Shown here piece by piece: positions 1 through 37,114 of a stretch of 37,114 nt of DNA. How positions within the stretch are numbered: the first letter of the stretch is position 1; every line of letters begins with the position of its first letter. Both the position numbers and the translations under genes were made by a program. The notes below the pieces were generated by a model. The model was given only the letters and a program-made list of their open reading frames with translations. It had not been told where the DNA came from and did no database searches. The stretch is from Erysipelotrichaceae bacterium (lineage in GTDB: Bacteria > Bacillota_I > Bacilli_A > RFN20 > CAG-826), in NCBI GenBank assembly GCA_012837435.1, contig DURD01000023.1:1-37114 (forward strand), read 5' to 3'.

Positions 1-32
1 ATATAATTTCTTTCGTGTGATACAATATCCAT
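1..32 (-). CDS. Start of an unidentified gene cut by the left edge
   Basis: Reading leftwards, an ATG at 30-32 is preceded by a strong ribosome binding site (AAGGAGGA, about 4 nt upstream), and the frame stays open to the edge as MDIVSHERNY. It lies downstream of the glycerol-3-phosphate oxidation genes on the same strand with an 85 nt gap, so it may belong to the same transcript. Ten residues are too few to name it; they do not resemble the usual glycerol kinase N-terminus. Confidence 0.5.
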   Translation of the reverse strand, partial: MDIVSHERNY

Positions 33-33
33 G

Positions 34-81
34 GAGTCCTCCTTATTAATTTGTGGTTAAATTAATTATAAGCAAGGACTC
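34..81 (-). promoter_or_regulatory. Leader hairpin overlapping the Shine-Dalgarno of the edge gene
   Basis: A 7-bp inverted repeat (GAGTCCT at 34-40, AGGACTC at 75-81) encloses AT-rich sequence containing further self-complementary ATTAAT blocks. In the minus-strand RNA the 3' arm covers part of the AAGGAGGA ribosome binding site and reaches almost to the ATG, so folding could limit translation of the edge gene. Only the repeat is seen directly; regulation is inferred. Confidence 0.35.
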
Positions 82-117
82 TATTTTAATCTTTAATTTA
101 GTCTCACATCATTTGAA

Positions 118-465
118 TTAGTACAAATCTATCTTTTTGGTAATGATGATATCGATAGATAATCCTAGAACATTTTGTTTGACGACTTGACCGATGGTTG
201 TCGGAGCGTCCACGCTCAATTTAGCAATTTCATCCATGACATCGAATATTTTATCTTTGGGAACCGGCTTAGAAGTTTTGACCGACGCCAGAGTAAAAGG
301 ACGATTATTGACGCGAATAGAGGAAGCGATATCGCGAACGGGATTGGTAATTTCTCTGATTGCGTATTGTTTTCCCCGCGGACAAAAAGCTCCCGTGACA
401 TTTAAGTCATCATCAACCCGTAATAAACAACCTCTAGGGCAGACGATACACACTAATTCTTTCAT
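118..465 (-). CDS. DUF1667 protein of the anaerobic glycerol-3-phosphate oxidation cluster
   Basis: A 115-residue protein matching the DUF1667 pattern: an N-terminal cysteine cluster (Cys6, Cys9, Cys13 in CIVCPRGC and Cys28 in FCPRGK), then YAIREITNPVRDIASS and a C-terminal IGQVV...DIIIT region. In Thermotoga and many Firmicutes such a protein is encoded next to a glycerol-3-phosphate dehydrogenase and an FAD/NAD oxidoreductase, as here. It starts directly before the stop of the upstream oxidoreductase gene (465/466), so the two are translationally linked. The cysteines suggest a metal or Fe-S site, perhaps for electron transfer, but the biochemical role is not established. Family call confident; function inferred from context. 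Confidence 0.85.
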   Translation of the reverse strand: MKELVCIVCPRGCLLRVDDDLNVTGAFCPRGKQYAIREITNPVRDIASSIRVNNRPFTLASVKTSKPVPKDKIFDVMDEIAKLSVDAPTTIGQVVKQNVLGLSIDIIITKKIDLY

Positions 466-1716
466 TTAACGATCCTCCAAATAGAGGGTAATTTCTTCTT
501 TAACATCTTTTAGTTTGTCTTTCGGAATTTTAATCATGACCATCTCGCTAGGAATCAAAGCGGATTTAAACGATTTAGCGAGTATAACCTCTCCGCTTTT
601 TACCCATAGCACTTGATCTTTTATCGGTTGTCTCACTCGAAATTTAAAAGTGACATCTTCTAAACTATCTAGAGCGATGAACTGTGGTAACACATAGGAA
701 ATTCCTTTTCCTGGCTCCACATTAACAAAAGAGGATTTTTGTTTGATTTTACCTTGCAAATATAAAGCAGCGGAACGCCCGGCTAAACGGGCCTCATCGC
801 TCACAAAATCCACGACATCATGGACGTGCAAACTATTGCCGCAAATAAAGATTCCCGATAAGCGAGTTTCCATATATTGATTGACTTCCACCCATCTCGC
901 AGAGGAGACGGGACAATTAATCTTGTTAAGTAAGGAAATGTAAGGGCTCAATCCTACTGATAGAATCAAGGTATCACACTCGATTTCCATCTCAGTCCCT
1001 TTAATAATTTGTAGGTTTTTATCCACAGCGCTTAAAATTACCTTTTCTAAACGATTTTTACCGACGACTTTAGAAACGGTACGCGAGAGATATAAGGGGA
1101 TATTGTAGTCATCTAAACACTGGACAATGTTGCGATTTAAACCGTTGCTATAAGGCATAATTTCGCTAACACAAATCACTTTAGCGCCTTCCAAAGTTAA
1201 GCGTCTCGCCATGATTAAACCGATGTCTCCGCTCCCTAAGATAACGATTTTTTTACCGACCATTAAACCATGGATATTTAAATACCTCTGAGCGGTGCCC
1301 GCGGTCATAATGCCACTGGGGCGATCTCCTGGTAACCTAATCGATCCAGCATTTCTTTCATAACAACCAGTCGCAAAGATGATAGCGTGGGCTTTTAAAA
1401 GCATGAAACCTTCTTCTTCATTTGTGAGCGAAACGACTTTTTCTCTACTGATATCGACGACTTGAGTATTTAATTTATAAGGGATGTTCAAATCCCTCGC
1501 TTGTTCGACAAATCTTTCTAAATATTCTGGACCAGTTAGTTCTTCTTTAAATTCTGTTAAACCAAAGCCACTGTGGATACATTGATGTAAAATGCCCCCT
1601 AAATAGCCTTCTTTTTCCACGATTAACAAATCATCAATTCCGTTTTTCTTAGCTTCGATAGCCGCGGCTAAACCCGCCGCTCCACCACCAATGACAAGTA
1701 GAGATATTTCCCGCAT
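466..1716 (-). CDS. FAD-dependent pyridine nucleotide-disulfide family oxidoreductase, partner of glycerol-3-phosphate dehydrogenase
   Basis: A 416-residue flavoprotein. Residues 10-15 (GGGAAG) form the FAD-binding Rossmann turn, ATGCYER (115-121) is the second FAD motif and GSGDIG (161-166) the NAD(P)-binding turn. LSVGLSPY and GIFICGN near residues 255-295 fit the C-terminal FAD contact. The Cys46 region (HQCIHSGFG) is typical of the NADH oxidase-like proteins that accompany GlpA-type dehydrogenases. It lies 2 nt after the dehydrogenase stop and abuts the DUF1667 gene, so the three are one operon. A likely role is passing electrons from glycerol-3-phosphate to NAD or another carrier in place of a respiratory GlpB; this is inferred from the cluster. 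Confidence 0.85.
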   Translation of the reverse strand: MREISLLVIGGGAAGLAAAIEAKKNGIDDLLIVEKEGYLGGILHQCIHSGFGLTEFKEELTGPEYLERFVEQARDLNIPYKLNTQVVDISREKVVSLTNEEEGFMLLKAHAIIFATGCYERNAGSIRLPGDRPSGIMTAGTAQRYLNIHGLMVGKKIVILGSGDIGLIMARRLTLEGAKVICVSEIMPYSNGLNRNIVQCLDDYNIPLYLSRTVSKVVGKNRLEKVILSAVDKNLQIIKGTEMEIECDTLILSVGLSPYISLLNKINCPVSSARWVEVNQYMETRLSGIFICGNSLHVHDVVDFVSDEARLAGRSAALYLQGKIKQKSSFVNVEPGKGISYVLPQFIALDSLEDVTFKFRVRQPIKDQVLWVKSGEVILAKSFKSALIPSEMVMIKIPKDKLKDVKEEITLYLEDR

Positions 1717-1718
1717 CG

Positions 1719-3161
1719 CTATAATCCCTCCCTGATTTGATGGTCAATCACATAACTTCCTTCTTCATCGTATAAAACTTCAGAAGGTGAAAGATGGTAG
1801 TGTTTTGCTAAAATCAACAAAACTTTAGGTTGGCAAAAGCCTCCTTGACACTTACCGAATCCCGCTCTGACTCTTCTTTTAATTCCTTTGATGCTTACCG
1901 GTGGACAACTTCTAGACAAAGCCTCCTTTATTTCTCCTAGAGAAATCTTTTCACAATTGCAAATCATTTTGCCAAAATCAGGATTAGCTTTTATCAGTTT
2001 GTTTCTTTCATCTTTGCTCATCTCCGCTAAACGAGGATATTTTTTGACATAAGGGTTAAAATTAGCCTTTTTATTTAATGGAATCAAAGGTTTAATTAAA
2101 TCATTGACGACGTATTCAGCGATGGCGGGAGAAGAAACAAAACCAGGAGATTCAATACCGGCAACGTGGATGAAATGTCGATCTTTTTTGCTATATTCGA
2201 TGATAAAATCATCTTTTGTACAAGTCGCTCGTAAGCCAGAAAAAATTCTAATCGTCTCCTTAAAAGGGATGGAAGGCACTAGGCTGAGCGCTGTATTTTT
2301 AACATTATTTAATGTTAAAGAATCGGTAGAAAGATCTTCTCGAGTAGTAAATTCACTCGAAGGTCCGAGAATATAATTTCCAGAGGTCGTCTGGCTTACT
2401 AAAACACCTTTCCCTTTTTTGCTCGGCAAAGGAAAAATAGTCGACTTCACTAAGTTAGGGGCATAATGGTCTAAGACGAAATATTCGCCCTTTCTAGGAG
2501 TAATCGACCAATCGATCTCTTCCACCATTTTTGCGATTAAATCAGCATTTATTCCCGCAGCATTTATGACGATTTTAGTCTTTAAAGTTCCTTTATTGGT
2601 AATGACTTTATAATTATCATTTTCTTTTTTTATTTCTAAAACTTCATGATTTCTTAAAAAAGTCACGCCGTTATCGATAGCGTTTTCCATCGCATGGATG
2701 ACAAAATTAAAGGGATCGATAATTCCCGCCTCTTTCGTGTAGAGCGCTCCTTTTATCATCGGATTGAGATTAGGTTCCCTTTTTAAGGCCTCTTCTGGGC
2801 TAAGAAGTTCCACGGCCACTCCATTAATAGAAGCTCGCTTCTTTAACTGTTCTAGCATTTCTAGTTGTTCATCTTCTAAAGCGACCGTTAATGAGCCACA
2901 CTTCACAAAAGGAACATCGAGTTGTTTAGCAATTTCGGGAAACATTCGATTCCCTAAAACATTAAACTTAGCCTTGTTTGAACCAGGTTCGGGGTCATAA
3001 CCACTGTGGATGATCGCGCTATTGGCGCTGCTGGTGGCATTGCCGGCATCATTGCTTTTATCGACCACTACCACCTTTAAAACATATTGACTTAAAGTTC
3101 TAGCAATCATCGCTCCGACGACGCCTGCTCCGATAATTAAGATGTCAGATATTTCATTCAT
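1719..3161 (-). CDS. glpA: Anaerobic-type glycerol-3-phosphate dehydrogenase with C-terminal BFD-like [2Fe-2S] domain
   Basis: A 480-residue flavoprotein oxidising sn-glycerol-3-phosphate to dihydroxyacetone phosphate. The DAO-type FAD motif GAGVVG is at residues 11-16, followed by a DKSN loop and the substrate region (GFVSSPAIAEYV). The C-terminus is a bacterioferritin-associated-ferredoxin-like domain with Cys401, Cys403, Cys438 and Cys443 (CNCE...GKCQGGFC), as in GlpA-type enzymes. It is the first gene of a three-gene operon with an FAD/NAD oxidoreductase and a DUF1667 protein. The ATG at 3161 has only a weak ribosome binding site (GGAC, about 10 nt upstream), but the FAD motif at residue 11 makes it the natural start. 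Two palindromes lie just upstream. Confidence 0.88.
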   Translation of the reverse strand: MNEISDILIIGAGVVGAMIARTLSQYVLKVVVVDKSNDAGNATSSANSAIIHSGYDPEPGSNKAKFNVLGNRMFPEIAKQLDVPFVKCGSLTVALEDEQLEMLEQLKKRASINGVAVELLSPEEALKREPNLNPMIKGALYTKEAGIIDPFNFVIHAMENAIDNGVTFLRNHEVLEIKKENDNYKVITNKGTLKTKIVINAAGINADLIAKMVEEIDWSITPRKGEYFVLDHYAPNLVKSTIFPLPSKKGKGVLVSQTTSGNYILGPSSEFTTREDLSTDSLTLNNVKNTALSLVPSIPFKETIRIFSGLRATCTKDDFIIEYSKKDRHFIHVAGIESPGFVSSPAIAEYVVNDLIKPLIPLNKKANFNPYVKKYPRLAEMSKDERNKLIKANPDFGKMICNCEKISLGEIKEALSRSCPPVSIKGIKRRVRAGFGKCQGGFCQPKVLLILAKHYHLSPSEVLYDEEGSYVIDHQIREGL

Positions 3162-3175
3162 TGATTTTTAGTCCA

Positions 3176-3236
3176 ATTCATTCTATGAATAATGATACTA
3201 AAAAATCAAAGTTAAATCACATATTATTGAATATGT
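3176..3236 (-). promoter_or_regulatory. Two palindromes upstream of glpA (possible operators)
   Basis: A perfect inverted repeat, ACATATT-ATTG-AATATGT, lies at 3219-3236. A second, ATTCAT-TCT-ATGAAT, lies at 3176-3190, only 15 nt before the dehydrogenase start. Both are sized like repressor or activator sites. I could not place a convincing -35/-10 pair for the minus strand, so their relation to the glp promoter is uncertain. Confidence 0.35.
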
Positions 3237-3425
3237 TACTTGACAGATTTATAAGGGGAAACGACAATTTGTCAGACTAAATGCAAGAAATATGATTCTC
3301 AAAACTGCATTTGGGAATCTTTTCCTTATGAAATATTAATAAATCTATGATAAAAAGGCGGTTCATTTCATAACAAAAACAACTTACTAAATGCAGTTTC
3401 CCCCTATAAAAAAGTTGCATTTAGT

Positions 3426-3455
3426 TTATCAGTTCGCAGTCAATTACGGTATAAT
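3426..3455 (+). promoter_or_regulatory. Candidate promoter of the papain-like gene
   Basis: A perfect TATAAT (3450-3455) lies 31 nt before the ATG at 3487. The best -35 is TTATCA (3426-3431, 18-nt spacing), a weak match. The inverted ACTAAATGCAA copy ends at 3425, directly beside this -35, so a protein bound to that repeat would be expected to influence initiation. Strength and regulation are inferred. Confidence 0.5.
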
Positions 3456-3486
3456 AAATGTAATTTATAATTGAGAAAACTAAAAA

Positions 3487-3606
3487 ATGAACATTATTTC
3501 CGTATTGAGTACCGCTTTATTGGTGCTGTCGCTACCATTGATGAGTGAAAAAATAGCACTCTACAAAAAAACAAATTTATGGATTTTCAGAATGTTGAAA
3601 AAATAG
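3487..3606 (+). CDS. Signal-peptide reading frame apparently belonging to the downstream papain-like gene (out of frame)
   Basis: The ATG at 3487 opens a 39-codon frame beginning MNIISVLSTALLVLSLPLMS, a hydrophobic stretch resembling a secretion signal core although it has no N-terminal lysine or arginine. It ends at a TAG inside the next ORF. The large downstream frame is offset by one base and overlaps from 3549 to 3606. A run of seven A (3565-3571) lies in the overlap: one extra A, or a -1 ribosomal slip there, would join this segment to the 377-residue hydrolase. Alternatives are a decayed start, an assembly error at the homopolymer, or an independent peptide. Confidence 0.4.
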   Translation: MNIISVLSTALLVLSLPLMSEKIALYKKTNLWIFRMLKK

Positions 3607-4712
3607 AATTATATAGGGAAATTATGTTCGAGTATTACATTGATTATTTGAATCAAAATGACAGAATCACAAACTATGCTTTTGAAGAGTTTGAAAAAAA
3701 TTACTACTCTAATTTTTTCTCCGAATCTATTACCAATTACATTTGTTCTATTTCACGGGGAGAAAAAAATCAATCTCAAAGCAATTCAGAATTGCATACT
3801 GGCAGCGCTGATGGCAAATTCCAATTAGGCTGTTCTAGAGAAAACCCTACTTCGGGGAGTAGGTTTCAAAACGGTGTGCCATTCTACAACACTAATTTTT
3901 ATGATAGATTACAAAAAGGTGATATCTTTTTAGAAAATGATTTATCTCACTGTTATCATGTAGGAATTGTAACTGATTTGGATTATCCAGTTACACAATT
4001 TTCATCGCAAAACACCTACATTCAAGTGATTGAGGCAATAGATAATTCAAGCGGTGTTCAATTTGGTTATTTGGATGATCAAAGAATAATAGAGAATAAA
4101 TTTGAAATATATCGATATTATCAAGGAATTACAGATTATCAATTTAATCTTATTTATGCTTTTCTTGATGAGCAAATAGGCGATGACTATAAATTACATA
4201 ATCACGTACAAACTAGTTATTACTGCAATGATTGGTACTGTGGGGAATTGGTATATGCTGCTTATTATTATGCCGGTATCAACATTGCTCCTAGTTTTAC
4301 AGATTTAAATTCTTCTTTTTTAATAGGTACCACAATCTGCAATGGCATCACAGCGGAAAGAATTCACTTAGATAAAGATTTGTTTTTGATATTGCAGATG
4401 GTTCGAAAGAATTTTTCATCGTATACAATCAGGATTATTAATTGCTCTAATTTCTATATTTCTGCCTACTATAATTCCAAAATGTGTTTTGAAAATGATG
4501 CCAAAAACTGGGTCAATCTCAATGACATTCATTGTACGGATATTTTCTCATATTCTTATGTGGAAGTAAGTATATCTATGAATTGGTTTGCTACACATGT
4601 CACAACCTCCTTTTGTTTGATAAACTTGAATAGAAAGGAGCGGCTTATCACTTATGCTAACGAACTTAGTGACACCGGTTTAACATCGTACAACAACGTT
4701 AAATTTGAATGA
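3579..4712 (+). CDS. Permuted papain-fold (YiiX/NlpC-P60-like) hydrolase, probably secreted
   Basis: A 377-residue protein. KGDIFLEN followed by HVGIV (His127), VIEAI (Glu152) and DWYCGELVYAAYYYAGI (Cys221) give the His-Glu-Cys order of circularly permuted NlpC/P60-type enzymes, which cleave amide or thioester bonds in peptidoglycan or lipids. The N-terminal 80 residues are charged with no recognised fold. The C-terminal region (about 275-377: IRIINCSNF, YNSKMCFENDAKNW, NWFATHVTTSF) looks like a separate beta-rich domain. The ATG at 3579 lacks a ribosome binding site and a signal peptide sits in the preceding frame, so the true product may need a frame change at the A7 tract. It is on the plus strand among minus-strand genes, suggesting acquisition. 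The fold call is by motif; the substrate is unknown. Confidence 0.65.
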   Translation: MDFQNVEKIELYREIMFEYYIDYLNQNDRITNYAFEEFEKNYYSNFFSESITNYICSISRGEKNQSQSNSELHTGSADGKFQLGCSRENPTSGSRFQNGVPFYNTNFYDRLQKGDIFLENDLSHCYHVGIVTDLDYPVTQFSSQNTYIQVIEAIDNSSGVQFGYLDDQRIIENKFEIYRYYQGITDYQFNLIYAFLDEQIGDDYKLHNHVQTSYYCNDWYCGELVYAAYYYAGINIAPSFTDLNSSFLIGTTICNGITAERIHLDKDLFLILQMVRKNFSSYTIRIINCSNFYISAYYNSKMCFENDAKNWVNLNDIHCTDIFSYSYVEVSISMNWFATHVTTSFCLINLNRKERLITYANELSDTGLTSYNNVKFE

Positions 4713-4746
4713 ATAAGCATGAGCGTTAAAGTTTAGAGAAGTTTTT

Positions 4747-5193
4747 ATGATTGCAAAGAGAATAGAATTGCTTAGAAAACAAAAGTTGATTTCTAAAAAG
4801 AATTTGGAAAAAAGAATAGGCGAATATTCATCGAAATCATCTGATGAAAAAGAAGACGAAGAAAAGATTGAAAAAGCCGCGGCGTTTTTTAATGTTTCAA
4901 CTAATTATCTTAAGAGTGATTTCAATTACCATGTTTTTCTAAGATTTGGCAATATATTTATTTCTGTTTTCTGTCTTATTTCGACGTTAGTTATGCTGCT
5001 GACATTTAATATCAATCAAGACGGACATCTATTTACTAACTTCTTAATTTCGGTATTTGTTTTTCTGACGATATGTCCTATTTTATTTTACTATCGTCAT
5101 TTCCGGCTTAGTCTTCTTCTTTTTATACCTCTATTTATTTCAATCTATTTGATAGGCTATTATTCGTTTATTATATTTGTCGCAACACATTAG
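4747..5193 (+). CDS. Degenerate Xre-type HTH domain fused to a three-helix membrane domain
   Basis: A 148-residue protein. Residues 1-58 (MIAKRIELLRKQKLISKKNLEKRIGEYSS...EKIEKAAAFFNVSTNYLKSD) follow the layout of Cro/CI-type helix-turn-helix regulators, whose typical ending is KLAKFFNVSTDYLLG. The expected recognition helix is replaced by a Ser/Lys/Glu-rich stretch, so DNA binding is doubtful. Three hydrophobic segments follow at about 65-88, 95-115 and 118-145. It is 34 nt downstream of the papain-like gene, with a usable ribosome binding site (AGAGAAG), so it is probably co-transcribed. It could be a membrane-tethered regulator, or an immunity-like partner of the hydrolase; both are inference. 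Confidence 0.6.
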   Translation: MIAKRIELLRKQKLISKKNLEKRIGEYSSKSSDEKEDEEKIEKAAAFFNVSTNYLKSDFNYHVFLRFGNIFISVFCLISTLVMLLTFNINQDGHLFTNFLISVFVFLTICPILFYYRHFRLSLLLFIPLFISIYLIGYYSFIIFVATH

Positions 5194-5350
5194 TTTTTAA
5201 ATTTTTTTCAAAATTTGAATAAAAAAGCCACAAATTTATGTAATTTTTCTTGTTGTTACTCATAATATGCTCTTGTCAAGTGAAATGTAGTCACCCGGGT
5301 ATGCGGACAAAATTTATACCAATATGCGGTATGCACTCGTTAGAATTCAG

Positions 5351-5390
5351 AAAAAAAAGACTCTAGTTATCAATCATCTATCTAGAGTCT
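5351..5390 (-). terminator. Rho-independent terminator of pnp
   Basis: The minus-strand RNA forms a 9-bp perfect stem (AGACTCTAG / CTAGAGTCT, 5358-5390) followed by at least seven U (5351-5357), 22 nt after the pnp stop codon. Confidence 0.9.
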
Positions 5391-5411
5391 AATTATTTTA
5401 GTTAAGTTTTT

Positions 5412-7628
5412 TTATTTCTTGAAGTTTTTTGGACCTCTAAAAGGTGATTTGTTGGGACGATTTGAGGGGCGTTCAAAACGAGTTTTTCTCTCTTTACTTT
5501 CCTCGTAGCCTTCGGGCTTTTCGCTGAACTCTTTGTGAGAAACTTTCACTTTGCCTTTTTCATCGATTTCGATAACTTTCACTTTGAGAGTGTCACCGAC
5601 TTTCACCACATCTTGCGCTTTATCGATATAGCCATAGCCTAGTTGCGAAACGTGACACAACCCATCGACATTGCCGAACAAGTGCACAAACGCTCCGTAA
5701 TCTTCCACGCGATTGACTTCGCCTTCATACACTTCGCCAACTTTCGCTTCTCTAATGATATCTAAAATCAGACTCTTGGCTTTATTAATTGTCTCTCTTT
5801 CCATGTGATAAATAGTCACTTGACCATTATCTTCGATATCGATTTTGACTCCATCGCATTGGGCGATGATTTCATTGATAACTTTGCCACCCGTACCGAT
5901 GATTTCTCTAATCCGATCCACATCGACAAAGAAAGTGTCCATCTTGGGAGCGTATTTACCGACATCGGGACGCGGTTCAGAAATGGCTTCAACCATCACT
6001 TCACGAACTTGCTTTCGAGCGAAGTTCGCTTGTTCCAAAGCTTCTTTTAAAACTTGACGAGTCACTCCTTTAATTTTGATATCCATCTGTAAAGCAGTGA
6101 TCCCTTTTTCAGTACCCGCCACTTTGAAGTCCATATCGCCAAAGTGATCTTCTAAACCTTGGATATCGGTGAGGATGGTATAAGGGTGGTTGCCATCTAA
6201 TGGACCAGAAGAAATTAAACCCATGGCGATACCGGAAACTATACCTTTAATCGGCACACCCGCGGCCATTAGGGACATACATGAAGCGCAAATAGAGGCT
6301 TGAGATGATGAACCGTTTGATTCGACGACTTCCGCGACCGTTCTAATGGTGTAGGGAAATTCTTCTTCGCTCGGAATGACATAGGAAAGGGCTCTTTCAC
6401 CGAGAGCACCATGACCAATTTCTCTTCTACCTGGAGAACCCATTCTACCGATTTCGCCGACTGAATAGGGCGGAAAGTTATAGTGATGCATCCAGTGACG
6501 CGTATCTTCTTCTGTTAAGTTTTCAATAATTTGCGCATCGCTTTTAGCGCCTAATGTCGTCACCGAAATAACTTGTGTTTGACCGCGCGTGAACATCGCA
6601 GAACCATGGACTCTTGGAAATAAGTCAATCTGGGCATCTAGAGGACGAATTTCATCAACTTTACGGCCGTCAGGTCTAATTTTTTCATCGGTAATCAAGC
6701 GACGAACTTCTTTGGCGATGAGACCTTCTAGAGTTTCATTGACCATGCCTAAAACCTTATTGCGGGTCTTTTCGTCTTCATAATGACGCGCCTCGTAATC
6801 GTTTATAATTTCTTCTTTAATAGCATTAATGGCATCTTGTCTCTCTAATTTATCGAAGATTGAAATAGCTTTTTTAAGCCTTTCTTCTGCGCGATCAGTC
6901 ACATCTTTTTGGATTTCAGGATCGCATTCATATAATTCAATTTCTCTTTTTGGTACACCGACTTCTTGGATGATTTCCTTTTGCCACTCACACAATTTTT
7001 TGATAGCCTCGTGGCCGAACATCAAAGCATCGAGCATATCTTCTTCGCTGATTTGATCGGCTCCCGCTTCCACCATGTTGATGGCTTCTATTGTCCCAGC
7101 GACCGCTAGATCGATATCAGATTTTGCTCTTTCTTCCACGGTGGGATTGATGATTAATTTACCGTCGACTCGACCTACATACACTCCAGCAATCGGGCCA
7201 TCAAAAGGAATATCAGAAATGCCTAATGCTAAAGATGAACCTAGCATCGCCGTCATTTCCGGAGTGCAGTCTTGTTCAACACTCAATACCGTGTTGACGA
7301 TTTGGACTTCGTTGCGGAAGCCTTCGGAGAACATCGGTCTAATGGGGCGATCAATTAATCTAGCAGTTAAGGTGGCGTGTTCCCCTGGACGACCTTCTCT
7401 TCTTAAGAAGGAGCCAGGAATTTTGCCGACGGCATATTGCTTTTCTTCATAACCGACTGTTAATGGGAAAAAATCTCCCTCTTTCGGTTTGTCAGCACAA
7501 CAAACGGTGGAAAGAATGGCGGTATCATTTAATCTCACCAGCACCGCCCCATCGGCTTGCTTAGCGATTTCGCCCGTTTCAACGACAAATTTCTTTCCCT
7601 CGAACTCTAATTCGAATACTCTTTTCAT
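5412..7628 (-). CDS. pnp: Polyribonucleotide nucleotidyltransferase (PNPase)
   Basis: A 738-residue phosphorolytic 3'-5' exoribonuclease of the RNA degradation machinery. Two RNase PH domains are visible: the first near residues 10-140 (GKIPGSFLRREGRPGEHATLTARLIDRPIRP), the second near 315-545 (IRPDGRKVDEIRPL, FTRGQTQ, FPYTIRTVAEVVESNGSSSQAS). A KH domain (REIIGTGGKVINEI, about 560-575) and an S1 domain (VGEVYEGEVNRVEDYGAFVHLFGNVDGLCHVSQ, about 620-690) follow, then a basic disordered tail. Length is normal. The ATG has a good ribosome binding site (AGAGGT). It has its own promoter and terminator and lies downstream of rpsO, with an exporter gene between. Confidence 0.97.
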   Translation of the reverse strand: MKRVFELEFEGKKFVVETGEIAKQADGAVLVRLNDTAILSTVCCADKPKEGDFFPLTVGYEEKQYAVGKIPGSFLRREGRPGEHATLTARLIDRPIRPMFSEGFRNEVQIVNTVLSVEQDCTPEMTAMLGSSLALGISDIPFDGPIAGVYVGRVDGKLIINPTVEERAKSDIDLAVAGTIEAINMVEAGADQISEEDMLDALMFGHEAIKKLCEWQKEIIQEVGVPKREIELYECDPEIQKDVTDRAEERLKKAISIFDKLERQDAINAIKEEIINDYEARHYEDEKTRNKVLGMVNETLEGLIAKEVRRLITDEKIRPDGRKVDEIRPLDAQIDLFPRVHGSAMFTRGQTQVISVTTLGAKSDAQIIENLTEEDTRHWMHHYNFPPYSVGEIGRMGSPGRREIGHGALGERALSYVIPSEEEFPYTIRTVAEVVESNGSSSQASICASCMSLMAAGVPIKGIVSGIAMGLISSGPLDGNHPYTILTDIQGLEDHFGDMDFKVAGTEKGITALQMDIKIKGVTRQVLKEALEQANFARKQVREVMVEAISEPRPDVGKYAPKMDTFFVDVDRIREIIGTGGKVINEIIAQCDGVKIDIEDNGQVTIYHMERETINKAKSLILDIIREAKVGEVYEGEVNRVEDYGAFVHLFGNVDGLCHVSQLGYGYIDKAQDVVKVGDTLKVKVIEIDEKGKVKVSHKEFSEKPEGYEESKERKTRFERPSNRPNKSPFRGPKNFKK

Positions 7629-7658
7629 TTTTTTACCTCTTTTTTATCAACAAAATTA

Positions 7659-7687
7659 ATTATACTAAAAACCCACCCTTTTGTGAA
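7659..7687 (-). promoter_or_regulatory. pnp promoter
   Basis: On the minus strand TTCACA (7682-7687) is separated by 17 nt from a perfect TATAAT (7659-7664), about 31 nt before the pnp ATG. The match to a housekeeping sigma promoter is strong. Confidence 0.75.
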
Positions 7688-7752
7688 ACAATTAATAAGA
7701 CTATTAATCGGAATCAAAAGACAATGTTTTCACTAACAAAAAAGGTGGTTTT
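7667..7752 (-). terminator. Long imperfect terminator-like hairpin between the ThrE-type gene and pnp
   Basis: Just after the exporter stop codon the minus-strand RNA carries AAAAACCACC plus T-rich sequence and GTGAAAACA. About 35 nt later comes the near-complement TGTTTCAC, AAAAGGGTGGG and TTTTT. Together they make a long bulged stem ending in a U-run. An inner 6-bp hairpin (ATTAAT repeats, 7690-7707) sits in the loop. It probably ends the exporter transcript; its 3' arm overlaps the pnp promoter. Confidence 0.6.
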
Positions 7753-9021
7753 TTATTCATGATTGTCCGCTTTAAGTTTTTTAAAGAATTTAATTTTTCT
7801 ACCATAGTGAACGACGGTGGAACAAAGGACAAACCCAATCGATATCCCGATTAAGGAAAGGCCTAAATCAGGTCCAAATCTACCCACTAAATCAATATTG
7901 CCCCATATTAAGCCTAGGGAAGTGTAATATAATAAATCTCCAGGAATTAAGGGAATAATCGAAGGATACAAAAACAAAGTCGAAGGTTCTTTTCTACTAA
8001 CCCCTAATATTTCGCTATATAGAGCAGCACAGAAAGCCGCGAGCATCGTATAAAGAAAGCGGTAATTTGGCCAAGCGAGTTGAAACAAAATATAGAAGAT
8101 TCTTACGATAGTCCCCCCGATAGCGGCAAAGACAATTTCCTTGATTTGTATATTGAAAACCACGCTAAATCCTGCGGAAACTAGTAGACTTAAGACTACT
8201 AATTCAGTCGCATTAACGAAATTAATTTCAGAAACGACAATGCTGTCTTCAAAACGCGGATAGCCCACTAGACCTTCTAAAAGGAAATAAGCCGCGGCGA
8301 CCCCAGCGACAATCGAACACACTTCGAATATCACTTTTAAAAATTCTATAATCCCATTCATTTCATTCCCACTTAAAAGATTTCGGGCACAGTTAATCAT
8401 TTGAATACCTGGGATGAGGAAAAATGCGTTGGTAATCGCTACGACATAAAAGTTACCAATGAGATGAGCGGCATATAAAAGCATCGCAATCACACTGCAT
8501 AAAAACATACTTATAAAATTAGCGACAATTTTGCTTAACTGAATTTTACTTGTCAGTTTATTGATACCAAAAAGCATTAGGGTGTTTAATTCGATGACTA
8601 ATAATTCTCTGATTCCTGCATTAAAAATTCTTCCAAGAGCCATCATAGCAATTAAATAACCAATTAAGATTATCCACCAAGGGAAATCATTGCTTTTAAT
8701 CTCACTTAATAAATCTCGGAGTGTAGTGACATCAGGAGTATGGTCTCTCACATAATACGATAAGTGAGTCAGTTTCTTTAATCTTTCTAAATTAAAAGAT
8801 TGAGAGGGAACATCAGTTTGACGATGGGCATAATACTGCTTATCATCTTTTGCGGATAAGGAAATGCGCGTGGTAAGATTAGCGCAAGTGACATCATGCA
8901 ACCCATAAGCATGGCAAATGCGTTCGATACTCAAATCAACGCGCTCAATATTCGCACCGCAAACAATCATCTGTTTGCCTAATTCTTTACAAAAATCTAA
9001 AATATACTCGACTTTTTCCAT
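7753..9021 (-). CDS. ThrE-family threonine/serine exporter-like membrane protein
   Basis: A 422-residue protein with the two-part ThrE layout: an N-terminal cytoplasmic DUF1212-type domain (residues 1-100; GKQMIVCGANIERVDLSIERICHAYG, LTTRISLS) followed by about ten hydrophobic segments covering both the DUF1212 and DUF3815 membrane halves (IPGIQMINCARNLLSGN; FLYPSIIPLIPGDLLYYTSLG). The family exports threonine and serine in Corynebacterium and carries succinate or other small acids as split YjjP/YjjB proteins, so the substrate is open. It sits between rpsO and pnp, where these two usually adjoin, with a terminator on each side, so it is probably an insertion of independent function. Confidence 0.85.
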   Translation of the reverse strand: MEKVEYILDFCKELGKQMIVCGANIERVDLSIERICHAYGLHDVTCANLTTRISLSAKDDKQYYAHRQTDVPSQSFNLERLKKLTHLSYYVRDHTPDVTTLRDLLSEIKSNDFPWWIILIGYLIAMMALGRIFNAGIRELLVIELNTLMLFGINKLTSKIQLSKIVANFISMFLCSVIAMLLYAAHLIGNFYVVAITNAFFLIPGIQMINCARNLLSGNEMNGIIEFLKVIFEVCSIVAGVAAAYFLLEGLVGYPRFEDSIVVSEINFVNATELVVLSLLVSAGFSVVFNIQIKEIVFAAIGGTIVRIFYILFQLAWPNYRFLYTMLAAFCAALYSEILGVSRKEPSTLFLYPSIIPLIPGDLLYYTSLGLIWGNIDLVGRFGPDLGLSLIGISIGFVLCSTVVHYGRKIKFFKKLKADNHE

Positions 9022-9038
9022 TTTCTAACTTTCCTATG

Positions 9039-9061
9039 AAAAAACCGCACTACTGCGGTTT
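9039..9061 (-). terminator. Rho-independent terminator after rpsO
   Basis: The minus-strand RNA reads AAACCGCA-GTAG-TGCGGTTT (9042-9061), an 8-bp perfect stem, followed by U residues (TTTTTTC). It lies 18 nt after the rpsO stop and just before the ThrE-type start. Confidence 0.9.
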
Positions 9062-9079
9062 ATCATGCTCGATGAATCA

Positions 9080-9349
9080 CTATTTTCTCAAACCTAATTC
9101 GATGATGATTTTGTGATAAGCATCGCGATCAGTTTTAATGAGATAATCTAACAAATTACGACGATGACCGACGAGGATCATCAAACCGCGTTTGCTAGCC
9201 GCATCTTTGTGATTGGCTTTTAAGTGAGCGGTTAAATTTTTAATTTGTTCAGTTAACAAAGCTACTTGCACTTGGATGGAGCCCGTATCTTTCTCATTTT
9301 TGCCGAATTTCTTAACGATCTCGGCTTTTCTTTCTTTGGTTAAGGCCAT
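9080..9349 (-). CDS. rpsO: 30S ribosomal protein S15
   Basis: An 89-residue protein of standard S15 length with the conserved core GSIQVQVALLTEQIKNLTAHLKANHKDAASKRGLMILVGHRRNLLDYL. It binds 16S rRNA at the central-domain three-way junction early in 30S assembly. A strong ribosome binding site (AGGAGG) lies 8 nt before the ATG. It has its own promoter and terminator although ribF and truB lie upstream on the same strand. Its 100-nt leader may carry an autoregulatory structure. Confidence 0.98.
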   Translation of the reverse strand: MALTKERKAEIVKKFGKNEKDTGSIQVQVALLTEQIKNLTAHLKANHKDAASKRGLMILVGHRRNLLDYLIKTDRDAYHKIIIELGLRK

Positions 9350-9433
9350 TGAAATACCCTCCTACATTTTCTTAACTAATTTCCGGGAGTAGCGTTAGGG
9401 ACTCGCTTGTCCTAGAAAAAAGTCGCCGTGAAT
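9350..9433 (-). promoter_or_regulatory. rpsO leader with GC-rich structured segment
   Basis: Between the promoter and the S15 start the leader contains a GC-rich section unlike its AT-rich surroundings. It holds GGAC...GTCC hairpin arms (about 9400-9416) followed by ACTCCCGG. S15 represses its own translation through unrelated leader structures in several bacteria, so this is a reasonable candidate for such an element. No known class was recognised. Confidence 0.35.
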
Positions 9434-9461
9434 ATGATATATTCTTTTTGATTTATTTCAA
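9434..9461 (-). promoter_or_regulatory. rpsO promoter overlapping the end of ribF
   Basis: TTGAAA (9456-9461) and TATCAT (9434-9439) are separated by 16 nt on the minus strand. Each is one base from consensus. The -35 lies inside the last codons of ribF. Confidence 0.65.
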
Positions 9462-10349
9462 AGTGTTTTTTGCGACTTCTTCATCTTTTGCTATTTGTTT
9501 TCTCAAATCTTCTATTTCAGGGAATTGAATAATAGGACGGATGTAAGAGACAAAATCGACAGAGAGGACTTTGCCATATATATTTTCATTAAAATCGATG
9601 ATGTGGACTTCGATAATCGGTTTTAACAATTGGTTAATCGTGGGATGAGTTCCCACGGAGATGAGGGCTTTCTTTTTCCGTCTCAAGGAATGAGCATAAC
9701 CTATATACACACCTTCTTTCGGAAAAACATAAGGGTATTCCAGTTCTAGATTAGCAGTGGGAAATCCTAGTTTCTTTCCTTTGCGCTCGCCTTCGATAAC
9801 TAAACCACAAATGCGATAAGGACGGCCGAGATATGATTGGGCTTTTTCCATCTCGCCATTTTCCACAAATTCTCGTATTTTTTTCGAAGATATTTTCGCA
9901 TAATCTATCTTTTCTAGGGGAATCACCACTACATCAAAAAATTGCTTTAAATAACGGGCATCCCCTTCTGCGAGTAAGCCAAATTTATAATCTTCGCCGA
10001 CATAAATCTTCTTGGGATTAAGTGGCTTTAAAACTCTCTGGATAAATTCATCTTTTGTCACTTTTAATGTCTGGACATCGAAATGCATGAGATAGAGATA
10101 CTTCACTCCCATATCTTCTAAAATATCCGCTTTATCAAAAGTGGACGTTAAACTAAAATTTTCTTTTTTTCCTAATAGAACCGCGGGAGCGACATCAAAA
10201 GTCATGACACCGACTGGTCCTCCCTCCTTTAAAGCGGCCTTGATTAATTTTTGATGACCTAAATGTAAACCATCATAAAAACCGAGACAGAGAATCAAAT
10301 CTTTATCGCCCGCTGGGACGTCTTCAATCGAGAAACTAATGATTTTCAA
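9453..10349 (-). CDS. ribF: Bifunctional riboflavin kinase / FAD synthetase
   Basis: Makes FMN and FAD from riboflavin. The N-terminal FAD synthetase (nucleotidyltransferase) domain shows GFYDGLHLGHQKLI. The C-terminal flavokinase domain shows GLVIEGERKGKKLGFPTANL and EVHIIDFNENIYGK. A GTG at 10367 is an alternative start, but the TTG at 10349 is preferred: it has an AGGGG ribosome binding site 8 nt upstream and gives the family-typical start (M)KIISFSIED. With TTG the protein has 298 residues and overlaps the truB end by 14 nt, indicating translational coupling. truB-ribF order is common in Firmicutes. Confidence 0.93.
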   Translation of the reverse strand: MKIISFSIEDVPAGDKDLILCLGFYDGLHLGHQKLIKAALKEGGPVGVMTFDVAPAVLLGKKENFSLTSTFDKADILEDMGVKYLYLMHFDVQTLKVTKDEFIQRVLKPLNPKKIYVGEDYKFGLLAEGDARYLKQFFDVVVIPLEKIDYAKISSKKIREFVENGEMEKAQSYLGRPYRICGLVIEGERKGKKLGFPTANLELEYPYVFPKEGVYIGYAHSLRRKKKALISVGTHPTINQLLKPIIEVHIIDFNENIYGKVLSVDFVSYIRPIIQFPEIEDLRKQIAKDEEVAKNTLK

Positions 10350-11211
10350 AGCAGTAACCCCTGACACATTTATAATAACCTAAATCGCAATATTCATAAA
10401 TAGCGATGTAGTTATTGTTATCATCACTCACACAAAAAAGCGGTATCTTTTCTTCGAATATTTTAAGCGATAATTTTCCTCCGTGTTGAGCTTTTTTTAA
10501 GTTTTCTTTGTGAGTGATAACTTTTACAGGCATAACTTTTCTTAAGATGTCGCAGGTAGGAATTAAATCGTTTTCATCGACTTCTTTAACCTTCTTTGCC
10601 ATTGATACGTCCATATCTAATATCTTAGTTCTTCTCAAGTAAATAAGATGACCTAGAGTGTTTAGTTTTTCGGCAATGGTTTCGCCTAAAGCTCTAATGT
10701 AAGTCCCTTTACTAACGACTGCTTTAAAAGTTAAAACATTATCTTTAAAAGAAATTAATTCTAATTTCAAAACATCGATAGAACGGGTGGGTAGTTCCAC
10801 TTCTTCGTTTTCACGAGCGTATTCGTAAAGTCTTTTACCTTTAACGCGAACCGCTGAAATCAAAGGAACTTCTTGTTCAATTCGTCCCTCTAAAGAGGAA
10901 AAAACTTCTTTAATATCCTTGATTTCGATTGAGGGAACGGGCGCAGTTTCAACAGTTTGACCAGAGAGATCTCCGCTGTCAGTTTTACTGCCTAGTAGCA
11001 GAGAAGCTTCGTAAGTCTTAAACTGCGACTCGAGAAAACTCAAAGTCTTAGTAGCGCCATTAATGCCGACAATTAGTAAACCTGTGGCAAAGGGATCGAG
11101 TGTCCCCGAATGACCGACTTTTCTAGCGTTAAATCTTTTGCTAACGATATTGCAGACATCTCGCGAAGTAAAATCAATTTCTTTATCGATGAGGAGGAAG
11201 CCATTTTTCAT
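10336..11211 (-). CDS. truB: tRNA pseudouridine-55 synthase
   Basis: A 291-residue enzyme that isomerises U55 in the T-loop of tRNAs. Asp39 in GHSGTLDPFATGLL is the catalytic aspartate; KGTYIRALGETIAEKL and AHGG-like QHGGKLS near the C-terminus are further family signatures. The ribosome binding site is AGAGG, 11 nt before the ATG. It is divergent from the TtcA-GNAT gene, with only 39 bp between starts, and overlaps ribF. Notably, the only tRNA in this window (Thr, at 31055) lacks the U55 that TruB would modify. Confidence 0.96.
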   Translation of the reverse strand: MKNGFLLIDKEIDFTSRDVCNIVSKRFNARKVGHSGTLDPFATGLLIVGINGATKTLSFLESQFKTYEASLLLGSKTDSGDLSGQTVETAPVPSIEIKDIKEVFSSLEGRIEQEVPLISAVRVKGKRLYEYARENEEVELPTRSIDVLKLELISFKDNVLTFKAVVSKGTYIRALGETIAEKLNTLGHLIYLRRTKILDMDVSMAKKVKEVDENDLIPTCDILRKVMPVKVITHKENLKKAQHGGKLSLKIFEEKIPLFCVSDDNNNYIAIYEYCDLGYYKCVRGYCFENH

Positions 11212-11235
11212 CTTTAAAACCTCTATATAAAATAA

Positions 11236-11241
11236 TATAAT
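11236..11241 (+). promoter_or_regulatory. -10 box directly in front of the TtcA-GNAT gene
   Basis: A perfect TATAAT ends 9 nt before the ATG at 11251. Transcription should therefore begin within about 3 nt of the start codon, giving a leaderless or nearly leaderless mRNA. No ribosome binding site is present. A weak -35 (TTTAAA, 11213-11218) has 17-nt spacing. Confidence 0.55.
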
Positions 11242-11250
11242 TATTTGTAT

Positions 11251-12444
11251 ATGAAAGCAATTAGGACCATTTTAGCCCGTTTAAGACAAGCCGATAATAA
11301 GTATAATCTCATCAATCACGGCGATAAAATATTGATTGGTCTATCGGGAGGTAAAGACAGCGTGGCTTTAACCTATGCTTTATCTTTATATAGAAAATTT
11401 TCCAAGACTGATTTTATCATTCAACCTGTCATTTTAGATTTAGGGTTTCCTAATCTCGATTTTGCCCCTATGCGTGATTTTTGCGATTCTTTAGGTCTAA
11501 AACTTCTAGTGGTCGACAATAGAGAAATTTACAATATTTTACAAATTCAACAGAAGGATAAAGACCATTTGCCTTGCTCGATTTGTTCACGCATGAAAAA
11601 AGCTTCCATGAATAAAATTGCCAAACAATTAGGTTTTAATAAAGTATCTTTTGCTCATCACGCGGATGACGCTATCGAAACCTTCTTCATGAATTCTCTT
11701 TTTGGGGGGAGGATTGCTTCCTTTGCTCCTAAGATGCATCTTGATCGCGCGGATGTCACTTTCATTAGGCCATTAATTAACGTTAGGGAATCAGAAATTA
11801 CTAAACTAATAAAAGAAGAAAAATTACCAGTTCTAAAGTCGCACTGTCCAGCGAACCAGCAAACTAGAAGAGAAGAAATTAAACAGCTACTTAAGAATCT
11901 TTATCGTCAATATCCTTTGATAAAAGACAACTTGTTAACCATGCTGAGCAATTATGAAAAAGAAGATCTTTGGGGCAAGGAAATATCCTATCAAATTAAT
12001 CAAGAGGGCTTGACCTTAAAACCCGTCGTTACTCCGATGGACATGATGTACGTTTTAGATATTAGAAATAGAGTTTTTGTCCTCGAACAAAATGTCGATT
12101 ATTCTCTAGAAGTAATTCCCGAACAAGAAAAAGAAGCGCATCATTTTCTTATTTGTTATAAGGAAAAACCGATAGGCACTATTAGGTATCGCCCCACCGG
12201 TGAAAGAATCTTTAAAATTGAAAGATTTGCTATTCAAAAAGAATATCGCAATCAACATTTTGGAAAAGAATCCTTAAACTACTTAACCAACATGCTTATC
12301 GAGAAATTTAATCCCTGTACCATCTATCTCGATGCTCAGTATCATCTGCTAGAATACTATCAGAGTTTAGGTTTTGTGGAAGAGGGTGATATCTTTTACG
12401 AAGCTAATATCAAGCATATTAGAGTGTCTAAAATAGCTAAATAA
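11251..12444 (+). CDS. TtcA-like tRNA thiolase fused to a GNAT acetyltransferase domain
   Basis: A 397-residue protein from the ATG (a TTG two codons earlier is possible). Numbered from the ATG: the PP-loop ATP pyrophosphatase motif SGGKDS is at 32-37, Cys109 and Cys112 (PCSIC) plus Cys199 (SHCPAN) match the three cysteines holding the [4Fe-4S] cluster of TtcA-type 2-thiocytidine-32 synthases, and HHADDAIET follows. From about 258 a second domain begins, with RNRVFVLEQ, GTIRYRP, KIERFAIQKEYRNQHFGKESL and YYQSLGFVEEG, typical of GNAT N-acetyltransferases (ElaA-like). TtcA proteins normally end near 250-310 residues, so the acetyltransferase is an addition. Both halves look intact. It is a single gene with its own promoter, converging on rbfA. 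The acetyl acceptor is unknown. Confidence 0.85.
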   Translation: MKAIRTILARLRQADNKYNLINHGDKILIGLSGGKDSVALTYALSLYRKFSKTDFIIQPVILDLGFPNLDFAPMRDFCDSLGLKLLVVDNREIYNILQIQQKDKDHLPCSICSRMKKASMNKIAKQLGFNKVSFAHHADDAIETFFMNSLFGGRIASFAPKMHLDRADVTFIRPLINVRESEITKLIKEEKLPVLKSHCPANQQTRREEIKQLLKNLYRQYPLIKDNLLTMLSNYEKEDLWGKEISYQINQEGLTLKPVVTPMDMMYVLDIRNRVFVLEQNVDYSLEVIPEQEKEAHHFLICYKEKPIGTIRYRPTGERIFKIERFAIQKEYRNQHFGKESLNYLTNMLIEKFNPCTIYLDAQYHLLEYYQSLGFVEEGDIFYEANIKHIRVSKIAK

Positions 12445-12473
12445 AAGTAGACCAAGTTGGAGGTCTACTTTTT
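12443..12473. terminator. Bidirectional terminator between the TtcA-GNAT gene and rbfA
   Basis: An 11-bp perfect stem (AAAAGTAGACC at 12443-12453, GGTCTACTTTT at 12462-12472) with an 8-nt loop is flanked by T-runs on the plus strand and A/T on the other. It serves the convergent genes ending at 12444 and 12490. Confidence 0.9.
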
Positions 12474-12489
12474 ATCTTGTCCGTTAAAA

Positions 12490-12822
12490 TTATTTTGTTT
12501 TATTTAGCAACTCGCTAATGCGTTTTTCTCTTTTAAAACCTTCATCTAAAATGAATATAATGTCGGGACATCTTTTGGTGTCCAATCTTTTAGCGAGACT
12601 CGAACGAATGAAACCTTTTGACTTTTCTAAAACGTTCATCCCTTCTTCAATTTGTTCTTCGTACATAAAAGAAACGTAGACTTTAGCTTGACTAAGATCA
12701 TTGTTGACACGCACTTCAGGAATATTGACAAAACCGAGATTGGGATTTTTCATCTCAAACATGATGATTTCGGTAATGGATTTTCTGATAATGCCGTTAA
12801 TTCTTTCTTTTTTATTAGCCAT
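12490..12822 (-). CDS. rbfA: Ribosome-binding factor A
   Basis: About 110 residues from the ATG at 12822 (MANKKERINGIIRKSITEIIMFEMKNPNLGFVNIPEVRVNNDLSQAKVYVSFM...); a longer frame from 12876 would begin inside infB and lacks homology. RbfA binds the small subunit and assists late 16S rRNA maturation and cold adaptation. The ATG overlaps the infB stop by 8 nt (ATGGCTAA), with a GGTGG ribosome binding site upstream, so the genes are coupled. It is the last gene of the rimP-nusA-ylxR-infB-rbfA operon. Confidence 0.95.
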   Translation of the reverse strand: MANKKERINGIIRKSITEIIMFEMKNPNLGFVNIPEVRVNNDLSQAKVYVSFMYEEQIEEGMNVLEKSKGFIRSSLAKRLDTKRCPDIIFILDEGFKREKRISELLNKTK

Positions 12823-14677
12823 TTTTCTGTTCCACCATTTGATAACATTCGATGATATCGTTTTCTTTAATGTCATTAAAGTTTTCGATTGTCATACCGC
12901 ATTCAAAGCCAGATCTTACTTCTTTAACCGCATCTTTTTCTCTTTGTAATGAGGCTAATTTGCCTTCGTAAACGACAATGCCGTCTCTAATAATACGGGC
13001 GTCGCTATGGGCTTTGATGACCCCTTCGATGACCATACAACCAGCGATAGTACCAATTTTCGAAGCTTTAAATAGCTTTCTAATTTCGGCTTGACCGAGC
13101 ACTTTTTCCACCAGCGTGGGAGCGAGCATTCCTTTCATCGCCGCTTGAATTTCTTCAATTAAACTATAGATGATACGGTGGAGTCTAATTTCCACTCCAT
13201 CTTCTTCGGCTCTAGCTCTAGTGACGGCATTAGGTCTAACATTGAAGCCATAGATAATAGCGTTAGAAGCTCCGGCTAAAAGGACATCGCTTTCCGTGAT
13301 AGCGCCGCTGCTCGCACGGATGACATTAATTTTAATCTTATCCGTGGCTAATTTTTCTATCGAAGCTTTGACGGCTTCTGCGCTTCCAGTGGAATCAGCT
13401 TTGACGATAATGTTGACCGTTTGAACTTCTCCTTCTTTAGCTAAGTTGTATAAATCTTTAAGAGAAGCGGTCGCAGTTTTGCTTCTCTCGCTTGTTTCTT
13501 TGGCTAATTTGCGTTTTGAGGCAATAGATTTGGCTTCACTTTCTTCGGCAAAAGCCATGAAAGGATCGCCGGCTGAAGGAACTTCACTTAGCCCGATAAT
13601 AGAAACGGGAGTGCTAGGCGGAGCAACTTGTAAAACTTTACGGTATTCATTAACCATGCGTCTTACTTTGCCAAATGCGGTGCCCACTACTAGGAAGTCA
13701 CCTTCTTTTAAAGTTCCGTTTTGTACGAGTAAAGTGGCCTTGGCTCCTACTCTTCTATCTAATTTCGCTTCTAAAACTGTACCCATTGCATAACGGTCAG
13801 GGTTAGCTTTAAGTTCTCTCATTTCCGCTACTAAAAGGATATTTTCTAATAAACCATCGATGTTAATTTTTTTCTTGGCAGAAATTTCCACAGCGATGAC
13901 CTCTCCCCCATATTCTTCGCAAACCACATCGTGGGCTAATAAGGCATTTTTTACTTTTTCCGGATTGCTACCGAATTTGTCTATTTTGTTAATCGCTACG
14001 ATGATGGGGACATCGGCAGCTTTAGCGTGGTCGATAGCTTCGATAGTTTGGGGCATGACTCCATCATCAGCGGCCACCACTAAAACCACGATATCAGTGA
14101 CACCCGCCCCTCGAGCGCGCATCTGCGTAAAAGCTTCGTGTCCAGGGGTGTCGATAAAGGTAATTTTTTGACCATTGATTTCTTTTTGATAAGCCCCAAT
14201 TTGTTGACTAATCCCTCCAAATTCATCATCGACCAATCGCGAATTTCTAATAGCGTCAATCAGCGTCGTTTTGCCGTGATCGACGTGGCCCATGATGGTG
14301 ACTACTGGTGGGCGTGGTTTTAACTTACTTGGATCATCGTTAATTTCGACATTTTCAAAGTTTTCAGCGGCCACGATAGTTTTCTTTTGAAAATCGTAAC
14401 CGAATTCCAAACAAACTAAACCGATTAATTCATCATCGAGTACAGTGTTAATGGTAACCATTTTTCCTTGTAGGAATAAAAATTTGATGATATCGCCCGC
14501 GGGAACGTTGATAGTTTTAGCTAATTCCCCAGCACTGATAGCGCCAGTATAGACAAAAACCCCTCCGTTAACTTTTGATCGGCTACGATTAGCTTTGACC
14601 TTAGTCGAAACATTAGTCTCGCGTTTAGAAACTTCAGTCTCGCGTTTCGGGTATTTCTTTTTGTTATCTTTTTCCAT
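12815..14677 (-). CDS. infB: Translation initiation factor IF-2
   Basis: A 620-residue GTPase that delivers initiator tRNA to the 30S subunit. A short basic N-terminus is followed by an IF2_N domain (about 45-100), the G domain with GHVDHGKT (about 130-137), DTPGHEAF and NKID, then the domain II-IV region ending in IEGVIKAHSDARIIRDGIVVYEGKLASLQREKDAVKEVRSGFECG. The ATG at 14677 is chosen over an upstream GTG (14686) because AAGAAGG lies 8 nt before it. The N-terminal extension is much shorter than in Bacillus or E. coli. It lies downstream of ylxR with no ylxQ between them. Confidence 0.97.
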   Translation of the reverse strand: MEKDNKKKYPKRETEVSKRETNVSTKVKANRSRSKVNGGVFVYTGAISAGELAKTINVPAGDIIKFLFLQGKMVTINTVLDDELIGLVCLEFGYDFQKKTIVAAENFENVEINDDPSKLKPRPPVVTIMGHVDHGKTTLIDAIRNSRLVDDEFGGISQQIGAYQKEINGQKITFIDTPGHEAFTQMRARGAGVTDIVVLVVAADDGVMPQTIEAIDHAKAADVPIIVAINKIDKFGSNPEKVKNALLAHDVVCEEYGGEVIAVEISAKKKINIDGLLENILLVAEMRELKANPDRYAMGTVLEAKLDRRVGAKATLLVQNGTLKEGDFLVVGTAFGKVRRMVNEYRKVLQVAPPSTPVSIIGLSEVPSAGDPFMAFAEESEAKSIASKRKLAKETSERSKTATASLKDLYNLAKEGEVQTVNIIVKADSTGSAEAVKASIEKLATDKIKINVIRASSGAITESDVLLAGASNAIIYGFNVRPNAVTRARAEEDGVEIRLHRIIYSLIEEIQAAMKGMLAPTLVEKVLGQAEIRKLFKASKIGTIAGCMVIEGVIKAHSDARIIRDGIVVYEGKLASLQREKDAVKEVRSGFECGMTIENFNDIKENDIIECYQMVEQKNG

Positions 14678-14696
14678 TAACAGCACCTTCTTTCTT

Positions 14697-14951
14697 TTAT
14701 TTTAATAGTTCACATAATTCATCGTAGATATTTTGACAGTCGGTAATTTTTAAACTCTTTTCAATAGTGCGCTTTTTCTTAGCTTTTACGATGATGTCTT
14801 TATCTTTAGATAAATAGCATCCTCGACCTCTTTCTAAATAAGACAAATCAATTTTGATATCGTTTTTAGGAGTCTTAACGATTCTAAACATGTGTTCTCT
14901 TAATAGTTTCTGGCGCGTATAAGCGCATAAGCGACAAATGGGTTTACTCAT
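14697..14951 (-). CDS. ylxR: YlxR (DUF448) RNA-binding protein
   Basis: An 84-residue protein with the YlxR layout: Cys8-x2-Cys11-type CRLCAYTRQKLLREHMFRIV, then DLSYLERGRGCYLSKD. The family occurs in nusA-infB operons and is implicated in RNA binding and transcription control in Bacillus. The ATG shares one base with the nusA stop (TAATG), so translation is coupled. In Bacillus ylxQ normally follows; here infB starts 20 nt downstream instead. Confidence 0.92.
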   Translation of the reverse strand: MSKPICRLCAYTRQKLLREHMFRIVKTPKNDIKIDLSYLERGRGCYLSKDKDIIVKAKKKRTIEKSLKITDCQNIYDELCELLK

Positions 14952-16663
14952 TAACGGTCATCATCGTAATATTCGTCGTATTCATCATAGTCGATATCGT
15001 CGTCATATTCTTCTTCGGCTTGATCTTCCAGTTCGAATTCACGCATTTCCTCTTCTGTATAAATTGACATTCTTTCGCCAGTTTGAACGATAGGTTTTGA
15101 TTCTTCTTCCTCTTCATCATCTTTCTCGACTTTCTTTGAACTTTTCTTCGAGCTCTTTTTACTAGAAACTTGAGATTTACTAGAAATCTTTTGTTCTAAA
15201 GCTTTTTCAAGTTCTTCAATCGATGTAGTAGTTTTAACCTTTTTAAGCTCTTCAACCACTTCGGTCTCATCTTTGAGAGATGACGGTTCGCTAGGTGCAA
15301 CTTCTTCTTGGAGTGAAGTTTCGGCCACAGGTTTTTCTAACAAGACTTCATCTTTTTCAAGAGAAACTAAATCATCTTTGCTTTCAAATTCATCTTCTAA
15401 AGTTTCGTCGAAATCATAGTTATCGGTAACGCTATCCCGATAGATGCGATCTTGTGGCGCTACATAGCCTTCTGGTAGTCCAGGAAGAACACTGACTGGT
15501 GTTTCTGTTTCCGCGGCAATTTGAGCTTTAGCAGCGGCAATTCTTTCGTTTTCTTCCGCTTGAATTTCTTCGAAGGAAACATATTGCAAGTTGGCTTCTA
15601 GAGCATCAGATTCAGTTTTAACGTCGATATTATATCCTGTTAGTCTAACAGCTAGACGAACATTGACACCGCGACGACCAATAGCTAAAGATAACGAATC
15701 GTCTTTAACAATCGCAGTAGCACGCTTATCTTCTTCGTCTAAAATGATACCAACTGCTCGAGCCGGTTTTAAAGCTTCTAAGACATAGAGAGCGGGATTA
15801 TCGCTGTAGCCGATGATATCAATTTTTTCTCTATTGATACCTCCGTTACCCAATTGGGCCACAATCTTTTGGATGCGGCTACCATTAGGACCAATACAAG
15901 CTCCCGCGGGATCGACGTTGGGATTTTTACTATACACGGCCACTTTACTTCTCTCACCCGCTTCGCGAGCAATCCCTTTAATTTCGATAGTGCCATCGTA
16001 AATTTCATGAATTTCTTCAGCGAATAAGCATCTTAAGAAGCCTTCCTTACTGCGGCTGACTACGATATGGGCCCCTTTAGTACCACTGGCCACATCATCA
16101 ACATAGATTTTAATGGTTTCGCCCACGACGAATTTTTCATCGCCGATTAGTTCTTTTCTGGGAACATAAACCGAAGTTTTGACGATGTTGACGGAAATAC
16201 CTCTTTCATCAACTTTTTCGACTTTGCCAGTAATAATTGTGCCAATTTTATCTTTAAAGGTTTCATATAAGATGTTCTTCTCCGCTTCCACAAACTTTTG
16301 TTTAAGCATATTTTTAACGCTTAAGGCCGTGGCTTTTTTCAAGTCTTCGACTTTAGCGTAGATGAAAAATTCATCGCCATTTTGATATTGACGTTGGGGA
16401 TCTTTAGCATTAGCGTCGCTAACACTGATTTGCAAGAAATCATCTTCGACCTCATCCACGACTTCTTTAGCTTGATACATTTCAATCGTGCCTTTGTCTA
16501 AATCGATATCGACCCTGACATCCGCATCATCGCCTCCGAGTTGCTTCCGATAAGCCCTAGTGAGAGAATCTTGCAACATTTGAACAATTGCTTCTTTACT
16601 TATTCCCTTACTGGCTTCTATTTCATCTAAAGCCGCAAGGAAATCATTCGCGTTCATCGCCAT
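14951..16663 (-). CDS. nusA: Transcription termination/antitermination factor NusA with a long acidic tail
   Basis: A 570-residue protein. The NusA N-terminal domain (about 1-130) binds RNA polymerase; an S1 domain (about 140-205, IGTIITGKVEKVDERGISVNI) and two KH domains (GACIGPNGSRIQKIV near 255-275 and LSLAIGRRGVNVRLAVRLTGYNIDV near 325-350) bind RNA. About 200 further residues follow: low-complexity Ser/Lys (KISSKSQVSSKKSSKKSSKK) then a strongly acidic end (DDDIDYDEYDEYYDDDR). Bacillus NusA ends soon after the KH domains, so this tail is notable. The ribosome binding site AAGGAGT supports the ATG at 16663. Second gene of its operon, 12 nt after rimP. Confidence 0.96.
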   Translation of the reverse strand: MAMNANDFLAALDEIEASKGISKEAIVQMLQDSLTRAYRKQLGGDDADVRVDIDLDKGTIEMYQAKEVVDEVEDDFLQISVSDANAKDPQRQYQNGDEFFIYAKVEDLKKATALSVKNMLKQKFVEAEKNILYETFKDKIGTIITGKVEKVDERGISVNIVKTSVYVPRKELIGDEKFVVGETIKIYVDDVASGTKGAHIVVSRSKEGFLRCLFAEEIHEIYDGTIEIKGIAREAGERSKVAVYSKNPNVDPAGACIGPNGSRIQKIVAQLGNGGINREKIDIIGYSDNPALYVLEALKPARAVGIILDEEDKRATAIVKDDSLSLAIGRRGVNVRLAVRLTGYNIDVKTESDALEANLQYVSFEEIQAEENERIAAAKAQIAAETETPVSVLPGLPEGYVAPQDRIYRDSVTDNYDFDETLEDEFESKDDLVSLEKDEVLLEKPVAETSLQEEVAPSEPSSLKDETEVVEELKKVKTTTSIEELEKALEQKISSKSQVSSKKSSKKSSKKVEKDDEEEEESKPIVQTGERMSIYTEEEMREFELEDQAEEEYDDDIDYDEYDEYYDDDR

Positions 16664-16675
16664 AATTTTTACTCC

Positions 16676-17125
16676 TTAAAATTTAATCGCTAAACGTACT
16701 TTGGAAATATTATCTTTCGATATATCAATTTGTTTTACTCTGGTTTTGTCTTTATAAGATAAGGTGATTTTTTGTTCATCAACGGAAAGCAAATCACCTT
16801 CATAGATGTTTTCTCCTAGAAGAGGATTAATAAGACGGACATGCACATACTTGCCTTTATAACGATGCAAGTCATCAACTTTTAAAGGTTTTTCCGCTCC
16901 TAAGGAAGAAACGTCGAGAGTATACGACTTATCAAAGGGGTCTAATTCATCTAAATAAGCATTGATTTCCTTGGTCACTCTGACAATGGTGTCCATATCG
17001 ATCTCTTCAAAGCGGTCAATCACTAGACTGAGAACGTCTTTTTTAGAAAAAGAAAAGGCCACTAGAGAGAATCCTAACGAGACTACTTTTTCATTAATTA
17101 AGTTCTTTAATTGATCAAGTTCCAT
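16676..17125 (-). CDS. rimP: Ribosome maturation factor RimP
   Basis: About 149 residues from the ATG at 17125 (MELDQLKNLINEKVVSLGFSLVAFSF...), with the RimP features VTKEINAYLDELDPFDKSYTLDVSSLGAEKPL and RYKGKYVHVRL. It assists 30S maturation. A longer frame starting at 17182 is rejected because its extra codons run through a terminator-like hairpin, whereas the internal ATG has an AAGGG ribosome binding site. First gene of the nusA operon. Confidence 0.93.
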   Translation of the reverse strand: MELDQLKNLINEKVVSLGFSLVAFSFSKKDVLSLVIDRFEEIDMDTIVRVTKEINAYLDELDPFDKSYTLDVSSLGAEKPLKVDDLHRYKGKYVHVRLINPLLGENIYEGDLLSVDEQKITLSYKDKTRVKQIDISKDNISKVRLAIKF

Positions 17126-17134
17126 ATATCCCTT

Positions 17135-17164
17135 AAAAACAAAGAGTGGCTTCCGGCCACTCTT
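17135..17164 (-). terminator. Terminator-like attenuator in the rimP-nusA leader
   Basis: The minus-strand RNA forms a perfect 9-bp stem (AAGAGTGGC / GCCACTCTT, 17142-17164, 5-nt loop) followed by the U-rich tract TTTGTTTTT (17135-17143). It lies 10 nt before the rimP start and about 37 nt downstream of the -10 box. This is a rho-independent terminator inside a leader, consistent with attenuation. In Bacillus subtilis NusA represses its own operon through a leader terminator, so similar feedback is plausible here. Confidence 0.8.
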
Positions 17165-17207
17165 ATGCAGAGTATTTTTCATCTAACTTTCGTTAAATGA
17201 CACTATT

Positions 17208-17235
17208 ATTATAGGTAAAATTAATAAATTAGCAA
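17208..17235 (-). promoter_or_regulatory. Promoter of the rimP-nusA-infB operon
   Basis: On the minus strand TTGCTA (17230-17235) and a perfect TATAAT (17208-17213) are separated by 16 nt. Initiation would give a leader of about 75 nt containing the attenuator hairpin. Confidence 0.7.
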
Positions 17236-17304
17236 TCTTTTTAATAGATATTTACTATATTTTAGCACTTGTTAATGACTTTTTGCTTTTAACGAGCTAT
17301 CAAC

Positions 17305-18189
17305 TTATTTTTTTCTCTTCAAAGAAAATTTACCGATATGCCCCACTTTTCTCAATCTTTCTGGTTGATTATCGATATATTTCTCTCCGTCGAAATGTTT
17401 GACACTTTTTGGACCATAATGGAGAATACAAAACTGTTCGATATCGTTAAAAGAATATAGTTTATGGCCTTCAAATTCATATTCTTTAAACGGGAAGATG
17501 ATTTCTCGAGGTAACAGGTTGTTTTTCTGAGATTGCCAAGGGATAATCGGAGTTTGGCAAACATATGGTGCATCTTTATATTTAATAGCGGCTTCTCTTT
17601 CTTCTTTTTTGATTTTCTTTTTGAGTCTTTTAGGGTCGATTCTTAAAAAAGCATCGCAAATCACATAAGGGAGCATTCTTCTTTTGCTTCTATTTAAAAG
17701 TTTAGCGTGCTCTTTTTTATTAATCATTCCAATAAAAGCCACGATATCGACGAAAAAGCCGTTTGAACTTTGGATTCTATCTGGTAAGGTAAACCAGTTC
17801 TTTTCTTTTAAGTAGGTGTCTTTTCGTTTGACTTTCATCGTCGGCACTAAAACGTTATAGCGGTCATCCGTTTCGTAACAATCAAAAGTAAAGTTCTCGC
17901 CCAAATCTTTTTTAAACGCTTCGATGATGCGAGGAATATCAAAATAATCGATAGCGATATCCACATCGTCGTCCCAGGGGATGAAACCTCCGTAGTTATA
18001 AAGGCCTAGAGCCGAGCCAAAGGCTAAAGCATAAGGGATATTGTGCTGGCGGAAAACACGATCGATTTCCAAAGTAATGGAAAGAATGACTGGATGTAAA
18101 TCCGCGGTAGTTTGCAGATTTCCATCTATGTCTTTGCCAATTTCATAGCGGCGACTATTTTCAATATATTGACTTTTTTTCTTGCTCAT
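17305..18189 (-). CDS. LicD-family phosphotransferase
   Basis: A 294-residue LicD-like protein of the nucleotidyltransferase fold: ALAFGSALGLYNYGGFIPWDDDVDIAI (about 55-80) carries the Gly-Ser and Asp73/Asp75/Asp77 motif that binds metal and nucleotide, and VFRQHNIPY precedes it. LicD proteins transfer phosphocholine or related groups from CDP-linked donors to cell-surface glycans. The basic C-terminus (KIGHIGKFSLKRKK-type) and YGPKSVKHFDGEKYID are consistent with the family. No choline uptake or activation genes are nearby, so the donor is unknown. No ribosome binding site is visible; a TATAAA (18202-18207) lies 12 nt before the ATG, implying a very short leader. Confidence 0.85.
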   Translation of the reverse strand: MSKKKSQYIENSRRYEIGKDIDGNLQTTADLHPVILSITLEIDRVFRQHNIPYALAFGSALGLYNYGGFIPWDDDVDIAIDYFDIPRIIEAFKKDLGENFTFDCYETDDRYNVLVPTMKVKRKDTYLKEKNWFTLPDRIQSSNGFFVDIVAFIGMINKKEHAKLLNRSKRRMLPYVICDAFLRIDPKRLKKKIKKEEREAAIKYKDAPYVCQTPIIPWQSQKNNLLPREIIFPFKEYEFEGHKLYSFNDIEQFCILHYGPKSVKHFDGEKYIDNQPERLRKVGHIGKFSLKRKK

Positions 18190-18241
18190 AATAATAAAAA
18201 ATTTATAGTTTTTTTCTTAGATACTAAGCGAATAGCTTTTT

Positions 18242-18871
18242 TTATCTTAATAAATCGTTTAAAGAAACAATTTTTAAATAAGGAGTATCTGGATATTCGT
18301 TTTCTCGATCTAATAAAATCGGGGTTACTCCCGCGTTAGTCGCAGCTTTACAATCGTTTAAAGAATCGCCGACATAACAAACATCGCTTTTGTCACCTTG
18401 ATATTTTAACATTTCTAAAGCTTTTAATATAGGGGAAGGATCTGGCTTAGAAATCGGAGCTTCTTCATATCCCACGATAACGGAGAAGAAATAGTCCTGC
18501 ATATAGTATTTTTTTAGGATTCTCTTAACGTGTTTAGCGTTATTAGAAGTGACGATGCCGAGTTCCGCCTCAGCGCTTCTTAAGTCGAGCAAAACCTCAT
18601 AAGTATCAGGAAAGATCTTCGTTAAATTAATGCTTTCCGTCGTGCTGACATATTTTAACAAGTTATTAAGAAATAAAATAAATTGCTCTGGTGGCGCCCC
18701 CACTTTAGCGTAGCCTTCCGGAATAGGTATTCTCGTGAAAGCAACGACCTCTTCTTCTTCGATATCAATTCCCATCGCTGCGTAACTCTTTTTAAAAACG
18801 TATTTTGATGAGGCGAGAGTATCGAATAACGTTCCATCAAAATCGAAGAGATATAAATTAAATTTTTGCAT
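18242..18871 (-). CDS. HAD-superfamily phosphatase (phosphoglycolate phosphatase/PpaX-like)
   Basis: A 209-residue HAD hydrolase. Asp10 and Asp12 in LFDFDGTLFDT form the catalytic motif I, TSNNAKH is motif II, KPDPSPI carries the motif III lysine and YVGDSLNDCKAATNAGV motif IV. A helical cap between about 15 and 80 places it in subfamily I with phosphoglycolate and pyrophosphate phosphatases. The exact substrate cannot be read from sequence. It lies 52 nt upstream of the LicD gene and is divergent from the NUDIX gene. No clear ribosome binding site precedes the ATG. Confidence 0.85.
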   Translation of the reverse strand: MQKFNLYLFDFDGTLFDTLASSKYVFKKSYAAMGIDIEEEEVVAFTRIPIPEGYAKVGAPPEQFILFLNNLLKYVSTTESINLTKIFPDTYEVLLDLRSAEAELGIVTSNNAKHVKRILKKYYMQDYFFSVIVGYEEAPISKPDPSPILKALEMLKYQGDKSDVCYVGDSLNDCKAATNAGVTPILLDRENEYPDTPYLKIVSLNDLLR

Positions 18872-18972
18872 AATGCTACTTAATTAGTGTTTTTGTTCTT
18901 TCTTTTGATAAACATTTTATTGTCATCAGTTATTTATTGCAATTATTTAGAGCAAATAGTCTAAAAAAAGTG

Positions 18973-18978
18973 TAAGAT
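18973..18978 (+). promoter_or_regulatory. -10-like box close to the NUDIX start
   Basis: TAAGAT ends 9 nt before the ATG at 18988, the same spacing as in front of the TtcA-GNAT gene, and no ribosome binding site follows. A leaderless transcript is possible. No good -35 was found, so confidence is modest. Confidence 0.35.
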
Positions 18979-18987
18979 AACGAAGTC

Positions 18988-19545
18988 ATGGATAAAAAAG
19001 AAAAAACTATTAGAAGTAGAGAAATTTATAGAGGTAAGGTAGTCAATCTATACCAAGATGAAGTGCTCTGTCCCAACGGGCAAATCTCACTAAGAGAAAT
19101 CGTCTCCCATCGCGGAGGCGTCGCCATATTATTAGAAATAAATAATCGTTTTGTCATAGAAAAACAATATCGTTACGCGTTTGATGAAGAAGTCTACGAA
19201 ATACCGGCAGGAAAACTCGAAGAGGGGGAAGAACCTTTGGAGTCCGCGAAAAGGGAACTGCTCGAAGAAACCGGATATCGCCCTTTAGAAATGATTCACT
19301 TGGGCAACATTTATCCGACTTGTGGTTATTCCACTGAAATTATCTATATCTACTATTGCCCTTTAGCTAAAAAAGAAGAAAGGCAGCTGGATAGCGATGA
19401 AGTCATCGATTTATGTCTGTTATCTTTAGAAGAAATCGAAAAGATGATTGAAGAAAACCTTATCAAAGATTCTAAAACTATCGCCGCTATTTCGTTATAT
19501 AAACTCCGTTTTCTAAAGAATGAACAATCATTTTCTTTTTTGTGA
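18988..19545 (+). CDS. NUDIX hydrolase, ADP-ribose pyrophosphatase type
   Basis: A 185-residue protein with a complete Nudix box at residues 75-97 (G75 x5 E81 x7 REL x EET G, in GKLEEGEEPLESAKRELLEETGY). VYEIPAGKLEEGE and the Gly-Tyr pair after the box fit the NudF-like ADP-ribose diphosphatase group, which hydrolyses ADP-ribose and related NDP-sugars. It ends in TGA, one of the points showing that TGA is a stop here. Single gene, divergent from the HAD phosphatase and followed 64 nt later by the peroxidase on the same strand. Confidence 0.9.
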   Translation: MDKKEKTIRSREIYRGKVVNLYQDEVLCPNGQISLREIVSHRGGVAILLEINNRFVIEKQYRYAFDEEVYEIPAGKLEEGEEPLESAKRELLEETGYRPLEMIHLGNIYPTCGYSTEIIYIYYCPLAKKEERQLDSDEVIDLCLLSLEEIEKMIEENLIKDSKTIAAISLYKLRFLKNEQSFSFL

Positions 19546-19574
19546 GCGCCTACACCATAAAAAATAATGGTCTT

Positions 19575-19583
19575 TGTTATAAT
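19575..19583 (+). promoter_or_regulatory. Extended -10 promoter of the peroxidase gene
   Basis: TGTTATAAT (TGn plus a perfect TATAAT at 19578-19583) lies 26 nt before the ATG, with an AAGAAGG ribosome binding site between. No clear -35 is visible, which is usual for extended -10 promoters. Confidence 0.6.
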
Positions 19584-19609
19584 GAAAATTAGAAAGAAGG
19601 TAATTAATT

Positions 19610-20086
19610 ATGCTTTACGAATACGTAGTGAAAGATTGGAAGGGAAATGAGGTTTCTCTTTCAACGTTTAAAGGAAAGGTCTTGCTGATTGTCAATACGG
19701 CGACTAAGTGTGGATTTACTCCTCAATACGAAGATTTAATGGAATTATACGATAAATATCACGATCAAGGGTTTGAAATTCTCGACTTCCCTTGCAATCA
19801 ATTTTTAGGACAGGCTCCCGGAACTTCCGAAGAAATTCACCACGCTTGTATCTTGTCTTGGAGAATTAAATTTCCCCAATTTGAAAAGATTAAAGTCAAT
19901 GGAAAGATGGCTCATCCCCTCTATACCTATTTAAAAAATAATTCCCCAGTTTCCACTGGAAAAAGAATCGCGTGGAATTTCACTAAATTTCTCATCGATC
20001 GAGAAGGCCATATCGTCAATCGCTTCGAACCGAAAGTCAATCCTTTAGCCATCGAAGAAGATATCGTGAAATTGCTCAATAAATAA
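19610..20086 (+). CDS. Glutathione peroxidase-family thiol peroxidase
   Basis: A 158-residue cytosolic peroxidase. Cys34 in NTATKCGFTPQY is the peroxidatic cysteine (not selenocysteine). Gln68 in FPCNQFLGQ and Trp122/Asn123 in AWNFTKFL complete the catalytic tetrad. Cys80 (HHACILSWRIKFPQF) could resolve the disulfide, as in thioredoxin-dependent members. Despite the family name, bacterial members of this kind usually use thioredoxin to reduce peroxides. It has its own extended -10 promoter and ribosome binding site, and converges on the ABC exporter gene with 10 nt between stops. Confidence 0.9.
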   Translation: MLYEYVVKDWKGNEVSLSTFKGKVLLIVNTATKCGFTPQYEDLMELYDKYHDQGFEILDFPCNQFLGQAPGTSEEIHHACILSWRIKFPQFEKIKVNGKMAHPLYTYLKNNSPVSTGKRIAWNFTKFLIDREGHIVNRFEPKVNPLAIEEDIVKLLNK

Positions 20087-20096
20087 TCGATCCTAA

Positions 20097-21851
20097 TTAG
20101 CCAATTTTTATTTTCGATACTTCTTCAGTATCCCCAGTTTTAAATTGCAAGCGATAGAGTTCGGCGTAAATGCCGTTTAGTTTTAAAAGTGTATCATGGT
20201 CTCCCATTTCCATGATTTTTCCTTGAGAAATAACCGCGATGATATCGGAAGATTTAATCGTGGATAATCGATGGGCAACGATTAAACAAGTTCTACCTTT
20301 CGCTAGTTCATGGAGCGATCTTTGAATGAGCATTTCCGTGGTATTATCTAAAGCACTAGTGGCTTCATCCAAAATTAATATCGGAGGATTTTTTAAAAAT
20401 AGACGGGCGATGGAAAGCCGTTGCTTTTGTCCCCCACTGAGGCGGACACCTCTTTCGCCAATTTCTGTATCCCAACCCTCTGGTAATTCGTTGATAAAAT
20501 CTAAAATGTTCGCCTTTTCAGCCGCGGCGATAACTTCTTCCTCACTGGCGTCAGGACGACCATATAAAATATTGTCTTTAATTGTTCCTCCGAAAAGGAA
20601 AACCTCTTGTTGAACGATGCCGATGTTTTCTCTTAAAGAACACAAAGTGTACTCTTCAATGTTCACCCCATCGATATAGATGTGGCCTTGCTTTAAAAAA
20701 TAAAAGCGAGGAATAAGATGACAAATGGTGGTCTTTCCTCCTCCAGAAGGTCCGACTAAGGCTAGAGTCTTGCCTTTTTCTAAATGGAAAGAAACATCAT
20801 CTAAAACTTCATTCGAAGTATCGTAACGGAAACTGACGTGATCGAATTTTAATTCGCCCTCGAGGTTTTCGCAGACTTTTTGTCCACTATAAATCGTTTC
20901 TTCCTCTTCTTCCATGAGAGCCACGAAGCGCGAAAATCCCGCGGAAGCATTTTCCAACTGTTCGATGAAAACAATAAGGGTATTAATCGGACCGATAAAT
21001 AAACTGACAGAAACAACGAAAGCGCTGTAATCGCCATAATTGAAATCACCCACACTGTAATACAAAAAGAAACCCCCAGTTACTAGTATCAAAACATTGA
21101 AGAAATCAGTGACGAATTGAGAGATAGAAAAATATCCACCCATCGAAGAAAACACTTCTGTTCGCGCGTCGATATATTCTTGATTCGCTCGTTCAAATCT
21201 CTCTTTTTCAATTTTTTCATTGGTAAAAGCTTTGGTCACACGGATGCCAGAAATAGAGTTTTCTACCCGAGCGTTAATCGCGGCAATGGCTTTCCTACTC
21301 CTTCTCATGGAACTCCTAAATTTCTTTCTAAAAACCCAAGTTAAAATAAAGAGAATTGGAATCGCCCCTAGGAGGATGAAACCGAGAATCCAATCGATAA
21401 TCATTAAATAGGTAAAAGCCCCTATCGCCGTAAAAGAAGCGATGAGAAGATTTTCAGGACCGTGATGGGCTAACTCGCTAATTTCGAATAAGTCATTAGT
21501 CATCGTCGACATGATGACACCTGTTTCGTGATTATCGAAATACGAATAGGGTAATCTCTGCAGTTTATCGAATAAATCGCTGCGCATCTCTCCCTGCATT
21601 TTTACCCCCATCACATGGCCGTAGTATTGCATAAAATAACGCAGTCCCATCCTCACTACATAGATACCGACTAAAATTAGACCCCCGATAACGATTAAAT
21701 TGATTTGTCCATTAGGAATCCAATCATTGAGCATGATTCTGGTGATGATGGGATAGCCGATACCCGTAATAGCAATCAAAAAAGCAGCGAGCAAATCTAA
21801 CGCTAGAACTAATTTATGATTTTTGTAGTAATGCAAGAATTTTTTAAACAT
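20097..21851 (-). CDS. ABC-type exporter, fused permease and ATPase
   Basis: A half-transporter of about 584 residues from the ATG at 21851 (MFKKFLHYYKNHKLVLALDLLAAFLIAITG...); the longer frame from 21914 adds an unlikely N-terminus. Six membrane helices occupy roughly 1-310. The ATPase follows with Walker A GPSGGGKTT, signature LSGGQKQRLSIARLF, Walker B ILILDEATSALD and VAHRLSTI. It resembles MsbA/BmrA-type multidrug or lipid exporters; the substrate is not predictable. A TAGAAT lies 8 nt upstream of the chosen ATG with no ribosome binding site. It is a lone gene, so it probably works as a homodimer. Confidence 0.88.
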   Translation of the reverse strand: MFKKFLHYYKNHKLVLALDLLAAFLIAITGIGYPIITRIMLNDWIPNGQINLIVIGGLILVGIYVVRMGLRYFMQYYGHVMGVKMQGEMRSDLFDKLQRLPYSYFDNHETGVIMSTMTNDLFEISELAHHGPENLLIASFTAIGAFTYLMIIDWILGFILLGAIPILFILTWVFRKKFRSSMRRSRKAIAAINARVENSISGIRVTKAFTNEKIEKERFERANQEYIDARTEVFSSMGGYFSISQFVTDFFNVLILVTGGFFLYYSVGDFNYGDYSAFVVSVSLFIGPINTLIVFIEQLENASAGFSRFVALMEEEEETIYSGQKVCENLEGELKFDHVSFRYDTSNEVLDDVSFHLEKGKTLALVGPSGGGKTTICHLIPRFYFLKQGHIYIDGVNIEEYTLCSLRENIGIVQQEVFLFGGTIKDNILYGRPDASEEEVIAAAEKANILDFINELPEGWDTEIGERGVRLSGGQKQRLSIARLFLKNPPILILDEATSALDNTTEMLIQRSLHELAKGRTCLIVAHRLSTIKSSDIIAVISQGKIMEMGDHDTLLKLNGIYAELYRLQFKTGDTEEVSKIKIG

Positions 21852-21903
21852 GTGACATAATTCTATTATTAATAAACGCAATTCGCTATAAAAAAATATA
21901 TCT

Positions 21904-21938
21904 AAGAAAAACAAAAAACACTCTCGCTAAAAAGTGTT
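21904..21938 (-). terminator. Terminator of the flavodiiron/rubredoxin operon
   Basis: The minus-strand RNA forms AACACT ... AGTGTT (6 bp, 21917-21938, 10-nt loop), followed by a T-rich tract (TTTTTTGTTTTT), about 55 nt after the rubredoxin stop. Confidence 0.75.
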
Positions 21939-21992
21939 CTTTTTGTAAACGCAGATAATTGGTAGTTATCTTACTAATTACCGTATCAACTA

Positions 21993-22148
21993 TTATTCTG
22001 CGAAAAACATGTCTTTACCGACCCCACACAAGGGGCAAGCAAAATCTTCTGGTAAATCATCGAATTTGGTGCCAGGAGCAATGCCTAAATCTGGGATGCC
22101 TAAATTTTCATCGTAGACATATCCACAGGCTTGACAAATATACCTCAT
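21993..22148 (-). CDS. Rubredoxin
   Basis: A 51-residue one-iron electron carrier: Cys5, Cys8, Cys38 and Cys41 ([15 protein letters not shown] ... [13 protein letters not shown]) ligate the iron, with the usual spacing of 29 residues between the two CxxC pairs. The ATG at 22148 has an AGGAGAG ribosome binding site; the longer frame from 22178 would start inside the upstream gene. It lies 13 nt after the flavodiiron protein gene, so it is probably its electron donor in oxygen or NO reduction. Confidence 0.95.
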
Positions 22149-22161
22149 AATCAATCTCTCC

Positions 22162-23964
22162 TTATTTAATTTCCTCAAAATCTATCGCGCCATGCTTACA
22201 CAAAGGACAAATGATATCTTCTGGTAGATAATCTCCTTCATGAATATAGCCACATATAGTACAAACGTAACCTTTTTTCTTTTCAGTATTAGGTTTTGGT
22301 TTGACGTTTGCTTGATAGTAATTATAAGTCATGGTTTCAATATTGTTAATAACCTTAGTTTCGGTAACGGAGCAAATAAACATTCCATGGGTTCCCACAT
22401 CGACATAGCTATCGACTTTCAAAGAGAAAAAAGCATTGATATAATGCGATAAGACCACGAGACCATTTTCGCTTCTAACTAAGTCTTGTCCTTTGAATTT
22501 ATCTACGTTTCTTCCCGAGACAAAACCATATTTTTGAAAGATGAAAAAGGGTGCTTCATTGTTCAGACAATTGACATTGAGAATTCCATTTTTCTTAATG
22601 ATGTCATGAGAGTAATTTAGTTTATTAATGCTGACGGCAACGCGCAAGGGTTGATCGGTCAACTGCGTTACCGTATTAACGATTAGAGCATTATCTTTTA
22701 TTTCATTCTTACAAGTTACGACATATAGACCATAGCCAATTTTAAATAGCGCTCGAGGATCGAGTTCGGGTTTCTTATTTTCTTGCAGTTCTCTTAAAGC
22801 GCGATAATCCTCACTTAAAGCCTCGGCGAGAAGGGAAATTTGTTTTCTAGATTCCTCATCTAACGCCGAGATAATGCGCACCGTAGGTTCGATAATAGTC
22901 AAGTTTTTCGCACTGGATAATTTATCCTTCATTACTTTTGCCGCGAGCGGTGCCCAAGTGCCATTTTCGATAAAAGCTACTTTCTTGTTTTGAAAATTTC
23001 TTTCCATTAAACGTTCGATAAAATCATTCATAAATGGAAAAACACCGGCGTTATAAGTTGTCGTCGCCAAAACTACTTTGCTATATTTAAAAGCGTCTTC
23101 AACGCATTCCGCTAGATCTTCTCTAGCTAAATCCGCGATTGTAATTTTAGGAGTCCCATTGGCTTCTAATTTTTCCTTCAACAAATATGCAGCTTCTTTC
23201 GTGTGACCATATACCGAGGTATAGAAGATCGCTACCCCGTCGACTTCACTTTGATAACTAGACCAAATGTCATACAAATTTAAATAATGAGTTAGATTTT
23301 CTTTTAAAATTGGTCCGTGCAAAGGACAAATTATTTGAAGGTCTAAAGTCTGCGCTTTTTTTAATAATGATTGAACTTGGGCGCCATATTTACCGACGAT
23401 ACCAAAATAGTATCTTCGCGCTTCACAATCCCAATCTTCATTGACATCCAAAGCACCAAATTTCCCGAATCCATCAGCAGAAAATAACACTTTATCAAAA
23501 GAATCATAAGCGACCATCACTTCGGGCCAATGGACCATCGGGGCAAAAATAAAAGTTAAGACATGACGTCCTAAATTAAGAGTGTCACCATCGTTAACCA
23601 CTACTTTATTAGTCACTTCCTCATGGAAAAATTGCTCGATCATTTTAAAAGTCTTTTTGTTGCCAACGATCGAAACATCTGGATATTTTTTTAAAAAGTT
23701 CATGATGTTCGCGGAATGATCGGGCTCCATATGTAGAATCACTAAATAATTGGGTTTTTGTTCCCCTAAAACATTCTCAATATTTTTGAGCCATTCCTCG
23801 TTAAAATTTCGATCGACCGTATCTAGGACCGCGATAGCCTCATCCTTAATAACATAAGAGTTGTAAGCCATGCCATTAGGAACGATGTATTGACCTTCAA
23901 ATAAATCAATTTGATAGTCATTCACTCCCACGTAATATAAATCTTGTGTAATACTCTTTTTCAT
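22162..23964 (-). CDS. Multidomain flavodiiron protein (oxygen/NO reductase) with flavin reductase and short-spaced rubredoxin domains
   Basis: A 600-residue protein. The beta-lactamase-fold domain carries all diiron ligands: His78, Glu80, Asp82 and His83 (HMEPDH), His145, Asp164 and His216. A flavodoxin domain (about 245-390; [13 protein letters not shown]) binds FMN. A flavin reductase-like domain spans about 410-560. A C-terminal rubredoxin-type domain has CTIC and CPLC only 14 residues apart, as in rubrerythrin-type domains. Flavodiiron proteins reduce oxygen to water or NO to N2O and protect anaerobes. The ribosome binding site is AGAGG. Co-transcribed with a separate rubredoxin. Confidence 0.93.
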
Positions 23965-24069
23965 ATTTTAACCTCTTATTTCCGTTACTAATGATTGGTT
24001 TAATGCCTCACACTCAAAATACCGTGGAGGTTTTCTTGTCCATAGCTCTTTTTAAAAGAACCATTAAAA

Positions 24070-24471
24070 TTATGATTCTTTATCGAGATAAATGAGACCC
24101 ATTATCCCCGCGGCCAAACCAAAGGGGCAAAGTCCCAGGACACCAAATACGATATTAGTAATAAAAAGCGAACTGGAATAATTTTTAAGCGTTTTGAAAG
24201 AAAAGGCGGCTGAAGTAATAGCAAAACCCATAAATAAAACGCAAAAAACCGCGGCAACGATAAAAACGGTCCGCAAATAATCAGCGGTCGCTTCTATCGT
24301 CCCTGGATAGAGCGTGGGAAGAGAACCATCTTCCAGAGCATTGATGACTATATCGTAGAAAAATGGTAAAGAGAAAACGACGCAAATCGCGGTCAGTATG
24401 GCAAATAAAATGCTGATTACAAGGCCATGGATGCCGTTGATAATTAGAAATGCTTTCAATACTTTTTTCAT
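24070..24471 (-). CDS. Small DUF4064-like membrane protein, copy 2
   Basis: A 133-residue protein with four hydrophobic segments (about 7-35, 70-92, 100-120 and 110-128) and the pattern KVLKAFLIINGIHGLVISILFAI ... TNIVFGVLGLCPFGLAAGIMGLIYLDKES. It aligns along its whole length with the product of the gene just upstream, so the pair is a tandem duplication. The last segment (GAxxGIxGLIxLxKE) resembles the DUF4064 family. Function unknown. A TATAAT lies in the 77-nt gap upstream, so it may have its own promoter. Confidence 0.7.
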   Translation of the reverse strand: MKKVLKAFLIINGIHGLVISILFAILTAICVVFSLPFFYDIVINALEDGSLPTLYPGTIEATADYLRTVFIVAAVFCVLFMGFAITSAAFSFKTLKNYSSSLFITNIVFGVLGLCPFGLAAGIMGLIYLDKES

Positions 24472-24548
24472 ATATTTTTTCTTCTTTTTAAACCTCTATT
24501 TTTATTATATAAACTTTGTGGGTTGTTTTTAATAAGTAAAATAGAATT

Positions 24549-24983
24549 TTAATTGTCGATAGGATTATCGACGTAGTTTTGATTATTTTCTTTATTTAAA
24601 GCGATGAGTCCAATGATGCCACCGGCCACCCCAAAACCAGAGCTCGTCAAAGCGCCAAAAACGATATTAGCAATGTAAAGAGATTTTGATTTTGCATCTA
24701 TCGCTTTAAAGGAAACTACTGTCGAAACCACAGCGAACGCTAGTAAAAGAATGAATAAGAATGTAAAAAATGAAAATATGAGCCGCAGAACGGTGAGGAG
24801 TTCTTCGACTGTCTCAACTGCGAGAGCGTCAAATAAACCTTCTTCAGCTGCGGCGATGATGAGATCGTTGGCGGCCGGTAAAGTAAAGATGAAAAAAGTA
24901 GCGGTTGTTATGGTAAGTGCGATGCATAAAAATACCCCGAGAATACCGTTAATCGTTAGAAATATTTTTGCAAGTTTGTTCAT
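24549..24983 (-). CDS. Small DUF4064-like membrane protein, copy 1
   Basis: A 144-residue protein, paralogous to the downstream one: KLAKIFLTINGILGVFLCIALTITTATFFIF, a Glu-rich loop (AAEEGLFDALAVETVEEL), two central helices, then ANIVFGALTSSGFGVAGGIIGLIALNKENN. A good ribosome binding site (AGGAGAG) precedes the ATG. Gly-rich ends of helices alternate with short acidic loops. No enzymatic motif is visible. Confidence 0.7.
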   Translation of the reverse strand: MNKLAKIFLTINGILGVFLCIALTITTATFFIFTLPAANDLIIAAAEEGLFDALAVETVEELLTVLRLIFSFFTFLFILLLAFAVVSTVVSFKAIDAKSKSLYIANIVFGALTSSGFGVAGGIIGLIALNKENNQNYVDNPIDN

Positions 24984-25027
24984 AAAATTTTAACTCTCCT
25001 TATTTTTTATCGTACAAAGTTTGGGCT

Positions 25028-25528
25028 TTAATGGTGAGATTTGTTATTTTTTTGATAGGCGATTCGCGGTGATCCGTTTTGAAGATAGATGACACCGCAT
25101 TCGGTAAAGCCGTATTTAACTAATAGATACCTCATAATAGCGTTATCTTCATGGGTATCTACACGAATATTATCAACTCGTTCAAAACAATAATCTATAC
25201 ATTTTTTTAATATGCCCTTTTCTTTTTGCAAACTACCGAGGCGATGAATGACGCCATATTTCTCATCGTTTAACCATTGGCCTTCAATAAATTGATAAGT
25301 CGGATCCTCGCCCTCAATAAAAGCAAAAACTGCGATAACCATCCCTTCTTTTTCGATGAGATAGTGCTGCGATAAAAAGATATCTTCCCTAATGATGTTC
25401 TCTTGAGGATAGCCCTCCACCCACTGCTGAGAATTACCGCTTTCTCGCATAATAAAACGAGCGTGTTCATAAACTTTCCTCACTTGTGGTAAATCTTCTA
25501 AAGTTGTCAATCTAATGAGATAATCCAT
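25028..25528 (-). CDS. GNAT-family N-acetyltransferase
   Basis: A 166-residue protein with the GNAT layout: DYLIRLTTLEDLPQVRKVYEHARFIMRESG at the N-terminus, a central HYLIEKEGMVIAVFAFIEGEDPTYQFIEGQWL strand pair, and VDTHEDNAIMRYLLVKYGFTECGVIYLQNG at the C-terminus. The usual Q/RxxGxG/A acetyl-CoA loop appears only as RLGSLQKEKGILKKC. The acceptor is unknown. It starts 9 nt after the AlkD-like gene with no clear ribosome binding site, so translation may depend on coupling. Confidence 0.8.
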   Translation of the reverse strand: MDYLIRLTTLEDLPQVRKVYEHARFIMRESGNSQQWVEGYPQENIIREDIFLSQHYLIEKEGMVIAVFAFIEGEDPTYQFIEGQWLNDEKYGVIHRLGSLQKEKGILKKCIDYCFERVDNIRVDTHEDNAIMRYLLVKYGFTECGVIYLQNGSPRIAYQKNNKSHH

Positions 25529-25537
25529 ATACTTTTT

Positions 25538-26251
25538 TTAAGACATTCGGTATCTAAGAAGTCTCTCTTTATCTTCTTTACTAACTCTAAAACTATCTCG
25601 GCATTTGGAAATGCCTTTATTGATAGTAAATTTATTGAGGCGATGGGTCTTTAAATAATTTATCGTCTTTTCTCTCTGTTTGATAAAACACTCTGAAAAA
25701 AGCCAGGCGATAACCATATTCACATAATATTCCTTTTCCTCATAAAACATGTTCATAAGACTAAATATTTCATCGATGTATCGATTGTCCGCGATAAAAC
25801 TAAATAAAATTCTAAAACCCGCTCTACGAACAAAGGGTTTCTCGTCTTTAAGAAACTGTTTTGCGAGAAGGAAAAAAGCTTCTTTGTTGTCTTCAGTAAT
25901 CGCAAATTTTAAAGAATCGACATTTGCCCAATTATCGACCTTAGATAAATAAATTTTAAGATAGCGGACCATCGTATCAAAATCAGATATTTTGGTGATA
26001 AGACCGCCATTTATATAGACGTTAGCTAAATTGTCCCACATCCATAAATCCAAAAAAGAAATAAAATTACCTTTCGATATTTCTTTAATCATGCGTTTGA
26101 GTATGGGTGAAGGAACAGCGATGCACGGTAAAGAGGTATTGACTATTCTTTGCTCCCAGGCACTTTTTTCTAACCCCCTACCAAACGATTTAAGATATGT
26201 CTGAAAGTTATCAATATCTTTTTTTGTCCACTGCTTCTTATTTAGCACCAT
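25538..26251 (-). CDS. AlkD-like (DNA alkylation repair/HEAT-like) protein
   Basis: A 237-residue all-helical protein: SAWEQRIVNTSLPCIAVPSPILKRMIKEISKG, DLWMWDNLANVYINGGLITKI, DNWANVDSLKF and FVRRAGFRILFSFI match the AlkD-type HEAT-like repeat family of alkylpurine DNA glycosylases and relatives. Members of this shorter group often have no proven glycosylase activity, so repair of alkylated bases is likely but not certain. TATAAT ends 6 nt before the ATG and no ribosome binding site exists, so the mRNA probably begins at or near the start codon. First gene of a pair with the GNAT gene. Confidence 0.78.
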   Translation of the reverse strand: MVLNKKQWTKKDIDNFQTYLKSFGRGLEKSAWEQRIVNTSLPCIAVPSPILKRMIKEISKGNFISFLDLWMWDNLANVYINGGLITKISDFDTMVRYLKIYLSKVDNWANVDSLKFAITEDNKEAFFLLAKQFLKDEKPFVRRAGFRILFSFIADNRYIDEIFSLMNMFYEEKEYYVNMVIAWLFSECFIKQREKTINYLKTHRLNKFTINKGISKCRDSFRVSKEDKERLLRYRMS

Positions 26252-26257
26252 GTTTTA

Positions 26258-26263
26258 ATTATA
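26258..26263 (-). promoter_or_regulatory. -10 box abutting the AlkD-like gene
   Basis: A perfect TATAAT lies 6 nt before the ATG (26249-26251), with TTATTA as a weak -35 at 16 nt. Transcription would start at about the A of ATG, so the message should be leaderless; a GTG directly follows the ATG and could also serve. Confidence 0.5.
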
Positions 26264-26304
26264 AACTCTATTTCTGGTTTAATAAGATTTTGATGCAACT
26301 ATTA

Positions 26305-27201
26305 TTATTTTTTCCTATTGAAACAATAAGAGGTTTTAGAATAGAATTCTTCCCCCGCTTTTAAAATGGGAGAAATAAAATTATCGTGATGGATGGCATC
26401 AGGAAAAAGTTGTGTTTCTAAACAGATGTGGCTATTAGTGTTATAGAGCTGTAAGCCTGGCCGATCGGTATAAACATCGACGCTGATTCCACTGGCTGTG
26501 CCAGATAAAGATGCTGCTTTACGATAACCTTTACCTTTTAAAACATAATTATCGTCGTAATTGTCGCTAGGCACTAATGTTTTTGGTTTTTTGAAATCGA
26601 ATTTGCTCCCTTCCACGGGCAAGAGTTTGCCCGAAGGAATTAGTTCTTGATCTCTTTCCGTATAATAATCAGCATCTATCCATAAGATATGACCACTAGC
26701 AGAACTATCCCCGTTTAAACTCATATACAAATGGTTGATTAGATTTAGTAAGGTGTCCGCATCGCTTTTCGCACGGTATTCAATTGATAATTCACCAGAT
26801 TGTTTTAGGGTATAGGTAACGGAAACATCCAAGTTACCAGGATAGCCCATATCTCCATCAGGCGAATGCAGAGAATAAGTGATTTGATCCGCGGTTTGCG
26901 TTACGAGTGTCCAGTTGATTTCTCTAAAACCCTTAGACCCACCATGTAAATGGTGTTTACCATGATTTTTATCGACGTGGTAGGTTTTTCCGTTTAGTTC
27001 AAAAGTTGCGTTAGCAATTCTATTAGCACATCTCCCCGCGATGTAGCCATCCTTAGCAATTTGTTGTCCCTTCCATTCAATGGAAGTAATCCTTGCGCCT
27101 TTTTGATCAAATTTAACCACTAATCCATCATCGGTATAGAGTTGTCCTTTAATGATATTTCTACCCGCGATTACATCTTTAAAAGTTGAACATTTTTTCA
27201 T
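26305..27201 (-). CDS. galM: Aldose 1-epimerase (galactose mutarotase family)
   Basis: A 298-residue enzyme interconverting alpha and beta anomers of aldoses. GRCANRIANATFELNGKTYHVDKNHGKHHLHGG carries the conserved Asn-Arg and first histidine region; LLNLINHLYMSLNGD is the NHxYFNL-type motif with the catalytic histidine; the C-terminal ICLETQLFPDAIHHDNF carries the catalytic glutamate. Somewhat shorter than the typical 330-350 residues but complete in motifs. A GCGAGG ribosome binding site is present. No galactose operon surrounds it. Confidence 0.9.
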   Translation of the reverse strand: MKKCSTFKDVIAGRNIIKGQLYTDDGLVVKFDQKGARITSIEWKGQQIAKDGYIAGRCANRIANATFELNGKTYHVDKNHGKHHLHGGSKGFREINWTLVTQTADQITYSLHSPDGDMGYPGNLDVSVTYTLKQSGELSIEYRAKSDADTLLNLINHLYMSLNGDSSASGHILWIDADYYTERDQELIPSGKLLPVEGSKFDFKKPKTLVPSDNYDDNYVLKGKGYRKAASLSGTASGISVDVYTDRPGLQLYNTNSHICLETQLFPDAIHHDNFISPILKAGEEFYSKTSYCFNRKK

Positions 27202-27515
27202 AATAAAACCTCGCTAAACATATTTTTTCATCAAAAATATTTTTATTCAACGATAAGTAAAACGTTAGCTTTCAATTGCTGTGGAACTCTTTTGTCCTTA
27301 CCCTTTCCTTAAGATTTTTAAATGATTTTTGAACTATACCTAAAACCCAGACCATTTTCATAGATGTCTATTATGATTCAAGCTTAAATACGTAAAGAGA
27401 CATAAAAATACACGTATTTGTCTTCTCAGAAGAAATTAAAAGTAGGAAACATTTAAAAGTAAAACTTCTAATTTCCCAATATCAGGCAATTAGAATTTCT
27501 TGCTAGATACAATTT
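27202..27515. other. 314-bp intergenic region with two inverted repeats
   Basis: No gene is visible. One repeat is AAATACGT / ACGTATTT (27386-27419). The other is GAAATTAAAAGT / ACTTCTAATTTC (27432-27475), pairing 11 of 12 with one G-U possible in RNA. Both lie downstream of the BspA-like gene. Neither has a clean U-tract, so they may be weak terminators or mRNA-stabilising hairpins. Confidence 0.45.
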
Positions 27516-30089
27516 CTACACGTAATAAATTGTCAATTGAGTATTGGCCGATCCAACAAAAACGTTATCTGAATAATTCCAAAAACTTGACCAGTTATCG
27601 CTAACTTCTCTAGGGGAAATACCGATGTTGATGGTTGTCACAGCTCTAGAAAATGCTATTTGATCCACTACTAGAGAATGATAGATGGAAACCGAAGGAA
27701 TGTTCGTACAATTGCTAAAAGCTCCTTCGCATATTTTTTTAACAGAAGCTGGAACAACCAATTCCTTATCTCTATCTAATGGACACAATATCAATTCGGT
27801 TTGATCTTTGTTATAGACAATGCCATCAATTGAGGAAAAATACTTGTTTGTTTCTTTAATGATAATTTTTTTATTTCCAAACTGAATTAGTACTGGTAGA
27901 TTATCTGAGTAAGTTATAGATTTCAGATATGGATTATTGAAGGAGATATTGGCGACTCCTTCCACGCTATCGTCGAGGATAAAGTTTTCATCTTTTTTTC
28001 CATCAGGATAAATGAGCAAGGTTGTTTTATTTTTTGAATATAACACACCATCCTTTGAACAATATAATTCGTTCTCATCGCTGACGTTAATAGCTTCTAA
28101 TTGGCGACAATTCTTAAAAGAGTATTTTCCGATTTCTTCGATATTCTTTCCTATATTTATGAAATAAAGCGCTCTACTTTCTCTAAAAGCATATTGTTCG
28201 ATGGTTTTAACACTCTCTGGAATCGATACGTTATTTACTGAAGATTCCAAAAAACTATTAACAGCGATATTCAAAACACCTTCTGGTATCACATACCCCT
28301 CTTCAATTGCTGAAGGAAAATAGATAATTTCTGTCCTATCTTTATTAAAAAGCACACCATCGATTGAAGAATAATGCTCATTTTCCGAACTCACATTAAT
28401 TTCCTCAATGGATGAACAATTATGGAGAAATACGGATTTAAAAGCTTCAAAAGAACTTCCAAGATTTATAACTTGTAAGTTAGAACAGCCGATAAATGCA
28501 GGGTTAGAGGAATAACTGTTATAACTAAAATGTGGCTCCATGATTTTAACATCGAACCCTCTAACAGAATTTGCAAAATTAATTTCGGTCAAATTTTTAC
28601 AGTAGTGAAAAGCATATTTGCTGATGGTTTGTGTACCTTCTATCACGGTATAAGTGCTTCCAGTTTTTCTAGGGGGGCACTTAATGAGAGTAGTTTTTTC
28701 TTTGTCATATAAAACTCCATCTATCGAAGAAAAGTAGTTGTTGTTTTCAGAAACAACGTATTGTTTAATGTTTGTTTCATAGTTCATGACACAATCAGCT
28801 TTTTCTAAACCATCTGGAAGTATCAAAGTTTCTAGTATTTTTGAATTGATGAAAGCAGAAGAATTAATGGAAGTAACACTACTTGGTACTTCGAATGTTT
28901 TATTACTCTTTCTCGCTGGATAGGATATTAGAGTTTTCATATCCTTACTATACATAACTCCATCCACCGAGCAGTATGATTCATTGTTTTCCGAGATAAT
29001 ATATTCTTCAAGTTCGTTAATTTTGGTACCCATAAAATTAAAACTAGATGGAAGAGTTAGTCTGCTAAATCGTTTCAAATCAATCCCATTACCTAGTTCT
29101 TTTACTCCTTCTGGAACAACTAAATGTTCTCCTATATTTTCTGGGTGCTTATATAGAAAAGAGCCAACACCACACAACATTCCCTCTATAGACTTAAGCC
29201 ATTTATTTTCACTATCGACGACATATGATTCAAGTACTCGAACTTTTGAAGCAGATCTAACATTCTTTCCGAGATAAATGGTGTCGAAAACTCGATCAGA
29301 ATCATCAAAAGAAATGGAGGTCACTGGTATATTTTGACAATAATCAGGAACCACAAGATTTTTTAAATCCTTATCAAGACAATCGACTAGCTTAAGCTCA
29401 TTTTTGTAGCCAGTGCTTATTTTTACCCGCAAGTAAACTAAATCGTTATCGATAATCGTTTTGTTAGAAAAAACCGCAGTGTATGTTTTATCACTACTAA
29501 CTACTTCTTTTTCTTGATCCCAACCAGAAAAATAGTATGTACCAGAATCATCACTTTCTTTCGTGGGAGTACCTTCTTTATAAACTGGCATTTCCCCATA
29601 TTCGTATGTTTCTTTCACTTCTTTATCGTCGACAATCCAAGTAACTACATAAGTTCTTGTTTTGTCAGTGTAAGTAGCGATAAAAACCATGTCGTCATAT
29701 ATAGGGAATAATTCTTGATCCCAACCTGAAAAAGTGTATGTGCGCTCAATAGTACTTTCTTTTGTTGGGGTCTCACCATCATAAGAAGGTATGCTTCCTT
29801 CTGGAACACTATCGTCAAACTCTAATAACGTTCCATCTTCGTTTAGCCAAGACACAGTGTATGTATTTATTTGACTAGATGAACTAGGGGCTTGACTAGA
29901 GTAACCACTACTACTATCGGACGATGAACGAGAACTACTATTGCCAGTAGAAAAAGAATCAGTAGAAGACAAACTGTTAAAATAGGAATTATCCCTACTG
30001 TTTGGTTCAATGCTACTAGTGGCAAAAAACGAACAAGAAGCAAGTAAAAAAAGTAGGGATGTTATAAAAAATTTACTTTTACCTTTCAT
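27516..30089 (-). CDS. BspA-like leucine-rich-repeat surface lipoprotein
   Basis: An 857-residue lipoprotein: the signal peptide MKGKSKFFITSLLFLLASC has the lipobox LASC with Cys19. A long Ser-rich linker follows (about 20-75). Then come two copies of an InlB B-repeat-like domain (about 75-210; YTFSGWDQELFPIYDDMVFIATY and YYFSGWDQEKEVVSSDKTYTAVF). The rest is BspA/TpLRR-type leucine-rich repeats, in which a unit ending SENxxYSSIDGVLYxKxxTxLIxxP recurs about six times. Such proteins bind host or microbial partners at mucosal surfaces. It is exported and anchored to the membrane. It follows the dockerin-motif gene by 17 nt on the same strand. Confidence 0.88.
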   Translation of the reverse strand: MKGKSKFFITSLLFLLASCSFFATSSIEPNSRDNSYFNSLSSTDSFSTGNSSSRSSSDSSSGYSSQAPSSSSQINTYTVSWLNEDGTLLEFDDSVPEGSIPSYDGETPTKESTIERTYTFSGWDQELFPIYDDMVFIATYTDKTRTYVVTWIVDDKEVKETYEYGEMPVYKEGTPTKESDDSGTYYFSGWDQEKEVVSSDKTYTAVFSNKTIIDNDLVYLRVKISTGYKNELKLVDCLDKDLKNLVVPDYCQNIPVTSISFDDSDRVFDTIYLGKNVRSASKVRVLESYVVDSENKWLKSIEGMLCGVGSFLYKHPENIGEHLVVPEGVKELGNGIDLKRFSRLTLPSSFNFMGTKINELEEYIISENNESYCSVDGVMYSKDMKTLISYPARKSNKTFEVPSSVTSINSSAFINSKILETLILPDGLEKADCVMNYETNIKQYVVSENNNYFSSIDGVLYDKEKTTLIKCPPRKTGSTYTVIEGTQTISKYAFHYCKNLTEINFANSVRGFDVKIMEPHFSYNSYSSNPAFIGCSNLQVINLGSSFEAFKSVFLHNCSSIEEINVSSENEHYSSIDGVLFNKDRTEIIYFPSAIEEGYVIPEGVLNIAVNSFLESSVNNVSIPESVKTIEQYAFRESRALYFINIGKNIEEIGKYSFKNCRQLEAINVSDENELYCSKDGVLYSKNKTTLLIYPDGKKDENFILDDSVEGVANISFNNPYLKSITYSDNLPVLIQFGNKKIIIKETNKYFSSIDGIVYNKDQTELILCPLDRDKELVVPASVKKICEGAFSNCTNIPSVSIYHSLVVDQIAFSRAVTTINIGISPREVSDNWSSFWNYSDNVFVGSANTQLTIYYV

Positions 30090-30106
30090 CTTCTCGTTTC
30101 CTCATA

Positions 30107-30826
30107 CTATTCACTTAAATTCCTATACCACTGCAAATATTCGTTTAACTTTCCATTATAATCGTTGACGGCAAAAGAATAAGAGTTGTGGTCGCAACCG
30201 GAAATTGATATTAATTCACAATAATCAGTATTGCCGAATTCATTGCACAAAGCCACTGCATCACCATGGGAAACATAACCATCTCCATCATCTTCATCAT
30301 CATAGTAATTGCTGGCAAATTGTCTAACAGAAGAAGGTGTATCGTTAATAATAGAAAAAGAAGTTGGTATATCATCTAAAGCATTGTTAATCAGTAAATC
30401 AGTGTGATTGTTATCTAAATGCAAGAATTCGTGATAGTGAAGAGTATCTGGCAGTATGTAGCCAGTAAAAATCGCATCTTTTTCAAATAAATCGTCTATA
30501 TCAATGCAAATATAACCATTTATTACACTGCCCACACCGATGTATGTGCTGGTTTGAGTTTCTTCATCATAGCTATATAACAAAAATGAGCCTTGCTAGC
30601 CGTGGTCGCTAACTTCAAATCTTACTAACGTATTGTTGCCAAGAAGAAGTCTTCCAGCAACATCGGTAGATAACTCACCCTGAAGATTAATTTTAAAACC
30701 AGCACCAAGAGGAATAGATTCATACATCCCGACACGAGCATATTCTTGATAGTCTGTTGAGTCACCAGAAAAATATATTTCTTTGAATTCGATTCTTGAA
30801 CAAAGCGAAAAAAACTGCGTTGACAC
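30107..30826 (-). pseudogene. Surface or extracellular protein gene split by an in-frame TAG, with dockerin-like motif
   Basis: Two open segments share one frame, 30596-30826 and 30107-30583, and are separated by a TAG at 30597-30599 (GGC TAG CAA) plus four sense codons. Removing the stop gives about 240 residues continuing smoothly. Near the C-terminus DDEDDGDGYVSHGDAVALCNEF resembles a calcium-binding dockerin or EF-hand loop. The frame opens at a GTG without ribosome binding site or signal peptide, and is closed just upstream, so the 5' end may also be lost. The simplest reading is a decaying gene next to the BspA-like lipoprotein. Stop-codon readthrough is possible but unsupported. Family not recognised. 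Confidence 0.55.
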
Positions 30827-31054
30827 TAATTACATATTTCTCCCAATAAAAGTCTATCATTAATTTAGAAAATTGTAAAATTATTAAAGATAAAGCTCCT
30901 TGTTGTAAAGAAAATTTTTTAAAAAAGAAATAATTTAAATGCACAAGCAATCATCTTATATCTTGTCAATCCTGTTATTGAGTATGTCGAAGGCAATATA
31001 GGAGTTCGATCTATTAAAAAGGTACTGATTGTGTGTCAATACCCTACCAACAGA

Positions 31055-31128
31055 TGGTGCCCCCTGGCGGAATCGGACCACCGCTTCATCCTTACCATGG
31101 ATGCGTAATACCATTTTACTAAGGGGGC
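31055..31128 (-). tRNA. tRNA-Thr (anticodon GGU)
   Basis: The 74-nt minus-strand gene folds canonically: acceptor GCCCCCT/AGGGGGC, D-arm GTAA/TTAC with G18-G19, anticodon stem CATCC/GGATG with loop ATGGTAA (anticodon GGT at 31094-31096, A37 after U36 as in ANN-decoding tRNAs), T-stem GGTGG/CCGCC, discriminator A and encoded CCA. The T-loop reads TCCGATT, so position 55 is C (complement of g31076) rather than the nearly universal U. It reads ACC and ACU codons. No other tRNA is near it. Confidence 0.95.
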
Positions 31129-31175
31129 AGCAAGAAACATTATACCTAAAAGACGCTTTATATCAATAGGAATTC

Positions 31176-31442
31176 TTATTCTAATGCCTCTTTTTTGCGG
31201 AGTTTAAATGTCGCAGAACGAATGATAAACCAAGCGAAACAAAAGACCGTTAAGAAGAAAGCCATTGAGTACAGCGTTTGATAGACTAAGGGATATTTTA
31301 TCGATTCAATTAGGCCGTCCCCATCATAAATAATCTCCATGTTCGCCACCATGATGGAGCTGAAAATGATAGACAAAACCACAGAAACCACTCCTGTCCC
31401 TAATAGTATTTTTTGATAGATATCGAAAAATTTAATCGTCAT
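31176..31442 (-). CDS. Small two-helix membrane protein of the rimO operon
   Basis: An 88-residue protein with hydrophobic segments at about 10-34 (LLGTGVVSVVLSIIFSSIMVANM) and 52-75 (LYSMAFFLTVFCFAWFII), a polar middle (DGDGLIESIKYPLVYQ) and a basic C-terminus. It overlaps the rimO end by 11 nt, so it is the last gene of the ABC-rimO operon. The family is not recognised and there is no catalytic motif. It is retained because of the tight overlap and sensible membrane topology. Confidence 0.65.
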   Translation of the reverse strand: MTIKFFDIYQKILLGTGVVSVVLSIIFSSIMVANMEIIYDGDGLIESIKYPLVYQTLYSMAFFLTVFCFAWFIIRSATFKLRKKEALE

Positions 31443-32727
31443 TCACTAGTTCTCCATATAAATCATAAACATAACTTTCTTTGATAACCACTCTTACTAT
31501 CTCTCCTTCGTTTAAAGGACGGATTGAATTAAATAGAATCTTACCATCCACATCATCAGGAGAATTAAAATAACTTCTTAGTAAATAATAACCATTTTCT
31601 TGGCCGATGACGAGTCCTTTCATAATTTCACCGACGTGTTTTTTATTCTGTTCATAAGAGATATTTTGCTGTAAGGTCATCAAGGCATTTAAGCGCCTTT
31701 CTTTAGTGGCTTCTCTAACTTGATGCGGGTAATTAAAAGCGGGTGTATCTTCTTCTTTGGAATACTTAAAAGCTCCGAGATGATCGAATTTGATGCTTTC
31801 GACAAATTTCAATAGATTGTTGAAGTCTTTAGATGTTTCACCTGGAAACCCCACGATGATAGTGGTCCTTAAAATAGCGTGAGGGATTTTTTCTCTAATT
31901 TTTCTAAATAAATTGATGAGAAATTCCTTATTTCCACGACGGTTCATCGCTTTTAAAATCTGGTCTTCGCTATGTTGAATAGGAATATCAAAATATGGCA
32001 TTATCCTTTCTTCTTTAGCGATTAAATCGATAAGTTTATCGCTGATTTCATCGGGATATAAGTATAAAAGCCGAATGAATTCTAGTGATTTATTTTCTAA
32101 TAAGCCTTTTAAAAGTTCAACGATGGTTTGACCTTTTTTAAGATCTATTCCATATCTCGTAGTATCTTGCTGTATCAATATCAATTCTTTGTAACCCTGT
32201 TTTACTAAGCCATTAGCTTCCTCGATGATGTTTTGATAAGGTCGAGAAACATAAGGTCCACGAATCAAAGGTATCGCACAATACGAACAACGATTAGAAC
32301 AACCTTCCCCTATCTTTAAGTAGGCAGAATATGGACCAGTAGAGACTAAACGATACTTTTCGTTTATTCCTTCGTCGTTATCAATTTGTTCTTCTAGAGA
32401 CCTTAATAAAGCGTTAAAACGGGGATAATCTCGAAGCGGTATCCATAAATCGACTTCGGGTATTTCTTTTTTTAATTCATCGAGATAACGGTTGACTAGA
32501 CAACCCGTCACCACGACTTTAGATTTTCCATTTATATGGTCGAGAATTACTTCAATGCTTTCTCTCTTGCTTTCTTCGATAAAGCCACAAGTATTGATAA
32601 TCAAAAGTTCCGCATCATTTTTATCACTGGTCACTTGGTAATGATTTTCTAATAAAAGACCGAGGATATTTTCGCTATCCACCAGATTTTTAGCGCAGCC
32701 CAAAGAAATTAGAGCGACTTTTTTCAT
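31432..32727 (-). CDS. rimO: Ribosomal protein S12 methylthiotransferase RimO
   Basis: A 431-residue radical-SAM enzyme adding a methylthio group to a conserved aspartate of ribosomal protein S12. The N-terminal domain holds Cys11, Cys47 and Cys76 for the auxiliary [4Fe-4S] cluster (SLGCAKNLVDSENILG, NTCGFIEESKRES, TGCLVNR). Cys143, Cys147 and Cys150 (GCSNRCSYCAIP) bind the radical-SAM cluster. A TRAM-like C-terminus follows (VIGQENGYYLLRSYFNSPDDVDGKI). SLGCAKNLVDSE and the PEVD start of the linker favour RimO over MiaB. Its ATG shares one base with the stop of the ABC gene. Confidence 0.93.
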   Translation of the reverse strand: MKKVALISLGCAKNLVDSENILGLLLENHYQVTSDKNDAELLIINTCGFIEESKRESIEVILDHINGKSKVVVTGCLVNRYLDELKKEIPEVDLWIPLRDYPRFNALLRSLEEQIDNDEGINEKYRLVSTGPYSAYLKIGEGCSNRCSYCAIPLIRGPYVSRPYQNIIEEANGLVKQGYKELILIQQDTTRYGIDLKKGQTIVELLKGLLENKSLEFIRLLYLYPDEISDKLIDLIAKEERIMPYFDIPIQHSEDQILKAMNRRGNKEFLINLFRKIREKIPHAILRTTIIVGFPGETSKDFNNLLKFVESIKFDHLGAFKYSKEEDTPAFNYPHQVREATKERRLNALMTLQQNISYEQNKKHVGEIMKGLVIGQENGYYLLRSYFNSPDDVDGKILFNSIRPLNEGEIVRVVIKESYVYDLYGELVNDD

Positions 32728-35700
32728 TATTCCGTCCTTAAAGCGACGACCGGATCTTGTTTAGAAGCGTGGACTGATGGGATTAAACCAGACAACACCG
32801 ATAAAACCACGCTTAAAGAGAGCATGATGATACCGATTGGTATAGTAAGAGTGGTAGTTAGAGGAATGCCAAATGAGGAAATCACTAAATTGATGATAGA
32901 GCAAATTAGCACAGTGAAAGCTAAACCGATTAAACCACTTAGGACCCCAATGATGAGATTTTCGGCGATAAATAGACGTGAAACGTCCTTTTTACGACCC
33001 CCTAATGAACGGATAACTCCGATTTCCTTCACCCTTTCCATGACCGAGATATAAGTGATAACCGCAATCATAAAACAAGAAACCACGAGAGATAACGAAG
33101 TAAAAATAACTAAAGCCGTAGTCACAATCGTAATCATCGTATCGATGATGGTAATAATGAGGGAAATAGTATCGGTGTAAGAAAGCTCGTCCCGCTCGCT
33201 GGAGGTGAGTGTTTTTTCTTGCGCAGTGCCTTTATACAAAACTATGTCGCCCTTTTCATTCCACGAATCTAGATAATCATTTATTTTATTTTTCATCTCG
33301 AAATCTACTGGATAAATACGCATGGTATCCGGTAATTTTTCAAAGGTGTACGTCACATTATCATCTTCATCGACGTGAGTAACTTTTTTTAGGCCGCATA
33401 AAGAGCGTAAATACACCGCGTCTTGTTCAGCGTAATTCACTCCGCCTAATGCTCCGAAAAGATTGACAAAAGCCGTGGTCAAATCACCATTTAAACAAGA
33501 GGCATAACCATTGGCCTTAACCACTGGATTATCAAAATCGGTGTAGTCAGTATATTCAAAAGTAACATAGGCTTTGTAAGGGCTAGCTTTTTCATTCTCG
33601 CTTCCGATATAAGAAAGTATACCGTTAGTTTCATCGCGAATGATTTCACTATCATAAGTGTCTTCCATGTATTTATCTTGAAAGGCTTTGGTGTAGTAAA
33701 CACCTCGATTAAGACAACCAAATAAAATGTCTTCCTTTGGTCTTAAAATGCCAGAAATAGTCAGTTCCGTTTTATCGGCGATAGTGTCGATATCGACTAC
33801 CGCGGGATATTGATAACCCGTAATCTTTTCTTCTCTTGGTATCGCCGAAACAGAAACCGCCACATTGTTGATAGTTTGACCGGGCTCGCCAGGATTAACA
33901 ATGACATTCGCAGTCGCTTCTCCTTCCACTAAATTGAAAGCATAAGTTGCAGTTTGATCGATATTACTGCCTGCCCAACTACCATATATTGGATTTTTGG
34001 TAGGATCTTTTGCACCCATTCTCACAAAGTAGATGATTTCGTAATCAAAGGGGGCGAGTTTTACTAAACCCCCACTGATGATGTCGTTGCTTTCATCGTA
34101 CTGCAAAATGTACATCTGTGAATTTACCATGTCGGTCAGCGTGGCGCTGTATTCGACATAATCGCGTATTTTTATGTCGTCGTAGCGGTAAATAGAATCA
34201 TGAGGAGCATAGTATAATTTCTTGCCTAACACATCTTCATAAGTAAAAGAAGTTCTGTACGGGAATTTTTCGTCCAACTCTTCTTCAGTCAAAGTGTTAT
34301 TCTCATCATATTTAGTAATAGCTTTTTGAGCGATATTCATCACTTCTTCTTCTTGATAGTAACCGAGTTGCGCAAAGTTTAAATCGGTTAATGTCGTGTC
34401 GTTCCCCACGACTAGAACGATTTCGTTTTCGTTTTCTGGAAAGCGCGAATCGCCTAATAAGTCATATTGAGAAAGAATGTATTCTTTATCTTCTGTTTCG
34501 CCGGGCAACAAACGCATGAATCCCGTGAACAAATCGACGTAGGTGGCGTACTGGGAAAAGCCTTTGACTGTTTTAAGTTCCGCGATATAACGTTGTGTCA
34601 AACCATTTAGGGAAATAATTTTCTCTTCTTCAGTTTCATTTGGTTTCCAAGCGGTAAAGATATTATTAGTGACATCAGTTCCATAATCAAAAGACATCGC
34701 CGAAACATATTCTTCTGGTATCTCCTTAACAAACTGCACTAAATCCTCATTGATAGTGTTAGTTTTTACCGTCGATAAATCTTTATAGCGGTCCAACATG
34801 TAATCGATTAAGGAATTTAAACCGATATGGGTTGAGGGATCAAAGTCTGATATTTCCATAGTGGTTCCACTATAAATGCCTTCCATCAACGAGGAATAAT
34901 CCACCGATTCTTCAGCGATAGCCAAGGGATAGCTCGATAGCATGTCATCTTGCATAGAATCGATGTAGTTGCGCACTCCTGTCGAAGCCGCGAGAACAGT
35001 CGAGACCCCAAAAATACCGACACTGCCAGCAAAAGCCACGAGAATAGTCCTTCTAGCTTTAGAAATCAAATTGGCAACCGATAAAGCGGTCGCGGTAAAA
35101 AATGACATCGAACTCTTGCTTTTTGTCCCTTTTTTTACTTTCTTAACTCGTTTTACTCCTTTTCTTTCGCGACCATCATATGGATTGCTATCTCCAGTAA
35201 TTACACCATCGAACATATTGACGATACGAGTGGCATATCTTCTCGCTAAATCTGGGTTATGAGTTACCATGATAACTAAACGATCCTTAGCTACCTCTTT
35301 TAACAAATCGATGACTTGTGTGGATGTTTCGCTGTCGAGCGCGCCGGTCGGTTCGTCCGCTAATAGGATTTCAGGATTATTGACCAAAGCTCTAGCGATG
35401 GCCACTCTTTGCATTTGACCACCGGATAGTTGGTTGGGTTTTTTTCTTTCTAGGCCTTTTAGGCCGACCTGTTCTAAAGCTTTATAGGCTCTTTCTTTTC
35501 TCTCCTTCCTAGGAACGCCAGCGATAGTGAGTGCTAATTCGACGTTTTTGGCGAGTGTTTGATGACCGATTAGATTGTAAGACTGAAAAACAAAACCAAC
35601 CGAGTGGTTACGGTAGGTGTCCCAGTCGTAGTCCGTATAGTTCTTAGTGGATTTCTTTTTAATGATTAAATCGCCTCTTGTATAGCGGTCTAAACCACCG

Positions 35701-35855
35701 ATAATGTTTAATAAAGTAGTCTTGCCACATCCTGAAGGGCCTAAAACCGCGACGAATTCACTGCGGCGAAAATTGATAGAAACCTTGCGCAATGCTCTAA
35801 CGGGTTTTTGATCTTTTATGTAATAATTTTTATCGATATTTAATAGTCGTAACAT
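32727..35855 (-). CDS. Fused ABC ATPase / FtsX-type permease with large extracellular domain
   Basis: A 1042-residue protein of MacB-like order. The ATPase (about 1-225) has Walker A GPSGCGKTT, signature LSGGQMQRVAIARAL and Walker B ILLADEPTGALD. One helix lies near 268-292 (TILVAFAGSVGIFGVSTVLA), then about 590 extracellular residues rich in acidic and aromatic positions. Three helices near 885-1030 complete an FtsX domain, ending SVHASKQDPVVALRTE. MacB-type proteins do mechanical work across the membrane; in Gram-positives similar systems handle antimicrobial peptides, lipoproteins or signalling. The periplasmic-like domain is about 2-3 times the usual size. A strong ribosome binding site (AAGGAGGGG) lies 8 nt before the ATG. 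Confidence 0.88.
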   Translation of the reverse strand: MLRLLNIDKNYYIKDQKPVRALRKVSINFRRSEFVAVLGPSGCGKTTLLNIIGGLDRYTRGDLIIKKKSTKNYTDYDWDTYRNHSVGFVFQSYNLIGHQTLAKNVELALTIAGVPRKERKERAYKALEQVGLKGLERKKPNQLSGGQMQRVAIARALVNNPEILLADEPTGALDSETSTQVIDLLKEVAKDRLVIMVTHNPDLARRYATRIVNMFDGVITGDSNPYDGRERKGVKRVKKVKKGTKSKSSMSFFTATALSVANLISKARRTILVAFAGSVGIFGVSTVLAASTGVRNYIDSMQDDMLSSYPLAIAEESVDYSSLMEGIYSGTTMEISDFDPSTHIGLNSLIDYMLDRYKDLSTVKTNTINEDLVQFVKEIPEEYVSAMSFDYGTDVTNNIFTAWKPNETEEEKIISLNGLTQRYIAELKTVKGFSQYATYVDLFTGFMRLLPGETEDKEYILSQYDLLGDSRFPENENEIVLVVGNDTTLTDLNFAQLGYYQEEEVMNIAQKAITKYDENNTLTEEELDEKFPYRTSFTYEDVLGKKLYYAPHDSIYRYDDIKIRDYVEYSATLTDMVNSQMYILQYDESNDIISGGLVKLAPFDYEIIYFVRMGAKDPTKNPIYGSWAGSNIDQTATYAFNLVEGEATANVIVNPGEPGQTINNVAVSVSAIPREEKITGYQYPAVVDIDTIADKTELTISGILRPKEDILFGCLNRGVYYTKAFQDKYMEDTYDSEIIRDETNGILSYIGSENEKASPYKAYVTFEYTDYTDFDNPVVKANGYASCLNGDLTTAFVNLFGALGGVNYAEQDAVYLRSLCGLKKVTHVDEDDNVTYTFEKLPDTMRIYPVDFEMKNKINDYLDSWNEKGDIVLYKGTAQEKTLTSSERDELSYTDTISLIITIIDTMITIVTTALVIFTSLSLVVSCFMIAVITYISVMERVKEIGVIRSLGGRKKDVSRLFIAENLIIGVLSGLIGLAFTVLICSIINLVISSFGIPLTTTLTIPIGIIMLSLSVVLSVLSGLIPSVHASKQDPVVALRTE

Positions 35856-35884
35856 GGTTAAAGCCCCTCCTTTGTATAAAAAAA

Positions 35885-35913
35885 AGCATAAACAAGAAAC
35901 AAGAGAATGTCAA
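35885..35913 (-). promoter_or_regulatory. Promoter of the ABC-FtsX/rimO operon
   Basis: On the minus strand a perfect TTGACA (35908-35913) is spaced 17 nt from TATGCT (35885-35890), about 29 nt before the ATG. The operon therefore has its own promoter separate from the two-gene membrane pair upstream. Confidence 0.7.
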
Positions 35914-35962
35914 CAAAGCAGAGCTTTTATTTACGAGATATATACACGATTTTATACAAACT

Positions 35963-36475
35963 TTAATTATCAAAATTATTTCTTATCATCCAAGTATTTT
36001 CTTTTTCTTCTAAAATATTGTTTTTTAGAGGAAATAAGCGGATAGCACCGGAGAGAAGCCCGGCGTCATTTAATATAGATTTAAGTAGTTTTTTCTTGCT
36101 GATAAGAAGGATGATCATATTAGCGAGCAACAAAGCGGCAATAGCAAAGAAGGTTAAGGCTAGATAGAGAAAAGCTATGTAATATTCAAATGTTGGCCTG
36201 GTGAAAAAATAGGCAATATATAAAACAACACCAATACCCGCTGTTACGAGAGCGGCGATAGGAGAAACCTTTTCGATAGATTCGTATTGTCTTTCTAAAT
36301 CCTTAATTTTTCCGTAGTCTCTACCGAAATCCTTTTTGTCTCTTTCTAATACCAAAAGGACGGTACTATCTGGGCGAGCCTCTTCTGAAGCGGAATATTT
36401 CCAACCAAAATGACTGTACAGTGCGGTATTGCTTTCGATTTTGTGAATTTTAACTCTTTTCTTTTTGGTTTCCAT
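35963..36475 (-). CDS. Unrecognised two-helix membrane protein, paralogue B
   Basis: A 170-residue protein: a basic start, then SNTALYSHFGWKYSASEEARPDSTVLLVLERDKKDFGRDYGKIKDLERQYESIEK, then two hydrophobic segments (about 74-92 and 99-128), and a charged C-terminus. The soluble part and the helix pair match the layout of the upstream gene product (aromatic-Trp-Arg/Lys motif, ExxK, LxxERD, YxxMxxLE). The two genes overlap by 26 nt. I do not recognise the family; no enzyme motif is present. Confidence 0.7.
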   Translation of the reverse strand: METKKKRVKIHKIESNTALYSHFGWKYSASEEARPDSTVLLVLERDKKDFGRDYGKIKDLERQYESIEKVSPIAALVTAGIGVVLYIAYFFTRPTFEYYIAFLYLALTFFAIAALLLANMIILLISKKKLLKSILNDAGLLSGAIRLFPLKNNILEEKENTWMIRNNFDN

Positions 36476-36929
36476 ATCGTTCCTTTAACTCCAACATTCG
36501 TTTTTCAACATCTAAAACACGTTCTTTTTCGCTTTCGAGAAATTTTAATATTTGTCTACTCCTAAAGTAAAACAAAACTGTGGCTGAAAACAAAAGCACC
36601 ATTGCCGGTACGAAAAAAATGTAAAAATATGGGGCAGTAGAAAAGTTCGACCTCAACACTAAAAACAAAATTAAATAAACGGTAACACAGGCAAAAGCTA
36701 AGCCTACGAGCACGAAGAAAATCCAAAGAGGTATTAGTTTCGGTATCATTTCTTCTTCTATTTTTACCATTTCATGGTAATAGGGAACGGTTTCATCGCG
36801 TTCAAAATGTAAACTGCTCCTACCGTTTTTTTGTTTTTCTTCCTTGACTAACCGCCAATCAAAAAGACTCATAAGATAGATTGAGCGACTGACGGAATAA
36901 GAATCGACTTGTCTCTGACATTCTTCCAT
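36450..36929 (-). CDS. Unrecognised two-helix membrane protein, paralogue A
   Basis: A 159-residue protein: RSIYLMSLFDWRLVKEEKQKNGRSSLHFERDETVPYYHEMVKIEEEM, then hydrophobic segments at about 65-95 and 103-127, then an Arg/Lys/Glu-rich coiled tail (RSRQILKFLESEKERVLDVEKRMLELKERYGNQKEKS). It shares sequence pattern and layout with the downstream product, so the pair probably forms a hetero-oligomer. TATAAA lies 8 nt before the ATG, without a ribosome binding site. Function unknown. Confidence 0.7.
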   Translation of the reverse strand: MEECQRQVDSYSVSRSIYLMSLFDWRLVKEEKQKNGRSSLHFERDETVPYYHEMVKIEEEMIPKLIPLWIFFVLVGLAFACVTVYLILFLVLRSNFSTAPYFYIFFVPAMVLLFSATVLFYFRSRQILKFLESEKERVLDVEKRMLELKERYGNQKEKS

Positions 36930-36937
36930 AGCTTTAT

Positions 36938-36965
36938 TTTATATTTTACACATTTTATTAACAAG
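36938..36965 (-). promoter_or_regulatory. Promoter very close to the start of paralogue A
   Basis: TTGTTT (36960-36965) and TATAAA (36938-36943) have 16-nt spacing on the minus strand, and the -10 box ends 8 nt before the ATG. The mRNA leader would be about 1-2 nt. Confidence 0.5.
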
Positions 36966-37066
36966 ACTAATCAGTCGCAGTATTTTAATTGTTACTTGAC
37001 AGATTAATTGCAACAAATCTCTTTACTAATCAAATTAATCACAGTTTTGTGACTAATCTTTTTTCT

Positions 37067-37114
37067 TTATAAGCTTTCTATCTCGCTAGACGAAGAAAGA
37101 AAGCGAATGATGAT
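37067..37114 (-). CDS. Possible C-terminal end of a gene beyond the right edge
   Basis: From the right edge a minus-strand frame is open for 15 codons (ending RFLSSSSEIESL) before a TAA. Its AGC/GAG/GAA usage looks coding-like, and a small hairpin (TCACA...TGTGA, about 37043-37056) follows. Fifteen codons are too few to be sure. Confidence 0.25.
   Translation of the reverse strand: MIIRFLSSSSEIESL

Follow-up and report, generated by a model that had tools for sequence, protein, structure and literature searches.

The repeat block at positions 3250-3425 of a 37,114-nucleotide stretch of DNA from Erysipelotrichaceae bacterium (contig DURD01000023.1; hereafter the window) is very probably a copy of an IS30-like insertion sequence (IS) that has no transposase gene and is probably dead. 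The true feature is slightly longer than the block first described: the nhmmer and R1 profile matches, the site map, the alignment with two sister copies (L122 and L159) and a tip shared with other places in the own genome together place the whole element, to which no strand is assigned, at 3234-3438, about 204 bp. Its boundaries were set by comparison with other elements and are uncertain by 1-3 bp. No transposase gene lies in the block, and none of the listed open reading frames of at least 60 aa overlaps it.

The repeat block and its end profiles

Three inverted-repeat pairs, reported in an earlier note on this DNA, were confirmed at their coordinates. The pair 3276-3286/3415-3425 is complementary at 11 of 11 positions, while 3302-3312/3389-3399 is perfect over 11 bases and sits within a 16-nt pair. 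The pair 3250-3262/3396-3408 matches at 12 of 13 positions and is part of a larger 28-nt inverted repeat, the left arm of which (3248-3275, +) is 79% complementary to the right arm (3383-3410, -). The pairs had been called nested; they do interleave, but strict nesting does not hold, since 3250-3262/3396-3408 and 3276-3286/3415-3425 cross. The four reported copies of AAATGCA are present as well, three of them as ACTAAATGCA, at 3276 (+), 3386 (+) and 3416 (-), whereas the copy at 3306 (-) has AAATGCA. Across the whole window this word is not enriched (10 seen against 8.9 expected). Within the 176-bp block, however, it occurs four times, a number that none of 2000 dinucleotide shuffles of the block attained, and AAATGCA is the sole four-letter 7-mer with four occurrences in any 176-bp block of the window, blocks being taken every 44 positions. 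Shuffling the whole window 20 times produced three comparable 7-mer clusters altogether. The block and window shuffles rule out chance clustering of the repeats, and folding beats that of shuffled strands (z -3.1 as DNA, -3.35 as RNA); the claim of more symmetry than expected stands.

Since a BLAST search of 58 relatives with the block gave no match beyond the own genome, profile models were needed. An nhmmer profile built from four left ends of relatives' elements, with the window left out, finds 3248-3399 at 29.3 bits (E 1.1e-8), with a large bias correction of 20.5 bits. The next place outside the block within the 37-kb window has an E of 1.4, and the best of 500 shuffles scored 1.9 bits. 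The same profile also matches the minus strand of the block (24.9 bits, E 3e-7), and once the divergent L036 end is included, the score of the minus strand (26.7 bits) slightly exceeds that of the plus strand (25.9 bits). A second model, R1, was made with another program from the outer 117 positions of five ends, four of them the same, again excluding the window. It gave two matches that face each other, 3245-3315 (+) at 28.3 bits (E 6e-8) and 3382-3438 (-) at 22.9 bits (E 3e-6), and a weaker fit to 3381-3433 (+) at 19.1 bits. Given the internal symmetry of the block, the conserved inner block and the hairpin described below are what its orientation is based on.

R1 matches 30 of the 279 genomes of the order, the own genome included, in which it gave 11 matches at 7 separate places; the block is not a high-copy repeat. 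A lack of other copies and a lack of conservation in relatives had been named in the earlier note as grounds for abandoning its reading. Both were looked for, and we found related ends in the own genome and, in relatives, complete elements together with L122 and L159.

Complete IS30-like elements in relatives

Four complete elements (L050, L038, L080 and L146), 1627-1637 bp in length, come from three genera of the same order, L038 and L080 sharing one. Directed ACTAAAYGCA sites occur at nearly fixed positions at both of their ends. With the transposase placed on the minus strand, and at a site cut-off of 8/10 that some copies miss at some positions, these lie at 14>, 53-54>, 82-84<, an inner site or pair at 153-192, about -50> and -22<. 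The more distant L039 has a looser site map.

The order, direction and spacing of the sites in the window, and its inner conserved block, match both ends of these transposase-bearing elements. The left tip, TGTTACTTGACAGATT at 3234-3249 (+), shares all of its 16 bp with tips of a third IS30-like group, and the ACTAAAYGCA word that is due after it, at position 14 in complete elements, is absent, leaving an 11-column gap in the alignment. The second left-end site, ACTAAATGCA at 3276-3285 (+), corresponds to position 53-54, and the third, the inverted TGCATTTGGG at 3306-3315 (-), which fits at 8/10, corresponds to position 82-84. This inverted site lies inside a terminator-like hairpin (3294-3319, +) of 10 pairs with a 6-nt loop and a T tail. 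Further in, the conserved inner block of the left end, CAAAAACAACTTACTAAATGCAGTTT at 3374-3399 (+), on the transposase-3' side, contains the site at 3386-3395. The right end, on the transposase-5' side, occupies 3400-3438 (+) and carries the outermost inverted site at 3416-3425 and a terminal CAGTTCGC at 3430-3437. Counted from 3235, the window sites fall at 42>, 72<, 152> and 182< in 204 bp, which is the complete-element map minus about 11 bp, and the last site is likewise 22 bp from the end.

Of 196 genomes of the order, 42, the own genome among them, have homologues of an HTH_38 protein encoded on contigs C35 and C2 of the own genome, and six complete ones from relatives were scanned. All six match the IS30 transposase model NF033563 (NCBIfam) with E from 2e-26 to 9e-20; three lie above its cut-off of 80 bits and the other three at 71-78 bits. 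An N-terminal HTH_38 domain was found in all six at E <0.01, in five of them above the Pfam cut-off. Five of the scanned transposases belong to elements with ACTAAAYGCA-like ends; L044 is without such ends. Among 30 loci found with R1 (L113-L142), 12 have a transposase match, one of them weak, and several others are at contig ends. Inverted repeats enclose a single transposase gene, being perfect over 23 bp in L053, 82% identical over 55 bp in L050 and 86% over 28 bp in L080.

Exact direct repeats bracket the element at five of nine places, with lengths of 13 bp (L038), 14 bp (L050), 13 bp (L080), 15 bp (L039) and 16 bp (L053, where the repeat stands 4 bp beyond the inverted-repeat end). No exact bracketing repeat was found at L036, L043 or L031, the ends of L043 and L031 being guessed, or at the window. 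Thus the group shows duplications of 13-16 bp instead of the 2-bp target duplication that characterizes IS30.

In PMC9333248, E. coli IS30 is described with 26-bp inverted repeats and 2-bp duplications. The present group resembles it in having an IS30-type transposase with HTH_38 and a single gene between inverted repeats, and differs both in its longer duplications and in having about five directed sites over about 190 bp at one end. Nearest in duplication length, which is long and variable in both, is the IS30-type IS1630 of Mycoplasma fermentans. According to PMC3317919, which cites the original paper of Calcutt et al. 1999, four copies of IS1630 have duplications of 16, 23, 25 and 26 bp, and its inverted repeats are 27 bp long and heterogeneous. 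Set against the 26-bp ends and 2-bp duplications of IS30 and the 16-26-bp duplications of IS1630, the parent group has the look of a multi-site-ended variant within a familiar kind of element. We found no description of multi-site ends for the IS30 family in the literature searched, which excludes ISfinder and most subscription papers.

The ends of Mu and Tn7 are asymmetric and carry several directed transposase sites. Their transposases differ from those found here, and the present group is IS-sized with one gene. From the sequences, the ACTAAAYGCA repeats would be binding sites of the element's own HTH/DDE transposase, forming a putative array of several sites at the transposase-3' end and, at the 5' end, a palindrome of two. 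A group with multi-site ends at fixed positions and 13-16-bp duplications would allow the interdependence of end architecture and cleavage stagger at the target to be tested inside a single transposase family. The parent group, with its multi-site ends and 13-16-bp duplications, is of more interest than the relic in the window, which alone is ordinary genome debris.

Sister copies, related ends in the own genome and probable loss of the transposase gene

Both sister copies were found with R1 and share the hairpin and the inner block with the window. L122, from another genus, is about 187 bp long with CGCGAAYTGAMAAACT terminal repeats and has no transposase match in its locus. L159 comes from a third genus, and its left end runs into an apparent transposase 3' end at the end of a contig. 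As the sole query, L159 recovers the window block at E 4e-9, and L122 does so at E 1e-7. The hairpin, with its 10 pairs, 6-nt loop and T tail, is common to all three copies; the letters vary while pairing is kept, and L159 has one additional closing pair. In the window it is the region's only terminator-like site in the scan (0.1 expected), and no such hairpin was seen in four other ends folded at the same position. The interior hairpin is probably a terminator that shields the element from outside transcription.

The earlier reading is supported in part: of its four options, a MITE-like element comes close, the block being a transposase-less derivative of an IS30-like element, and the other three (a cooperative operator array, an attachment or inversion site, a structured RNA) are not supported. 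Terminal inverted repeats as in the full-length IS are present (the 28-nt arms, with 79% complementarity, and the end models). No target duplication was detected at the window copy, where no shared word of at least 6 letters adjoins both ends, and for this reason we regard it as a relic and not as a proven MITE. MITEAba12 is a bacterial MITE, described in PMC6382973 as a nonautonomous IS-derived element, and the window copy is likewise nonautonomous and IS-derived. It differs from bacterial MITEs in having no target duplication and in having lost one terminal site. As to copy number, the own assembly has one full-length copy of the block, and one transposase-less sister is present in another genus.

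A MITE family that is still mobile, in which live IS30-like elements mobilize short transposase-less ones in trans, seems unlikely to us. The short L122 sister with its terminal repeats, and the IS ends with a transposase start in the own genome, are what such a family would offer. Against it, the window copy is without one terminal site and without a target duplication, no exact duplication was seen by eye at L122, and a further model, R2, gave scores above 45 bits at only three places in 279 genomes, namely the window, L122 and L159, the last of which enters a transposase end.

Site 3386 fits the inner left site, having CAAAAACAACTTACTAAATGCAGTTT as its flank, and also fits the inner partner of the right end. 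Such a double fit is what excision of the transposase gene by a deletion between direct repeats would leave behind, and an internal deletion between repeated sites is the likeliest cause of the loss. Such a deletion, between ACTAAATGCA direct repeats in the inner left array and in the right end, would have taken out a transposase gene of about 1.4 kb and left a single shared site copy at 3386, with a predicted junction near 3386-3400. The outermost left site may have been lost while the tip was kept, or the tip may have been swapped with that of another IS30-like group. The window copy is probably dead either way; a transposase supplied by live copies could still bind it.

The own assembly comprises 1.125 Mb in 44 contigs, of which the window is contig C11. 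Related palindromes are found at C22:3598-3649, where the palindrome is solo, and at the end of C29. The C29 contig end is a left end, scoring 51.5 bits with a model made without it, and the right end recurs at the contig ends of C40 and C42, where it continues into a transposase start (ATGGGGAAAAACAAAG). These ends make it probable that several A-type copies are present in the own genome and that their bodies dropped out during assembly. Searching the own genome for transposases returned only another subgroup and no complete parent subtype with its transposase. Two ends of another type lie upstream of the HTH_38 protein at C35 and C2. Transposase fragments on C35, C2 and C22 were considered as the direct parent and rejected, as they belong to the other subgroup, whose ends are ACTAAATTCCG-like and whose 3' end is simple. 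Transposase matches on C34, C37 and C39, considered as IS copies at contig ends, were dismissed because the frame lies within the end of another IS. That other IS end, with CCCCTTTAACTTTGG motifs, is common to four contig ends (L011 1-126 and the starts of L025, L026 and L027), and an end of the CCCCTTTAACTTTGG type interrupts the C35 transposase. On C42 (L149, about 14070-14221), the terminal repeat of an element from a different subgroup encloses an A-type IS30-like element; this nested copy recalls the insertion adjoining IS30 ends that PMC9333248 describes.

The left tip TGTTACTTGACAGATT recurs identically over 16 bp at the C11 end (window 36990 on), C20, C27 and C33, and with one mismatch at C17; beyond the tip these places differ. 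Being shared with the third group, the tip makes the left boundary of the element sharp. At C17 the copy continues into a short frame whose HTH_38 match is below threshold (E 5e-5). The right edge of the window (36989-37114) enters the same third group, with the tip TGTTACTTGACAGATTAATTGCAAC, and this stretch is identical to the contig ends of C20 and C27 over the compared length. Mere decay of the left tip was ruled out, as it equals the third-group tip. The right end of the block and C22 have TGCGAACTGA tips instead, which makes an exchange of tips between groups possible.

The shared tip could also mean that the block is a hybrid of two IS30-like elements, joined by recombination or nested insertion, with a third-group left tip on an A-group array and right end. 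C42, as an instance of one IS30-like element inside the end of another, and the solo palindrome on C22 fit such an origin. Behind the tip, however, the array and right end face each other at proper spacing, the 28-nt arms are complementary and the junction falls on a repeated site, and we consider a hybrid quite improbable, even more so than a mobile family.

Gene setting and palindromes in distant genomes

Among 14 same-genus relatives that have the FAD oxidoreductase gene, pnp adjoins it within about 170 bp in six; in the other eight, no pnp was present in the fetched stretch of 1.5 kb or less. In the window the two genes are separated by about 2.1 kb (about 3200-5340), which holds the IS remnant, a papain-like gene and an HTH-like gene. 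A composite transposon with its second end near 5200-5345 was considered and dropped, as nothing was seen there by eye. The papain-like gene itself looks disrupted, with a signal-peptide-like open reading frame (3487-3606) and a mature one (3579-4712) in different frames; the homologues L106 and L100 are in one frame, with a weak Peptidase_C92 match below the cut-off.

The earlier note had placed a -35 element beside the last AAATGCA copy. There is indeed a possible outward hybrid promoter at 3426-3455 (+; TTATCA, 18 nt, TATAAT), with its -35 within the element and its -10 outside, but it is not above chance: the region has five promoter-like matches against 3.8 expected (sd 1.9). This pair adjoins the last site, and the directed sites lie 50-210 bp upstream of the papain-like gene, an arrangement that would suit an operator array bound cooperatively by the HTH-like protein (4747-5193) or by another regulator of that gene. 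We nevertheless judge an operator array highly improbable, since the identical site order flanks transposase genes in other genera. In addition, 0 of 12 homologue loci of relatives (9 places; some are partial and may miss the gene start) carry the tested site words or end models, the other three genes of the own genome that share the C-terminal region have ends of other IS30-like groups upstream, and the HTH-like protein has no Pfam match near the cut-off. The sites may well be cooperative, but for the transposase. Reading the repeat as IS debris keeps it from being mistaken for an operator or a riboswitch.

Four genes of the own genome, on C11, C2, C40 and C33, have in common at least the C-terminal region seen in the papain-like protein: the window gene (from 3487 on), C2:23047-24380 (L106, L028), C40:1564-3700 (L181) and C33:2400-3901 (L179). 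All four have an IS30-like end upstream of the presumed ATG, at 48, about 53, 141 and 81 bp, and these ends belong to different subgroups. No such upstream ends were found at the 9 homologue places in relatives, several of which are partial. Insertion preference, outward promoters or both could lie behind the link between IS30-like ends and the papain family. As a tentative extension, which we hold to be possible but doubtful, the block may represent the stripped ends of a distinct IS30-like group whose transposase assembles on an asymmetric array, with directed ACTAAAYGCA sites numbering about five at one end and two at the opposite end, nearly fixed across genera, and makes 13-16-bp staggered cuts. 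IS-sized elements would in that case have the multi-site end architecture of a transposon. In the own genome, such elements from four different subgroups would precede each detected member gene of a secreted-protein family at short distance, and the ends could be portable terminator-plus-promoter switches for surface genes. If true in other strains, the secreted-protein link makes IS-driven control of surface genes testable.

Folding z-scores near -3 and the recurrence of palindromes with the same word in other phyla, where the stretches fetched contain no IS30-like transposase, would be in keeping with a structured RNA, a REP/BIME-like repeat or an attachment or inversion site. Each of these is hardly plausible. 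IS ends account for the folding; Rfam at gathering scores returned, over the whole window, only one tRNA outside the block, and the structured RNA of the earlier note is borne out for a single terminator-like hairpin alone, 3294-3319. The low copy number in the own genome speaks against a REP/BIME repeat, and the attachment or inversion site found no support, the neighbouring open reading frames that were read not being recombinases by Pfam.

The palindrome was found in no viral contig. On plasmids, two records have distant IS30 family transposases, at 23-27% identity, and among 21 palindrome loci in genome contigs an IS30-like transposase was present in the fetched stretch for two. By record title, about half of the remaining loci are in Lentisphaerota and Kiritimatiellae. 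ACTAAAYGCA...TGCRTTTAGTTT palindromes recur in MAGs of Lentisphaerae, Victivallales and Kiritimatiellae (L062, L063, L065-L069, L072, L074, L078). Several of these lie at contig ends, and the stretches fetched for them contain no IS30-like transposase. A palindrome AAACTAAATGCAGT...ACTGCATTTAGT is present in Anaerocolumna and Herbinix MAGs (L073 1247-1288, L076 1760-1797), in stretches without an IS30-like transposase. It lies about 70-75 bp from an open reading frame that we take to be a DNA polymerase IV gene, and is perhaps an operator that converged on the same word.
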